DNA from: Pseudofrankia inefficax
GTDB taxonomy: Bacteria; Actinomycetota; Actinomycetes; Frankiales; Frankiaceae
NCBI RefSeq assembly: GCF_000166135.1
Contig: NC_014666.1
Coordinates: 620,001 to 684,000, forward strand
DNA: 64,000 bases
Direction: 5' to 3'
Part shown: one piece after another, positions 1 to 64,000 of the stretch
How the letters are laid out: every line of letters begins with the position of its first letter
Numbering within the stretch: the stretch's first letter is position 1
Notes under the pieces: model-generated
Told to the model about the DNA's origin: nothing
Database searches by the model: none
Seen by the model: the letters and a program-made list of their open reading frames with translations, nothing else
Made by a program: the position numbers and the translations under genes

Positions 1-494
1 CCAGCCCGCTGGAGCCGGGCGTTCCGACGGGGCCGGCCGAACTGGGCGCGGGCGGTCCGCTTCGCGGTGTGCGGGTCACGGCACGTGTGACGGCCGGCCA
101 GCCAGACGGGTTGCGAGCCGCGCGGGACCAGATGCTCGTCGGTAGCCGGCTCACGGGCGGGAGCTGCCGAAATCACCGAGCGGTCAACTTTCTCGGGCGT
201 CGGAGACAACGAATGCCGGGGCGTCCTCGTCTGAACTGAGCGAACCGACTCGGGCCGCGGGGAAACCCGGCGGGCGCGCACACCGAGCCGGTTCCGGGCG
301 GCTCCCCCCGCCGCCCGTGCGGGCGGGTCGCGCCGGCCGTCCCCCTCGGACGGTGCGACCCGCCTGCCACTCGCGGCGAAGCCGCGCGTCACGTCCGCCG
401 GCCGCCGTGGCCTTCGGTAGCCGACAGCGTTCCCGCGACCCACGCAGCTCCCGCAGCCCACGCAGCTCCCGCAGCCCACGGAGGGAACCGCACC
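1..494. other. gene-free 5' region with 18-bp tandem repeat
   Basis: I see no convincing gene here; open frames on both strands lack ribosome-binding sites and recognisable domains. At 439-480 an 18-bp unit (CCCACGCAGCTCCCGCAG) is repeated 2.3 times directly upstream of the SD-like GGAGG at 480-484. The stretch probably holds the promoter and leader of the moxR operon. Confidence 0.5.
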
Positions 495-533
495 GTGACG
501 ATCCCCGGCCCGATCCGCGGTGGCGCCCGATGA
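495..533 (+). CDS. possible 12-codon leader peptide before MoxR
   Basis: A GTG at 495 has a good SD (GGAGG, 480-484, 10 nt spacing). It opens a 12-codon frame (VTIPGPIRGGAR) whose TGA overlaps the MoxR ATG as ATGA at 530-533. This is the only strong SD near the MoxR start, so translation of MoxR may be coupled to it. Alternatively a small indel has separated the original MoxR N-terminus from its frame. Coding is not proven. Confidence 0.3.
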   Translation: MTIPGPIRGGAR

Positions 534-1495
534 GCGCCGAGCTGGACATCTTCGCGACGGCCTTCTCCGACGTGGTCACGAACGTCGAACGGGTGATCCG
601 CGGCAAGCGGGAGGCGATCGAGCTCGCGGTCATCTGCCTGTTCGCGGAGGGCCACCTGCTCGTCGAGGATGTGCCCGGCCTGGGCAAGACCACGCTGGCC
701 CGCAGCCTCGCGGCGTCGGTCAACGCGAGCTCGCACCGGATCCAGTTCACTCCCGACCTGCTGCCCTCCGACATCACCGGCACCACGGTCTACAACCAGC
801 GCCTCGGCGAGTTCGGCTTCCGGCCCGGCCCGGTCTTCGCGAACCTCGTCATCGGCGACGAGATCAACCGGGCGTCCCCGAAGACGCAGTCGGCGCTGCT
901 CGAGGTGATGGAGGAGCGCTACGTCACCGTCGACGGCACCCGCTACCCGGTGCCGCTGCCGTTCATGGTCGTGGCGACGCAGAACCCGGTCGACATGGAC
1001 GGCACGTACGCGCTCCCGGAGGCCCAGGTCGACCGGTTCCTGATGCGGCTGCGCCTGGGCTACCCGAGCACCGAGGCCGAGCTGGAGATCCTGGAGAGCC
1101 GGCAGGTCGGCCGCCGGGTCGAGGACCTGTCCCCGGTGATGCGCGCCGAGGACGTCGTCACCCACAGCGAGCGGACCCTGTCGGTGCACGTGGCCCCGGC
1201 GCTGCGCCGCTACATCGTCGACCTGGTCGCCTCGACCCGGCGCATCCCGGACGTGCTGCGCCTCGGCGGGAGCCCGCGGGGCAGCGTCGCCCTGCTGCGG
1301 GCCGTCCAGGTGCGCGCCGCCTCGACCGGCCGGGAGTTCGCCACCCCGGACGACGTGAAGGCGCTCGCCGCCCCGGTGCTCGCGCACCGGCTGGTCCTCA
1401 GCCCTGAGACGGAGCTGAAGCGGGTCACCGCCGAGGATGTCGTCGCCGAGGTGCTGCGGGCGGTCCCGTCGCCGCGTCGGCTCATCGGCGTCTGA
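530..1495 (+). CDS. MoxR-family AAA+ ATPase
   Basis: A 321-residue MoxR-type AAA+ ATPase; members act as chaperone-like ATPases with a DUF58 partner encoded beside them. Walker A (DVPGLGKT) lies at residues 47-54, Walker B (VIGDEINR) at about 107-114, the sensor-1 region (VATQNP) at about 148-153, followed by the usual C-terminal lid. The length is normal for the family. ATG 530 starts just before the conserved helix, whereas upstream in-frame sequence is low-complexity Arg/Ser/Pro with no start signal. The downstream DUF58 gene begins 3 bp after the stop, so the genes form one operon. The client is unknown; family context suggests envelope or secreted-complex assembly. Confidence 0.93.
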   Translation: MSAELDIFATAFSDVVTNVERVIRGKREAIELAVICLFAEGHLLVEDVPGLGKTTLARSLAASVNASSHRIQFTPDLLPSDITGTTVYNQRLGEFGFRPGPVFANLVIGDEINRASPKTQSALLEVMEERYVTVDGTRYPVPLPFMVVATQNPVDMDGTYALPEAQVDRFLMRLRLGYPSTEAELEILESRQVGRRVEDLSPVMRAEDVVTHSERTLSVHVAPALRRYIVDLVASTRRIPDVLRLGGSPRGSVALLRAVQVRAASTGREFATPDDVKALAAPVLAHRLVLSPETELKRVTAEDVVAEVLRAVPSPRRLIGV

Positions 1496-1498
1496 CCG

Positions 1499-3037
1499 GT
1501 GGGCGCGGGAGCGGATACGGCGAGCCGACAGGCCCGAGACGAGGCGGCGACGGATGAGGTGCCGTCGACCGGCGTCGCGGCGGTCGCTCTGAGCGCGGAC
1601 GGACTGGCGCTCGGCGGCCCGGCGGCGGCCCCGAAGGAGGCGCCCGAGCAGCGGCCGACGGTGGTCACCCGGGTCACGCCGTTGGGCGTCGGAGTCCTCG
1701 CCACCGCCGTGGTGCTGGCGGCGGGTGCCTTCGTGCTGCGCTACGCCGAGCTCGCGGCCCTCGCCGCGGCGGCCCTCGCCGCGCTGCTGATCGCGGCGTT
1801 CGCGGTGGCCCGCCGGCCCCGCCTGCGGGCCACGTTGCGGGTCGGCCCCGCCGGGGTTCCGCGCGGCGAGCCGGCCACGCTCGTCGTCGAGCTGCGCAAT
1901 CCGCACCGGCGGCCGTCGCCGCGGGTGCGGGTCGAGATCCCGTGGAGCCACGGCGCCCGTGGCGCGGTCCCGGCGGCGGGTGCCGCCGGAACGATCGTCG
2001 TGGACGTTCGTCGGCTTGACGGCGCGAGCAGCCGGGCGGTGGAGCTGCCGCTCGACACCCAGCGCCGCGGGGTGGTCGGCTTCGGGCCGGTCCTGGTCCG
2101 CCGGTCCGACCCGTTCGGCCTGATCAGCTCGGCGACCTGGCTCGCGGCGGCCGACGTGCTGCGGGTGCGGCCGCGGGCCGTCCCCCTGGGCGCCCCACCG
2201 GCCGCCCCCGCCCGTGACCCGGACGGGCGGACCGCCGATGGCGCCGCCGGCGGGGTGATCTTCCACGGGCTGCGCGAGTACGTCAGCGGCGAGGACCTGC
2301 GTTTCGTGCACTGGCCGTCCAGCGCCCGGACCGGCGTGCTGATGGTCCGCGAGCACGTCGAGCCGAGCGAGCCGGCGTCGACGGTCGTTCTCGACACCCG
2401 GCCGGCGGCCTACCCACCCGGCGAGGTCGGCGCGGACACGTTCGAGGAGGCCGTCGACGTCGCCGCGTCGGTGCTGCTCGGCTGTGCCCGGGAGTCGCTC
2501 GGCGTCGTGCTGCTCACCACCGCGGGGGTCCGCCGGTCCGGGCGCGGCCGGGCGCCGGAGACCTACGCGCTGCTCGACGACCTCGCCGAGGTCGACCTGG
2601 ATCCGGCCGGCACCCTCGACGTGCTGGGCACGGTGCGCCGAGGCGGCGTCGGCACGTTGGTCGTCGTCACCGGCGGCTTCGACGACGGGCAGCTGCGCGC
2701 CGTGGCGCCGGTGGTGCACCGCTTCGGCCAGGTGGTGGTCGTGCGGGTCGGTGCCCGCAGCCTCGCGGCGGCCCGGGCCCGGTCCCGGCGGACGCCGGCC
2801 GATCGGCCCCGGCTGCGCCGCGCGTCCTCGGCGCCCGACGCCGCGACGCTGCTCGGGCGGTTCGACCTGATCGGCCGGCCCAGCGAGATCGGTACCAGCG
2901 TGGCCGGCCGGCTGCGCGTCGTGGACATCCCGGACGCCGCTCGGCTGGCCGAGGTCTGGCCCGTGGGCAGCCGGGGCCGGGCCGCCGGGGTGCGGTCCAA
3001 CGCCCGAGCCGGCTACTTCGGCGGCGGTGCCGTGTGA
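1499..3037 (+). CDS. DUF58 domain protein (MoxR partner)
   Basis: A 512-residue membrane protein from a GTG start 3 bp after moxR. Two hydrophobic segments lie at about residues 62-105. The DUF58 signature (SGEDLRFVHWPSSARTG) is near residue 260 and is followed by a vWA-like half (strands around TVVLDTR and VVVTGG). The N-terminal 50 residues are Ala-rich and poorly conserved in appearance. DUF58 proteins are usually encoded with MoxR and a transglutaminase-like membrane protein, as here. The next gene starts 13 bp after the stop, or overlaps it if GTG 3027 is used. The biochemical role is not established for the family. Confidence 0.9.
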   Translation: MGAGADTASRQARDEAATDEVPSTGVAAVALSADGLALGGPAAAPKEAPEQRPTVVTRVTPLGVGVLATAVVLAAGAFVLRYAELAALAAAALAALLIAAFAVARRPRLRATLRVGPAGVPRGEPATLVVELRNPHRRPSPRVRVEIPWSHGARGAVPAAGAAGTIVVDVRRLDGASSRAVELPLDTQRRGVVGFGPVLVRRSDPFGLISSATWLAAADVLRVRPRAVPLGAPPAAPARDPDGRTADGAAGGVIFHGLREYVSGEDLRFVHWPSSARTGVLMVREHVEPSEPASTVVLDTRPAAYPPGEVGADTFEEAVDVAASVLLGCARESLGVVLLTTAGVRRSGRGRAPETYALLDDLAEVDLDPAGTLDVLGTVRRGGVGTLVVVTGGFDDGQLRAVAPVVHRFGQVVVVRVGARSLAAARARSRRTPADRPRLRRASSAPDAATLLGRFDLIGRPSEIGTSVAGRLRVVDIPDAARLAEVWPVGSRGRAAGVRSNARAGYFGGGAV

Positions 3038-3050
3038 GCGGGGGCCGGCG

Positions 3051-6000
3051 ATGACCGGGCCCGAGCGCCCGGACCTGGTGGAGTCCGCGCGGCGCCGGGA
3101 ACGCCGTGGCAGCTCGCCACGGCGCGCGTCGCCGGTCGGCGGGTCGGTCGACGGGCCCACCTCGCCGACGGTGCCGATCGTGCAACGCTCCGAGGCGGAC
3201 ACGGTGCGTGTCCCGGTGCCGGCGCTGCCCGCGCCGCGGCCTCCGGACGGCCGAGGCAGGTCGGCGCGGAACCCGGCGCCCGAGAGCGGCCGGGAACCCG
3301 AAACCCAGGGACCGCGGTCGCGCGGGCCGCGGTCGGGCAGACCCGAGGCGCCCAGGCCGCAACCGCGTACATCGGAGCCGCGTGCATCGGATCCGCGTGC
3401 ACCGGAGCCGCGTGGGCCCGAGCCGCGTGGGCGAGGCGAGGGTCGGCCGGGAGATGGCGGAGCGGCCGGGCGGGCGGACTCCAACCCGGTACCCCTTGCC
3501 CGAGTCCGGCCTGTCCCGGCGCCCGTGCCGGCCGAGCCGGCCGCTCGGCGCGCCACGTCGCTCCTGCTGGTGGTGGCGCTCGCCCTCGTCGACGGGTGGG
3601 GGTTCGTCCGGCTTTTCTCGGCAGCCGACCTGCGGCTGCTCGTCCCGGTCGCCGCGGTCGCGCCGGTCCTGCTGGTCGTGGCGGCGTCGTGGGGCCGGCG
3701 CCGGCCGGCGCCGTTCGCGCTGTCCGCGTTGCTGTGGACCGTGGGGTTCGTCCTGGTGGCGGCCGCGCTCGTGACGGCAAGGGCCGGGGGGCCGGTGGCC
3801 CGGCTCGCGGAGGTCCGGACGGGGGTGCTGGCCGGGCCGACGCGGCTGCTCGACGTCGCCGTGCCGGCACCCGGAGACGCCGACCTGCTGGTGGTGCCAT
3901 TCCTGGTCACCTGGCTCGCCGCCGCGCTTGGCGCGGAGCTGGTCGTGCGGACCAGGACCCGGCTGCTGCCCGCCTTCCCCGCGCTGCTCGCCCTGCTCGC
4001 GGCGACCGCCGCCGCGGTGCCGGGGCAGGGGTCGAACCTCGCCCCGGCGACGGCTCTGGCCGCGGTCGCGGGCCTGCTGGTGCTCGTCCGCCGGCCAGCC
4101 GCCCTGACGGGAACCCCCGCCTCAACGGGAAGCGCCGCCCCGACGGGAACAGCGGCCCCGACGGGAACAGCGGTGCCCGGTACGAGCGCCGGCCCGGGTG
4201 GCCTGCCGGACCCGGGGCCGCGCTCGACGCGGCTCGCCGACGGCTCCGCGCCGGGACCGGCGGGCGGCGAAGCGACCCCGAGCAAGCCCGAGGACGGCTT
4301 GACGCCGGCCCGGCCGACCCGGATCACGCTGGGCCCCGGCCGGCCGTCCCGGCCGCTCGCGGCGGCCCGGGCGCTGGGTGCGCTGACCGTCGTGGTCGCC
4401 GCGGCCGTCACGGCCGGCGCGGTGCTGCCCAGCGCCTTCGCGGCCGGCGGCCCGGTGGACCCGCGGGCGTACCGGGCGACGCCGGCCGACCAGGTCGCCG
4501 GGCTGAACCCGCTGTCGGCGCTCGCCGGCTGGACCACCCGGCCGGACGACAAGCTGTTCACGGTCCGGCTGACGGGCCAGGCGGCCGGCCCGGTGCCGCT
4601 GCGGCTCGCGGTGCTCAGCGACTTCGACGGCGCCAACTGGACCTCGTCCGCGCGCTACACCCGCGCCGGCCAGACCATCCCCGCCGGCCGCGACCAGCCG
4701 GCCACCGGTGGCGCGCCGGTCACCCAGGAGCTCACCGTCGCAGGCCTGACCGGAACGCAGCTGCCGACGCTGGACCGCCCCGTCCAGGTCGGCTCGGCCA
4801 CGGACGCCGGGCTCGCCGCCGATCTGGCCGACGGGCTGCTGCTGCGGACGGCGCCCCTCACGACGGGCGAACACCTCACCGTGGTGTCACGGCCGGCGCC
4901 GGCCCGTGCGGTGGCCCAGCTGGCGACGCTGACCAGTGGCACGGCGGCGACCGCCGAGCAGGACGCCGAGTACCTGGCCCTGCCGGCGAACGTCCCGCCG
5001 GTGCTGCGGGCCCTGGCCCGGGTCGCCGCCGGCCAGGGCACCGGCCCGTTTCAGCAGGCCGCGCTGCTGCAGCACTACCTGGCGACCAACTTCCAGTTCG
5101 ACCCGCGGGTGCCGCCCGGCCACTCGCTCGCCCACGTCGAGCACTTCGTCGCCGACACCCGGCGCGGCACGTCGGAGCAGTTCGCCACGACGTTCGTGCT
5201 GGCGGCGCGCGTCCTCGGGTTGCCGGCCAGGGTGGTCGTCGGGTTCACCCCGGCCGCGCCTGCCGGGGCGGCGACCGTGACGGTGACCGGACGCCAGGCA
5301 CTGGCCTGGGCGGAGGTCCGGTTCGACGGCGCCGGCTGGCTGCCGTTCTTCCCGACGCCGTCGGCGGTCGACGCCCGCGGTGCCGCGCTGGCCGGCTCCA
5401 CCCAGGGTGAGTCCGACGCACAGGCGGCGCTGGTCGACGCGGCCGTTCGCGGTCCGCTGGCCGTGCCGGCGGCCGTGAACCGTCCGGCGGCGACCGCCGC
5501 GACGCCATCCGGTCGGGCCGGGCACCTCCGTGGCCTGGTGGAGTGGGTCGCAGCCGGGCTCGGCGCGTTGGCGGCTGGCTACGTCGCGGTCGCGTTGGCG
5601 CGGCCAGTGGCGCGTCGCCGCCGACGGCTGTCCGCCCGGCGCTCGCCCCGGGAACGGGTGGTGCTCGCCTGGGAGCATGCCGTTGACGCGCTGCTAGCCG
5701 TGGGCGTGCCCGTACCGGTCTCGGCGAGCCCGGCGGAGGTCGTCCAGCTTGGCGCGGACGCCGTCGGGGGCGAGCGTGCCGACGGCAGACGGGCAGGCGC
5801 TGCCGGCGCGGGCGCCAGCATGAGCGCGCTGCGCGGTCTCGCGCACCTGGCCACGCTCGCCCTGTTCGGGCCGGATGACGGCGCCGGCCGAACCGGAGCC
5901 GGGGCCGTGCTGGTGGCCGGCGCGACCGTGATGCCGGTGCCGGTGCCGGTGCCGGGCACCGGCCCGATCCCCACGCACCGGCATGGCCCGACTCACGCGG

Positions 6001-6515
6001 CCGGCCGCGCCTCGCGCGGGCTTCCCGCCGGCCGGACCGGACCGCTGGCCCTGCCCGCGGGCCGGACCGGACCGCTGGCCCTGCCTCCTGGCCGGACCGG
6101 CCCACTCCCGCTCCCGAGCGGCCGGACCGGCCCGCTCCGGAGTGGCGGGACGGGTATGGGTCCTCGGTCCAATGGCCGGACGGGTCCGGGTCCGGAGCCG
6201 GCGGCGAACGGTCGGACGGGCGCGCTCGCGCTGGCCGATGGCCGGCGGACCGGTCCGTTTGGGCTGCCCGCTGGCCGGACGGGCCCGCTGGCGTTGCCGG
6301 GTGGACCCGGTGGGGTTGAGCCTTCCGTCGCGGCGGGCGCCGGCGCGACGGGCTGGGACGGCGTGGCCGGTCGTCGGGCGGCCGACGAGGCTCGGCGACT
6401 CGCCCTGACGGTCGAGCAGGCGGCCTGGCGGTCGACACCCTGGCGCCGCCGGCTGACCTCGCGGCTTTCGCCCCGGGCGGTTCTCACCGGCCGATGGCCG
6501 TCGGCCAGCGGCTGA
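3051..6515 (+). CDS. TgpA-type transglutaminase-like membrane protein with inactive catalytic triad
   Basis: About 1154 residues. After a Pro/Arg-rich N-terminus of about 160 residues come hydrophobic segments (roughly 165-240, 285-350 and 435-455), an extracellular transglutaminase-like core (about 600-775) and a membrane segment near 830-850. The cytoplasmic tail contains tandem GRTGPLALP-type repeats (about 990-1090). The core keeps the fold sequence (EQFATTFVLAARVLGLPARVVVGF), but the expected Cys of the G-x-C-E-x-F-A motif is Ser708, the His of HAW is Leu751, and the Asp of FDPTP is Phe767. It is therefore probably a structural pseudoenzyme. ATG 3051 is preferred over GTG 3027 because of the G-rich SD just upstream. 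It is the third gene of the moxR-DUF58 operon. Confidence 0.87.
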   Translation: MTGPERPDLVESARRRERRGSSPRRASPVGGSVDGPTSPTVPIVQRSEADTVRVPVPALPAPRPPDGRGRSARNPAPESGREPETQGPRSRGPRSGRPEAPRPQPRTSEPRASDPRAPEPRGPEPRGRGEGRPGDGGAAGRADSNPVPLARVRPVPAPVPAEPAARRATSLLLVVALALVDGWGFVRLFSAADLRLLVPVAAVAPVLLVVAASWGRRRPAPFALSALLWTVGFVLVAAALVTARAGGPVARLAEVRTGVLAGPTRLLDVAVPAPGDADLLVVPFLVTWLAAALGAELVVRTRTRLLPAFPALLALLAATAAAVPGQGSNLAPATALAAVAGLLVLVRRPAALTGTPASTGSAAPTGTAAPTGTAVPGTSAGPGGLPDPGPRSTRLADGSAPGPAGGEATPSKPEDGLTPARPTRITLGPGRPSRPLAAARALGALTVVVAAAVTAGAVLPSAFAAGGPVDPRAYRATPADQVAGLNPLSALAGWTTRPDDKLFTVRLTGQAAGPVPLRLAVLSDFDGANWTSSARYTRAGQTIPAGRDQPATGGAPVTQELTVAGLTGTQLPTLDRPVQVGSATDAGLAADLADGLLLRTAPLTTGEHLTVVSRPAPARAVAQLATLTSGTAATAEQDAEYLALPANVPPVLRALARVAAGQGTGPFQQAALLQHYLATNFQFDPRVPPGHSLAHVEHFVADTRRGTSEQFATTFVLAARVLGLPARVVVGFTPAAPAGAATVTVTGRQALAWAEVRFDGAGWLPFFPTPSAVDARGAALAGSTQGESDAQAALVDAAVRGPLAVPAAVNRPAATAATPSGRAGHLRGLVEWVAAGLGALAAGYVAVALARPVARRRRRLSARRSPRERVVLAWEHAVDALLAVGVPVPVSASPAEVVQLGADAVGGERADGRRAGAAGAGASMSALRGLAHLATLALFGPDDGAGRTGAGAVLVAGATVMPVPVPVPGTGPIPTHRHGPTHAAGRASRGLPAGRTGPLALPAGRTGPLALPPGRTGPLPLPSGRTGPLRSGGTGMGPRSNGRTGPGPEPAANGRTGALALADGRRTGPFGLPAGRTGPLALPGGPGGVEPSVAAGAGATGWDGVAGRRAADEARRLALTVEQAAWRSTPWRRRLTSRLSPRAVLTGRWPSASG
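6028..6300 (+). repeat. coding repeats, GRTGPLALP-type
   Basis: Inside the tail of the transglutaminase-like gene, about nine degenerate copies of a 10-residue unit (GRTGPLALPA and variants; about 30 bp) occur between 6028 and 6300. DNA identity between the first copies is high, suggesting recent unit duplication. Confidence 0.7.
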
Positions 6516-6544
6516 CCGCGCGCCTCGGCTGGAAATGGGGCTCG

Positions 6545-7243
6545 TCAGAGGCTGACGGGCTCCATGGCGTGCAGGGCGGCCACGGTCGCCGCGTACAGCC
6601 TGGACTTGATCACGCCGAGGGCCGGTGACGCCTTGCCGGTGAGCGGGCGGGCGATCTCGATCGCCGTGGTTTCGACCGCGCGTTCCGCCTCGCTGGCGTC
6701 CGTGACACCCGCCGCGGCGATCGCGTCGACGATGCCGGCAGCCAGGGCGTCGGCCCCGCCGTACCGGCGACCGGTGACCATCGCCTCGGCCGCGGTCCTT
6801 GCTGGCAGTCGTGCGGAGATCAGGCTGGACATCCCGACGGAGAACGGCAGCCGCAGGTCGACCTCGGGCAGGCACCAGAAGCCACGGTCAGCCCGCATCA
6901 CCTGGAAGTCATGTGCGAGCGAGAGCATCGCGCCCCCGGCGAAGGCATGGCCCTGCAGCGCGGCGACCGTGACCAGCGGCAGCGTCAGGACTCGGGCGAA
7001 CAGAGCCTGGACGGAACCGAGATAGTCGGTCAGCTCATCGGTGTGGGCGATCATCCAGTCGAGATCCAGCCCATTCGACCAGATCTTGCCGCGAGCGACC
7101 GTGACCAGCGCTTTTGGCCCATCCGTCGCCTCGATCTCGGACAGCAGTGCCTCGACCTCGACAAGCCAGTCCTTGGTGAACCGGTTCTCGCCGTCGCCGA
7201 GATCCAGCACGTACACCTCGCCGTCGTGCTCCAGCTTCGGCAT
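6545..7243 (-). CDS. enoyl-CoA hydratase/isomerase (crotonase) family protein
   Basis: A 232-residue crotonase-fold protein. ATG at 7243 follows a GAGGAG SD. Oxyanion-hole elements are visible in the N-terminal half and at the GHAFAGGAMLSLAHD segment. The LPEVDLRLPF stretch and the short length resemble the delta3,delta2-enoyl-CoA isomerase branch (peroxisomal ECI/IBR10-like) rather than classical EchA; it lacks the two-glutamate arrangement I would expect of a hydratase. It may act in fatty-acid or acyl-CoA isomerisation. It stands alone, convergent with the preceding operon (29 bp between stops). The exact substrate cannot be read from sequence. Confidence 0.85.
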   Translation of the reverse strand: MPKLEHDGEVYVLDLGDGENRFTKDWLVEVEALLSEIEATDGPKALVTVARGKIWSNGLDLDWMIAHTDELTDYLGSVQALFARVLTLPLVTVAALQGHAFAGGAMLSLAHDFQVMRADRGFWCLPEVDLRLPFSVGMSSLISARLPARTAAEAMVTGRRYGGADALAAGIVDAIAAAGVTDASEAERAVETTAIEIARPLTGKASPALGVIKSRLYAATVAALHAMEPVSL

Positions 7244-7489
7244 CGTTGCTCCTCGCCGCGTCGTGGTCCGTCCTGTCATCGTCGCCGATCCGGGTCCGCT
7301 CGCCGGTCGATCAGACGTCGACCGTGCGAAATGCCGGCGGCGATCCAGCTTGGGCTTTTCGAACCCGCACCTGCTCGGGTCGACCGATCGACGGGCCTCG
7401 CGCCCGGACCGACCGCTACCGAACCCACCGACCTGCCGGCTGCGCCAGTTCGACCACATCCCCCACCCCACGCCCCCAAGCAGCCGCTA

Positions 7490-7625
7490 CCCGACCCCCA
7501 CCCCCAGCTCCAGCCCTCACGCCCGGCCCCAGCCTCACGCCGGGCCCCAGCTCCAGCCCTCACGCCGGGCCCCCAGCCTTCACGCCGGGCCCCAGCCCTC
7601 AACGCCCTCCAGCCCTCGCTTCAGC
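7490..7625. repeat. C-rich tandem repeat, about 20-28 bp unit
   Basis: Four to five irregular copies of a unit containing CAGCCCTCACGCCGGGCCC with optional CAGCTC insertions. It is strongly strand-asymmetric (C-rich on the + strand). No gene covers it convincingly; it lies upstream of the crotonase gene. Confidence 0.7.
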
Positions 7626-7655
7626 CCCCCATCCACCCCCGATCGGCCCAATTCC

Positions 7656-7783
7656 CCTGCGCAGTCAGTGATCAAGTCGAGCCTCGCGCCGCATCGGAAC
7701 GCCTTGATCACTCGTTGCGCAGGCAATGCGGCGTCTCGTGCCCCAATTTGTCCACTCTTTTCCTGCGCAAGCCTCGATCAAGG
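7656..7783. repeat. inverted-repeat family (CCTGCGCA-N3-AGTGATCAAG)
   Basis: Copy 1 (7656-7676) and copy 2 (7703-7723, opposite orientation) match at 18 of 21 positions and could fold as a hairpin with a 26-nt loop. A looser third copy (CCTGCGCA followed by GATCAAGG) is at 7762-7783. The stretch 7244-8020 otherwise holds no gene that I can support. Confidence 0.6.
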
Positions 7784-8020
7784 TCTAGCAGCATGCTCCG
7801 CTGGCCGGCTGATCGGCGTCTGCGCAGGCAAGCCGGCGCCTCGAACCGGCCGGGTCGGGGTGCGCTCGGTTCGACCGGACACACGGTCTCAAATGCGCCG
7901 AACCGGTGGAGGCGGCCGTCAAAGCCGAGCTAGGCGGCCGGTAAAGCCCGGCTACTGGCCCGATCTCCGGGTACCTGGCGGAACGAGGCAGGAAAAGCAG
8001 GACGAGGCAGGGAGGGGACG

Positions 8021-8281
8021 ATGACGACTCCGACCAGTGCGCCGGCCGGCCGCGGGCAGACCGCCCAGCACGCCGACGCACGCTCCGGCAAGGTCGCCGC
8101 CGGGCCGGCTCGCGGTAGGACCGCCGAAGCCGGCGAGGGCGCGACCGACCAGGAGATGACCAGGCAGGTATTCCGGCAGACCGCGTCCGACCGGGCGGTC
8201 GAGCCCTTCTTCGAGCGGGAGCGGGATGGCGCCGCCACGGAGGTGGAGGCCGCCAAGGCGGACGCCGACGAGCTCACCTGA
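8021..8281 (+). CDS. small hypothetical protein
   Basis: An 86-residue protein starting at ATG 8021 with an excellent SD (GGGAGGGG, about 4 nt before the start). The N-terminal half is Ala/Gly/Thr-rich and probably disordered. The C-terminal half is charged and helical (TDQEMTRQVFRQTASDRAVE, then EVEAAKADADEL). I recognise no family. Codon choice at third positions is GC-rich as in real genes here. It lies 474 bp upstream of the ChaB-like gene in the same orientation. Confidence 0.6.
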   Translation: MTTPTSAPAGRGQTAQHADARSGKVAAGPARGRTAEAGEGATDQEMTRQVFRQTASDRAVEPFFERERDGAATEVEAAKADADELT

Positions 8282-8755
8282 CCCCCGTCGCCGCTCCGCC
8301 GGGCGACGGCCCAGTCGCGGGTTCGTCGCCATACGGCGCTCGGGTCGCGGTTTGGGCTGCGCGAGCCGGGAACGCACCGACAACGAGAAGCCCGACACCG
8401 GGTCGGGACCGATGAGGACACTCGACACGCAGGCAGCGACGCGGAACTGACCGTCGGTCGACCGTGCAGGGCACGGGGCTCGTCGGCGGTGGAACCGACC
8501 AGGGCCGGGTTCGCGTTCCGGCCCCGCCGGCCGGCTTCGATCCAGGATTGGCGACCGGCCATACCGAGCCGCGCTGCCTGGCACGGCGTCCACGGACACC
8601 AGCACCGATCGATGGCCGACGGAGCGGGCAATGTCCCTGGGACCCGCGTCCCAGGTATCCGCGGAAGCCGCCCGACGGCCGCGGACTTCGATTCCTGTGC
8701 CGACGAAATCCCAGCCCCCAGCGATCTCGATACCCATAGCCAAGAGGTGATGCAG
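8282..8755. other. intergenic stretch with small hairpin
   Basis: No gene is supported. The open frame continuing upstream from the ChaB-like gene is His/Pro/Arg-rich without a start signal. A 7-bp stem with 6-nt loop (CCTGGGA/TCCCAGG) lies at 8636-8655 and may terminate the preceding small gene. Confidence 0.4.
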
Positions 8756-10747
8756 ATGGCGACGAAGACGACGACCGACAAGCTGCGCGCAGGCGTGCCA
8801 TCGGCGATCGCCAAGTCCGACGACGCGACGGTGGTGGCCTGGAAGAAGGCACACGACGCCGCCGTCAACGAACTCGGGGCGGGCCAGCGGGCGAATCTGG
8901 TCGCGTATGCCAAGCTGCGGCACACTCACGAGAAGATCGGTGACCACTGGGAGCACCGGCACGGCGACCCGCCGACGGCGAAGCCCACGGCGACCCGGTC
9001 CCGTCAGCCGCGGGCGACGGTCTCGGGCGGCGCCATCAAGCCGCTGGCCGGCAAGTCCGCGCCCGCTCCCAAGGCGACGTCGGCGAAGCGGTCCGGCACG
9101 GTCCGGCCGGCCGCGCCGCCGGCCGCGTCGGCTCCTCGCAAGACCGCGAACCCCCGCGCCTCGACGGCGGTCGCGAAGCCGGCGAAGCCCGCGGCCCGCG
9201 CGCCGTCCACGCGTCCGGCGGCCAAGCCCGCGGCGCGGGCGAGCTCACCAGCCCGGTCGACAGCCCGCGCGACCTCGGCCACCAGGCCGGCGACGCGTAC
9301 CAGCCCGACGACCCGGGCCACGAGTGGCAAGTCGGCGGCGGCTGACAAGTCCGGTTCCGCTGGCAGGTCGGCGTCATCCGGCAGGTCCGCGCCGGCCGGC
9401 AAATCAGCGTCGGCGAGCAAGCCGGCGCCGGCCGTCACATCCAGGTCGGGGAGCCGGTCCGTATCGGCCCCAAAGCCGGCGTCCGTCCCAAAGTCGGCGT
9501 CCGTCCTAAAGTCGGCGTCCGTCCCAAAGTCGGCGTCCGTCCCAAAGTCGGCATCCGTCTCAAAGCCGGGGTCGGCCGCCAAATCCGCACCGGCCGGCAA
9601 ATCGGTGTCGGCCAGCAAGTCGGTGTCGGCCAGCAAGTCGGGATCGGCCAATAAGGCGGGGTCGGCCAGCAGGCCCGCATCATCCGGTAAGGCTGCATCG
9701 GCTGGTAAACCCGCGCCGAGCGAGAGGCCCGCCGCGGCCAGCAAAGCGGCACCCGCTATGAAATCACGGGCATCGACCAGCCCCAGGGCAGCCAGGGGCC
9801 AGGCGCCGGCAGCCGTCAAGGTCGTCGAGAAGCCGGTCGTCGTCGAGATCGAGAAGCCGGTTCTCAGGACGAAGGTCATCGCAAAGCCGATTGTCATCGA
9901 GGTTGAACGGCCGGTGCTGCGGCAGAAGGTCGTCGAAAAGCCGGTGGTGATCGAGATCGAACGTCCGGTGCTGCGCCGGAAGATTGTCGACCGGCCCTTC
10001 GACGTCGAGATCGAGAAGCCGGTCATCCGGCAGAAGGTCGTGGAGCGGCCGGTAGTCATCGAGATCGAGAAGCCGGTGATCACGGAGAAGGTCGTCGAAC
10101 GGCGGGTGGTAGTCGAGAAGATCGTAGAGAAGCCTGTCTTCAAGGAGAAGATCGTTGAGAAGCCGGTCGTTGTCGAGAAGGTCGTCGAGAAGCCCGTGGT
10201 TCGCGAGAAGGTCGTCGAGAAGCCGGCCGGCGGGCCCGGCGTTCGGCCGTCCTCCGGCGTCGGCGCGGATCCGGTTCGCAAGGAGCCGCCGCCCGTCCCG
10301 AAGGCTCCGCTGACGGGCGGGGCCCCGGCGCACCTGGCCCCCAGGCCGACGCCACCGCCCCCAGCGGGGCCGAAGCCGGCGGCACCCAAGCCGGCGCCAC
10401 CGAGGCCGTCGGGGCTCGTCCGGCCGCCTGGCGCGCCGCCCGCACCACTCGCTCCGGAGCTCGCCGCGACCGGCAGGCCGCCCGCCGCCGGCTCTGGCCC
10501 TCGGTCTGGTCCGGACCCGAACGCTCCACGGCCTGCTCAGGCGAGTCAGCCGGCCGGCGGTGTGAGCTTCGTGGCTCCGACCGGCGGCGGGCCGCCCGAT
10601 CGGGGCGGGCCCGCGAGCGGGCGGCTGGATAATTCGACGCCGATCGCCGACCTTCGGTCCGCCGCGCGCGAACTGTCGGTCAACGGCTGGGCCCGGCTGC
10701 CGAAGGATGAGCTGGTAGAGGCGATCCGAAAGGTCAACCGACGCTGA
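8756..10747 (+). CDS. ChaB-like / VEKP-repeat / Rho-N domain protein
   Basis: About 663 residues from ATG 8756 (SD AAGAGG, 8 nt upstream; ATG 8750 is possible). Residues 1-70 resemble the ChaB domain (aromatic/charged helices ending KLRHTHEKIGDHWEHR). Residues about 80-355 are Ala/Ser/Pro/Lys low complexity, including six KSASVP-like hexapeptides. Residues about 356-490 are Val/Glu/Lys/Pro repeats: five 18-residue units, then four 10-residue units. A Pro-rich spacer follows. The last 38 residues (ADLRSAARELSVNGWARLPK...) match the Rho N-terminal/SAP-like helix-extended-helix. Actinobacterial ChaB proteins can carry a C-terminal Rho-N domain; what is odd is the roughly 500-residue insertion. 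Function is unknown; a nucleic-acid-associated or scaffold role is possible. Confidence 0.75.
   Translation: MATKTTTDKLRAGVPSAIAKSDDATVVAWKKAHDAAVNELGAGQRANLVAYAKLRHTHEKIGDHWEHRHGDPPTAKPTATRSRQPRATVSGGAIKPLAGKSAPAPKATSAKRSGTVRPAAPPAASAPRKTANPRASTAVAKPAKPAARAPSTRPAAKPAARASSPARSTARATSATRPATRTSPTTRATSGKSAAADKSGSAGRSASSGRSAPAGKSASASKPAPAVTSRSGSRSVSAPKPASVPKSASVLKSASVPKSASVPKSASVSKPGSAAKSAPAGKSVSASKSVSASKSGSANKAGSASRPASSGKAASAGKPAPSERPAAASKAAPAMKSRASTSPRAARGQAPAAVKVVEKPVVVEIEKPVLRTKVIAKPIVIEVERPVLRQKVVEKPVVIEIERPVLRRKIVDRPFDVEIEKPVIRQKVVERPVVIEIEKPVITEKVVERRVVVEKIVEKPVFKEKIVEKPVVVEKVVEKPVVREKVVEKPAGGPGVRPSSGVGADPVRKEPPPVPKAPLTGGAPAHLAPRPTPPPPAGPKPAAPKPAPPRPSGLVRPPGAPPAPLAPELAATGRPPAAGSGPRSGPDPNAPRPAQASQPAGGVSFVAPTGGGPPDRGGPASGRLDNSTPIADLRSAARELSVNGWARLPKDELVEAIRKVNRR
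9474..9570 (+). repeat. 18-bp coding repeats (KSASVP)
   Basis: Six near-identical 18-bp copies encode KSASVP/KPASVP/KSASVL hexapeptides in the low-complexity part of the ChaB-like protein. They are direct and gapless, so they are not a CRISPR array. Confidence 0.8.
9821..10225 (+). repeat. 54-bp and 30-bp coding repeats (VEKPVV type)
   Basis: Five units of 18 residues (pattern V-V-E-K-P-V-V-x-E-I-E-K-P-V-L-R-x-K) are followed by four units of 10 residues of the same core with the middle eight residues missing. The composition resembles the Val/Pro/Glu/Lys repeats of alveolin- or articulin-type cytoskeletal proteins; whether this is more than convergence cannot be judged here. Confidence 0.85.
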
Positions 10748-11176
10748 CCGCGCCGCGGGGCGAGACGGCGACCAAGGCCGACGGTCCGGCCGACCGAACC
10801 TGATCCGGCCGGACCGTGGCGTGTTGCGAGCTGGTTTCGCGGGTGGCCGCGCGGTGGCTCCGGGCCGATCCCGCCGATAGGCTCGCAAGGCGACAGGAGG
10901 CGGAAGGCCGAGAGTCGTAACGGGGTTGTGGTTGACGGCAGGGGCCATGACTGATCGTTCTGTGTAACGCCAAGTCGTGGTGGACAGGGCGTCGCGTCAC
11001 GGGACTCCGTTGATCGAAGATGTGGCGCACTTCACGAATACGACCGTGAATGACAGATCGCGTACGGACTGTTTCCGACTGGGCCAGCCGCCGACTGTGA
11101 CTTGGGTAGCTGGTGGCAGGCCCGCCGTGACCCAACTACACACTGCTAGCCAACTACATACTGTGCCGCTCACACC
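10748..11176. promoter_or_regulatory. gcvP: gcvP upstream region with possible -10 element
   Basis: No gene is supported. A 14-bp motif is repeated (CCAACTACACACTG and CCAACTACATACTG, 11131-11163). TACATA/CATACT at about 11155-11162 could be the -10 element, which would start transcription just before the first riboswitch aptamer. I could not find a well-spaced -35. Confidence 0.3.
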
Positions 11177-11403
11177 CGCGCGGGAGAGTCCCGGGCAAAC
11201 CAGCCTGTGGCGCCGAAGGAGCAAGACCTCCCCACAAACTCTCAGGCACCCAACCGCCGGGTCAGGCAACTCTGGAAAGCGGACGCCTCGCGGTGTCCCG
11301 CCGACGGTGCAAGCCGGGCACGGAAGTCCGCCGAGGGCGCCTCAGTCGCGCCCGGGCGGGCCACCGGTCCGGCGAAGCTCTCAGGCCGATGACAGAGGGG
11401 GAG
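11177..11403 (+). ncRNA. tandem glycine riboswitch
   Basis: Two glycine aptamers in series. Aptamer 1 (about 11177-11279) has GCGGGAGAG, then CGCCGAAGGAGCAAG, then CTCTCAGGCA and the closing CTCTGGAAAG. Aptamer 2 (about 11285-11403) has CGCCGACGGTGCAAGCC, then GAAGCTCTCAGGCC and GATGACAGAGGGGGA. This matches the actinobacterial consensus. The gcvP start lies about 140 nt downstream. In known examples glycine binding turns on glycine-cleavage genes. I see no clear intrinsic terminator, so control may be at translation. Confidence 0.93.
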
Positions 11404-11543
11404 ACGAGGCGGTCCGCCGCCGTCCGGCCAGAGCCATAGGCCGGCGCGCGGCCGGTGCCGCCGTCTCCCGGGGCGCCCGCCCCGGACCCCGACGTGGAGC
11501 CCGGCGCCCGCCGAGTCCCGCCTGACCCACCGGAGTGGCCACC

Positions 11544-14606
<3,063 letters not shown>

Positions 14607-14678
14607 CCCCGAAGACACAACGCCAAACCTCCGCGGCTAGGTCGCTCATACCGGAGCGCGGGCGGCTGGGCGCCCTGA

Positions 14679-14707
14679 TTAGCAGCCTTCCATATTCAGG
14701 CTATGCT
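14679..14707 (+). promoter_or_regulatory. candidate promoter of the fic gene
   Basis: TTAGCA (14679-14684) and TATGCT (14702-14707) are separated by 17 bp in a locally AT-rich patch. Transcription would begin a few bases before ATG 14722, giving a nearly leaderless mRNA. Confidence 0.4.
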
Positions 14708-14721
14708 CATGATTCCTGATT

Positions 14722-16005
14722 ATGGAGGACGTCTTGGGTGAGCTCCTGCGTCGTCGCTGGGAGAGCGATCTCGGCGCCGGCATGTCGCGGCGGGATCGAA
14801 TGTCCTGCGAGTACGACGCCTACCTGCCAGATCCGCTGGTGGCGCGGGAGTTTCGCTTCGACGGGCGGACGGTCGCCGACCTCGTGGACGCGGAGCACGC
14901 GATCGTCTCGCTGAACCGGGAGGCCATTGCCCTGCGCGGCACAGAGGTGCTCGCCCGAATGCTGCTGCGGGCGGAGTCCGTCGGCTCGTCCTGGATCGAA
15001 GGGCTCGAGGTCGGGGGCCGTCGGGTGCTCCGAGCGGAGGCTGGCCGTGAGCTGGGCGAGCCGGTGACGGACGTGACCGCTTCCGAGGTGCTCGGCAACA
15101 TCGACGCCATGGCCTACGCGACCGAGCTAGTCAACGTCGGCGACCCGATCACGACGGACGGGCTGCTCGAGATCCACCGGCGCCTGCTCGCCGGCAGCAG
15201 GCTACAGGAGCACGGAGGCCGGATCCGGGCCGCTCAGAACTGGATCGGTGGCAGCAGCTACAACCCGTGCGCCGCGGCGTTCGTTCCACCGCCACCGGAG
15301 GCCGTCCCCGCGCTGCTGGACGATCTGGCTGCCTTCTGCGTTGAGGACGAACTGCCGGCCGTCGCACAGGCGGCGATCGCACATGCGCAGTTCGAGGCGA
15401 TCCATCCCTTCGTGGACGGCAACGGGCGAACCGGACGGGCGCTGATCCACATGGTGCTGCGCCGCCGCGGCCTCGCGACGGATGTGCTGCCGCCGGTCTC
15501 GCTGATCCTCGCCACCCGGTCGCGGGATTACATCCAGGCGCTGTCCCGTACCCGCTTTGTCGGCCCGGCTGATTCCGAGGAGGCCCGCGCCTCGGCCGAC
15601 GAGTGGATCTCCCTGTTCGCCGGCGCCTGTATCCGCGCCTGCGCCGACGTGACCGACTTCGAGGCGCGCATCGACGAGATCCAGCGTGGCTGGCGCGAGC
15701 GGCTCGGCGAGATCCGACCCGACTCGACACTGGAGCGGCTCCTGGGCCTGCTGCCCGCCGCGCCGGTCCTCACCGTGCAGTCGGCCGCGAGGCTGCTCGG
15801 CCGGTCCGCGCAGACGGCCAACCAGGCGGTGAGTCGGCTCGTCGACGCCGGCGTGCTGCGACAGGTGACGGTCGGTCGGCGAAACCGGGCATTCGAGGCC
15901 CCGGAGGCCATCGACGCGTTCACCCTCCTGGAACGACGCCTGGCGAGCCCACAGAGCGACACCCTGACCAGCCCACCGACCCGCCGGGTGCCCCGCAGAC
16001 CGTGA
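14722..16005 (+). CDS. Fic-family protein adenylyltransferase with C-terminal winged helix
   Basis: A 427-residue Fic protein; the family transfers AMP from ATP to hydroxyl side chains of target proteins. The catalytic motif HPFVDGNGR starts at His228 and is complete (followed by TGR). An N-terminal inhibitory motif of the (S/T)xxxE(G/N) type (SSWIEG) is near residue 88, placing it in the class with an N-terminal autoinhibitory helix (class II). The C-terminus (about 340-405) is a winged-helix segment (VQSAARLLGRSAQTANQAVS) that may bind DNA or recognise the target. The gene is solitary, with no antitoxin-like partner. ATG 14722 is used; there is GGAGG just inside the frame, so TTG 14734 is an alternative start. 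Confidence 0.92.
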   Translation: MEDVLGELLRRRWESDLGAGMSRRDRMSCEYDAYLPDPLVAREFRFDGRTVADLVDAEHAIVSLNREAIALRGTEVLARMLLRAESVGSSWIEGLEVGGRRVLRAEAGRELGEPVTDVTASEVLGNIDAMAYATELVNVGDPITTDGLLEIHRRLLAGSRLQEHGGRIRAAQNWIGGSSYNPCAAAFVPPPPEAVPALLDDLAAFCVEDELPAVAQAAIAHAQFEAIHPFVDGNGRTGRALIHMVLRRRGLATDVLPPVSLILATRSRDYIQALSRTRFVGPADSEEARASADEWISLFAGACIRACADVTDFEARIDEIQRGWRERLGEIRPDSTLERLLGLLPAAPVLTVQSAARLLGRSAQTANQAVSRLVDAGVLRQVTVGRRNRAFEAPEAIDAFTLLERRLASPQSDTLTSPPTRRVPRRP

Positions 16006-16177
16006 GCGGCCGGTCTGGGGCGGGTGGGGCTGAGGCGGGCATGTGGGGCGCAAGGTTGGGATACTGCTCGCCGCGGCCACTGCGTCGATCTGGGCCGGCG
16101 CCCCGACCGGGAACCGTGCGTCGACGCCGTGGGCAAGCCAGCCAGGGCCCTGGCTGGGCTGATCTAGGAGGAGCGCG

Positions 16178-16633
16178 ATGGGCAGCATCATCCAGGGGAT
16201 CGACGGCGCCAAGGCGCTCGCCGGGCAGGACTGGGGGACGAGCAACTGGGTTGAGGTGACCCAGGAGCAGGTCAACACCTTCGCCGACGCGACCGGTGAC
16301 CACCAGTGGATCCACGTCGATGTCGAGAAGGCCAAGTCCGGCCCGTTCGGCGGCCCGATCGCCCACGGTTTCCTTACCCTGTCGCTGATCCCGGTGCTGT
16401 TCCACGACGTGGTGCAGGTCGAGGGCATCTCGATGGCGGTCAACTACGGGCTGAACAAGGTGCGCTTCCCCGCGCCGGTGCCGGTCGGCTCGAAGCTGCG
16501 GGCGCAGATCAAGAACCTCACGGTCGAGGACGTCACCGGCGGCGTCCAGGTCGTCAACCAGGTCACGATCGAGCGCGAGGGCGGCACCAAGCCGGTCTGC
16601 GTCGCCGAGTTCATCTCCCGCTACTTCGCTTAG
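16178..16633 (+). CDS. MaoC-like (R)-specific enoyl-CoA hydratase
   Basis: A 151-residue hotdog-fold hydratase. The hydratase-2 motif ADATGDHQWIHVD (Asp and His for catalysis) and GGPIAHGFLTLSL are complete at about residues 40-70. The SD AGGAGGAG is strong. Related small MaoC proteins hydrate trans-2-enoyl-CoA to (R)-3-hydroxyacyl-CoA or serve as putative thioester dehydratases. It is monocistronic, 172 bp after the fic gene and convergent with the MMPL gene. Specificity cannot be inferred. Confidence 0.92.
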   Translation: MGSIIQGIDGAKALAGQDWGTSNWVEVTQEQVNTFADATGDHQWIHVDVEKAKSGPFGGPIAHGFLTLSLIPVLFHDVVQVEGISMAVNYGLNKVRFPAPVPVGSKLRAQIKNLTVEDVTGGVQVVNQVTIEREGGTKPVCVAEFISRYFA

Positions 16634-16690
16634 GCGGCGGGCGTCGGGACGGGCGCTTGCGCGTCCGCCCGACGCCCGGGCCCGGAGCGG

Positions 16691-18937
16691 TCAGCCGATG
16701 GCCGCCGGCTCGTCGTCAGTGATCTTCCCGCGCGGTGCCGGCAGGTCGACCGTCTCCGTGGCCGGTGTGGCCTGGTCGCCGTGGAGGTCGATGTGGGGGA
16801 GGAGGCGGTCGAGCCAGCCGGGGAGCCACCAGTTGGCGCCGCCGAGCAGGGCCATCGTCGCCGGGACCAGGACCATCCGGATGACGGTCATGTCGACGAG
16901 GACCGCGACGGCCATGCCGAGACCGAGCATCTTGACCGTGACGTCCGGGTCCAGCGAGAACCCGGCGAACACCGCGATCATGATGAGGCCGGCGCTGGTG
17001 ATGACGCGGCCGGTCTTCGCCAGCCCCCGCACGACGCTGCCGCGGGCGTCGCCGGTGGCCTTCCAGTCCTCCCGGATCCGGGAGAGCAGGAACACCTCGT
17101 AGTCCATGCTGAGGCCGAACAACACGACGAACATCAGCAGCGGCAGCCAGCTGGACATCGGCACCGCGTGCGGCAGCCCGAGCGCCCGTACTCCCCAGCC
17201 CCACTGGAACACGGCGATGATCACGCCGTAGGCGGCGGCGATGGACAGCAGGTTCATCACCGCGGCCTTGAGCGCGACCACCGGCGCCCGGAACATCACC
17301 AGCAGGAGCAGCAGCGAGACGCCGACGACGAACCCGACGACCACCCAGATCCGTCCCGCCAGGTACGCGGAGATGTCGGTGAAGGCGGCGGTCCAGCCGG
17401 TGATCCTGACGCCGGGCGGCAGCACGTCGGCGCGCAGGTGGCGGACCAGCGCGGACGCCTTCGCGTCGCTCGGGCCGACCGTCGGCTCGGCGACGATCAC
17501 CGCGGTGGAGCCGTCGGCGGAGACGATCGGAGCCTGGACGTCGGCGATGTCGCCGGTCGTGCGCAGCGTCCGGACGAGCGGGTCGAGCTGGGTCCTCGGT
17601 AGCTCCCGCAGGTCCGCCACGATCAGCAGCGGCCCGTTGGCGCCAGGACCGAAGTTGGCCGCGACGAGGTCGTAGGCACGCCGTTGGGTGGTCGAGGTCG
17701 GCTGGCTGCCGGCGTCCTGCGGCCAGGTGCGCATCGCCAGCACCGGAGCCGCGAGCGTCAGCAGCAGTACGAGGGCCGCCAGTGCCCAGGGCAGCGGTCG
17801 GCGGCCGATCCGCGCGGCCCAGCGAGCGGTCAGCCCCCCGCCGGCCGGGCTCGCGGCACTGGTGTTCTCGGCCTGGCCGGCATTCTCGGCCCGGCCGGTG
17901 CTCTCGAGCTGGCCGGGAACGGGTGCCATCATCCTGGCGGCGCGGCGGCGGGCCCGGCGCCCCAGCAGGCGGTGCCCCGCGAGGCCGCACAGCGCCGGGA
18001 CGAGGGTCAGCGAGGACGTGACGACGGCGACGACCACGACGGCGGTGGTGAATCCCGTCGAGGCGTAGGTGGTCAGCCGGACCAGTCGCAGCCCCATCAG
18101 GGCGAGCACCACGGTCGCGCCGGCGAAGACCACCGAGGTGCCGGCGGTCGCGGTGGCGCGCGCGGCGGCCTCGCGGACCGGCAGCCCGGCCCGCAGCCCC
18201 TCGACGTGCCGGGTGACCAGGAGCAACGCGTAGTCGATGCCCACCCCGATGCCGACCATCGAGCCGAGCGTCGGCGCGATCGTGCTGACGTCAGTGGCGG
18301 CGGCGATCAATGTGATCCCGGCCGAGCCGACGCCGAGACCGAGGAACGCGACGGCGAGTGGCACCCCGGCGGCGATCACCGAGCCGAACGCGGCCAGCAG
18401 GATGGCCAGCGCCACCACGATGCCGATCGCCTCGGCCTTCCCGTCGACGGAGTTGATGTTCTCGGAGACCTGGCCGCCGATCTCGGCCCCCAGCCCGGCG
18501 GCCCGCGCCGGCGCGAGCGCCGTCTCCAGGTGGTCGAGCGCCTTCTTGCCGCCGACGTCGGTCACCGGGCGGTCGTAGTAGACGGTGATCAGCGCGGTGT
18601 CGCCGTCGTCGGACAGCCGCGGCGGGGCGACCAGGTCGACGTACTGGACGCCGCGCAGCCGCCCGCCGACGGCACGCAGCTCGGCGGCGTCGAGCCGGCC
18701 GTGCGCGCTGTGCAGCACGACGCGCGCGTCGGCACCGGCGAACTGTGGGAAGCCGGCCCGCAGCAGGTCGGTCCCCTGCTGGGATGGCAACCCAGGGGTG
18801 TCGTAGTTGTCCTGCGGCGTTCCGCCGGACAGGCTGGCCAGCCCCAGCGCGAGCACCAGGGCCACAACCCAGGTGCCGATCACCCGCCACGGGTGGGCGG
18901 CGCAGGCCCCACCCACTCGGCGCAAGAACCCGGACAT
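16691..18937 (-). CDS. MMPL/RND-family transporter
   Basis: A 748-residue membrane protein with the two-fold MMPL arrangement: an N-terminal membrane helix (ATG 18937, SD AAGGGG), a first extracellular domain, a bundle of five to six helices, a soluble segment, then a second repeat. The characteristic GIGVGIDYALLLVTRH and GLSMDYEVFLLSRI segments carry the Asp-Tyr residues used for proton coupling. MMPL proteins in actinomycetes export lipids or hydrophobic compounds. An in-frame ATG at 18973 lacks an SD. The last 25 residues are a soluble tail. No regulator is adjacent, and the next gene is divergent. Confidence 0.92.
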   Translation of the reverse strand: MSGFLRRVGGACAAHPWRVIGTWVVALVLALGLASLSGGTPQDNYDTPGLPSQQGTDLLRAGFPQFAGADARVVLHSAHGRLDAAELRAVGGRLRGVQYVDLVAPPRLSDDGDTALITVYYDRPVTDVGGKKALDHLETALAPARAAGLGAEIGGQVSENINSVDGKAEAIGIVVALAILLAAFGSVIAAGVPLAVAFLGLGVGSAGITLIAAATDVSTIAPTLGSMVGIGVGIDYALLLVTRHVEGLRAGLPVREAAARATATAGTSVVFAGATVVLALMGLRLVRLTTYASTGFTTAVVVVAVVTSSLTLVPALCGLAGHRLLGRRARRRAARMMAPVPGQLESTGRAENAGQAENTSAASPAGGGLTARWAARIGRRPLPWALAALVLLLTLAAPVLAMRTWPQDAGSQPTSTTQRRAYDLVAANFGPGANGPLLIVADLRELPRTQLDPLVRTLRTTGDIADVQAPIVSADGSTAVIVAEPTVGPSDAKASALVRHLRADVLPPGVRITGWTAAFTDISAYLAGRIWVVVGFVVGVSLLLLLVMFRAPVVALKAAVMNLLSIAAAYGVIIAVFQWGWGVRALGLPHAVPMSSWLPLLMFVVLFGLSMDYEVFLLSRIREDWKATGDARGSVVRGLAKTGRVITSAGLIMIAVFAGFSLDPDVTVKMLGLGMAVAVLVDMTVIRMVLVPATMALLGGANWWLPGWLDRLLPHIDLHGDQATPATETVDLPAPRGKITDDEPAAIG

Positions 18938-19386
18938 CGTCTCGTCCCCTTCTCCGGTTGTCGTCCCGGACATGACGAGCCGGGCCCTCGGACTGTGACG
19001 TCCGCACCCGCCACCGGGCAGTCGCCTGCGCGACCGCCGTGCTGCCAGAACACCGACGGTTCTGTCGGCGACCAGACGCGTTCACAGCCCACGTAGCGCG
19101 CTGAGTGGTGGCTCACGGACGGCCGGTGGGTTTGCTGGTCCCTAAGGGACTTATTCGAACGTTGAGTGAGCGTACCTGCACAAGAGGGGCCCAAAGGTGT
19201 CACATGTTCCTTCCCCGCAGCTATACGAAGAGCGACGACTCGGTACGGTTGGGTTGGAACCTGCGGTTTGCCCACTCCCAGTGGCGAACATTCGCTCCCG
19301 GTGGGTAGCGCGCCCGACTGACCCGACACCGGGTCACGGGGACAACGGCCCTCCCGGCCATCAGGAAGACATGCGAAAGGCTGCGC
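18938..19386. other. divergent intergenic region, MMPL / diguanylate cyclase
   Basis: No gene is supported. A short hairpin (CCGAC/GTCGG) lies near 19052-19067. The region must hold promoters for both flanking genes, but I could not identify convincing -35/-10 pairs. Confidence 0.35.
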
Positions 19387-21036
19387 ATGGCCCCGGCCCA
19401 TGACCTACGCCGAGCCCGCCCGGAACCGATGGCGCCGTCGCCGCACTCCGGGCCCGGCCCGGCCGGCAGTCAGCCGCCGAGCCCGGTCGGGCTGACCAGC
19501 TCGGCGTCCGCCGCACGCGCCATGATGACGGCGGCCCCGTGGACGGGCTGGCTGTGGCTCGGTTACCTGGGCGCCGGCGCGGTGGCCGCCTTCGGCTACA
19601 GCGCGGTCCCGGCCTCCGGCGGCTGGCTGGTCGCGCGGATGGTCGGTGGCTGTGGCATCGGCGCCTCGTCGGTCGTCGCCGTGTTCGTCGGCCTGCGCCG
19701 CCACCAGCCGCGGCCGCGCCGGCCCTGGGTGCTCATCGGGCTCTCCCAGCTGCTGTTCACGAGCGCCAGCGTGGTCTTCTACGCCGCCGAGTTCCTGTCG
19801 GCTGACCAGCGGATTCTGGGCGTGTCCATCCTGCTGTACCTGGCGCACTACCCGGTCCTGGCCGCCGGGCTGCTGCTGATCGTCCGTCGACGCGCACCCC
19901 GCGGTGACCTGCCGGCCCTGCTGGACGGGCTCCTGGTGGCCACCGGAGCGACCACGCTGTCGGTGCTGCACCTGATCGGGCCGGGCCTGCACGAGGACAT
20001 CCCCCGCCTGGTCACCTGGACCGCGACCGGCTACCCGATCGCCGATCTCGTCCTGCTCACGATCGGGGTCCGGCTCGTCGCCAGTGCGGGCTTCCGGCCG
20101 CCCGCGTTCATCCTGCTGAGCGTCAGCCTGTTCGCCATCCTGGCCGCGGACACCGGCTACGGACTAAGGCAGCTGCACGCCATCTACGCGGTCGGTGGCC
20201 CGCTCGACGGCATCTGGCTCGCGGGGAGCCTCGCGCTGGGCGCGGCGGCGCTGCATCCGACGATGGCCGGGGTCGCCCAGCCGTCGTCCAGACCTGCCGG
20301 GCTGGGCCGCGCCCGGCTGTGTGGGCTTTACCTGGCCGGCATCATCCCGCCGCTCTCGCTGGTCGTCCCGCGTGGGGCCGCCAACGGGGTGACGGAGCTG
20401 GTCAGCGCCATAGCCATGGTCATCTCGACGGCCCTCATCATGATCCGGATGAGGTACGCCGAGGTGAGCCAGCGGCGGCTGGCCAACACCGACGTACTCA
20501 CCGGCCTGTGCACCCGGCGCTTCCTGGAGACGCGGCTCGCGCTCGCCTCGGTCCGGGCCAGCCAGCCGGGCGCCACGCTCGCGCTCCTGCTCATCGACGT
20601 GGACCACTTCAAGGCGGTCAACGACCGATTCGGCCATCCGGCCGGCGACCGCGCGCTCGCCGAGGTCGCGCGCCGGCTGCGCGAGGTCGCCCGGTCCGCC
20701 GATGTGGTGGCCCGTTACGGCGGCGAGGAGTTCGCGCTGCTCACCACCTACCTGGGCCAGGACGACCTGTACGTGCTCGGCGAGCGGCTGCGCCTCGCGG
20801 TCGCCGCGAGCCCGGTCGCCGTCGACGACGGCATCGTGCTGCCGGTCACGGTGTCGGTCGGTGCCGCCGCCACGACGCTGCCGGCCAGCCCGGCCGAGCT
20901 GATCGACCGCGCCGACCGCGCGCTCTACGCGGCCAAGTCCGCCGGCCGCGACTGCTGCGTCCTCGCGTCGCCCGCGCCCCAGCCCGACGCGGGCCGGGCC
21001 GCGGCCGAGGCCCACTGCTCATCGTCGGCGGCCTGA
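19387..21036 (+). CDS. membrane-bound diguanylate cyclase (GGDEF)
   Basis: A 549-residue protein. After a soluble Pro-rich N-terminus of about 45 residues come eight or nine hydrophobic segments (about 48-355), then a GGDEF domain (about 365-535). The active-site motif is GGEEF (residues 445-449) and the inhibitory I-site RxxD (RSAD, 436-439) lies exactly five residues before it, so both c-di-GMP synthesis and product inhibition look intact. There is no EAL domain. The membrane part resembles MASE-type sensors, ligand unknown. It is convergent with the giant TIR gene, with 46 bp between stops. Confidence 0.93.
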   Translation: MAPAHDLRRARPEPMAPSPHSGPGPAGSQPPSPVGLTSSASAARAMMTAAPWTGWLWLGYLGAGAVAAFGYSAVPASGGWLVARMVGGCGIGASSVVAVFVGLRRHQPRPRRPWVLIGLSQLLFTSASVVFYAAEFLSADQRILGVSILLYLAHYPVLAAGLLLIVRRRAPRGDLPALLDGLLVATGATTLSVLHLIGPGLHEDIPRLVTWTATGYPIADLVLLTIGVRLVASAGFRPPAFILLSVSLFAILAADTGYGLRQLHAIYAVGGPLDGIWLAGSLALGAAALHPTMAGVAQPSSRPAGLGRARLCGLYLAGIIPPLSLVVPRGAANGVTELVSAIAMVISTALIMIRMRYAEVSQRRLANTDVLTGLCTRRFLETRLALASVRASQPGATLALLLIDVDHFKAVNDRFGHPAGDRALAEVARRLREVARSADVVARYGGEEFALLTTYLGQDDLYVLGERLRLAVAASPVAVDDGIVLPVTVSVGAAATTLPASPAELIDRADRALYAAKSAGRDCCVLASPAPQPDAGRAAAEAHCSSSAA

Positions 21037-21082
21037 CTCCCGCGCCCCGCTCGCGCCGCGACAGGCCGACAGGCCGCTGCCG

Positions 21083-24000
21083 TCAGGACGGCGGGGTCGC
21101 CAGCGGTGCCTCCAGCGGGCGCCGGCGGATCCGCGGGAGGTAGGGCGTCAGCTCGTCCGGGTCGAACCGGCTCAGTCTGATCGACCACCAGACGGTCCTG
21201 ACGGAGTCGGCGTCACGGTCCTCTGAGGTCTTGTACGAACCGTCGGGGAACAGCGCCGTCCACCGGTTGCCGGCCAGCCCGAGCATCGTGGCGAGCTCCC
21301 GGCTTCCGTCACTCCGGTGACTGTCGCCGACCTGCCACAACCGGGCGGTGCCGTCGGCGCCGCCGGATACCAGCACGTCACCCGCCGCGTTGAACGCGAC
21401 CGACCGGATCTCCTCGGTATGCCCGGCCAGACGAGCCAGCTCGCTGCCGGTGCCCGGATCCCAGAGCCGGACGATGCCGTCCTCGCCGCCGGCCGCGAGC
21501 AGCCGGCCGTCCGGGGCGAAGGCGATGGTCCGTACCCGGCCGCCGTGGCCGACGAGGCGATTGCGCAGCACCCCGGTGGCGGCGTCCCAGATCCGCACCG
21601 TGCCCGACCCCGAGCCGCTCGCGAGCAGCTCGCTGTCGGGGGAGAACGCCACCGCGTTGACCCAGTCCGAGTGGCCGACGAGGCGGCGGGCCGCCGCAGC
21701 CGACCCGCCACGCGCCCCCACCGCGTCCCAGACGTGCACCGTACCGGTGTCGGTGCCGGCCGCGAGCCGCTCGCCGTCCGGTGAGAACGCGACCGTGAGC
21801 ACCCGAAGGCCGCCGGCCTTCAAGGTCGCCATCGGATGGCCGGTCCACGGGTTCCAGAGGCCCACGGTCCCGTCGGGATGACCGACCGCGAGGATCGTCG
21901 TGTCCGGGGAGAAGGCGAGCGCGCGCACGGGGGTCCGCCTGGTGTTCAGCCGGCGCACCGGCGTGTCCAGGTCGCTTCGGCCGTCGCCGGCCCGGCCGGG
22001 GGACAGCTCGTAGATCCGGACCAGGCCGTCACCGCCACCGGCGGCGAGCAGGGTGGCGTCGTCGGTCAGGCTCATCGCGTAGCACCAGGCCTTCTCGCCC
22101 GAGCCGATGTGCACCTGGGCGGCGGTCCTGGTGTCCCAGAGCCGCAGCGAGCCGTTCTCGCTGGCGGCGGCGACCAGCGACTGTTCGGGCACGAAGGCCG
22201 TGGCGAGCACGTCCGCGGTGCGGCCGGTGAGCAGCGTCCGTCCCGGCGGGGCGCCGTCGGTGACCTTCCAGACCTGGACGGTTCCGTCCCTGGTGCCCGC
22301 GATCAACGCCTTCCCCTCGGCGCCGACGAACTCCAGGATCGTCACCCAGCCGCGGGCCGCGCGCAGCGTCGTGCGCAGGCTGTCGCCGGCCAGGTCCCAC
22401 ACCCGGATCGTGCCGTCGTCGGCGCCGATCGCGACGAGCGAGCCACTCGGGTCGAACGCGAGGGCGCGGGCGAAATGATGGTCGCCGCGCCGGCGGCCCA
22501 CCTCACGCCCGGCGGCGAGGTTCCAGACCCGGGCCGTGTTCTCCCCGTTGACCCAGGCCAGCAGGGTTCCGTCTGGGGAGAAGCGCAGCGTGCGCGCCTG
22601 CTCGGTGGGCTTGCCGAGCACCGAGAGGTCGCTGCGGGTGCGCACGTCCCAGAGGCGTACCTCGTCGCCGTAGGCCAGCAGCGTCCCGTCCGGGGAGAAC
22701 TGCAGCGTCTTGATGCGGTCCGCCGACTTGTGCAGCGTCGCGACCCTGGTCAGCGTGGCCAGGTCCCAGACGTGCACCCTGCCCTCCCAGCAGCCGGTCG
22801 CCAGCAGCGAGCCGTCAGGGGAGAACGCGAGCGCGCGCACCCGGCTGGCGTGCCCGACGAAGCTCGCGACCTCCTCGGCCGCGGCGACGTCCCAGAGCTG
22901 GATGCCGCCGGCGACGTCGCCCGCCGCGAGCCGCGAGCCGTCGGCGGAGAACGCGACCGCGCGGATCCACTCGCCGCGCCCGCGCAGCACCGCCAGCACG
23001 TGCCCGTCGGCGAGGTCCTCCAGCGCGACGTGGTGCCCGGTTCCGTAGGCGAGCAGGTCGTGGGACGGCGAGAGCGCCTGGGTCCAGCGCAGGCCCGAGT
23101 CGATGACGACCTCCACGGGGTCGCGGCCCGGGACCGCGGCGGCGGCGAGCTCTGGGGCCGTCCGTGCCCGGTCCGGCGGGGTCGCGCCGAGCAGCGCGGC
23201 CCGTTCCCACTTGCTGCCGGTGAGGACGGTGCCGGTCAGGTCGGGGTCGGTGAGGCGGGCCCGGCGCAGGTCGGCGTCGGTGAGGTTCGCGCCGGTCAGC
23301 CGCAGGCGGCGGGCGCGGACTCCGGTCAGCCGCGCCCCCGTGAGGTTCGCGCCGGTCAGGTTCGCGTCGTCGAGGTCGGCGTCGGTGAGGTTCGCGCCGG
23401 CCAGGTCGGCGTCGCTGAGGTCGAGGCCGGTCAGGTCGGCGCCCTCCAGATGGGCCCCGCCGAGCCGCGCGCCGCGGGCCGCCGTCGGGTCGGCGCGGCG
23501 CGCGATCGCGAGCGCGTTCGCCCGGGGCGCCTGGCCGGCCTCCGGCTCGGCCAGAGCTCGCCGCGCCCAGGCTGTCGCCGCGGCGTCACCGGCCACGCCG
23601 CGCAGGAAGTCGACCATGAGCGGCGACATCACCCGCGCGCCCAGCACGTCGCCGCCACCGCCCAGGTCGTCGACGTCGGCGAGCCGCTGGGCGGCCGCCG
23701 CGGCGACCAGGTACTCCATCACCGACTGGTGGATGAAGGTGAAGCCGCCGTCGTCGGCGCGGACCAGCAGGCTGCCCGAGCCGACCATGTGCGCGGCCTG
23801 GCTGGAGTCGAGCTGGCCGGCGTCGACCCGGTCCGTCATCGCGTCGAGGGCCGTGCTGGTCGTCGCGGTGAGCTCTGAGAGGTTGATCACCTGGTCGGTC
23901 GTCCGCCAGAGCCGCAGCGCGAGCGCGGTGACGGCCTCCCGGCGCTCGCCGGCCGTCAGCGCCGGCCCGGCGCCGGGCGGGCGGGCCCGGCGTTCCTCGT

Positions 24001-27000
24001 AGCGCAGCCACTCCTCGATCAGCTCGCCGTACAGGTCCGCTGAGCTGATCACACCGGTTCTGGCCTGGACGGCACGCAGCCGGTTCGTGTCGAGCGACGC
24101 GATGAAGCCGAGCATCCGCGGGTTGTGGGACAGCCCGAGCAGGTCCCTGATGTCGTGGATCAGTTCGAGCCGCTCCCGAGCCCGCGCGGCGTCGCCGTGG
24201 TGCAGCCGGACGAGGAACTCCTCGATCTGGCGCTCGGTGAAGTCGCCGACCTCGGCGATCCGGCTGGCCGGCAGCAGCTCGACCCGGGCGCCGAGCGCCC
24301 CGCGGACCTGGCCGTGGGACAGGAAGTGCTGGGTCCGGCTGGTCACGACGACCTTGGCCTGGCCCTCGACGGCGTCCAGCAGCCGGCCCAGGTGCTCGGC
24401 AGCGGTCTCGTAGGTGACCCGCAGCGCGAGCTCGTCGAACCCGTCGAAGAGCAGCACCAGCCGGCCGCGGCGCAGCATGTACCGGAAGACCGACACGTCG
24501 ACCCGCTGCTCGCCGGAGGCGACCAGGTGGGCCGCGACCAGCTCGTCGACGCTGTGCGCCTTCTCCATCGCGCGCAGGTCGATCAGCAGCGGGATCAGGT
24601 GTGGGCGGCGTTCGGGCAGGGTGCGGGCCAGCTCGTGCAGGCAGAACGTCTTGCCGCGGCCGAAGTCGCCCAGGATCAGGACGAACCGCGCCGAGTCGGC
24701 GGTCAGCCAGTCGACCAGCTGGCCGAGCAGGTCACCGCCGTCGGGGCCGCTCGCCTGGTCGGTGCTGCCGTCGCCGGTTGGCACCATCCCGTTGAGCGTG
24801 CCGTCGAGCATGGTGTCGGCTGGGGTGGTGTCGGCCGGGGCGGCGTCGGTCGGGTCGGCGGTGACCGGGCCGCCGTCGATCACCCGGAACCGCTGCGGCA
24901 GGTAGAGCGCCGGCGGGTAGAGCCGGTCCGCGGCCAGCCGGTCGCTCTGCCGGCGCAGGTAGCCGCGCAGGTCCAGCAGGCCCTGGTACTCCACGAAGCT
25001 GCGCAGCCGCACACCGCGCACGGACGCCTGGCGGACCAGCTCGTCGGGCGCCGGCAGTGGGCCGCCGTAGACGAGGTCGGAGGTCAGCTGGGGGTCGGTC
25101 GCCGCGTACTGGCGGTGCACATGCTCGACGAACCGGTCCACGGCGCTCTCGTCGACGCCGTCCTCGGCGATCCCGACCGGGCGCTGCTCGAACACCGGCC
25201 CGTGTGGCACGGTCACCCTCAGGTACTCGGGGGCGACGCCGGTCGGCGAGATTCTGGTGATCGTCGCGCCGGGGGAGGAGAGCTCGGCGATCTCCGCGAC
25301 CCGGTCGGCGAACGTCTCGCCGCGCCGCGGGCCGGGCCCGTCCGCACTGTCCGGGTCGTCGGTGCGGTGCTCGCCGGTGGGCTTGCGCCCGTTGCTCGAG
25401 CGTGCGGCGGCCTTGCCGGCCGAGCCGGGGCCCTCGATGGCCGGTGGCCGGCGGGTTGGGCGGGGGAACGTGGTGGCGGCGTGCTCCCAGCGGGTCCGGT
25501 AGGTGACGGTCCCAGCGGCGCCGACCTCCTCGGCGGGCCGCCAGGCGCCGGCCCGGCGGGAGAAGCGCCGGTCCAGCCTGGTCACCTCCGCGCGGCTGAT
25601 CCGCAGGATCTGGTAGCGCAGCGCGGTGTCGGCGGTGGGCACCGGGTGCGGCGGGTGCGCGCTGATCAGCGTCGTCCCGGAGCGCGGCAGCCGGGTCGGC
25701 ACCGCCGGCAGCGGGCCGTCCGGCGTCGGCGCGCCGTGCCCGTGCGCGGCGAGCAGGAGGTTGACGTGCCCGCCGAGGATCAGGTCGACCCCGTAGGCGT
25801 CGGTCGCCTTCGCCGAGTGGACCCGGTCGGCGGCCAGCGGTGGGTGGTGGCCGACGGCGAGCCGGAACCAGCCGGCGCGCTCGTAGCCGGCGAGCCGGTC
25901 GGCGAACCAGCGGGCCTGGGCCTGGCCGACCTCGCCGCGGTCATCCGCCTGCAGGTGGCTCATCGCCATCGTGGAGTTCAGCCCGGCGACGACGAGCCGC
26001 AGGTCCGCCATCGGGTAGAGCGTCCACTCCTGCCCCACCGCGAAAGTCCGCTCACCGAGCTCCCGGTAGAGGTTCGCGTGGAAGTCGACGAAGTGCCGCC
26101 ACTTGCGCCAGTACGGTGCCGTCGGCTCGATCTCCTCGTCCTCGCAGGCGGCGAAGTAGGCGCGGGCGGCCGCGGCGCTCACGTCGCCCCGGCCCGGGAC
26201 CAGGGCGATCCGGTCGACCGGCAGGCCCAGCCGGTCGGCGAGCAGCGCCAGCCGCACCGCGGCCTGCTCGTACTCGCCACGCCGGCCCTCCAGGGCGACC
26301 CCGGTGACCACGACGAGGTCCGGGGTGAGACCGGGGCTGGCGGCGAGCACGGCCAGGTCGTCGAGCAGCGGGGCGCCGAACGGTTCCGGGCCGGTGTCCG
26401 GCGCGTGCCCGGGCCGCGTCGGCGCGGCGAGCGCGGGCAGGTGCAGCAGCGTGATCGACGTCCGCTCCCCGCCGCGGTCGGCCGCGGCGAGCGTGGCATC
26501 GGCTCGTGGCTCCGGCAGGGCCGGCACCGACGCGGTGAAGCCGGGCGTCGACGCGGTGAATCCGGGCGTCGGCGTGGTGGGGCCGAGAGCCGGCATGGTG
26601 GGGCCGAGTGCCTCAGGCGGCCCGGCCATCAGGGCGGGTAGCGCGGCCGCGCCGGCCGGCAGCGCGAGCCGCTGGGCCGGCCCGGCGATCTCGTAGCCCG
26701 GGAAGGGCGGCTCGTGCTCCGGCTCGGGCCGGCCGGTCGCCGGCTCGACCAGCCCGCGCAGCACGGTCTGCACCGCCTTCGCGCGGTCCAGGCCGAGCAG
26801 CACGATCATGTTGATCGTGCCGAGCAGTGGCGGCAGGTCGCACTGCTCGACCAGCACCGGCAGCAGGAAGCCGTCGCGGGTGTGCGCCAGCCGCATGCCC
26901 GCCTGCCATTCCTCCCGCACCCAGGAGGACCGGTCGAGGTAGGCCGGCGAGACGACCGCGATCATCCGGTCGGCCCGGGTGAGCGCGGCGTCTATCTGGT

Positions 27001-27166
27001 CGACGAAGTTGGCGCCGAGCGGGAACGAGCGCCGGTAGAAGTCGACCTCGTAGCCGGCGTCGCGCAGCACATGATCCAGCCAGCTGCCCCAGCGCTCGTC
27101 CGGCCCCGCCACGCTGAGAAAGATCCGCCGCACCTCACCCGCGGTCGGAGCAGACTCTCCCCACAC
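21083..27166 (-). CDS. TIR / inactive metallophosphoesterase / NACHT / pentapeptide / 14xWD40 protein
   Basis: A 2027-residue STAND-type protein (GTG 27166). TIR domain at about 12-150, with YLDRSSWVREEW placing the NADase Glu at about Glu86. At about 235-545 is a calcineurin-like phosphoesterase fold whose metal sites are lost: HLPALAA in place of HLSDLH, TGVALEG in place of TGDL, VPGRGD in place of VPGNHD; GHHPP and GGHVN remain. After a linker comes a NACHT NTPase (Walker A GDFGRGKT about 830-838, Walker B LVLLFDGFDEL, VVVTSRT). Pentapeptide repeats span about 1229-1326, then 14 WD40 repeats (about 1350-1960), enough for two seven-blade propellers. This layout suits a sensor that oligomerises and activates TIR NAD cleavage. 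It is the last gene of a three-gene minus-strand set. Confidence 0.9.
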   Translation of the reverse strand: MWGESAPTAGEVRRIFLSVAGPDERWGSWLDHVLRDAGYEVDFYRRSFPLGANFVDQIDAALTRADRMIAVVSPAYLDRSSWVREEWQAGMRLAHTRDGFLLPVLVEQCDLPPLLGTINMIVLLGLDRAKAVQTVLRGLVEPATGRPEPEHEPPFPGYEIAGPAQRLALPAGAAALPALMAGPPEALGPTMPALGPTTPTPGFTASTPGFTASVPALPEPRADATLAAADRGGERTSITLLHLPALAAPTRPGHAPDTGPEPFGAPLLDDLAVLAASPGLTPDLVVVTGVALEGRRGEYEQAAVRLALLADRLGLPVDRIALVPGRGDVSAAAARAYFAACEDEEIEPTAPYWRKWRHFVDFHANLYRELGERTFAVGQEWTLYPMADLRLVVAGLNSTMAMSHLQADDRGEVGQAQARWFADRLAGYERAGWFRLAVGHHPPLAADRVHSAKATDAYGVDLILGGHVNLLLAAHGHGAPTPDGPLPAVPTRLPRSGTTLISAHPPHPVPTADTALRYQILRISRAEVTRLDRRFSRRAGAWRPAEEVGAAGTVTYRTRWEHAATTFPRPTRRPPAIEGPGSAGKAAARSSNGRKPTGEHRTDDPDSADGPGPRRGETFADRVAEIAELSSPGATITRISPTGVAPEYLRVTVPHGPVFEQRPVGIAEDGVDESAVDRFVEHVHRQYAATDPQLTSDLVYGGPLPAPDELVRQASVRGVRLRSFVEYQGLLDLRGYLRRQSDRLAADRLYPPALYLPQRFRVIDGGPVTADPTDAAPADTTPADTMLDGTLNGMVPTGDGSTDQASGPDGGDLLGQLVDWLTADSARFVLILGDFGRGKTFCLHELARTLPERRPHLIPLLIDLRAMEKAHSVDELVAAHLVASGEQRVDVSVFRYMLRRGRLVLLFDGFDELALRVTYETAAEHLGRLLDAVEGQAKVVVTSRTQHFLSHGQVRGALGARVELLPASRIAEVGDFTERQIEEFLVRLHHGDAARARERLELIHDIRDLLGLSHNPRMLGFIASLDTNRLRAVQARTGVISSADLYGELIEEWLRYEERRARPPGAGPALTAGERREAVTALALRLWRTTDQVINLSELTATTSTALDAMTDRVDAGQLDSSQAAHMVGSGSLLVRADDGGFTFIHQSVMEYLVAAAAAQRLADVDDLGGGGDVLGARVMSPLMVDFLRGVAGDAAATAWARRALAEPEAGQAPRANALAIARRADPTAARGARLGGAHLEGADLTGLDLSDADLAGANLTDADLDDANLTGANLTGARLTGVRARRLRLTGANLTDADLRRARLTDPDLTGTVLTGSKWERAALLGATPPDRARTAPELAAAAVPGRDPVEVVIDSGLRWTQALSPSHDLLAYGTGHHVALEDLADGHVLAVLRGRGEWIRAVAFSADGSRLAAGDVAGGIQLWDVAAAEEVASFVGHASRVRALAFSPDGSLLATGCWEGRVHVWDLATLTRVATLHKSADRIKTLQFSPDGTLLAYGDEVRLWDVRTRSDLSVLGKPTEQARTLRFSPDGTLLAWVNGENTARVWNLAAGREVGRRRGDHHFARALAFDPSGSLVAIGADDGTIRVWDLAGDSLRTTLRAARGWVTILEFVGAEGKALIAGTRDGTVQVWKVTDGAPPGRTLLTGRTADVLATAFVPEQSLVAAASENGSLRLWDTRTAAQVHIGSGEKAWCYAMSLTDDATLLAAGGGDGLVRIYELSPGRAGDGRSDLDTPVRRLNTRRTPVRALAFSPDTTILAVGHPDGTVGLWNPWTGHPMATLKAGGLRVLTVAFSPDGERLAAGTDTGTVHVWDAVGARGGSAAAARRLVGHSDWVNAVAFSPDSELLASGSGSGTVRIWDAATGVLRNRLVGHGGRVRTIAFAPDGRLLAAGGEDGIVRLWDPGTGSELARLAGHTEEIRSVAFNAAGDVLVSGGADGTARLWQVGDSHRSDGSRELATMLGLAGNRWTALFPDGSYKTSEDRDADSVRTVWWSIRLSRFDPDELTPYLPRIRRRPLEAPLATPPS

Positions 27167-27257
27167 GCCCCGATAGTCCCAGAATCACGCAACCCACAAG
27201 GGAAATCGGCAAATGCGTGTCCCAAGAGCCGCGACACCGCCGGCTCCAGCGCTCCGA

Positions 27258-28211
27258 TCAGGAGCCGGCATCGGGTTGCTGGTCCCACCACGGCGGGTCG
27301 GGTATCGAGGCGGAAGGGATGTCGGCTGCCGGTGGCTCAGGCCAGGCGGGCCGAGTCGGTGCGTCCTTGTCCGCCTCGCCCGGATCGGCCTGGGCCGGCT
27401 CGGGGTCGAACAGGTGATCGTCTCCTGCCACCAGCTCGGCGCGGGGCCGGAAGCCGTCTACGGGGGCACCGCGCTGGGCGCCCTCATCTGCTCGGTCCAG
27501 GAAGGCGGCTCCCCGATCGCGTCGGACGCCACGTTCGGTCTCCCGCTGGGCGGCGTCGTAATCGAGGTCGTCGACCCGCTGCTCGTTCCGGCGGAGGCGC
27601 CTGAGCCGGTCGACATCGATCTGGGCGCGGCCCTGTTCGAGCTCGCCCTGCAGCTCCTCGAAGCCCGCCGGCGGATGAACGATGACGTTGTCGATCCAGA
27701 CGACCAGCCCGCTGCCGATCGTGAAGCCGACACCGCGCTTGGCATCGATCAGGTCCTGCACCAGCCGGGCCGAGCCCGGCTCGATCGAGCGCGTGATATC
27801 GGAAAGGATCGACCGCGTGATCCGGTCGCAGTGCCCGACGGGGGCGAGCGGGGCTCGCAGGAATTCTATGGGCGAATATATGCACCACCGGGCGGCGACC
27901 ACCAGGCGGAACCGTGAAGTGTTGGCGGAGCTCGCCGATTCGGTTTCGATGTTCAGCCCGTAGGTCTGATTGTCGACGAAGTAGTAATTACGCCAAATAA
28001 CCTTGTCCAGCTTCTCGCCTGGCGGTAGCTCCAGAAAGTTCCCCCGGTTGTCGGCGTATACGACGCGCCAGCCCAGCCGGGGCGCAGGCAGGCCGAAGAA
28101 GGGGACCGTGTAGCGCGGGCTGACCGGTGAGGCCGGCGCGTTCCAGCCTGGATGATACTGCCAGCCGGTCTGACCGCCGTTCCAGCCACGGGGGTAGTTG
28201 TTATAGACCAC
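27258..28211 (-). CDS. SPFH/band-7-like protein of a conflict locus
   Basis: A 317-residue protein starting at GTG 28211 (SD GGAG, 7 nt), overlapping the end of the upstream NTPase gene by 11 bp, so translation is probably coupled. The N-terminus is aromatic and Gly/Asn-rich (VVYNNYPRGWNGGQTGWQY). The middle (about 45-225) has the strand-helix pattern of SPFH domains: FRLVVAARWCIYSPIEF, a helix with DRITRSILSDITRSI, then GSGLVVWIDNVIVHPP followed by a Glu/Gln-rich helix, corresponding to the G-V-x-V-x-x-V-x-I-x-x-x-x-P signature. A charged coiled-coil and a Pro/Asp-rich tail follow. I have not recognised a named family. Membrane scaffolding or a structural partner is inference. Confidence 0.6.
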   Translation of the reverse strand: MVYNNYPRGWNGGQTGWQYHPGWNAPASPVSPRYTVPFFGLPAPRLGWRVVYADNRGNFLELPPGEKLDKVIWRNYYFVDNQTYGLNIETESASSANTSRFRLVVAARWCIYSPIEFLRAPLAPVGHCDRITRSILSDITRSIEPGSARLVQDLIDAKRGVGFTIGSGLVVWIDNVIVHPPAGFEELQGELEQGRAQIDVDRLRRLRRNEQRVDDLDYDAAQRETERGVRRDRGAAFLDRADEGAQRGAPVDGFRPRAELVAGDDHLFDPEPAQADPGEADKDAPTRPAWPEPPAADIPSASIPDPPWWDQQPDAGS

Positions 28212-30741
28212 CGCTGTCTCCGTTCGTGGACCTCTCGATCGTTGCGAGGACGACCTGACACGTGCGTGGCCAGCGTTTCTCCCAGCGGCGGAACTCTCGT
28301 TGGAGTCGGTCGAAATCGGCACGGCTGCGCAGCGACTCCCAGACAAGATGCGCGAATGTCGTCCGGGCGAGGTCGTCGTCCGCCTCGGTGTCCGCGGTCC
28401 ACTGCCGCAGGCAGTCGAGGGCCAGCTGGTTAGTGGCCGGCTCGTCGAGCGCCCGCCGCCACAGCTCAGCGATCCGACGCAGCGTGAGCCGGTCTCCGCG
28501 GCCGGGCATGCACAGCGTGAGCAGCGCCGGGCTGCCTTGGCCAGGACTGTCGACTCCAAGGCGGAGATGAAGTGCGAGTCGCAGAAAGGCGAGGATGCCG
28601 GCGAACCGCTGGGTCGGCCCGCTGCCGGGCTCGGTCCACACCCCGAGCCGACGCAGCACCGCGTCGGTGGCGCCGCCCGGTCGCGTCGGCCGGTCGGTCT
28701 CACCGTGCACGGCGATCAGCGGAGCGGAGAAAATCTCGAAGACACTCAGAGAGACGTTGTCGATCACGTTGAGATCGACGTCCTCGGGATTCTCATCTTC
28801 CTCTGCGTCTTCCAGCGGAGCCATCAGATACGCCAGCTGATCGAGCGCGACGTCTGGGTCAAACGGCCCCAGACTCGTTCCCCAGACCCGGATCGCCGCC
28901 AGGCGTCTTGCGGGGTGCTGGGTGTGCATCTTCCAGTCGCGGAGCATCTCGATGACCACCGGCGCCAGCCCGGGGCGCCAGTCCAGCGCCAGGCTCAGCG
29001 CGGCGGCGACGGCGCCCCGCTGCCAGGGCAGGTCGTCGTCCGCCCACGGCAGGAGCACCCGCAGCAGGATCTCGTCGAAGGACCAGCTGGCCAGCACGCC
29101 GACCGCGGCGGCGGCGTGCGCCCGGACCGCTGGGTCGGTGTCCTCGCCCAGCGCCGCCAGCCACCTGAGTAGGACGGAGTGCAGCGCGTCCTGCTCCGTC
29201 CAGAGCCAGAACAGAATCCGCGACGGGTAGTTGGCACAGGTGAAGGCCACGACCTCGGTCTCGGTTGAGCCATATCGGGTGGTCTCTGTGCCGACTCTTA
29301 CCTCGGCGGACGCCGCCGCGAGCCGACCCGACCGCGGCCGGGTGAACAGCGGCTGGCTGGCGTACGGGTCGGATCGCTCGTGCGGAGCGGGGTCGAATCC
29401 CCAGGTCTCGAGAGGGGCGGGACGCAGGAAACGACGGGAGGCGATCAGCATTCGGTCTTCGAGATCGCGCGCAAGGCGAGTGACCTTCGCGTAGGGCATT
29501 CCATCGAAGACGGCAAGGGCGATTACAAACGCGCGATGTTCCGGGTCCTGCCCAGGCGCCGCCAGCCAGTCCGCGAAGCGGGCCTCGATGAAGTCTGTGA
29601 CCCATTGCCGCAGCGTGTCGGTTGCCTTCTGCGAGCCTCGCTCGGAACCCTGTTCGGCCCAGATCCGTCCGAGCTGGGCGAGCCCGGCAGCGCTGTAGCC
29701 CTCGCCGACCAGCTGGTCTACGAGCCCGCTCAGCTCCGTGCTCTCTCGCGCCTCGTCGAGTACGTCCGGATACGGCCGGCCGAGGCGCCGCGCGGCATGC
29801 CGGGCGACCACCCGGATGGCTGGTGGCGGCTCGTCCGCGTCGATGAGAAACTCGTCGAGCTCGTCGCCGAAGACTGTACCCGCGTCGACCGTGACCACCA
29901 GGTAGTCGCGGTTCGCGCGAAGCACGTTCGCCAGCCGTTCGAGGTCGCTGCCGCGGAGCAGGCCGGCGCCGTGCGGCGTCGCGACATCAAGAAGAAGGCC
30001 CCCCGGCTGCGGATTCTCCTCGTCGCCGGCTGGCCGGAGATGGTCTGAAGTCAGTCCACGCAGGTCGGTGCTGGCATTGAGCCGGCTAATACGGACCTGG
30101 GCGACTGCTGCTGGGTGAAGGTCCAGGCCGCGCGGGACGGGCGACGGGGGATGGCCCGACGAGGTCGTGAGGCACTCGTACAGCAAATACTCCGCAGTGG
30201 CGGTGCGCCCCCAGCCAGGGGCGGCACGCAGGACCACCAGATGATTGTCCGCCAGCTTCTTGTACAGCTGTCCGTGACAGGGCGCGGCAACGAACGCCCC
30301 GACGACCCGGGCCAACTCGGGCTGGCTGATGATTCCAGGGACTCCACCGGAGCCGGCGCCCGCCGCGCCCGCCGTTCCCGTGAACTGGCTCCCGAAGTTG
30401 AGGTTGCCACCGGAAACCTTGAAGACGACCCGCGCCGCGTGCAGCGCCGCGCCGAACATCGCGGCAGACTCGGCGCTTTCCCGATCGTTGACCTTGTCTC
30501 GGGCCTGTCCCCACGGGTCGGGTCCGCCGTCGGGCTGCGCGCCGCGCTGGTGACCACCAGCCGGCCCACCTTCCGGTCCGGGTGCCGGGTCGCCCCCACC
30601 CGCGGGGCCTCCTGGCGGACGACCATCGCCACCTACGGGACGTCCCGCACCGGGCCGCGCGCCGCCGGGACCCCGTAGGTTGTCACCCGCCGCGGGTCGC
30701 GCTGGACCGCCGCCAGCCGCCTCGCGGTCCGCCGGGGTCAC
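28201..30741 (-). CDS. P-loop (Lys to Arg) NTPase-like protein with helical repeats
   Basis: About 846 residues if GTG 30741 is used. The start is uncertain: ATG 30876 lies in AT-rich, non-coding-looking sequence, and ATG 30459 is also possible. Gly/Pro-rich residues 1-90 lead to the motif FKVSGGNLNFG (107-117). A nucleotide-binding-like domain follows with APGWGRT at about 170-177, where the Walker A Lys is Arg, and a hydrophobic strand ending in Asp (GGLLLDVA). The C-terminal 400 residues are Leu/Ala/Trp-rich helical pairs, like HEAT-type repeats. It is first in the minus-strand set and divergent from the EAD1-TIR gene that carries the same motif. It looks like an NLR-like receptor without a catalytic P-loop lysine. 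Confidence 0.65.
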   Translation of the reverse strand: MTPADREAAGGGPARPAAGDNLRGPGGARPGAGRPVGGDGRPPGGPAGGGDPAPGPEGGPAGGHQRGAQPDGGPDPWGQARDKVNDRESAESAAMFGAALHAARVVFKVSGGNLNFGSQFTGTAGAAGAGSGGVPGIISQPELARVVGAFVAAPCHGQLYKKLADNHLVVLRAAPGWGRTATAEYLLYECLTTSSGHPPSPVPRGLDLHPAAVAQVRISRLNASTDLRGLTSDHLRPAGDEENPQPGGLLLDVATPHGAGLLRGSDLERLANVLRANRDYLVVTVDAGTVFGDELDEFLIDADEPPPAIRVVARHAARRLGRPYPDVLDEARESTELSGLVDQLVGEGYSAAGLAQLGRIWAEQGSERGSQKATDTLRQWVTDFIEARFADWLAAPGQDPEHRAFVIALAVFDGMPYAKVTRLARDLEDRMLIASRRFLRPAPLETWGFDPAPHERSDPYASQPLFTRPRSGRLAAASAEVRVGTETTRYGSTETEVVAFTCANYPSRILFWLWTEQDALHSVLLRWLAALGEDTDPAVRAHAAAAVGVLASWSFDEILLRVLLPWADDDLPWQRGAVAAALSLALDWRPGLAPVVIEMLRDWKMHTQHPARRLAAIRVWGTSLGPFDPDVALDQLAYLMAPLEDAEEDENPEDVDLNVIDNVSLSVFEIFSAPLIAVHGETDRPTRPGGATDAVLRRLGVWTEPGSGPTQRFAGILAFLRLALHLRLGVDSPGQGSPALLTLCMPGRGDRLTLRRIAELWRRALDEPATNQLALDCLRQWTADTEADDDLARTTFAHLVWESLRSRADFDRLQREFRRWEKRWPRTCQVVLATIERSTNGDSGGL

Positions 30742-30940
30742 CGGCGTCCAGACCCGGACGAGGGCCCAGCGGCGCAGGCGGAGTGGTGACGGACTGGCAC
30801 GCTTTCGACGCCGTGAGTCATACGCACCCCCGTGTTTTTTACGCTGCGGCGCAATGTCAGGATATCGTCCCCGCATCCGAGCGTGACGACTGTGTGGCAG
30901 TCAGTCGGAGCCGGGTTGTCCGGCGAGAGGGACGAGAGCG
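30742..30940. promoter_or_regulatory. divergent promoter region of the conflict island
   Basis: Lower G+C than the surroundings, including a run of six or more T at about 30834-30841. It separates the minus-strand NTPase set from the plus-strand EAD1-TIR gene, so both sides of the system probably share regulation here. No operator was recognised. Confidence 0.35.
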
Positions 30941-31912
30941 GTGACGCAGCAGCTGTCTGATCTGGAGCTGAGAACGCTCGCCGAGGTCTACTTCGATCGA
31001 TGGGCCGGGGGGGAGCTCCTCAAGCGGGCCGGCCTTTCACCTGCTGACCAGCCACAGGGTGCCGGGATCGTGCTGGATTTCTGGCGCCAGGTGAACGCCT
31101 CGCTCGGCGCCGGCATCCTGGCGGACGGCCGGCGCCGGATCCTCGCCGCCGCGGCGGCCGACTACCCGGCCAATGAGGTCTTCCGGCGTGGGCTCTCGGA
31201 CGCAGCGACGTCGGGCCGGCCGGGTGGCGATCCGGCTACCCCGGTGTCGCGCGGCGACCTCGCGTCAGAGCCGGACGAGGCCGGCGGCGCCGGCGCAACG
31301 CTGCGTGCGGCGCGGATGGAGTTCAAGGTCTCCGGCGGCAACGTCAACTTCGGCCATCAGGGCAGGGTTGTCGGATCCAGCGCGCCGGTCTCGTCCCGTG
31401 AGGGCCTAGACGCACGGGCACGGTCGCAGCGGCATCCAGACAGTGGCTCTCCTGACCGGACCGCGCCGGATGTCCTGGTGCTGGCCGACGCGGAGGACGA
31501 GAGCTGGGGCCAGTGGGTTGCCTGGCACCTGCACGCCGACGGTTACCGAGTGGAACTCGACGACTGGTCCCAGTACCTCGCTGATCAGGCCGGTCTCCTT
31601 CTGGCCGACGCGGTCCGCGCGACAAGCCTGACCATTCTCGTGCGCGGCCATGGGGATCCCGTCTGGTCTGCCTCCTATTTCCAGCTCGCCGGTTTTCAGG
31701 AGCTCGCGGTGAAAAAGCGAGGAAGAATCGTCGGCGTGCGCGTCAGCGCCCACGCCGCTGACGTCGTTCCCATGGATGGAGTGACCTTTGTCGATCTAGT
31801 CGGGCTGGGTGAGAACGAGTCCGCGGCACGGTTGACGGCGGCGGTTCGTCGCCTGCTCACCGGTTGGGAGCCGACGGCCGTGAAACCGGCCTTCCCTGGT
31901 GATGGGCCCTAA
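30941..31912 (+). CDS. EAD1-TIR protein with shared FKVSGGNVNFG motif
   Basis: A 323-residue protein (GTG 30941). Residues about 4-85 match effector-associated domain 1: LRTLAEVYFDRWAGGELLKR, then LDFWRQVNASLGAGIL and ILAAAAADYPANEVF. After a disordered linker comes AARMEFKVSGGNVNFG (motif at 128-138), then a TIR domain (about 177-315; DVLVLADAEDESWGQWVAW, GYRVELDDW, SLTILVRG). At the position of the NADase Glu the sequence reads WSASYFQLAG, with no Glu, so the TIR may be catalytically dead or use another residue. EAD1 domains are known adaptor modules of actinobacterial conflict systems. It is divergent from the NTPase bearing the same motif. Confidence 0.78.
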   Translation: MTQQLSDLELRTLAEVYFDRWAGGELLKRAGLSPADQPQGAGIVLDFWRQVNASLGAGILADGRRRILAAAAADYPANEVFRRGLSDAATSGRPGGDPATPVSRGDLASEPDEAGGAGATLRAARMEFKVSGGNVNFGHQGRVVGSSAPVSSREGLDARARSQRHPDSGSPDRTAPDVLVLADAEDESWGQWVAWHLHADGYRVELDDWSQYLADQAGLLLADAVRATSLTILVRGHGDPVWSASYFQLAGFQELAVKKRGRIVGVRVSAHAADVVPMDGVTFVDLVGLGENESAARLTAAVRRLLTGWEPTAVKPAFPGDGP

Positions 31913-32077
31913 GGAACACCTCGGTGCCTCCGGCTGATGCTTGGTCGATAGGTGTGTCCCGTCGTGGTTGTGAATGCTCGGTGAAGGCCGCCATGCGAGG
32001 ACCGAGTACGTGATCAGATCGATGATCACCGCCGCCGGGCGCGCTCAGGCAATAAGAGAGCGGGCAGAATCCCAGGG

Positions 32078-34411
32078 TCACGAGGCTGTAGAAGAAGATT
32101 TTTCCGTTAGCCCCAGGTCGGGCTCGGCGCTGGGCCTGGGGACGGCGACCGTTTCCGGAGCCGTTGGGCCCGCGGCCGGGCCGCCTTCGCTCAGGCCGAT
32201 CCGGTTGTGCAGCCGGCGCAGCGGGGCGGGCGCCCACCAGTTGACGTCACCGGCGACCCGCATGAACGCGGGAACCAGAACGCCACGCACCAGGCTCGCG
32301 TCCAGGACGATGGCCAGCGCCGTCGCCAGGCCGAACATCTGCATGAACCGGACCGAGCCGGTCGCGAACGCCGCGAAGGTCACGGCGAGCAGCAGGGCGG
32401 CGGTGGTGACGATCCGGCCGGTGCGGGCGAGGCCCGCGGCGACGGCCTCGGCGTTCGGGGTGCCGGCGTCGTGCTCCTCCTTGATCCGGGAGAGCAGGAA
32501 GACCTCGTAGTCCATCGACAGGCCGAAGGCGATGCAGAACAGCAGCACCGGCATCGAGGTGTCCAGCGGTCCCGGGGTGAAGCCGAACAGGCCGGAGAGG
32601 TGCCCGTCCTGGAAGATCCAGACCGAGACGCCCAGGACGGCGCCGAGTACCAGGCCGTTGAGTACCAGCGCCTTCAGCGGGAGCACGACGCTGCCGGTGA
32701 ACAGGAACAGCAGCACGAACGTCGCCAGCGCGATCAGCCCGATGGCCAGCGGGAGGCGCGAGCCGATCGCGTGCTTACCGTCGACGAGACCGGCCGAGAC
32801 TCCGCCGACCAGGACCTGGGTGCCGGGTGGCGCGGGCAGCGCGCGGGCGGCGTGGGCCATCCGCTCGCCGCTCGCCGACATCGGGTCGATCGAGGGGACG
32901 ACCTGCAGGTAGGTCGCGCCGTCGGCCGCGAACCTGGCGTCCGCTGGGCCGGGCGGACTCGTGCGCGCTCCGTGCTGGAAGGCGCCCGCGGCGCTGTCGA
33001 CGCGGCCGACGCCGGGCAGCCGGGACAGTGCTGCGGCGTAGCTCGTGAGGGTCGCCTCGCTGGTCGGGCCGTTGACGACGATGTTCATCGCCCCGCTGAC
33101 GTTGGACCCGAAGTCCGCGCGCAGCACGTCGCCGACCTGCCGGCTCGGCGCGGCGTTGAGCACGCGGTCGTCCGGGGTGGCGAAGGAGACGTGCAGCACC
33201 GGCGCGGCGAGCAGGAGCAGCAGCGCGACCACCGGCAGGCCGGCGAGCAGCGGCCGGCGCATCACCCTCGTCGCGACGCCCCGCCAGAACGGCGACTCCG
33301 TGGCCTCACGCGGGACGTCGCTGGCCGCGCCCCGCTCGGCGGTGCGCTGGCGGCGGACCAGGCCGATCAGCCCCCTGACCGGCAGCGCGTTGACCCTCTC
33401 GCCAAGCAGCAGCAGCACCGCCGGCAGCACCAGCACCGCGGTCAGCATCGTGACCAGGGTGACGGCGATGCCGGCGTAGGCCATGGACTTCAGGAAGTAC
33501 GGCGGGAAGACGAGCATCACGGCTAGCGCGACGATGACGGTCGCGCCGCTGAACAGGATGGTCCGGCCCGCGGTGCGCACGGTCGCGATCACGGCCGCCC
33601 GCTTCTGGATGCCGGTGAGGGGCTCCGCGGAACCGCGCCGCACGGCGGCGAGCTCCTCGCGGTAGCGACTGACCATCAGCAGGGCGTAGTCGATGCCGAG
33701 GCCCAGGCCCATCGCGGTGGCCAGGTTGACGGCGAAGATCGAGACATCCGTCAGGGAGCCGATCACCGACAGCGCTGCGAAACCGCCGAGGATGCCGATG
33801 AGCCCGACGCCCAGCGGCAGCGCCGCAGCGACCACGCCCGCGAACGCGACGACCAGCAGCACCAGCGTGATCGGGATCGCGATGGACTCGGCGGTGCTGA
33901 GGTCCTTGGTCACCTGGGCGTTGACGTCCCGGTTGACGCCGGCTCGCCCGCCCGGTCGCACGGTGACCGGGCCGTCGTCGGCGGCCTTCTCGATCTTCGT
34001 GGCGACGGCCTTGGCGTGGTCGTCGTCCACCGACGCGACGACGAGCGCCTCACGCCCGTTGGTGGAGCGCAGCGCGGCCCCGGCTCCGGTCCAGTACGAG
34101 ACGACGCCCCGCACACCGGGCTCCTTGCCGAGCTCGGCCGCCAGTGAACGCCCGGCGGCGGCCACGGCCGGGTCGTCGACGCTGCCCGAGCGGGCGGTGA
34201 CGAGCAGGACGAGGTTGGGAGTGCCGCCGAAGCGGGTGTCCACCTCGTTCGCCGCGCGGGTCGAGTCGGACTTCGGGTCGTCGAAGCCGTTGGACAGCAG
34301 CTTGCCGAACGCGCCGACACCGAGCACCGCGGCGCCGAGGACGAACAGCAGGGCGACGGTCAGGACGATCCGGGGCCGGCCGGTCACACCCCGGGCAAGA
34401 CGAGCGAACAC
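32078..34411 (-). CDS. MMPL-family exporter under TetR control
   Basis: A 777-residue MMPL transporter. GTG 34411 is chosen for its AGGAGG SD 6 nt away; the longer open frame upstream runs through the promoter. The fold is duplicated: TM1, soluble domain, five to six helices with GLGIDYALLMVSRYREEL, then a second half with GLSMDYEVFLLSRIKEEH. The C-terminal 40 residues are soluble. A TetR gene lies divergently 108 bp away and two GAACANTGTTC-like sites flank the promoter, one overlapping the start codon. The substrate is probably a hydrophobic or lipid-like compound, by family. Confidence 0.93.
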   Translation of the reverse strand: MFARLARGVTGRPRIVLTVALLFVLGAAVLGVGAFGKLLSNGFDDPKSDSTRAANEVDTRFGGTPNLVLLVTARSGSVDDPAVAAAGRSLAAELGKEPGVRGVVSYWTGAGAALRSTNGREALVVASVDDDHAKAVATKIEKAADDGPVTVRPGGRAGVNRDVNAQVTKDLSTAESIAIPITLVLLVVAFAGVVAAALPLGVGLIGILGGFAALSVIGSLTDVSIFAVNLATAMGLGLGIDYALLMVSRYREELAAVRRGSAEPLTGIQKRAAVIATVRTAGRTILFSGATVIVALAVMLVFPPYFLKSMAYAGIAVTLVTMLTAVLVLPAVLLLLGERVNALPVRGLIGLVRRQRTAERGAASDVPREATESPFWRGVATRVMRRPLLAGLPVVALLLLLAAPVLHVSFATPDDRVLNAAPSRQVGDVLRADFGSNVSGAMNIVVNGPTSEATLTSYAAALSRLPGVGRVDSAAGAFQHGARTSPPGPADARFAADGATYLQVVPSIDPMSASGERMAHAARALPAPPGTQVLVGGVSAGLVDGKHAIGSRLPLAIGLIALATFVLLFLFTGSVVLPLKALVLNGLVLGAVLGVSVWIFQDGHLSGLFGFTPGPLDTSMPVLLFCIAFGLSMDYEVFLLSRIKEEHDAGTPNAEAVAAGLARTGRIVTTAALLLAVTFAAFATGSVRFMQMFGLATALAIVLDASLVRGVLVPAFMRVAGDVNWWAPAPLRRLHNRIGLSEGGPAAGPTAPETVAVPRPSAEPDLGLTEKSSSTAS

Positions 34412-34416
34412 TGTTG
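34406..34416. promoter_or_regulatory. TetR operator half copy at MMPL start
   Basis: GAACACTGTTG, an imperfect copy of the palindrome GAACA-N-TGTTC, overlapping the GTG start of the MMPL gene. It lies 38 bp from the perfect copy at 34444. Confidence 0.5.
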
Positions 34417-34443
34417 CCTCCTGAGAGCTACACTCGCTGGAGA

Positions 34444-34454
34444 GAACACTGTTC
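34444..34454. promoter_or_regulatory. TetR operator over the MMPL promoter
   Basis: GAACACTGTTC, palindromic around its centre. On the minus strand a perfect -35 (TTGACA, 34473-34468) lies just upstream, so the site would overlap the -10 region of the MMPL promoter. Binding by the adjacent TetR protein is inferred. Confidence 0.5.
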
Positions 34455-34519
34455 GCTTGCGTGAGCCCTGTCAATACCGTGAACGCTGGCAATAGAAAAG
34501 TTGGGCCCTTGCTGGAAAG

Positions 34520-35305
34520 ATGGCCGAGATGAATCCACTGGCCCCCCGCCGCGAGCGGTTGCGCGCAGCGACGATCGCGGAGATCAAGCAGGCCGCGCGC
34601 GACCAGGCCGCCACGGGCGGGGTCGGCGCGATCTCGTTGCGTGGCGTGGCCAAGGCCATGGGGATGGCGCCGTCGGCGCTGTACCGGTACTTCGACAGCC
34701 ATGACGTGTTGGTCACCGAGCTGTGCGCGGACGCCTTCGCGTCACTCGCGGACGCGCTGGAGGCGGCGTACGTCGTCGAGCGGGACATCGACCATGCCCG
34801 CCGGTGGCTGTCGCTCGCCCGTGCCTACCGCCGCTGGGCACACGAGCACGAGACCGAGTACATCCTGCTGTTCGGCCCGCGCTCGACCCTCGACCTGGAC
34901 GACAAGTCGGGCCGCTGCGGGGCCGAGATGCGCCGGGCGGTCGGCGTGCTGTTCCAGTGCATGATCACGGAGATCGCCGCGGGCGTCATCGACCCGTCCC
35001 ATCTGGACGCGGGCCTCAAGCCGGAACTGCGGGAGCGGCTGGCGGCCTGGGGGGTCGAGGAGGGCGCGCCGATCTCCTCGGCCGCGCTGGCCGGCTGCCT
35101 GATCGTGTGGACCCAGCTGCACGGTTTCCTGTCGCTGGAGCTGTTCGGCCACCTGCCGCCCATTCTCGGGGACGTCTCCGACCTCTACGACCAGCAGATG
35201 CTGGACGTGATCGTCCGGATCGGCTACCGCGAGCCCATCGACCTGGCCGCCGTGACGGCCCCCGGCCCGGACCCGGTGACGGTGGCCACCGGGTCCGGGG
35301 TCTGA
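34520..35305 (+). CDS. TetR-family transcriptional regulator
   Basis: A 261-residue regulator. The N-terminal helix-turn-helix is complete (ATGGVGAISLRGVAKAMGMA, then SALYRYFDSHDVLV; residues about 36-68). The C-terminal ligand domain is of the WHG/TetR_C_13 type (AHEHETEYILLFGP). ATG 34520 is used; ATG 34529 fits the GGAAAG SD equally well. It is divergent from the MMPL exporter and separated by GAACANTGTTC sites, so it probably represses that gene until its ligand, likely the exported compound, binds. It is convergent with the GT81 gene (19 bp between stops). Confidence 0.92.
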   Translation: MAEMNPLAPRRERLRAATIAEIKQAARDQAATGGVGAISLRGVAKAMGMAPSALYRYFDSHDVLVTELCADAFASLADALEAAYVVERDIDHARRWLSLARAYRRWAHEHETEYILLFGPRSTLDLDDKSGRCGAEMRRAVGVLFQCMITEIAAGVIDPSHLDAGLKPELRERLAAWGVEEGAPISSAALAGCLIVWTQLHGFLSLELFGHLPPILGDVSDLYDQQMLDVIVRIGYREPIDLAAVTAPGPDPVTVATGSGV

Positions 35306-35324
35306 GCCGGTCGGTCTGAGCTGG

Positions 35325-36395
35325 TCAGGCCGAGGTGCGCATCTTGCGCCCGAGGCTGTCGAGGGCCGCGTGCCGGGCGGCCGCGATCTCCGGCATCCGG
35401 GCCTGGTAGGCCGGCGAACTCGCCAGCGGTGGGTAGAAGCCGAGCCGCGGCACGAAGTCGACCTGGTCGTAGCCGGGCGGTCGGCGCAGTGCGTACTGAC
35501 GACCCGGGAACAGCAGCCCGTAGTCGTCCGCGATCTCGCAGACCGTGGCCAGCGGATCGGTCCGCCGACGCTGGAAGAACGCCTCCAGCACGTCGACCGT
35601 GAAACTTATCTCATGAAACTGCTTGACCAGGTCGTGGTAATGCTGGCCGACCTGGTATTTGATCGGCAACTCCACCTGGGCGTATTCCTCCGGCGCCAGC
35701 AGGTCCATGGCCAGCACCTTCACGGACGTCTCGACGCCGTAGCCCCGGGAGAACGCCAGCGCGGCGAAGACGTCAGCGTCGAGGGCGAACTCGCCGATCA
35801 ACGGCTGAACCGTGCTGGTGATGGCCGGAACATAGCCGGACAGCTGCTTCGCGTAGAGCGAGCGCAGCATCTCGGTGGTGCGTCCGCCCGGCTGGCCGCT
35901 GCCGGTGAGCCGGGGCGACGCGCCGTTGACGAACATCAGACCCTCGTCCGTGGTCATCGCGGCGGCGAGGCGGCCGACGGTGACTGGGTCGTAGTTCTCC
36001 AGGTCCGAGTCGTGGAAGATCAGCCGGCTGCCGAAGGCCAGGTAGGCCAGGCTGCGCATGGCGCCGGCCTTGCCGCCGAACGCCGCGGACTCCGGCCCCG
36101 CGTGCCGCGCGAGCACGGCTTCGCCGCGCACCGCCCAGCTCGCGCCGGCTTCCTCGGCGATCTCCACCAGGCCATGCTCGTCACCGTCGGAGGTCGGGTC
36201 GACGACGACCCCGATCTCGTCCAGGACGTGCCGGTCCCGCATCCATCGATCTCGGATTCCCGCGATCATGTTGCCCAGGGTGTTGGCGGATTCCGGCCCT
36301 CGGGCCGGAATCAGCAGGCTCAGGGTGATGCCCTTCGCGAGCCTGTCCTCCTCGATCGCGTCGAGGTCGAGGGTGGTGGGATCGAGCGTTTGCAC
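35325..36395 (-). CDS. GT81-type glycosyltransferase (GpgS-like)
   Basis: A 356-residue GT-A fold glycosyltransferase. GTG 36395 follows GAGAGGGG. The N-terminal segment GITLSLLIPARGPESANTL and VLDEIGVVVDPTSDGDEHG correspond to the nucleotide-sugar site. DSDLENYD (Asp129-Asp131) is the metal-binding DxD. AFSRGYGVETSVKVLAMDLL matches the acceptor region of glucosyl-3-phosphoglycerate synthase relatives. GpgS makes glucosylglycerate precursors for osmoprotection or methylglucose lipopolysaccharides. The sequence is divergent enough that acceptor and sugar are uncertain. No phosphatase gene (gpgP) lies beside it. Its upstream 740 bp is gene-free. Confidence 0.7.
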   Translation of the reverse strand: MQTLDPTTLDLDAIEEDRLAKGITLSLLIPARGPESANTLGNMIAGIRDRWMRDRHVLDEIGVVVDPTSDGDEHGLVEIAEEAGASWAVRGEAVLARHAGPESAAFGGKAGAMRSLAYLAFGSRLIFHDSDLENYDPVTVGRLAAAMTTDEGLMFVNGASPRLTGSGQPGGRTTEMLRSLYAKQLSGYVPAITSTVQPLIGEFALDADVFAALAFSRGYGVETSVKVLAMDLLAPEEYAQVELPIKYQVGQHYHDLVKQFHEISFTVDVLEAFFQRRRTDPLATVCEIADDYGLLFPGRQYALRRPPGYDQVDFVPRLGFYPPLASSPAYQARMPEIAAARHAALDSLGRKMRTSA

Positions 36396-37136
36396 GGACG
36401 CCCCTCTCTGGTGACCTTGTGTGCCCGGGAACATCCCCCTCCGACCGGCTAACGGGTGAGTCGCATCTGGTGTCGAAACCCTGCTGGCACGGGGGTCGGC
36501 CACCAGGTGTGAGTCGCGCCGAACTCCCACCACCCCGCGCCGCGGCACGTGTTACGACAACGTCCGCCTTCGCCCGGCCCAGCGCACTCGTGCGCGGGGC
36601 TCGTTGCACCCGCCGACCGAAACAGGCCCTCTCCTTCTGACGGTGCGCTCGTCGACCGTCGCGCGTCGTCGACAACATGCGGAACGTCAAAGTATCCGCT
36701 TCGACCCATTGGTCCCAGCCGGGCGCGACGCGGGCAACATCTCTCACAACACAAGCTCGGACCGTTGACGGTCTTGGCACCGTGGTCACCGCATCGTCAC
36801 GGCTGGACCTCGACTGTCGCGCTTCGTCGCAATGGGACGGCCGTATCCGGAGTTCCGGTGCGCGTTACGGCGTACCCGCCTTGCCTGGATCGATGCGTCC
36901 CCGATCGGTGTTCGTCCATCGATCTTCCGTTGATCATTTGATTGTGTCGAGACCCCAGGGCCTTCTTGATGGTCTCCCCGCGACGCCGGGGCACCGAGAT
37001 CTGACGCCAAGCCGACATCGAGTCGCCACCTGGCGTCCTCTGGGCAACGCGAGACCCCGGCCGCGCCGAGAGGGCGGACCGGGGCTGTCGGAGGCTGCGG
37101 CGGCCGGCGCGGAGCTGGTCGGGGTACCGGCGGGGC
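36396..37136. other. 740-bp gene-free region
   Basis: I support no gene here; short frames on both strands lack SDs and domains. Part of it (36650-36960) is AT-richer than the neighbours and probably contains the promoter of the GT81 gene. The right end holds a terminator-like hairpin. Confidence 0.45.
37055..37084 (-). terminator. terminator-like hairpin after RsbW-like gene
   Basis: CCCCGGCCGC (37055-37064) pairs with GCGG-A-CCGGGG (37074-37084), leaving a 9-nt loop and one bulge. It sits about 55 nt downstream of the stop of the minus-strand RsbW-like gene. There is no T tract, as is common in high-GC actinomycetes. Confidence 0.45.
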
Positions 37137-37601
37137 TCAGGCGGCGGAGACGCCGGGCTTGCCGGGATCGGGTTCGGTGGCCGGAGCGGGAGTGACCACG
37201 AGGTCGAACCACAGGTACTTGCCGTGATCGGCCGTGACCGCGCCCCAGCTGCCGGCGAGGGCGTCCAGCACGAGCAGGCCGCGGCCGCCCTCCGAGTCGT
37301 CGTCGACGGCGCGCCGCTCGGGCAGTGAGGTCGAGGTGTCGGAGACGGAGGCGTGCACCAGGCCGGGGCGTAGCTCGACCAACAGCCAGACCGGGGGCTG
37401 GCCGTACTTCACCGCGTTGGTCACCAGCTCGCTGACGAGCAGCTCGGCGACGGCGGTGGCGTCCTCGTCCAGCCCGGCGCTCCGCAGCGACTCGCGCAGC
37501 ACGTGGCGCGCGCGCGGGACCGCGGACGGCAGATACGGCAGTTCCGCCAGGATGTGGGTCGCCTGTGGCGTTGTCGAACCTGCCCGGCGCACCACGTCCA
37601 C
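37137..37601 (-). CDS. RsbW-like serine-kinase/anti-sigma ATPase domain protein
   Basis: About 154 residues from GTG 37601 (SD GGGGGAG about 9 nt upstream); an ATG at 37646 is in frame without an SD and would give 169 residues. A single HATPase_c_2 domain: N-box LLVSELVTNAVKYGQ, G-box GGRGLLVLDALAGSWG. Such proteins bind ATP and regulate sigma factors or anti-sigma antagonists by partner switching. It lies 520 bp from the RsbW/PP2C gene on the same strand. No anti-anti-sigma (STAS) gene is visible here. Confidence 0.88.
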   Translation of the reverse strand: MDVVRRAGSTTPQATHILAELPYLPSAVPRARHVLRESLRSAGLDEDATAVAELLVSELVTNAVKYGQPPVWLLVELRPGLVHASVSDTSTSLPERRAVDDDSEGGRGLLVLDALAGSWGAVTADHGKYLWFDLVVTPAPATEPDPGKPGVSAA

Positions 37602-38122
37602 CGACACCAGCTCCCCCTTGGACTCCGCGCGCGGTACCGGTGTCATAGCGCACGGGCCGGCGACAGCGTGCCTGAAACCGGAGGGGGTTCCTGCGGCACG
37701 CTCATCGACCACCACATCGCAGCGAGGACATCCGGAACGTTGTACCCGGTCAGGACGGTCCGGAAGCATCCGGGAGGATCCGAGTTTCGGTTTCCGCTCC
37801 TGACCCGCTCCACCGGCAGTCCGACCACCCGCCGGACGGCCCGGCACGGTCTGCCCGGGTCCGGCCAGCCAGAACGCGGGTGACAATGTCGGCTTCGTCC
37901 TGGTAACGCCTTGTCGGCCTTTCGGGAATGACGGTCGGTCATCACCGGCGGGCCACTGACAGCCTCCTACCCCGCTACCCCCCGTCGCAACCACCGGCGC
38001 AACATCGCTACGGAGAGTCGCGATCGGTGGACATCTTGCCCGGCAAAACGGGACGCAACGGACCTGATCGCGAATCCCGGCCCGGTACCACCTTTGGGTA
38101 GGTGGGTCACTCCTAGTAGCTG
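37602..38122. other. gene-free spacer between two RsbW-type genes
   Basis: No gene is supported. It should contain the promoter of the RsbW-like gene. I searched for the GTTT/GGGTA pattern of SigB-type promoters and did not find a properly spaced pair. Confidence 0.35.
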
Positions 38123-40564
38123 CTAGCCGGAGGCCGGGGTGCGCAGGACGACGATCGCGACATCGTCGCGCAGGTTGCCGCCGGCGAACCGGTCGGCCGC
38201 CGCCCTGACGCGGTCGGCGATGCCCTGCGCCGAGAGGCCCGCGCAGTCGACGACCGCCTCCAGCAGCCGCTGTTCGCCAAGCAGCTCCCGGCCGGCCCGG
38301 GCCTCGACCACGCCGTCGGTGTAGAGCACCAACGCGTCCCCCGAGCACAGCTCGACGTCCACCGACGGGAAGGTCACCTCGTCGTCGTCCAGGACGCCAA
38401 GCAGCGTCCCCGGCACGCCGACATACGACGCGGTCCCATCGGCGCGCAGCAGGACCGGCTGGGGGTGGCCGGCCAGGTGCAGCACGAGGTGGACCCCGCG
38501 CTGCGTCGGCTCGGCCAGGCTCGCGGTCGCCAGCGTGCAGAACCGCGGCTGGCCGTGTGGGTACGCCGTCGCCGTGTCGCGCAGCGTCCGGTTGAGATCG
38601 CCGAGGATCTGGCCGACGGGGGTGGCCTGCCCGGTGAGCAGCCGCAGCACCGCGCGGGCCACTCCGGTCACGGTGGCCGCCTCGGCGCCCTTCCCACAGA
38701 CGTCGCCGATCGCGACGGTCCAGCCGTTCGGCCCCGGCATCAGGTCGAAGAAGTCGCCGCCGACGTCGAGGCCGGCCGACTGGGCCGCCCCGTAGGCCGC
38801 CCCGAGGTCGAGCCCCGGGATCTCGGGCAGTACCGGCGGGCGCAGACCGGCCTGCAGGCCGTCGGCCAGCTCCACCTGCCGGCTGTAGAGCCGGGCGTTG
38901 TCCACCGCGAACGCGGCCCGGCGGGCCAGGTCGGCGAGCAGGTCGGCGTCGTCGGCGGTGAAGGAGCCGCCGACGTCGCGGCCGACGGCGACCATGCCCA
39001 GGACCCGGCGGCGAGCGCGCAGCACCGCCACGAGGACAGGGCCGTCCGGGGTGCTCACCTGCCGCACCGGGGTGGTGCCCGCGCCACGGACCGCGATCAT
39101 CAGCGGGCCGGTCAGATCGGTCGCGGTGTCCGACAACGCCGGCTCCGCGGCCTCCTCGGCGTGCGCGACGGCGGCCAGCGTCGGGTTGCCGTCGTCGCGG
39201 CGCAGGTACACGGCGCACCAGCGGCCCAGCCGGGGGACCGGCAGGTGGGCCAGCATCGACAGGGTGTGCTCCAGCTCAAGGCTGCCGGCGAGCAGGTCGG
39301 ACGCCTCGGCCAGGAACGACAGCATCCCGATCCGGCGCTCCTCGGCCTGGCGCATGTCGCCGCCGCCGAGCGCCAGCGCCATCCAGCGGGCCACCAGCTC
39401 GACCCGTTCGAGGTCGACCGCGCCCGGCTGGCCGAGGTAGCCCGGCTGCGTCGGGTCCGGCCAGAGCAGCACCTCCCCGAGGGTGTCCTGGGTCGGGTCG
39501 AGCGGGATCGCCACCGCCGCCCCGGCGTCGCCCAGGCCGCCCAGCGAGGCGACGACCTCGGGCCGCGGGTCGTCCTGCGACGGCCGGTGCACCAGCCCAC
39601 CGGTGACCGGCTGGGTGTCGACGAGCTGGGCGAGCAGTTCGGCGACCTCGCCCTCGGCCGTCAGCGCCCGGGCCGTCGACCGGGAGACGATCCGTGGCAC
39701 CCGAGGGACCGGCCCGGCGGGCGCCTTGTCGAGCAGCACCGGCGCCCGCCTGCCGGGGCCGCCGCCCTCGGCTCCGGTCGTGGCGGTATGGGTCGTGGCG
39801 GGGCCGGAGCCGTTCGTGCCGTGGCCGGGTGGGAACGCCGCCGGGGGCGGGGGATCGGTGGGTACCGCGGTCGGCAGGGTCGGGCCCGCGATCGGGTTGG
39901 CCGCCGGCACGGCCCCGGCTCGGGCGGCCTCGGCGCCGGTGCGCTCGCCCGATCCGGCCTGCCGCGGCGTCGACGCGGCCACGGTCGCCGTCGACGTGGG
40001 CGTGGATGTGTCGAGAGTCACATCGGTGTCAGGCCCGCTTGGGCCGTCCTGGGGGACGTTCCCGCTCCCGGTGAGCGGCTCGCCGGGCTCGTCCGGTGCC
40101 GGCTGGGCAGCGGCGGTAAGGCGGAACCACACGCTCTTGCCGCCGGCCCCGTGCGCCGTCCCCCAGCTGCTGGCCAGCGCGTCGACCAGGGCGAGGCCGC
40201 GGCCGTCCTCGCGTAGCCCGCCGAGCCCCGACTCGCTGAACGGGTCGTTCGCGCTGTCCGACCCGCCATTGCCCGGCCGGTGCCTGGCCGCCCCGATCCG
40301 CACCGGGTGCAGGTCACGGACCTGGATGGTCAGCTCCCCGACGGGCTCGGCGGTGACGTCGACGGTGGCCGGCGTGCCGGCGTGGACGACCACGTTCGTG
40401 ACCAGCTCGGTGACCAGGAGCAGGGCGGAGTCGAGCGTGTCCTCGTCCACGGTCCCGCGCAGCGCGGAGAGCAGAAAACGGCGAGCGGACCGGGGCGATT
40501 CCGCCGCGGGCGGCAGTGTGATGGTGTGGTGGGGTGGCCGTCCGTCCAGCCCTGCGCCGTCCAT
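38123..40564 (-). CDS. RsbW-like kinase / GAF / PP2C (SpoIIE) phosphatase, OsaC-like
   Basis: An 813-residue multidomain regulator from ATG 40564. Residues about 10-140 are an RsbW-type ATPase (LLLVTELVTNVVVHAG; DGRGLALVDALASSWG). A Pro/Ala/Thr-rich linker (about 150-290) follows. Residues about 295-570 hold one or two GAF-like sensor domains. About 590-813 is a PP2C/SpoIIE phosphatase with GLDVGGDFFDLM, AIGDVCGKG, LVLYTDGVVEAR and LRDDVAIVVL, supplying the metal-binding Asp residues. The same combination occurs in Streptomyces OsaC, which modulates SigB activity after osmotic stress. The divergent neighbour is an OsaA-like hybrid kinase and an OsaB-like regulator follows, supporting that assignment. 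The longer open frame upstream is antisense to the kinase gene. Confidence 0.88.
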   Translation of the reverse strand: MDGAGLDGRPPHHTITLPPAAESPRSARRFLLSALRGTVDEDTLDSALLLVTELVTNVVVHAGTPATVDVTAEPVGELTIQVRDLHPVRIGAARHRPGNGGSDSANDPFSESGLGGLREDGRGLALVDALASSWGTAHGAGGKSVWFRLTAAAQPAPDEPGEPLTGSGNVPQDGPSGPDTDVTLDTSTPTSTATVAASTPRQAGSGERTGAEAARAGAVPAANPIAGPTLPTAVPTDPPPPAAFPPGHGTNGSGPATTHTATTGAEGGGPGRRAPVLLDKAPAGPVPRVPRIVSRSTARALTAEGEVAELLAQLVDTQPVTGGLVHRPSQDDPRPEVVASLGGLGDAGAAVAIPLDPTQDTLGEVLLWPDPTQPGYLGQPGAVDLERVELVARWMALALGGGDMRQAEERRIGMLSFLAEASDLLAGSLELEHTLSMLAHLPVPRLGRWCAVYLRRDDGNPTLAAVAHAEEAAEPALSDTATDLTGPLMIAVRGAGTTPVRQVSTPDGPVLVAVLRARRRVLGMVAVGRDVGGSFTADDADLLADLARRAAFAVDNARLYSRQVELADGLQAGLRPPVLPEIPGLDLGAAYGAAQSAGLDVGGDFFDLMPGPNGWTVAIGDVCGKGAEAATVTGVARAVLRLLTGQATPVGQILGDLNRTLRDTATAYPHGQPRFCTLATASLAEPTQRGVHLVLHLAGHPQPVLLRADGTASYVGVPGTLLGVLDDDEVTFPSVDVELCSGDALVLYTDGVVEARAGRELLGEQRLLEAVVDCAGLSAQGIADRVRAAADRFAGGNLRDDVAIVVLRTPASG

Positions 40565-40678
40565 GTCGGTCAGTCTCTCCTGTGATGTCCCCGGTAAGGC
40601 GGATACTGGCGCCGGGTGTGACCTGCCGAGGGACGAATAGCCACCGCCGGTGTGCTGCCGTAGACCCCGAGGAGACAG

Positions 40679-43600
40679 ATGAGCCTCGACCGTGACCACG
40701 AAACGCCGGATGCGCGCCAAGATGATGGTGCCTTGCCCGGTTCGTCGACCAGCCCGAAGGCCGGCTCGGCAGTGGCCGGACACCCGGGGACTACGGACGG
40801 CGCGCAGCCGGACACCATGACGACCACCAATGGGCCGGCCCCGAACGGCGGCCCGGGCTCGAACGGGGAGCAGGTGGCGGAGGTCCCCGCGGCCGGCAAC
40901 GGTGTCGCGACGGGCCTGCTCGACCCGCCCGGGGACGGCCTGGGATCGGGCGGCGGCCCCGTCTCCGTCGACATGCTGCTGTCCGACCTGCTCGCCGGGC
41001 TCTCGGGCCTGTGCGACGGCGACTTCACCGTCCGGCTCGGGCACCGCGACGGGCTCGGCGGCGAGGTCGCCCGCCGGTTCGACGAGCTCGCGGCGACGCA
41101 GGAGCGGCACTCCCGCGAGCTGGAGCGGGTCAGCAACGTGATCCGCCGAGACGGCCGGCTGACGCAGCGGATGGACGACCTGGGCGGCCGGGACGGCTGG
41201 CGCAGCATCACCCGCTCGGTGAACTCGCTGATCGACGACCTGGCCCGCCCGACCCACGAGGTCGGCCGGGTCATCGCGGCCGTCGCCGAGGGCGACCTCT
41301 CCCAGCACATGCCGCTGGAGATCGCCGGCCAGCCGGTGCGCGGCGAGTTCCTGCGCATCGGCACGACCGTGAACACGATGGTCGACCAGCTGTCGTCGTT
41401 CGCCGACGAGGTGACCCGGGTGGCCCGCGAGGTCGGCACCGACGGCGCGCTGGGCGGCCAGGCGAACGTCAAGGGCGTCTCCGGCGTCTGGCGTGACCTG
41501 ACCGAGTCGGTGAACTCGATGGCGGGCAACCTGACCACCCAGGTCCGCAACATCGCCCTGGTCACCACCGCGGTGGCCCAGGGCGACCTGTCGCAGAAGA
41601 TCACCGTCGACGCCCAGGGCGAGATCGCCGAGCTGAAGTCGACCGTCAACACGATGGTCGACCAGCTCTCCGCGTTCGCCGACGAGGTCACCCGGGTGGC
41701 CAAGGAGGTCGGCACCGAGGGACGGCTCGGCGGTCAGGCCCAGGTCAAGGGCGTCTCGGGCGTCTGGCGGGACCTGACCGACTCGGTCAACGTCATGGCC
41801 GGCAACCTGACCACCCAGGTGCGTGGCATCGCCGAGATGGCGGCCGCCGTGCAGCGCGGCGACCTGACCCGCCAGATCACCGTCGACGCCCGCGGCGAGG
41901 TCGCGGCGCTGGCGCACACGCTGAACACGATGGTCGACCAGCTCTCGTCGTTCGCCGACGAGGTCACCCGCGTGGCCTGGGAGGTCGGTACCGAGGGCAA
42001 CCTGGGTGGCCAGGCGCACGTGCGCGGGGTCTCCGGGGTGTGGCGGGATCTGACCGAGTCGGTGAACTCGATGGCGGGCAACCTGACCGCCCAGGTCCGG
42101 AACATCGCGCTGGTCGCGAAGGCGGTGGCCGGCGGCGACCTCTCGCAGAAGATCACCGTCACGGCGCAGGGCGAGATCGCCGAGCTCAAGGAAACCCTGA
42201 ACACGATGGTCGACCAGCTCTCGTCCTTCGCCGACGAGGTGACGAGGGTCGCCCGCGAGGTGGGTACCGAGGGCAACCTCGGCGAGCAGGCGCACGTGCG
42301 CGGGGTCTCGGGGGTCTGGCGGGACCTGACCGAGTCGGTGAACTCGATGGCCGGCAACCTGACCGCCCAGGTCCGCAACATCGCGCTCGTGACGACCGCG
42401 GTCGCCAACGGCGACCTGTCCCAGAAGATCACCGTCAACGCCGAGGGTGAGATCGCCCGGCTCAAGGACACCGTCAACACGATGGTCGACCAGCTCTCGT
42501 CGTTCGCCGACGAGGTCACCCGGGTGGCCCGCGAGGTGGGCACCGAGGGCAAGCTGGGCGGCCAGGCGACGGTCACCGGGGTCGCCGGCACCTGGCGCGA
42601 CCTGACCGACAACGTCAACCAGCTCGCGTCCACGCTGACCACCCAGCTGCGGGCGATCGGCGACGTGTCCACGGCCGTGACCCGCGGTGACCTGACCCGG
42701 TCGATCTCGGTCGAGGCCGAGGGCGAGGTCGCCGAGCTCAAGGACAACATCAACCAGATGATCACCCGGCTGCGCGAGACGACCGATCTCAACGCGCAGC
42801 AGGACTGGCTGAAGTCGAACCTGGCCCGGATCGGCAGCAAGATGCAGGGCCAGCGCGACCTGTACGCGGTCTGCCAGATGATCATTTCCGAGATGACCCC
42901 GGCGGTGAACGCCCAGCAGGGCACGGTCTACCTGCTCGACTTCATCGAGGGCGACAAGCTGCGCTACGTCGCCGGCTACGGCTCGGTGCCCCGGCGGCGC
43001 TCGGACGGCACGTTCCTGTTCGGCGAGGGCCTGATCGGCCAGGCGGCGGTCGAGAAGACCCGGATCCGGGTCGAGAAGGTGCCGCCGGGCTACCTGACGA
43101 TCCGCAGCGGCCTGGGCAGCGCGCCGCCGAGCGACCTGGTCGTCGTGCCGGTGCTGTTCGAGAACCAGGTGCTCGGCGTGATCGAGCTGGCCAGCTTCAC
43201 GCCGTTCTCCGACCTGCACCTGACGCTGGTCGACCAGCTCGTCGACACCATCGGCGTCGTGCTCAACACGATCATGGCGAACGCCCGGACGGAGGAGCTG
43301 CTGGCCCAGTCGCAGCGCCTCACCCAGGAGCTGCGCAGCCAGTCGGTCGAGCTGCAGCGCACCAACGCGGAGCTGGAGGAGAAGGCCCAGCTCCTGGAGG
43401 AGAAGAACACCGAGATCGAGCAGGCCCGCACCGGCCTGGAGGAGAAGGCCGAGCAGCTGGCCCTGTCCTCGCAGTACAAGACCGAGTTCCTGGCCAACAT
43501 GAGCCACGAGCTGCGGACCCCGCTGAACAGCCTGCTGATCCTGGCGAAGCTGCTGGCCGACAACCAGGACGACAACCTGACCTACCAGCAGATCGAGTTC

Positions 43601-44956
43601 GCCAGGACGATCCACTCGTCCGGCTCCGAGCTGCTCATGCTGATCAACGACATCCTCGACCTGTCGAAGGTCGAGGCCGGCAAGATGGACGTCGAGGCGA
43701 CGGCCGTGGGCACCGCGGCCATGTGCGACGCCCTCGCCCAGGCGGTCCGGCCGGTGGCCGAGGTGAAGGGCCTCACGTTCGAGGTCCAGGTCGCGGACGA
43801 CGTGCCGGCCGAGTTCGTCACCGACGAGCAGCGCATCCAGCAGGTGCTGCGCAACCTGCTGTCGAACGCGGTGAAGTTCACCGACTCCGGCACCGTGCGC
43901 CTCGACGTCACGGTCGCCTCGTCCGACGGCCCGTTCATCGTGCCGAGCCTGCGCTCGGCGCCGACGGTGCTGTCGTTCGCCGTCTCCGACACCGGCATCG
44001 GGATCGCGACGGACAAGCTGCGCATGATCTTCGAGGCCTTCCAGCAGGCGGACGGGACGACGTCACGGCGCTACGGCGGCACCGGCCTCGGCCTGTCGAT
44101 CAGCAAGGAGATCGCCCGGCTGCTGGGCGGCTCGATCGCGGTCTCCAGCGTGCTGGGCCAGGGCAGCACGTTCACCCTGTACGTCCCGTCCGTGATGCCC
44201 GCCGACCAGCCGTTCTACGGACCGATCCCCGGCGAGCCGGACGACGTGCTGATCATCATCGGCGGTGACGGGGCGCTGTCCACCGCGGGTGTGCCCTACG
44301 GGTCACCCCTCCAGGCTCTCGGCAGCGGCACCGGTGGCGATCCGTGGATCGCGGACCCGGCGCAGGCCGCGCCGTTCACGGGGTCCGCGCCGGTGGCGGC
44401 GCCCGCTGGGACGCCGGAGCTGGGCGCGCCATGGCACCCGACCGGCGACCTGGTCGGCGCGGGCGCCAGCCGGCCCAAGCTCGAGTCCTCGATACCGGAG
44501 CCGGTCGGCACGCCGTTCCTGACCGAGACCTCGCGGCCGCGCCGGGAGCTCGGCCCCGACGAGGTCGACCCGCTGCAGGGCGCGACGGTGCTGGTCGTCG
44601 ACGACGACGTCCGCAACGTGTTCGCGCTCACCAGCGCGCTGGAGATGTTCGGCATGCGGGTGCAGTACGCGGACAACGGGCACGACGCCATCAGACTGGT
44701 GCAGCAGGCGTCGGTCGCGATCAGACTGGTGCTGATGGACGTGATGCTGCCCGGCATGGATGGCAACGAGACGACGTCGACCATCCGCGCGATGCCGGCG
44801 TTCGCCGACCTGCCGATTCTGGTGCTGACCGCGAAGGCGATGCCGGGCGATCGGGAGAAGAGCATCTCGGCCGGCGCGAGCGACTACATCACGAAGCCGG
44901 TGGACCTCGACCATCTTCTCTCGGTCATGCGTTCCCACATGTCGGACCGTCCCTAG
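40679..44956 (+). CDS. six-HAMP hybrid sensor histidine kinase, OsaA-like
   Basis: A 1425-residue cytoplasmic hybrid kinase (ATG 40679, SD GAGGAG). There are no membrane segments. After a disordered N-terminus, residues about 95-705 form a HAMP array: six HAMP units marked by GDL motifs, alternating with near-identical segments ([19 protein letters not shown]), with a period of about 92 residues. A GAF domain (about 730-870), a coiled coil, HisKA (NMSHELRTP, His943), HATPase_c and a receiver domain with phospho-acceptor Asp1354 follow. Poly-HAMP hybrid kinases of this type include Streptomyces OsaA. A separate response regulator lies 238 bp downstream, so phosphotransfer may run from Asp1354 through a phosphotransfer protein not present here, or directly from His943. 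Confidence 0.93.
41280..42790 (+). repeat. 276-bp coding repeats (HAMP array)
   Basis: About five and a half tandem copies of a 276-bp unit with high DNA identity inside the kinase gene. Such identity allows unit gain or loss by recombination, so copy number may vary between strains and short-read assemblies may collapse it. Confidence 0.85.
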
Positions 44957-45146
44957 ACGGGCGAATCCGTACAAATCGCCTAGGTTTGCTGTCGTTGGCC
45001 GACGTGGGCGCTGCCGGCTGGTGAGGTTTGTGAGGGGGCGGTGGTGACCGGTTGGCGGCGATCGGCGATGGTTGGTGTGTCGGCGGCCGGTGGCGGACGA
45101 TCCTGGCGACCTCATGACACGCGGCTGATACGACGGTGAACACAAA

Positions 45147-45174
45147 CTGGCGAACATGACCTGGCGAACATGAC
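45147..45174 (+). repeat. 14-bp tandem repeat before the response regulator
   Basis: CTGGCGAACATGAC occurs twice head to tail, directly before the SD (AAGGAGGAGG) of the response regulator gene. It could be a regulator site or a slippage duplication. The rest of 44957-45194 shows nothing recognisable. Confidence 0.6.
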
Positions 45175-45194
45175 CTGAAGGAGGAGGACGGCGG

Positions 45195-45836
45195 GTGACC
45201 GAGCGGACCGGCGGTCCTGTCGACCCAGGAGGCGGGCCGAGCACGGAACGGCCGCGGAGCAAGATCCTGTTGGTTGACGACCGGCCCGACAACCTGATGG
45301 CGCTGGAGGCGATCCTCGCGTCGCTGGACCAGGAGCTCGTCACCGCCTCCTCTGGCGAGGAGGCGCTCAAGCGGCTGCTCGTCGACGACTTCGCGGTGAT
45401 CCTGCTCGACGTCCAGATGCCCGGCATGGACGGCTTCGAGACGGCCCACCGGATCAAGCAGCGCGGCCGGACCAGGGATACCCCGATCATCTTCCTCACG
45501 GCGATCGACCGCGAGCCGCATCATGCCTTCCGCGGCTACGCCGTCGGCGCCGTCGACTACATCGCCAAGCCGTTCGACCCGTGGCTGCTGCGGGCGAAGG
45601 TGAGCGTCTTCGTCGAGCTGTTCGAGAAGAACGAACGGCTCGGCGAACTCGTCCACCAGCGCGGCCAGGATTTCGACCTGATGACCGAGGTCGCCGAACG
45701 GCTGATCGCGTTGGACGTGCTGCTGGAGGGCGCCCGGGACGCCTCGCCCGAAGAGATCATCGCCGCCGCCGGCGCCGAGGTCCGCGGCCTCGTCGCCCGC
45801 ATGAGCCCCTTCGCCCGCTCCACCCCGACCACCTGA
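45195..45836 (+). CDS. response regulator with coiled-coil tail, OsaB-like
   Basis: A 213-residue protein (GTG 45195, SD AAGGAGGAGG). The receiver domain covers about residues 20-140: KILLVDDRPDN acidic pocket, phospho-acceptor Asp72 in LLDVQMPGMDG, FLTAID, and IAKPF with the switch Lys. The remaining 70 residues are helical/coiled coil with no DNA-binding domain, as in Streptomyces OsaB. It is in the same orientation as the hybrid kinase upstream and probably forms its output. Output is likely by protein-protein contact. It ends just before a large palindrome. Confidence 0.9.
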   Translation: MTERTGGPVDPGGGPSTERPRSKILLVDDRPDNLMALEAILASLDQELVTASSGEEALKRLLVDDFAVILLDVQMPGMDGFETAHRIKQRGRTRDTPIIFLTAIDREPHHAFRGYAVGAVDYIAKPFDPWLLRAKVSVFVELFEKNERLGELVHQRGQDFDLMTEVAERLIALDVLLEGARDASPEEIIAAAGAEVRGLVARMSPFARSTPTT

Positions 45837-45877
45837 CCCGACTGGCCCGGCGCCCCGCGGCGCTTCGTCGCGCTCAA

Positions 45878-45950
45878 GATCGCTACTTCGGCCCTCTGGT
45901 GGTCGTAAAACCGGCCTGATGACGACCACCAGAGGGTCAGATCGGCGATC
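45878..45950. repeat. dispersed palindromic element, copy A
   Basis: Perfect 15-bp arms (CCCTCTGGTGGTCGT at 45892-45906 and its complement at 45922-45936) around a 15-nt loop, with outer GATCGC/GCGATC ends. It lies between convergent genes, so it can serve as a bidirectional terminator. It shares its layout with the element at 47365-47439. Confidence 0.75.
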
Positions 45951-45993
45951 ACGGGCGGCGGTCCGGTGCGGGAAGGCTGGCCGCGCGGTGTCG

Positions 45994-46425
45994 TCAGGAG
46001 CGGACGAGGCGGGCGATGGCGGCGCTCGCTTCGCGCAGTTTCGCCTCGGCGACCGGCCCGCCCTCGGCGGCGGCGTCCGCGACGCAGTGGCCCAGGTGGT
46101 CCTCCAGCAGGCCCAGGGCCACGGACTGCAGGGCGCGGGTCACCGCGGCTACCTGGGTCAGGATGTCGATGCAGTACTTGTCATCGGACACCATCCGCTG
46201 CAGCCCGCGGACCTGGCCCTCGACCCGGCGCAGCCGGGCCAGGTAGTCCTCCCGGTGGTGGCTGTAGCCATGCGGGGGCGCCGGTTCCGCGACGGCTGAC
46301 GTCGCGCCGGCGGCTGGGTCCGCGCCGGGACCGGGCTCCGTGCTGGCGACTGGGTTCTGGCCGGTAGGTGGGTTCCGACCAGCGGTTGGGTCCACCTCGC
46401 CGCCCGTGCGCGGGCTCGTCGACAT
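45994..46425 (-). CDS. csoR: CsoR-family copper-sensing repressor
   Basis: A 143-residue protein. A 55-residue disordered N-terminus precedes the CsoR/DUF156 four-helix domain. The Cu(I) ligands Cys85, His110 and Cys114 keep the 25 and 4 residue spacing of Mycobacterium CsoR (Cys36-His61-Cys65), so a copper sensor rather than an RcnR or formaldehyde FrmR type is likely. A candidate operator (GTAC-CCCCCGAGA-GTAC) is just upstream, suggesting autoregulation. No copper ATPase or chaperone gene is adjacent; the neighbour is an amidohydrolase. The short form starting later in the open frame cannot be excluded. Confidence 0.9.
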
Positions 46426-46494
46426 GCCACACCCCGTCCCGATGCCCGTGAGTACCCCCCGAGAGTACGCAGGGACCTCGGAACGGGGTGTGGC
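46426..46494. promoter_or_regulatory. CsoR operator candidate inside a 12-bp inverted repeat
   Basis: Outer arms GCCACACCCCGT (46426-46437) and ACGGGGTGTGGC (46483-46494) are exact complements. Between them GTACCCCCCGAGAGTAC (46452-46468) has the GTAC ends and C tract typical of CsoR operators. The left arm abuts the csoR start codon. The outer stem could also terminate the preceding amidohydrolase gene. Confidence 0.55.
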
Positions 46495-46548
46495 ACACAG
46501 CCGCCGACCGGGGCCGTAGCGTGCCGCGCTCCTCCCGGCCCGGAGAGG

Positions 46549-47298
46549 TCAGGCGTTGACCGGCGCGCCGACGGACGCCAGCAGGGCGTCCGAGGTCGCG
46601 ACGGCGCCGAACACGCCACCCTGCATCTTGACCATGTTCAGGGCGGCCAGGTAGTTGCCGTAGTCGGTCGCGCCGGTGCAGTCGGACAGCAGCAGGCACT
46701 CGTAGCCGCGGTCGTTCGCGTCCCGCATCGTGGTGTGCACGCAGACGTCGGTGGTGATGCCGGTGAGGATGATGTGCGTGATCCCGGCCCGGTTCAGCAC
46801 GAGGTTGAGGTCGGTCGCGTAGAAGGAGCCCTTGCCCGGCTTGTCGATGACGACCTCGCCCGGCAGCGGCGCGACCTCGTCGACGATCTCCCAGCCGGGC
46901 TCGCCGCGGGTGAGGATCCGGCCCTGCGGGCCCTCGTCGCCGATGCCGGCGCCGATGTTCTTCGAGCGCCACAGCTTGTTCGGCGGGCAGTCGGACAGGT
47001 CAGGCCGGTGGCCCTCGCGGGTGTGGATGATGAAGAAGCCGAGCGGGCGCAGCGCCTCGAGCAGCCGCGCGGTCGGGGCGAGCCCGGCCCGGGTGAGCTC
47101 CAGGTCGTAGCCCATCGCGTCGACGTAGCCGCCCTTGCCGCAGAAGTCGACCTGCCAGTCGATGTTGATGACGGCGGTCGTCGCGGCGGTGAACGTGCCG
47201 TTGTACGGCCAGGCGTAGGGCTCAGCGTCCACCGTGCCGAACACAGCTGGCCCGTTCGTGGCCCCCGATGTCGCAGTCGCGGTCTCGGTGTCGGTCAT
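46549..47298 (-). CDS. isochorismatase-fold cysteine amidohydrolase
   Basis: A 249-residue hydrolase (ATG 47298, SD GAAAGGA). The Asp-Lys-Cys triad of the cysteine hydrolase superfamily is present: Asp47 (INIDWQVDF), Lys153 ([10 protein letters not shown]) and Cys186 ([14 protein letters not shown]), with the cis-peptide region before the Cys. Length and the long N-terminus resemble biuret hydrolase and ureidoacrylate/triuret-type amidases more than isochorismatase. It sits on the same strand downstream of a BMP-type importer for nucleoside-like or small nitrogenous compounds, so it may hydrolyse an imported amide. Substrate assignment is inference. Confidence 0.85.
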
Positions 47299-47364
47299 CG
47301 TGGTCCTTTCGCTGGCCCGGCGCTCGCCGGCGGAGATCAGGTCAGCCGAGGCGCCGGATGGGAG

Positions 47365-47439
47365 TGATCGCCGTTTTCATCCTCAAGTGGTCGTGAATCG
47401 GGTCTTCTCGCGACCATTCGAGGGCCAAAACGGCGATCA
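47365..47439. repeat. dispersed palindromic element, copy B
   Basis: Outer 13-bp perfect arms (TGATCGCCGTTTT and AAAACGGCGATCA), inner arms CCTCAAGTGGTCG / CGACCATTCGAGG with two wobble-type mismatches and a central loop. It has the same outer and inner order as copy A. It lies between the binding-protein gene and the amidohydrolase gene. Confidence 0.75.
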
Positions 47440-47555
47440 GGTTTGGGGTCGGAGCGGGCGGCCGGTCGGCCCGCGCCGTCCGGTCCCTGCGTGGGACGGC
47501 GACGGCGCGGGCCAGCGGGCGGATCAGGGCAGCCGGGTGGTGGGACCCGGTGGGA

Positions 47556-48731
47556 TCAGGACTTGGGGAGCTGGCCGACGACGCCGTCGACGAAGTAGTC
47601 GATGGTGTCCAGCGTCGCGTAGTCCGGCACCGTTCCGGCGGGAATTCGGACTTTTCCGTCCTGGTCGGTGACCGGTCCGACGAACGGCGAGCCGTCCGCG
47701 GCCGAGATCTTCGTCTTGGCCGCCGCGATGGCGTCCTTGGTCTCCTGGGTGACCGACGGGCCGAACGGCGACTGGATGAACGGGTTCTCACCGTTCTTGT
47801 AGCCGACCCGGTAGTTGGCGTTGTACTTGCTGCCGGTGAACGTGCCGGCCTCCGCCGTCTTCACGATGTCGGTGTAGAGCGGGCCCCAGGCCCACTGCGA
47901 ACCGGTGAGCCAGCCCTTCGGCGCGAGCGACGAGGCGTCCGCGTGGTAGCCGACGGTGTAGGCGCCCGCGGCCTCGGTGGCCTTGATGACGGTCGCGGTG
48001 CAGTCCTGGTGCTGGGTGATGACGTCGACGCCCTGCGACAGCAGGCTCTGGGTGGCCTGCGCCTGCTTGGCCGGGTCACACCAGTTCGACGTGTTGACGG
48101 TGTAGGTCTTCGCGGCCGGGTTGACCGACTTCGCGCCGAGCTCGAAGGCGTCGATGTTCGCGATGGTCTGCGGGATCGGGAACGCGTAGACGTAGCCGAG
48201 CTTGTTCGTCTTGGTGGCCTTGCCGGCGGCGATACCGGCGAGGTAGACGGGCTCGTACACGGTGCCGAAGTAGGTGCCGACGTTCGCCGTGACCTTGCCG
48301 TTGGCGATCACGTTGCCCTGCTGGACGACCACGACGTCCGGGTGCTCGGCCGCGACCTTCAGGGCCGCGTCCAGGTGCCCGTAGCTGGTGGCGAAGATGA
48401 TTTTCGCGCCCTTCTGGATCATGGAGTCCATGACCCGGGCCGCGTTGTCGTCCTCGGGGACGTTCTCGGCGGTGATCACCTGGAGGTCCGGGAACGCCTT
48501 CTTGACCTCCTGGCTGCCCTCGTAGGCGGCCTGGTTGTAGCCGTAGTCGTCCTTCGGGCCGACGAAGATGAAGCCGACGGCCTTGCTGCCCTTGCCGGGC
48601 GCCGACGATCCGGACGCCCCGCTGGTGGTGGAGTCGTGCGACGCGGCGCTGCTGCAGCCGGCGGCCGCGAGGGTGAGCGCGGCAGCCAGCGCGGTGCACG
48701 CGACTGTCGCACGCCGGAAGCGGAATCTCAT
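47556..48731 (-). CDS. BMP-family (PnrA-like) ABC transporter substrate-binding lipoprotein
   Basis: A 391-residue lipoprotein. The signal peptide (MRFRFRRATVACTALAAALT) ends in a lipobox LAAAGC at about 21-26. The mature protein has the two-lobed BMP/PnrA fold (VGFIFVGPKDDYGYNQAAYE; FATSYGHLDAALKVAA). BMP proteins bind purine nucleosides in characterised cases, though relatives bind other ligands. It is encoded downstream of its two permeases and ATPase (193 bp from the second permease) with its own SD (GGAAAGGA), so it may have its own promoter for higher expression. Confidence 0.93.
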   Translation of the reverse strand: MRFRFRRATVACTALAAALTLAAAGCSSAASHDSTTSGASGSSAPGKGSKAVGFIFVGPKDDYGYNQAAYEGSQEVKKAFPDLQVITAENVPEDDNAARVMDSMIQKGAKIIFATSYGHLDAALKVAAEHPDVVVVQQGNVIANGKVTANVGTYFGTVYEPVYLAGIAAGKATKTNKLGYVYAFPIPQTIANIDAFELGAKSVNPAAKTYTVNTSNWCDPAKQAQATQSLLSQGVDVITQHQDCTATVIKATEAAGAYTVGYHADASSLAPKGWLTGSQWAWGPLYTDIVKTAEAGTFTGSKYNANYRVGYKNGENPFIQSPFGPSVTQETKDAIAAAKTKISAADGSPFVGPVTDQDGKVRIPAGTVPDYATLDTIDYFVDGVVGQLPKS

Positions 48732-48924
48732 GCGAGTGGGTCCTTTCCCATGGCAGGCAGGGAAGTGGGGAGCCGAGAAGCCTCGGCTGTTTGCTGGAAA
48801 GCAAAGGCGGGTGCCGGGGACAGGCAGGCACGGACGGGCGGTGGAGGTGCCTGCCCCGGGCGGCTCCGGGGCAGGCGGCGAGAACCGGTTCAGCTCGCGG
48901 CTGATCGGTGGGGGAGAGCGGGGT

Positions 48925-49842
48925 CTAGGTCGTTCTGGTCTCGAAGACGCGGCGCAGCTCGTCCGGAGCGGCCAGCAGCGTGCGTTTCCCGAGGATGGCC
49001 AGGACGAGGATCGTGACGACGAACGGGATCGCGTCCAGCGCGAACTGGTTGATCCCGTAGCCGCGGGCCTGGAGCGCTGGGGAGAGCGCCAGCGCGGCGC
49101 CGAACAGGTACGAGCCGGCCATCACCCGCAGCGGGTTCCAGGTGGCGAAGATGACCAGCGCCACCGCGATGAAGCCCCGGCCGACGGTCATGTTCTCGAA
49201 CCAGGCGTTCGAGTAGGCGATCGACAGCTGGGCCCCGCCGAGCCCGCACAGGCCGCCGCCGACGATCACCGAGACGTACCGGACCGCGCTGGTCGAGTAG
49301 CCGTGCACCAGCAGCACCTCGGAATGCTCGCCCGCCGTGCGGACCAGCAGGCCGACCCGGCTGCGGTAGAGCACCCACCACACGGCCGGCGCCACGAAGT
49401 ACGACAGGTACGTCAGTGGGTCATGGTCGAACAGGATCGGCCCCAGCCACGGGATGGACGCCAGGCCCGGCACCTTCCACGGGTTGAGCGCGTGGATCTG
49501 CCGGCCCACGTAGGCGGCGCCGAACAGGGAGGTCAGGCCGAGCGCGAAGAACATCACCGTCAGGCCCGACGCGAACTGGTTGGCCTTGCGCGCGATGACC
49601 AGGATCGCGTGCACGGCCGACAGCGCCGCCCCGGCGCCGATCCCGGCTAGGACGCCGACCCACGCGCTGCCCGAGGTCGCCGTCGCCGCGTACGCGGCCA
49701 GGGCGCCGCCGAGCATGCTGCCCTCGGTGCCGAGGTTGATGACGCCGGCCCGCTCCGAGATGGTCTCGCCGAGCCCGGCGTACATGATCGCCGTCCCACC
49801 GCCGACCGCGCCGGACAGCACGTCCACCGCCAGGTTGCTCAT
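48925..49842 (-). CDS. ABC transporter permease (BMP-type, second subunit)
   Basis: A 305-residue membrane permease of the BPD_transp_2 family with eight to ten helices. It starts at ATG 49842, overlapping the stop of the preceding permease gene by ATGA, so translation is coupled. The motif ERAGVINLGTEGSMLGGALA near residue 30 is the family hallmark. It pairs with the longer permease to form the channel of the nucleoside-like importer. Confidence 0.93.
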   Translation of the reverse strand: MSNLAVDVLSGAVGGGTAIMYAGLGETISERAGVINLGTEGSMLGGALAAYAATATSGSAWVGVLAGIGAGAALSAVHAILVIARKANQFASGLTVMFFALGLTSLFGAAYVGRQIHALNPWKVPGLASIPWLGPILFDHDPLTYLSYFVAPAVWWVLYRSRVGLLVRTAGEHSEVLLVHGYSTSAVRYVSVIVGGGLCGLGGAQLSIAYSNAWFENMTVGRGFIAVALVIFATWNPLRVMAGSYLFGAALALSPALQARGYGINQFALDAIPFVVTILVLAILGKRTLLAAPDELRRVFETRTT

Positions 49843-50975
49843 CGCGCCGTCCCGTTCTTGCGCCGGGCCGTCCAACCGAGAACGGCGATGAGCACGAGGC
49901 CCATGAGGATGTTGACCGTCGCGGCCGGCAGCCCCGAGTCGAGCTGGAGGCTGTCGCCGGCGACCGTGATCGCCGCGAGCGCCACGGCGGCCACGACGAC
50001 GCTCACCGGGTTGTGGCGGGCGAGCCAGCTCGCGAGGAACGCGATGTAGCCGAAGTTGGTGGTGATGCCGGTGCGCAGCTTGTACTCGACGCCGGCGTAG
50101 TGGACCATCCCGCCGAGGCCGGCCAGCGCCCCGCCGACGAGCATCGCCGAGAGCAGCAGCATCGCGACCGGGAGCCCGGCCCGCCGGGCGGCCTCCGGGT
50201 TGCCGCCGATCACCCGGAGCCGGAAGCCCCAGGTGGTGTAGCGCAGCAGCGCCCAGACGACGGCCGTCGCGATCAGCGCGAAGACGATCCCGATGTGCAC
50301 CGACGTGGTGCCGAGGTAGGGCAGTTTCGCGGTGTCGGCCAGCTCCGCCGTGGTCGGCTGCCCGGTGCCGTGCGGGTCCTTCCACGGCGAGTAGATCAGG
50401 TAGAGCAGCACGTCGAGCGCGATGTAGTTCAGCAGCAGCGTGCTGACGGCCTCGTTGATCCCCACCGTGAGGCGGAGCACGGCCGCGAGGCCGGCCCAGG
50501 CGGCGCCTGCCAGCATGGCCGCGACGGCCATCAGGAGCATGGCGAGGCCGCCGCTGAGCTTGTCCCCGAGGGAGATGCCGATTCCGCCGGCGGCGACCGC
50601 GCCGATCACGATCTGGCCCTCGCCGCCGACGTTGACCAGCCCGGCCCGCGCCGGCACGACGACGGCCAGCGCCCCGAGCAGCAGCGGCGCCGCCTTGATG
50701 AAGATCTGCTCGATCGACTGCGAGTTGGTGAAGGTCGACGTCCAGACGTTCGCGTAGACGCTGGCCGGGTTCGCGCCCTTGGCCAGCAGGAGCACGGTGA
50801 AGATGGCGATCGCGCCGGCGAGCGCGAGCGCCCAGCGGGCCGTCGCGCGCCCGGCGCCCGCGAGTCGGCTCTCAGCCGGCGCGGCCACCACGGGCCCAAC
50901 CGGGGTGGTCGCCTTCGTGAGGACCGTGCCGCCCTCGTCCGGGCTGAACTGCGCCGGAATCGTGGTGTCGGTCAT
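49839..50975 (-). CDS. ABC transporter permease (BMP-type, first subunit)
   Basis: A 378-residue permease (ATG 50975). A 50-residue soluble N-terminus is followed by about nine membrane helices. The motif PARAGLVNVGGEGQIVIGAVA near residues 105-130 is the equivalent of the second permease's loop. The start overlaps the ATPase stop by 4 bp (ATGA) and its own stop overlaps the next permease, so three genes are translationally coupled. Confidence 0.93.
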   Translation of the reverse strand: MTDTTIPAQFSPDEGGTVLTKATTPVGPVVAAPAESRLAGAGRATARWALALAGAIAIFTVLLLAKGANPASVYANVWTSTFTNSQSIEQIFIKAAPLLLGALAVVVPARAGLVNVGGEGQIVIGAVAAGGIGISLGDKLSGGLAMLLMAVAAMLAGAAWAGLAAVLRLTVGINEAVSTLLLNYIALDVLLYLIYSPWKDPHGTGQPTTAELADTAKLPYLGTTSVHIGIVFALIATAVVWALLRYTTWGFRLRVIGGNPEAARRAGLPVAMLLLSAMLVGGALAGLGGMVHYAGVEYKLRTGITTNFGYIAFLASWLARHNPVSVVVAAVALAAITVAGDSLQLDSGLPAATVNILMGLVLIAVLGWTARRKNGTAR

Positions 50976-52612
50976 GACTGCTCGCCCCCCGTCTGAGCGT
51001 CCGTCTGGGTGCCGCTCGCGGCCGCGGCGGCGGGTGTGGTGTCGGCTGGCTGGTCGGTCGCCGGCCCGGTCGCGGTCATCAGCGCGCCGAGCTCCTGGCG
51101 GTTGGTGGTCGCGGCCGCCACGACGCCGGTCAGCCGGCCGGCGCAGAACACCGCGATCCGGTCGGCGACCGCCATCAGCTCGTCGAGGTCCTCGGAGACC
51201 ACCAGCAGGCCGGCCCCCTCCGCGCGCCTGGCCAGCAACAGCTCCTGGGTGCGCCGGGTGGTGGCGATGTCCAGGCCCCGGCTCGGGTACGCGGCGACGA
51301 CCAGCGGCGCCTCGCGGCCCAGCGCCCGGGAGAGCATGACCCGCTGGATGTTGCCGCCGGACAGGTCGGCGACCCGGCGGTGCGCCGGGGCCATCCGCAG
51401 CTGGACCTTCTCGTTGATGTCGGTCGTGTGCTTGCCGGCCCGCCGCCAGTCCACGCCGATCCGGCGCAGGAACGCCTTCAGGTGAGACAGGGCCATGTGT
51501 TCGAGCACTGTCAGCGTCGGGACCACCGCGTCGTTGACCGGGTCCTCCGGCACGTCAACGGCTCCGGCCGCGATCCCCGCGGTCGGGCCGCCGCGGCCGA
51601 GCTCGCGGCCGTTCACCCGGACGGTTCCGGCCGAGACGGACCGGGCGCCCACGGCGACCTCGCACAGCTCGCGCTGGCCGCTGCCGGCCACCCCGGCCAC
51701 CCCGACGATCTCGCCCGGGTTGACGGTGAGGGTGACGTCCCGCAGCGCGGTGACGCCCCGGTCGCCGAGCGCGCTGACGTCGGTCAGCTCCAGGGCCGGC
51801 GGGGCGTCGGAGGTGACGGTCGGCCGCTCGGCCGGGAGCGCGGCGACCGTCTGCCCGACCATCGCCTCGATCAGCTCGGCGTCCGTCATCGGCTTCGGGT
51901 CGACCCCGGAGAGCACGACGCGTCCGCCGCGCAGCACGGTCACCCGGTCGGCGATCGCCCGGACCTCGGCGAGCTTGTGGGTGACGATCACGATGCCCAG
52001 GCCCTGCGCGCGCAGCCCGTTCACCATCGCGAACAGCGCCTCGACCTCGGTCGGAGCCAGCACGCTCGTCGGCTCGTCGAGGATGACGATCCGGGCCCCC
52101 GACATCAGCACCTTGAGGATCTCGGTGCGCTGCCGCTCGCCGATGGACAGGTGCCGCACGAGGGCGGTCGGGTCGACGGCCAGACCGTAGGTCTCGCTCG
52201 CCTCGGTGATGCGCCTGCGCAGCTCGGCCTGGCGGATCGTGATCCCGGACGTGGCCAGCGCCAGCGCGTAGTTCTCCGTGACGGTGAACGCGGGCACCAG
52301 CCGCAGGTCCTGGAAGACCATGCCGATGCCGAGCGCGCGTGCCTGCGTCGGCGAGCCGACGGCGACCTGCTCGCCGGCGACCCGCAGCTCCCCGGAGTCC
52401 GGCTTGTACATGCCGTAGATGAGCTTGAGCAGCGTCGACTTGCCGGCGCCGTTCTCGCCGATGAGGGCGTGCACCTCGCCGGGCCGGACGTCGAAGCTCA
52501 CGTCGGAGTTGGCGAGCACCTCGCCGAACCGCTTGGTGAAATCGGTGACGCGCAGGAGCGGCTCGGCCGTGGCCGTCTGGCCGTCGGGCGCCGTCGCGGT
52601 TACCGCTGACAC
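50972..52612 (-). CDS. ABC transporter ATP-binding protein (two ABC domains, BMP-type)
   Basis: A 546-residue fused double ABC protein. GTG 52612 is chosen for its GGGAG SD; the longer frame upstream lacks one. The first domain has Walker A GENGAGKST, signature LSIGERQR and Walker B IVILDEPTS. The second has a degenerate Walker A (GVAGSGQRE), LSGGNIQR and VVAAYPSRGLD, the asymmetric pattern usual in RbsA-like proteins of this family. It is first in the importer operon, 304 bp from the GntR gene. Confidence 0.94.
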   Translation of the reverse strand: MSAVTATAPDGQTATAEPLLRVTDFTKRFGEVLANSDVSFDVRPGEVHALIGENGAGKSTLLKLIYGMYKPDSGELRVAGEQVAVGSPTQARALGIGMVFQDLRLVPAFTVTENYALALATSGITIRQAELRRRITEASETYGLAVDPTALVRHLSIGERQRTEILKVLMSGARIVILDEPTSVLAPTEVEALFAMVNGLRAQGLGIVIVTHKLAEVRAIADRVTVLRGGRVVLSGVDPKPMTDAELIEAMVGQTVAALPAERPTVTSDAPPALELTDVSALGDRGVTALRDVTLTVNPGEIVGVAGVAGSGQRELCEVAVGARSVSAGTVRVNGRELGRGGPTAGIAAGAVDVPEDPVNDAVVPTLTVLEHMALSHLKAFLRRIGVDWRRAGKHTTDINEKVQLRMAPAHRRVADLSGGNIQRVMLSRALGREAPLVVAAYPSRGLDIATTRRTQELLLARRAEGAGLLVVSEDLDELMAVADRIAVFCAGRLTGVVAAATTNRQELGALMTATGPATDQPADTTPAAAAASGTQTDAQTGGEQS

Positions 52613-52916
52613 GGCCGGCTCCCGGTGACGGCGTCGATCCGGCCGCGGCCGCCGGCCCGGCTGTGCGGCCGGTCGGCTGGCGGTCGGGACGGGTTTCCGG
52701 CGGCGGGCGGTCGAGGGATTGTTTCGGGCCAACGCCCGAACGTGGCTGACATCGCGACCCTTCTTCTGGCGCCTGTACGTGGCCCAGGAGCGCGTCGGGC
52801 GAGGCCAGACCGGATTGCCGGGCAGCCGCCGAGCGCGCGACCGATCAGCCGGCTACCGGGATTTCTGCGTCCGGGCAGCCGACAACGGCGACGAGCAGGG
52901 TGGCGATGTCACGGCT
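52613..52916. promoter_or_regulatory. importer operon upstream region
   Basis: This 304-bp spacer between the GntR stop and the ATPase start should hold the importer promoter. I find no palindrome here comparable to the one at 53926. Confidence 0.35.
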
Positions 52917-53726
52917 TCAGCGCGGCGAGCGGCCTCGGCGGAGCGCCATCTGGGTGATTGCGCTAGCGGCCCGCTTCTCCACGACCTCCATCGACTCGCC
53001 GACGTGGTTGCGCAGCTTGCGCACCGCCTCGGGCAGGTCGCCGCCGAGCACCGTCTCGACGATGTCGAGATGCTGCTCAATGGTCATGTGGATGCGGTCT
53101 TCGGTGAGGAAGTCGTGCATCCGAACGGGCCGGATCCTGGCGTTGATGGCGTCGAGCATGTTGGCCAGCTCGACGTTGCCAGACGCACGGCAGAGTGTGA
53201 GATGGAATCCTTCGTCAAGCGCGACAAAGGAGGGGTCAGGGTCGGGCGGCGCCTGACGCAGCGCCTCCCAGTTCTCGCGCAGCGGTTCCAGCAGCGCGGG
53301 GTCGTGCGGGACGCCGGATTCCAGCGCGCGTTCCAGGCTGTGTAGCTCGAGGACGACCCGAATCTCGTAGAGGTCGCGCAGGCCGTCGAGATCCGGCTCG
53401 GCCGGGTAGTAGCCCCCGTCCAGCCGCTTCTCGACCAGCCCGTCCCCGGCCAGCCGGGTGAGCGCCTCGCGCACCGGCGTCCGGGAGACCCCGAGCAGGG
53501 CCGCGAGCCGCTCCTCGGTCAGCCGGTCGCGGAAGGAGAACTCGCCCGCCATCAGCCGCTGTCGCAGCCCGACGTAGGCGTGTTCCCGCAGGTTGCCGGT
53601 CGTGGCGTTGCGGGCCGATGGCGGTCGCGGGGTGAATCGCTCGGTGGGCGCCTGCGCAGTCGACGGCCGCCCCGCGGTCGGTTGCGCACTCGACGGTCGG
53701 GCCGTCGGCGGCTGCGTCGGTGTCAT
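52917..53726 (-). CDS. GntR/FadR-family regulator with FCD domain
   Basis: About 269 residues (ATG 53726; ATG 53738 is also in frame). The N-terminal 45 residues are Pro/Thr-rich and disordered. The winged helix (about 50-110: LRQRLMAGEFSFRDRLTEER, LLGVSRTPVREALTRLAGDG) is typical GntR. The FCD ligand domain (about 120-255) has the acidic/His set for a metal (DEGFHLTL, IEQHLDIV, LRNHVG). FadR-subfamily regulators usually sense carboxylates or related metabolites. It lies between the importer operon and a divergent hydrolase, and a strong palindrome is about 200 bp upstream, so it probably controls itself and one or both neighbours. Confidence 0.92.
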   Translation of the reverse strand: MTPTQPPTARPSSAQPTAGRPSTAQAPTERFTPRPPSARNATTGNLREHAYVGLRQRLMAGEFSFRDRLTEERLAALLGVSRTPVREALTRLAGDGLVEKRLDGGYYPAEPDLDGLRDLYEIRVVLELHSLERALESGVPHDPALLEPLRENWEALRQAPPDPDPSFVALDEGFHLTLCRASGNVELANMLDAINARIRPVRMHDFLTEDRIHMTIEQHLDIVETVLGGDLPEAVRKLRNHVGESMEVVEKRAASAITQMALRRGRSPR

Positions 53727-53925
53727 GACGCCGAGCATCCGCCATCGAAGACCGACCTGTCGCCGCCGCGTGCCTGATCGAGGCCCGCGCCGGACCGGTC
53801 CGGCCGAGCAGCGGCCCCCGAGCGAAGTCGGCCCGACGAGGGCCCACCGCTCGACGACCGCCGGCCCGCCGCCGCGGCGGCGGACGGGAAACTTCGGACA
53901 CTGCGCAACACCCGTCCCCCCGAAT

Positions 53926-53947
53926 ACGAGCCTGTATACAGGCTCGT
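53926..53947. promoter_or_regulatory. 22-bp perfect palindrome, likely FCD-regulator operator
   Basis: The core CGAGCCTGTATACAGGCTCG (53927-53946) plus one matching base on each side forms a perfect 22-bp dyad centred on GTATAC, typical of FadR/GntR operators (TGT-N-ACA core). It lies between the GntR gene and the divergent hydrolase gene. Confidence 0.65.
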
Positions 53948-54174
53948 GTACATGCAGGTGACGGTAAAGATTCCCGTGTTTCCGATCAACCAGCCGATTG
54001 TTACGTTCCTGGGTCGGCCCCGCCGGCCCGGGAAGCCGCCCGGACCGGCGGCCCGATGATGTCGAGGGCCCGGCGCGTGGCCACACCGCGCCCGCGGGAC
54101 GCCCGACGCCGACGGGCTCCCGGTGGGCGACCGGACGGCCCGCATGACGGATGGTCAGGACGAGAGGTGTGACT

Positions 54175-54939
54175 GTGGGGACGATCACGGCCAGAACGAC
54201 GCCCGCTCCGTCGTTCCTGCTGCTCCACGGGGCGGCGACCACGGGCGCGATCTGGGCCGGCGTGCGCCGCGCGCTGGGGGACCGACCGGCGTTCGCGCCC
54301 GACCGGCCGTCCAGCGGCGATCTCGACAGCGAGCTGGCCGCGGTCCGCGAGGCCGTCGCCCTGGCCGCCGCCGCGACGCCGGCCGCCGCCCGCTCCGTCG
54401 ACGCCCCCGCGCCGCCCCGGCTGGCCGCGGGCGCGGCCGTCACCACGACCAGGGAGGGGCCGCGGGCAGTCGTGTTCGGCGGGGTGAGCGGTGGCGCGAC
54501 GCTGGGCCTGGCCGCGCTCGCGACCGGCGTGCCGCTGGCCGCCGCGGTCCTGCACGAGCCGGCCGTCGGCTCGCTGCTGCCGGGGCTGCTCGCGCCGATG
54601 GCCGCGGCCTACGCGAGCGGCGGCGTCGCCGCCTTCGCGAGCGCGCTCTACGGTCCCAGCTGGCGGCCGACCGACGGGCCGGCCGATCCCGACGCCGTGG
54701 CGCGCGATCTGTCGATGTTCCTGCGCTTCGAACCGGCCGCCCCCGGGCCCACCCCGGGCCCGGTCGTCGTCACGGTCGGCGAGCGCTCACCGGAGATCCG
54801 GCACCGCGCGGCGGCGGCGCTGCACCGCGAGCTCGGGCTGGAGGTCCGGGTGCTGGCGGGCTGTGGGCACGCGGCTCACCTTGAGGCCCCGGCTCAGTTC
54901 GCCGACCTGCTCGCCGAGATCGCCGCCACGCTGGGCTGA
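54175..54939 (+). CDS. alpha/beta-hydrolase
   Basis: About 254 residues. GTG 54175 is preferred (SD GAGAGG, 7 nt); ATG 54151 and GTG 54169 are in frame. The oxyanion motif LLLHGAATTG, nucleophile elbow GVSGG (around residue 105) and the C-terminal His in GCGHAAHLE are visible. The acid residue is not certain, possibly the Asp in the PADPDAV segment. The cap region is Ala-rich. It is divergent from the GntR regulator across the 22-bp palindrome and so may belong to that regulon. Substrate unknown. Confidence 0.8.
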   Translation: MGTITARTTPAPSFLLLHGAATTGAIWAGVRRALGDRPAFAPDRPSSGDLDSELAAVREAVALAAAATPAAARSVDAPAPPRLAAGAAVTTTREGPRAVVFGGVSGGATLGLAALATGVPLAAAVLHEPAVGSLLPGLLAPMAAAYASGGVAAFASALYGPSWRPTDGPADPDAVARDLSMFLRFEPAAPGPTPGPVVVTVGERSPEIRHRAAAALHRELGLEVRVLAGCGHAAHLEAPAQFADLLAEIAATLG

Positions 54940-55006
54940 CCGCGCCGGCTGGCCGCAGCCGTTGCCCGCGTGACCCGTGCCGCCTGCGCCGGTCCGCCGG
55001 GCCGGG

Positions 55007-55294
55007 TCAGTGGTCGACGTGATGCGGGGGGACGTCGTCGAGCAGCCGGGCGAGGTTGTCGGCCCGCCCGGCGCGCGAGTCCTCGGGGTCGAGCCCGTGC
55101 ACTGGCTCGTTGTCCCAGTCGAGGTCGCTCGGCCGGAGCCGTGGCCGGGCACCGGCAGCCGCCGACCGAGTGGTGGCCGACGGGCCCGCGGCTTCGCCGG
55201 ATCCGGGCCCGGGCCCGGGCCCGGATCCGCCGGCGGGGCGGGCGGCGGCATCAACGACAGGGGAGTCGTTACGGGCCTCGTTCTCGCTCGTCAT
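55007..55294 (-). CDS. small hypothetical protein, disordered with conserved-looking tail
   Basis: A 95-residue protein from ATG 55294. The first 55 residues are Gly/Pro/Ala-rich. The tail has a distinct segment, LRPSDLDWDNEPVHGLDPED, then a short helix (NLARLLDDVPPHH). This pattern of a disordered start and an acidic/aromatic end suggests a real protein rather than a chance frame. I recognise no family. It is convergent with the hydrolase gene and divergent from the small helix-turn-helix gene. Confidence 0.5.
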   Translation of the reverse strand: MTSENEARNDSPVVDAAARPAGGSGPGPGPGSGEAAGPSATTRSAAAGARPRLRPSDLDWDNEPVHGLDPEDSRAGRADNLARLLDDVPPHHVDH

Positions 55295-55420
55295 AGTCCG
55301 ATCCTGCTCATCGCCCGGACGATCCGTCGCGGCGGTTGGCACGGGGATTCCGTCCGGTTGAATTGCTATACCGCAAAACAGTACCTAGCGCCTATCTGGC
55401 GTCAGAGCAAAGTGGCTACG

Positions 55421-55651
55421 ATGTCCGCCGTGGACGACGGTGAGCAGTTGGTCGGCATCGGGGACATCGCGTTCCAACTGAAGATCACGCGGCAGGCGGT
55501 TGACTACTGGACCCGTAAGGATCCGCGGTTTCCGGATCCGGTGCAGGTCATCAACGCCCCTGCGGGCAGCGGTGCCAAGGGAACGCGGGTCTGGCGCAAG
55601 CGCGAGGTCGACGCCTGGATCGTCGAGCACTACCGGCGTCGAAAGCCCTAG
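55421..55651 (+). CDS. small AlpA/MerR-like helix-turn-helix protein
   Basis: A 76-residue DNA-binding protein. LVGIGDIAFQLKITRQAVDY gives the helix-turn-helix, followed by a wing (FPDPVQVINAPAGSG...TRVWRKREVDAWI) as in AlpA/excisionase-type regulators. No integrase or phage gene lies nearby, so a stand-alone regulator is more likely than an excisionase. The SD is weak, and the region upstream (55320-55420) is AT-richer than average and may contain its promoter. Confidence 0.75.
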   Translation: MSAVDDGEQLVGIGDIAFQLKITRQAVDYWTRKDPRFPDPVQVINAPAGSGAKGTRVWRKREVDAWIVEHYRRRKP

Positions 55652-56054
55652 CGCGCACTTCCCGCACTCGGCCGCCCTCTTCCGAGAGCCTCGGTGGCTT
55701 CGCGTCGTGGCGGCCACAAAGCCGCCCCGCGCGCTCTAAGCGACCGCCGAGACGTCTCCGGGAAGCCGTGCCATCGGCCTTCCCGCTGGCCGTCCGAGGC
55801 CTTCTTTGCTTGGCGTCTGACGTCTTTGGTCGACCTGTTAACGGAAGCCCGGCTACCGGTTTAGCTGCTCCGTGGCGGAACGCTGCCTCGAAAGAGGCGC
55901 AAAATGTCCCGACTGCGGCATCTGGCTGGATTAGTCTGCCGGCGGCCCACCACGGTCGACCAGGACCGGGTCCCGTGGCGGCGCGGTCGCGAACAGCGGT
56001 GCCGAGGCGGTGAGGCCTCGGCCCGTGGCGAGCGGCGGCTGGCGCGGCGGTGGG
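55652..56054. other. intergenic, nothing recognised
   Basis: About 400 bp without a supported gene. It includes a locally AT-richer patch (about 55800-55850). No hairpin or repeat stands out. Confidence 0.4.
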
Positions 56055-56405
56055 TCAGGCCGCGCTGGCGGAGGACGTGGCGCTGGTCGAGCCGCTGGTG
56101 GCAGGCGCCGCGGCCGGGGCCGGGCTCGTGGTCGACGGCGAGCTGGCGGCGTCGGTCTTCGGCGCCTCCTTGCTCCCGGTGTCGGCCGTGCCGTCCTTCC
56201 GCTGCGCGGGCGCGGTCGCCGACGAGCCGGACCGGCTGTCGGTCTTGTAGAACCCGCTGCCCTTGAACACGAGGCCGACCGAGCTGAACACCTTGCGCAA
56301 CTGGCCCCCGCAGACCGGGCACTCGGTCAGTGCGGCATCGCTGAAGCTCTGCACGGCCTCGAGGTCGTTGCCACAGGCGGTGCAGCGGTACTGGTAAGTG
56401 GGCAC
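56055..56405 (-). CDS. FmdB-family zinc-ribbon protein
   Basis: A 116-residue protein (GTG 56405, SD GAGGGAG). The N-terminal 45 residues form a zinc ribbon: MPTYQYRCTACG and ECPVCGGQ give two CxxC pairs, followed by VFKGSGFYKTD. The C-terminal 60 residues are Ser/Thr/Ala/Pro-rich and low-complexity. The family was named for a formamidase-operon regulator, but its biochemical role is unclear. It lies near 5-formyl-THF cyclo-ligase and galU, as in many actinobacteria. Confidence 0.9.
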   Translation of the reverse strand: MPTYQYRCTACGNDLEAVQSFSDAALTECPVCGGQLRKVFSSVGLVFKGSGFYKTDSRSGSSATAPAQRKDGTADTGSKEAPKTDAASSPSTTSPAPAAAPATSGSTSATSSASAA

Positions 56406-56709
56406 GGTCTCCCTCGCTGTGTCTATCCGGCCAGGTGCCGGCCTTGTAGATCTGGCCAGTGTCGGACCCGGTCGATCCGGCCGTTTGGCACTCGTAGCTA
56501 GCGACTGCCAACTCTAACCGCTCGACCCCCGCTCGCGTTCCGGCTCGGGCCGACGAACCTGTATCCGAACCGTCACACCGAGCCCTGACCAGGCCGGTCT
56601 CGGGCCGCAGGCCTGCCGGCCGCGGCTCACTGACCGACCCTCGTACTCATCCCAGGATGCACCGCCACGGCCGCGAGCACTCCGGCGCCCGCGCGGGTGG
56701 GCTGTCGTC
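56406..56709. other. intergenic between cyclo-ligase and FmdB genes
   Basis: About 300 bp without a gene. GC-rich complementary blocks (GGCCGGTC, GGCCTGCCGGCC) near 56590-56625 could fold as a terminator for the cyclo-ligase gene, but the structure is ambiguous. Confidence 0.35.
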
Positions 56710-57405
56710 CTACCGGCAGCGAAGGAGCCTGGTCGGCGTGACGATCACGGAGACGGACCGGTCGTGCGCGGCGACGGGTACCGCCTCGACGATCGCGTGC
56801 TCGTCGACGAGGGCGACCAGCGTCGCGGCGTCGCGGACCCGGCGCAGCGCGCGGTCGTAGGAGCCGCCGCCGCGGCCGAGCCGATGGCCGCGCGGGTCGA
56901 CGGCCACCGCCGGGACCAGGACGACGTCCGCGCTCGCCAGGTCGACCGTCGCGGCCGCCCGTGGTGGCTCCCGGGTGCCCAGCGCGCCCGGCACGAGGGT
57001 GCCGGTGTACTCGCGGAAGTCGAGGTCGAGATCGCCGCGCACCGCGGGCAGCAGCACGTGCACGCCGCGCGCGCGCAGCGTGTCCAGCAGGGGCAGCGTG
57101 CTGGGCTCGCCGGGCAGGCTCACGAACGCGGCGATCCGGTCGGCCGCGGTGACCTCCGGGAGGGACAGGACGCGGCGCGCGATCTGGGCGCCGTCCGCCG
57201 CCTCCTGGGCCCTCGGCTGAGCTCCCGTCTGGATCGACGGGCTCGGTCCGGCCGGTTCGCGGTCCGACGCCGCCCAGGAGCCGGGCAGGCCGATCACCGG
57301 GCCCGGCCCGGGACGTGGGCCGACGCCCCTGCGGCAGGCGGCCAGCGCGCGGCGCAGGTCGGATTTCGCGCGGGCGATGGCGTCGTCCGCGTCCTGCTCG
57401 CCCAC
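56710..57405 (-). CDS. 5-formyltetrahydrofolate cyclo-ligase
   Basis: A 231-residue enzyme (GTG 57405) converting 5-formyl-THF to 5,10-methenyl-THF with ATP. The N-terminal basic helix (AKSDLRRALAACRR) and the signature HRLGRGGGSYDRAL (phosphate and substrate binding) are present. Relative to typical 190-200 residue members it has a Pro/Gly/Ser-rich insertion of about 40 residues after the first helix (about 25-65), in place of the usual short loop. It is divergent from galU, a conserved actinobacterial arrangement. Confidence 0.92.
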   Translation of the reverse strand: MGEQDADDAIARAKSDLRRALAACRRGVGPRPGPGPVIGLPGSWAASDREPAGPSPSIQTGAQPRAQEAADGAQIARRVLSLPEVTAADRIAAFVSLPGEPSTLPLLDTLRARGVHVLLPAVRGDLDLDFREYTGTLVPGALGTREPPRAAATVDLASADVVLVPAVAVDPRGHRLGRGGGSYDRALRRVRDAATLVALVDEHAIVEAVPVAAHDRSVSVIVTPTRLLRCR

Positions 57406-57667
57406 CCGCCAAAGACTGCCCGAAGTCGAGGTCGGGCGGGAGAACTCCGGCCGCGAGGGTCACCGACGACCACGTCGGCGGGATGACCGGATGTCATCCG
57501 AGGCCTGTCCGGACCGTGGACGAACGGTCTCGCTGGGCGATCGAACGGGCGGCTCGGCCGGTCGCCAGGCGGGCCGCCGGATGGCCCCGCGCGGCCCGGT
57601 GTGGTGTTAACCGATCTGTGCGCCCATGGCTGTGCCGCCGACAGTTGAGCCGACTAAGGTTTCGGCT

Positions 57668-58588
57668 ATGCCAGTGACGAAGGCGGTTATTCCGGCTGCG
57701 GGCCTCGGGACCCGGTTCCTTCCGGCGACGAAGGCCGTGCCGAAGGAGATGCTGCCCGTCGTAGACCGCCCGGCCATCGAATACGTGGTCGAAGAGGCCG
57801 CCCGCGCCGGCCTGCGGGACGTTCTGCTCGTCACCAGCCGGTCGAAGAAGGCCGTCGAGGACCACTTCGACCGCGATGCGGAGCTGGAGCTGGCGCTGGA
57901 GCGCAAGGGCGACGGGGCCCGGCTCGCGCGGGTGCGTGGGTCCGCGGAGCTCGCCGAGGTGCACTCGGTCCGCCAGGGCGCGCCGCGCGGCCTCGGGCAC
58001 GCCGTGCTGTGCGGCGCCCCGCACGTGGGTGACGAGCCGTTCGCGGTGCTTCTCGGCGACGACCTGATCGATGAGCGGGATCCGCTCCTCGAGGAGATGC
58101 TCGCCGTGCAGGAGCGGTTCGGCGGCAGCGTGATCGCGCTGATGGAGGTGCCGGAGGAGGTCGTCTCGCTCTACGGCGTCGCCACCGTGGATCCGGCGCC
58201 GGTCGCGGCCGGCGGGCGTTACGAGACCGTCCGCATCCGCGACCTGGTCGAGAAGCCGCCGGCCGACGAGGCGCCGAGCAATCTGGCGATCATCGGCCGC
58301 TATGTGCTCGCGCCCAAGGTCTTCGAGGTGCTGCGCCGCACGCCGCCCGGCCGCGGCGGCGAGATCCAGCTGACCGACGCGCTGCGGGAGCTGGCGCAGG
58401 CCGCCGACGAGGTCGGCGAGCCCGTGCACGGCGTCGTGTTCACCGGGCGTCGCTACGACACCGGCGACCGGGTCGACTACCTGAAGGCCGTCATCCGGCT
58501 GGCCTGCGAGCGGGCCGACCTGGGCCCCGAGATCTACCCGTGGCTGGAGGAGTACGTCGCGAACGGCGGTCCGAAGGCGGACAACTAG
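57668..58588 (+). CDS. galU: UTP-glucose-1-phosphate uridylyltransferase
   Basis: A 306-residue enzyme making UDP-glucose from UTP and glucose-1-phosphate. The nucleotide site GLGTRFLPATKAVPKEMLP, the LLGDDLI aspartates and the EKP motif are complete. ATG 57668 (AAGG 8-9 nt upstream) starts directly before the first strand; an in-frame ATG at 57626 would add 14 residues with no SD. It heads the galU-glp-sepX neighbourhood. A small hairpin follows at 58610-58626. Confidence 0.96.
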   Translation: MPVTKAVIPAAGLGTRFLPATKAVPKEMLPVVDRPAIEYVVEEAARAGLRDVLLVTSRSKKAVEDHFDRDAELELALERKGDGARLARVRGSAELAEVHSVRQGAPRGLGHAVLCGAPHVGDEPFAVLLGDDLIDERDPLLEEMLAVQERFGGSVIALMEVPEEVVSLYGVATVDPAPVAAGGRYETVRIRDLVEKPPADEAPSNLAIIGRYVLAPKVFEVLRRTPPGRGGEIQLTDALRELAQAADEVGEPVHGVVFTGRRYDTGDRVDYLKAVIRLACERADLGPEIYPWLEEYVANGGPKADN

Positions 58589-58889
58589 TCCGCACCGGAC
58601 TCACGATTGACCAGCACCCCGCTGGTGGCTCCGCAGCGTGTATGCCCGCCGGGCGCGTGACCTGCTCTCCTAAGACACAACGGGCCGTCGGTATCCCTTG
58701 ACGCTGGCGGTGCCGGCCGGAACGCTCCGATGTCTGGGACATGCGACAGTCTGTGATGTGTGATCGTTCGGACCGCCAGCGCACCGCGCGGCCGGCCGGT
58801 CGTGCCTTGTGACGGACGCCGCGAGAGAGGCCGGTCGCCCAGGCCAGCCACGAAGTTCCGTGGTTCTTCAGGGAGCGGGGCAAGCGCCG
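58589..58889. other. galU-glp spacer with small hairpin
   Basis: Contains the hairpin ACCAGC-ACCCC-GCTGGT (58610-58626), a weak terminator candidate for galU. The remainder should hold the promoter of the glp operon. No gene is supported. Confidence 0.4.
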
Positions 58890-60182
58890 ATGAAAACGGT
58901 CGACGAGCATATTTCGGACATTCTGGAATCCGTCGGGGTACTGCCCGCACGGCGCCTTCCGCTGGCGGCCGCGCATGGTTGCGCCCTGGCCACCGATGTT
59001 CGCGCGACAATCGCGCTCCCCGGTTTCGACAACTCGGCGATGGATGGTTACGCGGTGCGCGCCGCGGACGTCGAGCAGGCCAGTCCTGAGTCGCCGGTCC
59101 TGCTTCCGGTCACCGGCGAGATCGCCGCGGGTGCCGCGCTTCCGGACCTGGTCGCCCCGGGAACCGCCGTGCGGATCATGACGGGCGCCCCCTTCCCGCC
59201 CGGCGCGGACACGGTCATTCAGCTCGAATGGACCGATGGCGGCACCGAGACGGTCGCCGTGCACCGGGCGGCCCGGCGCGGCCTGCACATCCGCCGGGCC
59301 GGCGAGGACGTCACCCCCGGCAGCCTGGTGCTCCCGGCCGGCAGCGTGCTCGGGTCCACGCAGATCGGCCTGCTCGCCGCGATCAACGTCGCCCGGCCGC
59401 CGGTGCGCCCGCGGCCCCGCGTCGCCGTGCTGTCGACCGGCAGCGAGCTGGTCGCCGTCGGCAACGCCGTCGGCCCCGGCCAGATCGTCGACTCGAACAG
59501 CCACGCGGTCGCCGCGGCGGCCCGCGAGGCCGGCTGCGAGGTGCGGCGGCTGACCGGCGTGCCCGACGACCCGGCCCAGTTCGAGGCCGCGCTGCGGGCG
59601 ATCCTGCCCGAGGTGGACGCGGTCGTGACGACCGGCGGGGTGAGTGTCGGCGCGCACGACGTCGTCAAGGAGGTGCTCGCCGCGACCGGCGAGGTCCGGT
59701 TCGAGCGGATCGCCATGCAGCCCGGCCAGCCGCAGGGCTTCGGTGTCATCGACGGCGTCGCCGTCTTCACGCTGCCGGGCAACCCGGTGAGCGCGCTGGT
59801 CTCGTTCGAGCTGTTCGTCCGGCCGGCGTTGCGCCGGATGCGCGGCCTCACCGGCCCGGACCGGCCCCGGCCGGTCGTCACCGTGGCCGAGCGGCTCACC
59901 TCGCCGCCGGCGAAGCGCTCGTTCCTGCGGGTGCTGGTGGGCCGTGGCGCCGACGGTGGGCTCGTCGCCCAGTCGGCCGGTGGGCAGGGCTCCCATCACC
60001 TGTCCGCCGCCGCCGGCGCGAACGCGCTGCTCGTCGTCCCCGAGGACGTGACCGTCGTCGAGCCCGGCGACCAGCTGACCGCCATCCTGCTCGCGGCCGA
60101 CCCGGCCGACGAGCTGCTCGCCGGCCCGGTGGTCGACGCCGTGCCCGCGGGCGCCGTGGCCCCGCTGGAGGCGAACGTCTAG
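58890..60182 (+). CDS. glp: MoeA-family molybdopterin molybdotransferase / gephyrin-like Glp
   Basis: A 430-residue MoeA-like protein. ATG 58890 gives the usual MKTVDEHISDILESV start; upstream in-frame residues are not conserved-looking. LPGFDNSAMDGYAVRA and IMTGAPFPPGADTVIQLE are the MoeA domain I/II motifs; VVTTGGVSVGAHDVVKE lies in the MogA-like domain and GLPGNP-type VFTLPGNPVSALVSFE follows. MoeA inserts molybdate into adenylylated molybdopterin. The copy beside galU and sepX corresponds to Glp, which in Corynebacterium binds Wag31 and the membrane protein GlpR in division and polar growth. The moaC and mog genes follow without a gap, so both roles are possible. Confidence 0.92.
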   Translation: MKTVDEHISDILESVGVLPARRLPLAAAHGCALATDVRATIALPGFDNSAMDGYAVRAADVEQASPESPVLLPVTGEIAAGAALPDLVAPGTAVRIMTGAPFPPGADTVIQLEWTDGGTETVAVHRAARRGLHIRRAGEDVTPGSLVLPAGSVLGSTQIGLLAAINVARPPVRPRPRVAVLSTGSELVAVGNAVGPGQIVDSNSHAVAAAAREAGCEVRRLTGVPDDPAQFEAALRAILPEVDAVVTTGGVSVGAHDVVKEVLAATGEVRFERIAMQPGQPQGFGVIDGVAVFTLPGNPVSALVSFELFVRPALRRMRGLTGPDRPRPVVTVAERLTSPPAKRSFLRVLVGRGADGGLVAQSAGGQGSHHLSAAAGANALLVVPEDVTVVEPGDQLTAILLAADPADELLAGPVVDAVPAGAVAPLEANV

Positions 60183-60767
60183 ATGGACGCCCCCGCGCGG
60201 CTGACCCACGTCGACGAGACCGGCGCCGCCCGCATGGTCGACGTGTCGGCGAAGGACGTCACCCAGCGGGTGGCCACCGCCGGCGGCCGGCTGCTGGTCA
60301 GCCCCGCCGTGGTCGAGCTGCTGCGCGGTGCGGGGATGCCCAAGGGGGACGCGCTGGGCACCGCCCGGATCGCCGGGATCATGGGCGCCAAGCGAACCTC
60401 CGACCTGGTGCCGCTGTGCCACCCGCTGCCGATCTCCGGGGTGAGCGTCGAGCTGACCGTGGCCGACGACGCGGTCGACATCGTCGCGACCGTGCGGACC
60501 ACCGGGCGCACCGGCGTCGAGATGGAGGCACTGACGGCCGTCGCGGTCGCCGGCCTGACGATGCACGACATGGTGAAGGCGGTGGATCCGGCCGCGGAGC
60601 TCACCGGCGTCCGGCTGTTGGCCAAGTCGGGCGGCCGCAGCGGAGACTGGCGTCGCGACGAGGCGGCCGGGCACGGTGGGCCGGCCGCGGACCGTGGGCC
60701 GGCCGGGGAGAATGGCGCCGCGCCGGCCAACGGGAGGTCGGGCGACCTTCGGGAGGAGACTGGGTGA
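60183..60767 (+). CDS. moaC: cyclic pyranopterin monophosphate synthase accessory protein MoaC
   Basis: A 194-residue enzyme of molybdenum cofactor step 1, acting after MoaA. The core [33 protein letters not shown] and the C-terminal MHDMVKAVD with catalytic Lys and Asp are complete. It begins at the base following the glp stop (TAGATG), so translation is coupled. The last 35 residues beyond the usual end are Gly/Arg/Pro-rich. moaA is not in the window. Confidence 0.96.
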
Positions 60768-61315
60768 CCGGGCCGGCACAGGTGCCGACTGGCGCGCGGG
60801 CCAGCGTCGTCACCGTCTCCGACCGGGCGTCCGCGGGCACGTACGCGGACCGCTCCGGACCGTTGCTCGCGGCCGGGCTCGTCGAGCTCGGCTTCGCCGT
60901 CGACGGCCCGGTCGTGGTGCCCGACGAGCGGGGCCGGATCGTCGCGGCGCTGCGCGCGGCCCTGTCCGCCGGCGCGGATCTCGTCGTGACGACCGGTGGC
61001 ACGGGACTGGCCCCCCGCGACGTCACGCCGGAGGCGACGGCCGAGGTCGTCGAGCGGGACGTTCCAGGCCTCGCCGAGGCGCTGCGGGCCGCGGGCCGGG
61101 ACAAGGTGCCCACGGCGATGCTCTCGCGCGGCCGGGCGGGCGTCGTCGGCCGGGCGCTGGTGGTGAACCTGCCCGGCTCGACCGGCGGGGTGCGCGACGG
61201 TCTCGGCGTGCTCGGCGCGGTCGTCGGCCATGCCCTCGACCAGCTTCGCGGCGGCGACCATCGGCCGTCGGACGGCCCCGGCCCCCAATCCCGGCGGCCG
61301 GACCCGAGCCAGTGA
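60764..61315 (+). CDS. mog: MogA/MoaB-family molybdopterin adenylyltransferase
   Basis: A 183-residue protein starting at GTG 60764, overlapping the moaC stop as GTGA, with SD GGGAGGAG. The MoCF-domain motifs [32 protein letters not shown] and [13 protein letters not shown] are complete. It adenylylates molybdopterin, preparing it for the MoeA protein encoded two genes upstream. The C-terminal 20 residues are a low-complexity extension. Confidence 0.95.
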
Positions 61316-61950
61316 ACCCGCCCGGCTGGCCCGCGCGGCTGGCCGACGGGCCGGTCGCGGTCCGCCCGCTGCGGATGCGCGACGGGCCGGCGTGGGTGGA
61401 CGTGCGGCGGCGCAACGGGGACTGGCTCGCGCCCTGGGAGGCCACCCCACCGGGGATGACCGGGATCCGGGTCGGCTGGGCACAGCGCCAGACCCTCGGT
61501 GTCTACAGCCAGATGCTGCGTGGCCTGCGCCGGGCGGCCAGGTCCGGCTCGGCGCTGCCGTTCGCGACCGTCTACGGCGGCGCGCTGGTCGGGCAGATCA
61601 CCGTGTCGACCATCGTGCGCGGCGCCTTCAACAGCGGCCATGTCGGCTACTGGGTCGACCAGGGGCACGCGGGCCGGGGTATCACGCCGACCGCGCTCGC
61701 ACTCGTCGTCGACCACTGTTTCGGCCCGGCGGGCCTGCACCGGCTGGAGGCGAACGTGCGGCCCGAGAACGCCGCGAGCCGCCGCGTGCTGGAGAAGCTC
61801 GGCTTCCGCGAAGAAGGCATGCACCGCCGTTACCTCGCCATCGACGGCCAGTACCGCGACCACGTTGGCTACGCGCTCACCACCGAGGATGTCCCCGAGG
61901 GGCTACTGCATCGCTGGCACGCGACTCGCTCCGTCGAAAGACGGCCGTAG
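61312..61950 (+). CDS. GNAT-family N-acetyltransferase (RimJ-like)
   Basis: A 212-residue acetyltransferase with GTGA overlap with mog. The acetyl-CoA loop (GYWVDQGHAGRGITPTALAL, Gln/Arg-x-x-Gly-x-Gly type) and ANVRPENAASRRVLEKLGF are typical of the RimJ/RimL branch that acetylates protein N-termini. Its place between mog/glp and sepX is conserved in actinobacteria. The natural substrate is unknown. Confidence 0.92.
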   Translation: MNPPGWPARLADGPVAVRPLRMRDGPAWVDVRRRNGDWLAPWEATPPGMTGIRVGWAQRQTLGVYSQMLRGLRRAARSGSALPFATVYGGALVGQITVSTIVRGAFNSGHVGYWVDQGHAGRGITPTALALVVDHCFGPAGLHRLEANVRPENAASRRVLEKLGFREEGMHRRYLAIDGQYRDHVGYALTTEDVPEGLLHRWHATRSVERRP

Positions 61951-62321
61951 CCAAGGGTTCCCGGACGGCGTAGCAACGCGGAGTGAGCCGCCGAATTGAG
62001 CCGGCGGAGGTCCGCTGAACGTCGTGGCCGGCGTCGGCCGGCACCTTCGCTTCCCGCCCGGTCAAACGCCAGGTGACGCGGCCCTGGTTGAGCGTCCGGA
62101 CACCACGGAGTGCTTGACAGGAGTCGCTGTTGCGCGACACGCGGTCTTGTGGTCGGTGACCGGACGGTTTTCCCTCACTAGCGTCAAGCTCGAAATCGGA
62201 AACCCACCACCTCCAGGCCGGCAGGACAAGCCGGCAGGTCGGTTGGTTCGACGGAGACCCGGTGGCCCCACCGGTGACGGGTCTCGCGCAGACGTCTGAC
62301 AGACGAGGAAGGCGGCGGCAC
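61951..62321. other. sepX upstream region
   Basis: About 370 bp with no gene supported. It should include the promoter for the small frame and sepX. GTTTTCCCTCACTAGCGT near 62167-62184 is an AT-richer patch but no certain -35/-10 pair was found. Confidence 0.4.
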
Positions 62322-62501
62322 ATGGCCGGCACTCCCGCGCTCCGTGCGCGTTCGGCGTCGCATTTTCGACGCCGGCACGGTTCGTGGGTGGCGGCCGGAG
62401 CTCCGGCCGCGGGCCAGGTGCCGCTGACCGGCGTTGCCCGTGACGTGCCCGGGGCCGATGCCGCCGGGAACGGCGGCCGGGACCCGGTGATCTCCCCGTG
62501 A
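62322..62501 (+). CDS. possible small protein coupled to sepX
   Basis: A 59-codon frame from ATG 62322 with a good SD (GAGGAAGG, about 9 nt). It ends in TGA overlapping the sepX GTG as GTGA (62498-62501), the same coupling used by moaC/mog and mog/GNAT here. The product is basic in its N-terminal half (ALRARSASHFRRRHG), then Gly/Ala-rich. I recognise no family. It may be a leader controlling sepX translation or a chance frame. Confidence 0.4.
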   Translation: MAGTPALRARSASHFRRRHGSWVAAGAPAAGQVPLTGVARDVPGADAAGNGGRDPVISP

Positions 62502-63856
62502 GCGCCCTTATCTGGCTCGCCATCGTCGGCGTTTGGGGATTCGTTCTCATCCCGATGTGGCTACGGCGCCACGACGGCGCGCTTGAGCAGCGATCGGCCG
62601 ATCGCTTCTCTACCGCGATGCGGGTACTTTCTCGCCGCGGCGGCCGTGCCCAGCCGGAACGGCACCCAGAGACCGACCTCGGCGACGGGTTGGCCGACGA
62701 GGACGACGAGGCGGACGACGCCGACGACCTCGAATCGACGATGGAGCTGCAGACGCGGCCCGCCGCCGCGGACGACGCCCCCGACGGACGTCAGGCGACG
62801 GCATCTCGCCCGGCCGGCGACCCGAGCGGGCCCACGGCGGGCCGCGTGACGGCTGGCCCGGCGGTGCCTACCCGCGCCGACGTCCCGGTACCCAGCCGCG
62901 GCGCTGTCCCCGCGCGCCCGGCCACCCGGTCTCAGGCCGTGGCCCGCGACGCGCGGGGGGAGCAGGACGAGACGGCGCACACGGTCCCCGTCGGCGCGGC
63001 CAGGCCGGTGCCGCCGTCCCGGCCCGTCGACCCGGAGCGCCATGCCCTGCTGCGGCTGCGCCGGCAGCGGCTGTACGTGCTGCTCGCCGCCGTGCCGGTC
63101 ACCGTCGGCCTGGCCATCGGGCTGGCCGGGATGTGGATCGTCGTGCAGGCCCTCGTCGACGTCGGCCTCGGCGCCTACGTCGCGCACCTGCGCCGCTCCG
63201 CGCGGACCGAACGCCGGCTGGCCGCGTCGCGGGCCGCCCGTGACCGTCGGATCGCCGCGGATCGCGCCGCCCGCCGCTCGAACTGGGCTGGCCCGGCGCA
63301 CGGCACGGCCGGGGTCCCCGGCGCTCGGACAGCGGCCAGCCCGGCCCGGGCGACGCCGCCGGCCGCGGTCCGCCAGGGCCGCCCGGCGGACCCCGCCACC
63401 GCGGGGCCCGCGGGCCGGCCACACGTGTCGGCGGGAGGCCGGGCCGCGGCGTCTCCCGAGTACGCGCCCGTCCGCCTCTCCGACGACCACGCGGCCCCGC
63501 TGTCCTCGGAGGAGCTGGCCACCGCGCGGGCCGAGACCGTCGAGATCGCGACCCCGTCGCCGGCGTTGCCCGTCGCCCCGGAGCCCGCCGCGGTGGACGA
63601 CGGGTACACCAACAACGTGCGGGTGACGGCGGCCAGGCCGACCGGTCGGCCGACCGTCCGCCCGCCGACGTCGCGGCCCGGCCGGGTCCAGGTCAACCCG
63701 CCTGGCACCCACGGCGGCCTCACCGCGCCCCCGCAGCCCGCGGCGGCCGCGCCGGCGGCGACCCCACCAGCCGAGCCCGGGACCGCGCAGGACGGCACAC
63801 CGACCGACGCCGAAGTCGCGGCGGTCCGCCTCCTGCGCCCGGCCGTGGGCAACTAG
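62498..63856 (+). CDS. sepX: SepX/GlpR-type membrane protein of cell division
   Basis: A 452-residue protein (GTG 62498). The N-terminus SALIWLAIVGVWGFVLIPMW is a membrane helix ending in the conserved RRHD; a long acidic/disordered cytoplasmic stretch (about 60-180) follows, then two closely spaced helices (about 193-235), then a basic Arg-rich segment and a Pro/Ala tail. This layout and the location downstream of galU, glp and the GNAT gene match Streptomyces SepX and Corynebacterium GlpR, the membrane partner of Glp in septum and polar growth. Low-complexity parts vary between species, so identification rests on the N-terminus, topology and synteny. Confidence 0.87.
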   Translation: MSALIWLAIVGVWGFVLIPMWLRRHDGALEQRSADRFSTAMRVLSRRGGRAQPERHPETDLGDGLADEDDEADDADDLESTMELQTRPAAADDAPDGRQATASRPAGDPSGPTAGRVTAGPAVPTRADVPVPSRGAVPARPATRSQAVARDARGEQDETAHTVPVGAARPVPPSRPVDPERHALLRLRRQRLYVLLAAVPVTVGLAIGLAGMWIVVQALVDVGLGAYVAHLRRSARTERRLAASRAARDRRIAADRAARRSNWAGPAHGTAGVPGARTAASPARATPPAAVRQGRPADPATAGPAGRPHVSAGGRAAASPEYAPVRLSDDHAAPLSSEELATARAETVEIATPSPALPVAPEPAAVDDGYTNNVRVTAARPTGRPTVRPPTSRPGRVQVNPPGTHGGLTAPPQPAAAAPAATPPAEPGTAQDGTPTDAEVAAVRLLRPAVGN

Positions 63857-64000
63857 CCGCGTCCCGCCGCATCGTCGGGCCAGCGCCGGGCCCGCCAAGG
63901 TCGGCCCGTTGGCGTGATCGTCGTCTGGATCGGGAAGTCGGCGCGCGGCGCCCGGTCCCGCGGCGCGCGGGCCACCGCGCCGGCCATGATCGCCGTTTGA
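63857..64000. repeat. gene-free end with half copy of the palindromic element
   Basis: TGATCGCCGTTT at 63987-63998 equals 12 of the 13 bases of the outer arm of the element at 47365-47439. The matching arm would lie beyond the window. No gene is supported in this stretch. Confidence 0.45.

What the first reader, a model, noticed from the sequence alone, without database searches (positions are those of the whole stretch)
21083..31912. Four-gene conflict-type island with two TIR proteins, an NLR-like pair and an SPFH-like protein
Seen: three minus-strand genes (P-loop/helical-repeat, SPFH-like, TIR-NACHT-WD40), the first two overlapping by 11 bp, and one divergent EAD1-TIR gene across a 200-bp AT-richer promoter region. 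Known: EAD1, NACHT, TIR and WD40 modules are typical of NTP-dependent conflict systems of multicellular bacteria. Inference: the genes form one inducible defence or self-killing system with two receptor types and a membrane-associated component. I know of no named system with this combination.
Basis: partly seen in the sequence, partly recalled or inferred. Interest (0 to 1): 0.88.

Follow-up and report, generated by a model that had tools for sequence, protein, structure and literature searches.

The report
Bacterial receptor with matched sticky tags
Three neighbouring genes in this bacterium look like a small alarm circuit in which a receptor and its partner carry the same short, probably self-sticking tag, and related circuits in other actinobacteria mostly use their own matching pair of tags.

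Summary
The four genes are there, but they are not one system. P0002 (SPFH fold), P0003 (STAND-like/HEAT) and P0004 (EAD1–TIR) fill a 4.9-kb, lower-GC insert (27220–32116) missing from two sister genomes. The TIR–NACHT–WD40 gene P0001 is an older neighbour. P0003 and P0004 share a 23-residue motif (17/23 identical), FKVSGGNxNFGxQ. Related actinobacterial loci have the same layout: an SPFH-like gene usually follows the receptor, and a cyclase-like, BTAD, TIR or EAD1 partner lies beside it. In most loci the partner's motif matches the receptor's N-terminal motif of the same locus better than those of other loci (67 loci, permutation z 25.5; 53 Streptomyces-type pairs, partial Mantel r 0.62, 0 of 2000 permutations as high). 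The motifs resemble published amyloid-signalling motifs. Best reading: SPFH-scaffolded receptors with mostly altered P-loops signal through locus-specific, probably amyloid-like templating; here the output is an EAD1 adaptor whose TIR lacks the catalytic Glu. It works like a BASS signalosome but differs in receptor class, SPFH component and outputs. Amyloid formation and defence function are inferred, not shown.

The parts
27220..32116 (.). Inserted cassette carrying P0002, P0003 and P0004 (and the last bases of the MMPL gene); absent between P0001 and MMPL in sister genomes G002 and G001
   Evidence: Alignment to G002: homology ends at window 27219 (213/220 identical) and resumes at 32117 (357/378), with 109 bp between in G002; in G001 it ends at 27219 and resumes at 32118. 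GC 68.9% against 72.9% for the window; GC3 0.78-0.81 against 0.90-0.95 for three flanking genes.
27258..28211 (-). P0002, SPFH-fold protein (317 aa), no strongly hydrophobic stretch
   Evidence: AlphaFold model pLDDT 67.9; the 14 PDB fold matches with E<=0.001 are all SPFH proteins (HflK/C, prohibitin, stomatin, QmcA), erlin and flotillin follow; TM-scores are low, 0.27-0.33 of the query. A homologue directly 3' of the receptor in 43 of 67 loci by HMM.
28201..30876 (-). P0003, STAND-like P-loop/HEAT receptor (891 aa by the longest ORF; start uncertain)
   Evidence: nSTAND3 and HEAT_2 below cut-off; model of residues 140-891 pLDDT 80.2; Foldseek SAMD9 1.5e-6, AVAST5 filament 1.9e-3, HEAT/ARM proteins, low TM-scores.
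30202..30225 (-). P-loop of P0003, Lys replaced by Arg (GWGRT, R224)
   Evidence: HMM column: R in 45 of 67 loci, K in 15 of 67, other in 7.
30385..30453 (-). Motif in P0003 (residues 142-164, GAALHAARVVFKVSGGNLNFGSQ)
   Evidence: BLASTP 17/23 identical to P0004 118-140, E 7e-7 for the pair.
30941..31912 (+). P0004, EAD1 - motif - TIR protein (323 aa), divergent
   Evidence: Pfam.
30950..31192 (+). EAD1 domain of P0004
   Evidence: Pfam EAD1 E 2.3e-12; one of 25 EAD1 matches in this genome and the only one inside the window.
31292..31360 (+). Motif in P0004 (residues 118-140, GATLRAARMEFKVSGGNVNFGHQ)
   Evidence: with full-length P0004, best-ranked of 67 partners for the P0003 N-terminus.
31490..31825 (+). 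TIR domain of P0004, without a Glu at the catalytic position
   Evidence: TIR_2 28.4 bits, cut-off 28; aligned to WVREEWQ of P0001 the stretch reads WSASYFQ.
21083..27166 (-). P0001, TIR - phosphoesterase-like - NA-iREase3 - NACHT - pentapeptide - WD40; neighbour, NOT part of the module

Best explanation
Shown: a three-gene cassette (P0002-P0004) lies in one insert, and the receptor P0003 and the divergent partner P0004 carry the same short motif. In related loci the motif differs from locus to locus but, in most, matches between receptor and partner. Inferred: P0003 senses a cue through its HEAT superhelix, with an altered P-loop acting as a conformational rather than a canonical ATPase switch. 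The SPFH protein P0002 gathers receptors into an oligomer. Clustered N-terminal motifs then adopt a beta-arch/cross-beta (amyloid-like) form that templates the matching motif in P0004. P0004 is an adaptor: the motif is its input, and EAD1 is its output, clustering other EAD1 proteins of this genome (25 EAD1 matches in all). Its TIR lacks the catalytic Glu and may bind other TIR domains. In relatives the same receptor design would drive nucleotidyl-cyclase-like proteins beside Crp-type regulators, BTAD regulators, or TIR proteins. P0001 is a separate neighbour.
For: Motif pair. 67 loci: mean cognate score 55.3 against 30.0 non-cognate, z 25.5, top rank in 28 of 67, within the top three in 50 of 67; letter-shuffled control 27.7. 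With partners chosen by rule alone: z 23.9, top rank 26 of 67. The pairing holds within the cyclase class (43 loci) and the TIR class (8 loci), 0 of 5000 permutations each. Streptomyces-type orthologues: partial Mantel 0.621 controlling for both protein bodies, 0 of 2000; z 14.7 for cognate scores, top rank in 18 of 53; body-body control z -1.2. G014: a 153-aa EAD1+motif protein without TIR, NFTVNGGNVIFGGRQ against NFTVSGGNVIFGGRQ in its receptor. SPFH fold. Empty site in two sister genomes. Published motifs of the same look: BASS3 GVQVGDGNVQINRF and the pattern GxGDQNxVS; Streptomyces-type motifs here read GGDQHGVSGG and SGDQNNVTGNQ; this likeness is by eye. The motif region of P0003 has pLDDT under 50 in the monomer model.
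Against: No amyloid test or ASM predictor was run. Motif sharing fits any homotypic peptide contact. In P0004 the motif is central, not C-terminal. In the window pair 14 of 18 tested identical residues also use the same codon (7.6 expected), so recent DNA copying contributes here; over 47 loci it is 334 of 553 against 278.9 expected. Controls are not perfectly flat: partner body against receptor N-terminus gives z 3.1. Both BTAD subgroups are weaker (83 and 30 of 5000 permutations reach the observed value). Some loci rank poorly (L093, L097, L098, L103, L108, L112, L117, L119, L129, L130 at rank 20 or worse of 66 others; by eye L108 and L112 still look alike). Fold matches of both models have low TM-scores. 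No phage, expression or toxicity data.
Confidence: 0.6

Rival explanations
1. The matched motifs are ordinary homotypic docking peptides (a beta-strand pair or small beta-solenoid clamp) that hold receptor and effector together, without amyloid templating.
For: The statistics show pairing, not polymerisation; motifs vary widely in length and sequence.
Against: Motif look and placement (receptor N-terminus, partner C-terminus in most loci, adjacent genes) follow the published amyloid-signalling pattern.
Confidence: 0.27
2. The similarity is mainly DNA-level copying (gene conversion or motif duplication) between neighbouring genes, with little functional pairing.
For: Window pair: 14 of 18 tested residues codon-identical against 7.6 expected, the only one of 47 loci with an excess above 4.
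Against: Over 47 loci the codon identity of identical residues is 60% (334/553) against about 50% expected, and in G014 9 of 19 against 10.4, so protein-level conservation dominates; by eye the motif keeps its place ahead of the receptor's P-loop and near the partner's C-terminus in most loci.
Confidence: 0.07
3. All four genes form one defence island and P0001 is a second receptor that uses the same adaptor through TIR-TIR contacts.
For: Same strand and 91-bp spacing between P0002 and P0001; both P0001 and P0004 have TIR domains.
Against: P0001 and its upstream 53 bp stand without the cassette in G002 and G001; its iREase/NACHT part has no match in the stretches of 69 other loci.
Confidence: 0.06

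Closest known systems
Bacterial amyloid signalling (BASS) NLR signalosomes (Dyrka et al. 2020, not held; seen through passages and sections of PMC7889193, PMC8086366, PMC12261475)
   Same: Short motif shared by a receptor N-terminus and the effector of the adjacent gene in multicellular bacteria; TIR effectors are on record; a central motif is thought possible for RHIM types.
   Different: Receptor is a STAND-like/HEAT protein with Arg in the P-loop instead of a recognised NACHT/NB-ARC NLR; an SPFH gene is added; outputs are cyclase-like, BTAD, EAD1. No BELL domain is named among the Pfam matches of 67 partners, though I do not know whether Pfam holds one.
EAD-coupled conflict systems (Kaur et al. 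2020, PMC7159879, passages)
   Different: No EAD1 was found in the receptor P0003; coupling to it would be by the motif, with EAD1 on the output side. The passages of that paper found with SPFH, HEAT, PP2C and cyclase concern vWA/VMAP, GAP1 and two-gene caspase systems, not this triad.
AVAST type 5 / nSTAND3 STAND ATPases and SAMD9
   Same: nSTAND3-like P-loop module followed by a helical-repeat superhelix; both appear among the fold matches of P0003 (SAMD9 1.5e-6, AVAST5 1.9e-3).
   Different: Avs5 has a fused Sir2 effector and needs its Walker A Lys (passages of PMC12931631); P0003 has Arg there and its effector is a separate protein.
SPFH (stomatin/prohibitin/flotillin/HflKC) scaffolds
   Same: Fold of P0002.
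   Different: No Pfam match and no strongly hydrophobic stretch in P0002; placed behind a STAND-like receptor. The operon partner discussed for prokaryotic SPFH proteins in PMC2636767 (passages) is NfeD.

Membership tests
BASS amyloid signalosome | Same short motif in receptor N-terminus and adjacent effector | tested here: met
   (in the window the effector-side motif is central rather than C-terminal).
BASS amyloid signalosome | Receptor is an NLR with NACHT or NB-ARC | tested here: not met
   P0003: only weak nSTAND3, HEAT and one chance family at E<=1; R224 in the P-loop. A homologue, L020, has a sub-cut-off NACHT match at E 0.12.
BASS amyloid signalosome | Motif belongs to one of BASS1-10 | not testable with these tools
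   BASS profiles are not held; resemblance to BASS3/RHIM and GDQN is by eye.
BASS amyloid signalosome | Cross-beta self-assembly and cross-seeding | not testable with these tools
   Needs peptide work.
EAD-coupled conflict system | EAD1 on the effector protein | tested here: met
   Pfam 2.3e-12 in P0004; also in the G014 partner.
EAD-coupled conflict system | Second EAD1 on the core component of the same operon | tested here: not met
   P0004's is the only one of 25 genome-wide EAD1 matches that lies inside the window; none in P0002 or P0003 at E<=1.
TIR NADase effector | Catalytic Glu | tested here: not met
   P0004 WSASYFQ against P0001 WVREEWQ and L020 FSAAEWQ; which Glu is catalytic is recalled, not from a call.
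SPFH superfamily | SPFH beta domain followed by a long helix | tested here: met
   (fold level; low TM-scores, model pLDDT 67.9).
SPFH superfamily | Membrane anchor | tested here: not met
   Maximum 19-residue hydropathy of P0002 1.58. SPFH-like proteins of TIR-type loci L099, L101, L103 begin with hydrophobic hairpins (by eye).
AVAST/Avs5-type STAND | Walker A Lys | tested here: not met
   R224 in P0003; K in 15 of 67 receptors.
Class III nucleotidyl cyclase (partners in other loci) | Metal-binding Asp pair and cyclase fold | tested here: inconclusive
   D13, G56, D57 and R126 invariant or nearly so in 20 sequences; PDB profile hits to cyclases only at E 0.055 and above; no Pfam cyclase family among the matches of 67 partners at E<=0.01.

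The most novel reading that the evidence does not exclude
Actinobacteria hold a large, undescribed class of prion-like signalosomes: SPFH-scaffolded pseudo-STAND receptors whose locus-specific amyloid motifs act as private lock-and-key tags, wiring each receptor to one exchangeable output (a cyclase with a Crp-type regulator, a BTAD transcription factor, a TIR protein, or an EAD1 adaptor that opens the genome's whole EAD1 effector pool). Insulation between parallel pathways would be achieved by motif divergence.
Probability: 0.45. Interest if true: 0.92.

Novelty: new variant of a known kind. Interest (0 to 1): 0.8.

Why it matters
Amyloid signalling in bacteria is known mainly from NLR/BELL pairs, and the outcome of the signalling is described as unexplored (PMC7889193). 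Here two partly overlapping sets of receptor-partner loci (67 and 53; at least two loci are in both) show co-varying motifs and tie the motif to recognisable outputs, including cyclase-like proteins beside Crp regulators and BTAD transcription factors. This suggests that such tags can control signalling and gene expression as well as cell death, and it makes motif specificity and insulation directly testable with natural cognate and non-cognate pairs. It would also link the amyloid-motif and EAD worlds through a single adaptor protein.

Tried and rejected
Four-gene unit: rejected. In G005 and G004 the window homology also ends at 27214/27219 beside P0001, but MMPL is not matched next to it in the stretches fetched, and G003 holds only a diverged relative; so the P0001-MMPL adjacency rests on G002 and G001. 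Plasmid collection with P0003: no match. PADLOC: no match for P0002-P0004; only two weak OloA matches in 41 receptor homologues. First genome-contig scan with A4: 147 pattern stretches, no relative. A first, cruder pairing test, with all neighbours within 5 kb, put only 15 of 67 loci at top rank and did not list the window at rank 2 or better; some of its alignments were low-complexity noise. It was replaced by rule-chosen partners, where the window ranks 49 with the partner's last 60 aa and 0 with the full partner, because its motif is central. In one search I corrected the partner of L019 by hand after seeing and used full-length partners for the two EAD1 loci. Sequence search of the PDB with the SPFH profile found nothing meaningful, so the fold rests. 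A first Walker-A regex was unusable and was replaced by HMM columns. A first MAFFT TIR alignment misaligned rows, and two of its own-genome pieces were in a wrong frame; it was replaced by pairwise alignments. No terminator- or promoter-like sites 26900-32100; no tRNA in the window; no 8-mer repeat shared by the two insert ends. Rows dropped: 3 of 70 loci (L027, L126, L137) lack the receptor N-terminus; 14 of 67 loci lack a recognised cyclase (13) or motif anchor (1) and were left out; 10 of 56 match rows and the G007 row were not fetched. One of the two DNA patterns lies at the end of the receptor motif, so receptor motifs of that set are partly selected; their partners are not.
Full report
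What is there. The window is G000:C1:620001-684000 of an unnamed 8.82-Mb single-contig genome. The four reported ORFs exist as described: P0001 21083-27166 (-), P0002 27258-28211 (-), P0003 28201-30876 (-), P0004 30941-31912 (+). P0002 and P0003 overlap by 11 bp. P0003 and P0004 are divergent across 64 bp by the longest-ORF starts, which are 68.8% GC against 68.9% for the insert. The start of P0003 is uncertain.

Only three genes belong together. The part of P0001 with the iREase-like and NACHT domains is 98, 93, 87 and 85% identical in G002, G001, G005 and G004. Of these, G001, G002 and G005 had no match to the P0003 profile at E<=1e-6. Aligned to G002, window homology stops at 27219 and resumes at 32117, and G002 holds 109 bp between; G001 stops at 27219 and resumes at 32118. 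In G005 and G004 the homology also ends there, but MMPL is not next to P0001 in the stretches fetched. The insert 27220-32116 carries P0002, P0003 and P0004 whole, with GC 68.9% against 72.9% for the window and GC3 of 0.78-0.81 against 0.90-0.95 in three flanking genes. The P0001 NACHT piece had no match in the stretches of 69 other loci of the P0003 family.

The shared motif. P0003 142-164 and P0004 118-140 are 17/23 identical. Of the 41 places that P0004 matches in its own genome, the P0003 motif is the only one centred on this segment; three longer, weak matches run across it and three more touch its edge.

Receptor family. P0003 (residues 140-891) matched 10 of 146 related genomes at 1e-5, the own one included. 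A profile of six homologues matched 13 of 35 genomes of the same family (1e-6), 20 of 197 drawn from the class (1e-15), and 49 of 200 of a second family (1e-25). I fetched the surroundings of 69 matches outside the window. P0003's model (41-sequence alignment, mean pLDDT 80.2) has three PDB matches with E<=0.001: SAMD9 (1.5e-6), an engineered repeat protein and transportin; AVAST5 filament (1.9e-3) and many AAA+ and HEAT/ARM proteins follow. TM-scores are low (0.13-0.23 of the query in the rows shown), so this supports a STAND-plus-superhelix layout, not close kinship. The P-loop Lys is Arg in 45 of 67 loci, including the window, and Lys in 15 of 67.

SPFH gene. P0002 has no Pfam match, but its model's 14 PDB matches with E<=0.001 are all SPFH proteins, with low TM-scores of 0.27-0.33 of the query. 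By HMM, an SPFH-like gene follows the receptor directly in 43 of 67 loci, and a hit is present in 66 of the 67 loci. Six of the 24 loci without an HMM hit were read by eye and look like divergent SPFH proteins, three of them with an N-terminal hydrophobic hairpin; the other 18 were not read.

Partners. A rule that ignores the motif picked a gene 5' of the receptor in 67 of 67 loci (3 divergent); the pick for L019 was later found wrong. In-house profiles class 43 as cyclase-like, 8 as TIR, 13 as BTAD-type regulators, and leave 3 (the window, L019, L119). Pfam finds BTAD in 13, TIR_2 in 9 and EAD1 in 2 of 67, with L019's partner corrected. The cyclase-like family has near-invariant D13, GD57 and R126 but only weak PDB matches to cyclases. 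A gene with cNMP-binding and Crp-type HTH domains lies 5' of the cyclase-like gene in the three examples scanned, and a regex for such a gene hits in the upstream part of 57 of 67 loci. Some loci add a PP2C gene (Pfam in L020 and L022) and a kinase-like gene (by eye only; no Pfam match in L020 or L021).

Pairing test. With rule-chosen partners and their last 60 residues, cognate scores average 53.4 against 29.7, z 23.9, 26 of 67 at top rank; the window itself ranks 49 in that form and first with the full partner. With L019 corrected and full-length partners for the two EAD1 loci: 55.3 against 30.0, z 25.5, 28 at top rank, 50 within the top three, 55 within the top six of 67; the window ranks first. 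Letter-shuffled N-termini give 27.7. Within classes: cyclase z 17.5, TIR 4.5, the two BTAD groups 2.8 each. A control against partner bodies gives z 3.1, small but not zero. A second, named set of 67 loci, 65 of them titled Streptomyces, gave 53 usable pairs: 114.3 against 89.7, z 14.7, 18 at top rank, 34 within the top three, partial Mantel r 0.621 after both protein bodies are controlled, 0 of 2000 permutations as high, body-body control z -1.2. Rare variants match too: QNNVTGNQ in both proteins of L161, GHHGISGG in both of L188. Codon identity at identical residues is 334 of 553 against 278.9 expected in 47 loci, so the match is mostly at protein level; the window pair (14 of 18 against 7.6) looks recently copied or converted.

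The closest relative explains P0004. In G014 the receptor (47% identical) and its SPFH gene are followed by a convergent 153-aa protein made of EAD1 and the motif, NFTVNGGNVIFGGRQ against NFTVSGGNVIFGGRQ in its receptor; Pfam finds EAD1 only. This suggests that the TIR is dispensable. P0004's TIR has no Glu where P0001 and L020 have one. P0004 is best read as a motif-to-EAD1 adaptor. This genome has 25 EAD1 matches, and published work proposes EAD1 as a homotypic coupler of effectors (passages of PMC7159879).

Mechanism and its standing. Shown: one cassette, matched motifs, co-variation, SPFH fold at model level, altered P-loop. Inferred: sensing by P0003, scaffolding by P0002, amyloid-like templating, EAD1 recruitment, a conflict role. 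[quoted passage not shown] BASS3 peptide GVQVGDGNVQINRF (section of PMC8086366); GDQN pattern NxxxGxQYxxxGxGDQNxVSxxxxQxN (section of PMC12261475).

Novelty. Ten searches of the held PMC library showed, in their listings and in the passages and sections I opened, no description of a STAND-like/HEAT receptor with an SPFH gene and motif-matched cyclase, BTAD, TIR or EAD1 partners. The library lacks most subscription papers, including the original BASS paper. I file it as a new variant of the amyloid-signalosome kind, not as a member of BASS, because the receptor criterion was not met.

Noticed in passing
window 21083-27166: P0001 combines TIR, a phosphoesterase-like stretch that by eye has lost metal-ligand motifs, NA-iREase3, NACHT, pentapeptide and WD40 repeats; its iREase/NACHT part is 85-98% identical in four genus members.
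   Followed up: partly
window 32078-32116: The insert boundary lies inside the 3' end of the MMPL gene, so its last residues differ from those of two sister genomes.
   Followed up: partly
L020, L021, L022: Longer versions with a PP2C phosphatase gene (L020 and L022 by Pfam, L021 by eye) and a kinase-like gene with a C-terminal hydrophobic stretch (by eye) behind receptor and SPFH gene.
   Followed up: partly
L096, L099, L100, L101, L102, L103: TIR-type loci: the TIR protein ends in a long G/N-rich tail; in L099, L101 and L103 an SPFH-like protein with an N-terminal hydrophobic hairpin follows the receptor, and L102 has a gene with a similar start.
   Followed up: partly
L147-L213: The motif of many of these loci (GGDQHGVSGG, SGDQNNVTGNQ) resembles by eye the fungal GDQN amyloid motif reported in PMC12261475.
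   Followed up: no
L025, L111, L112, L114, L118, L120, L122, L123, L124, L128, L133, L135, L138: BTAD-type transcription factors (13 loci by in-house profiles) as partners of a separate receptor gene, most with a similar C-terminal motif: a possible motif-controlled transcription switch.
   Followed up: partly
L092: Its receptor has no BLASTP match at 1e-10 to the other 66 receptors although the profile finds it; a very divergent member.
   Followed up: no
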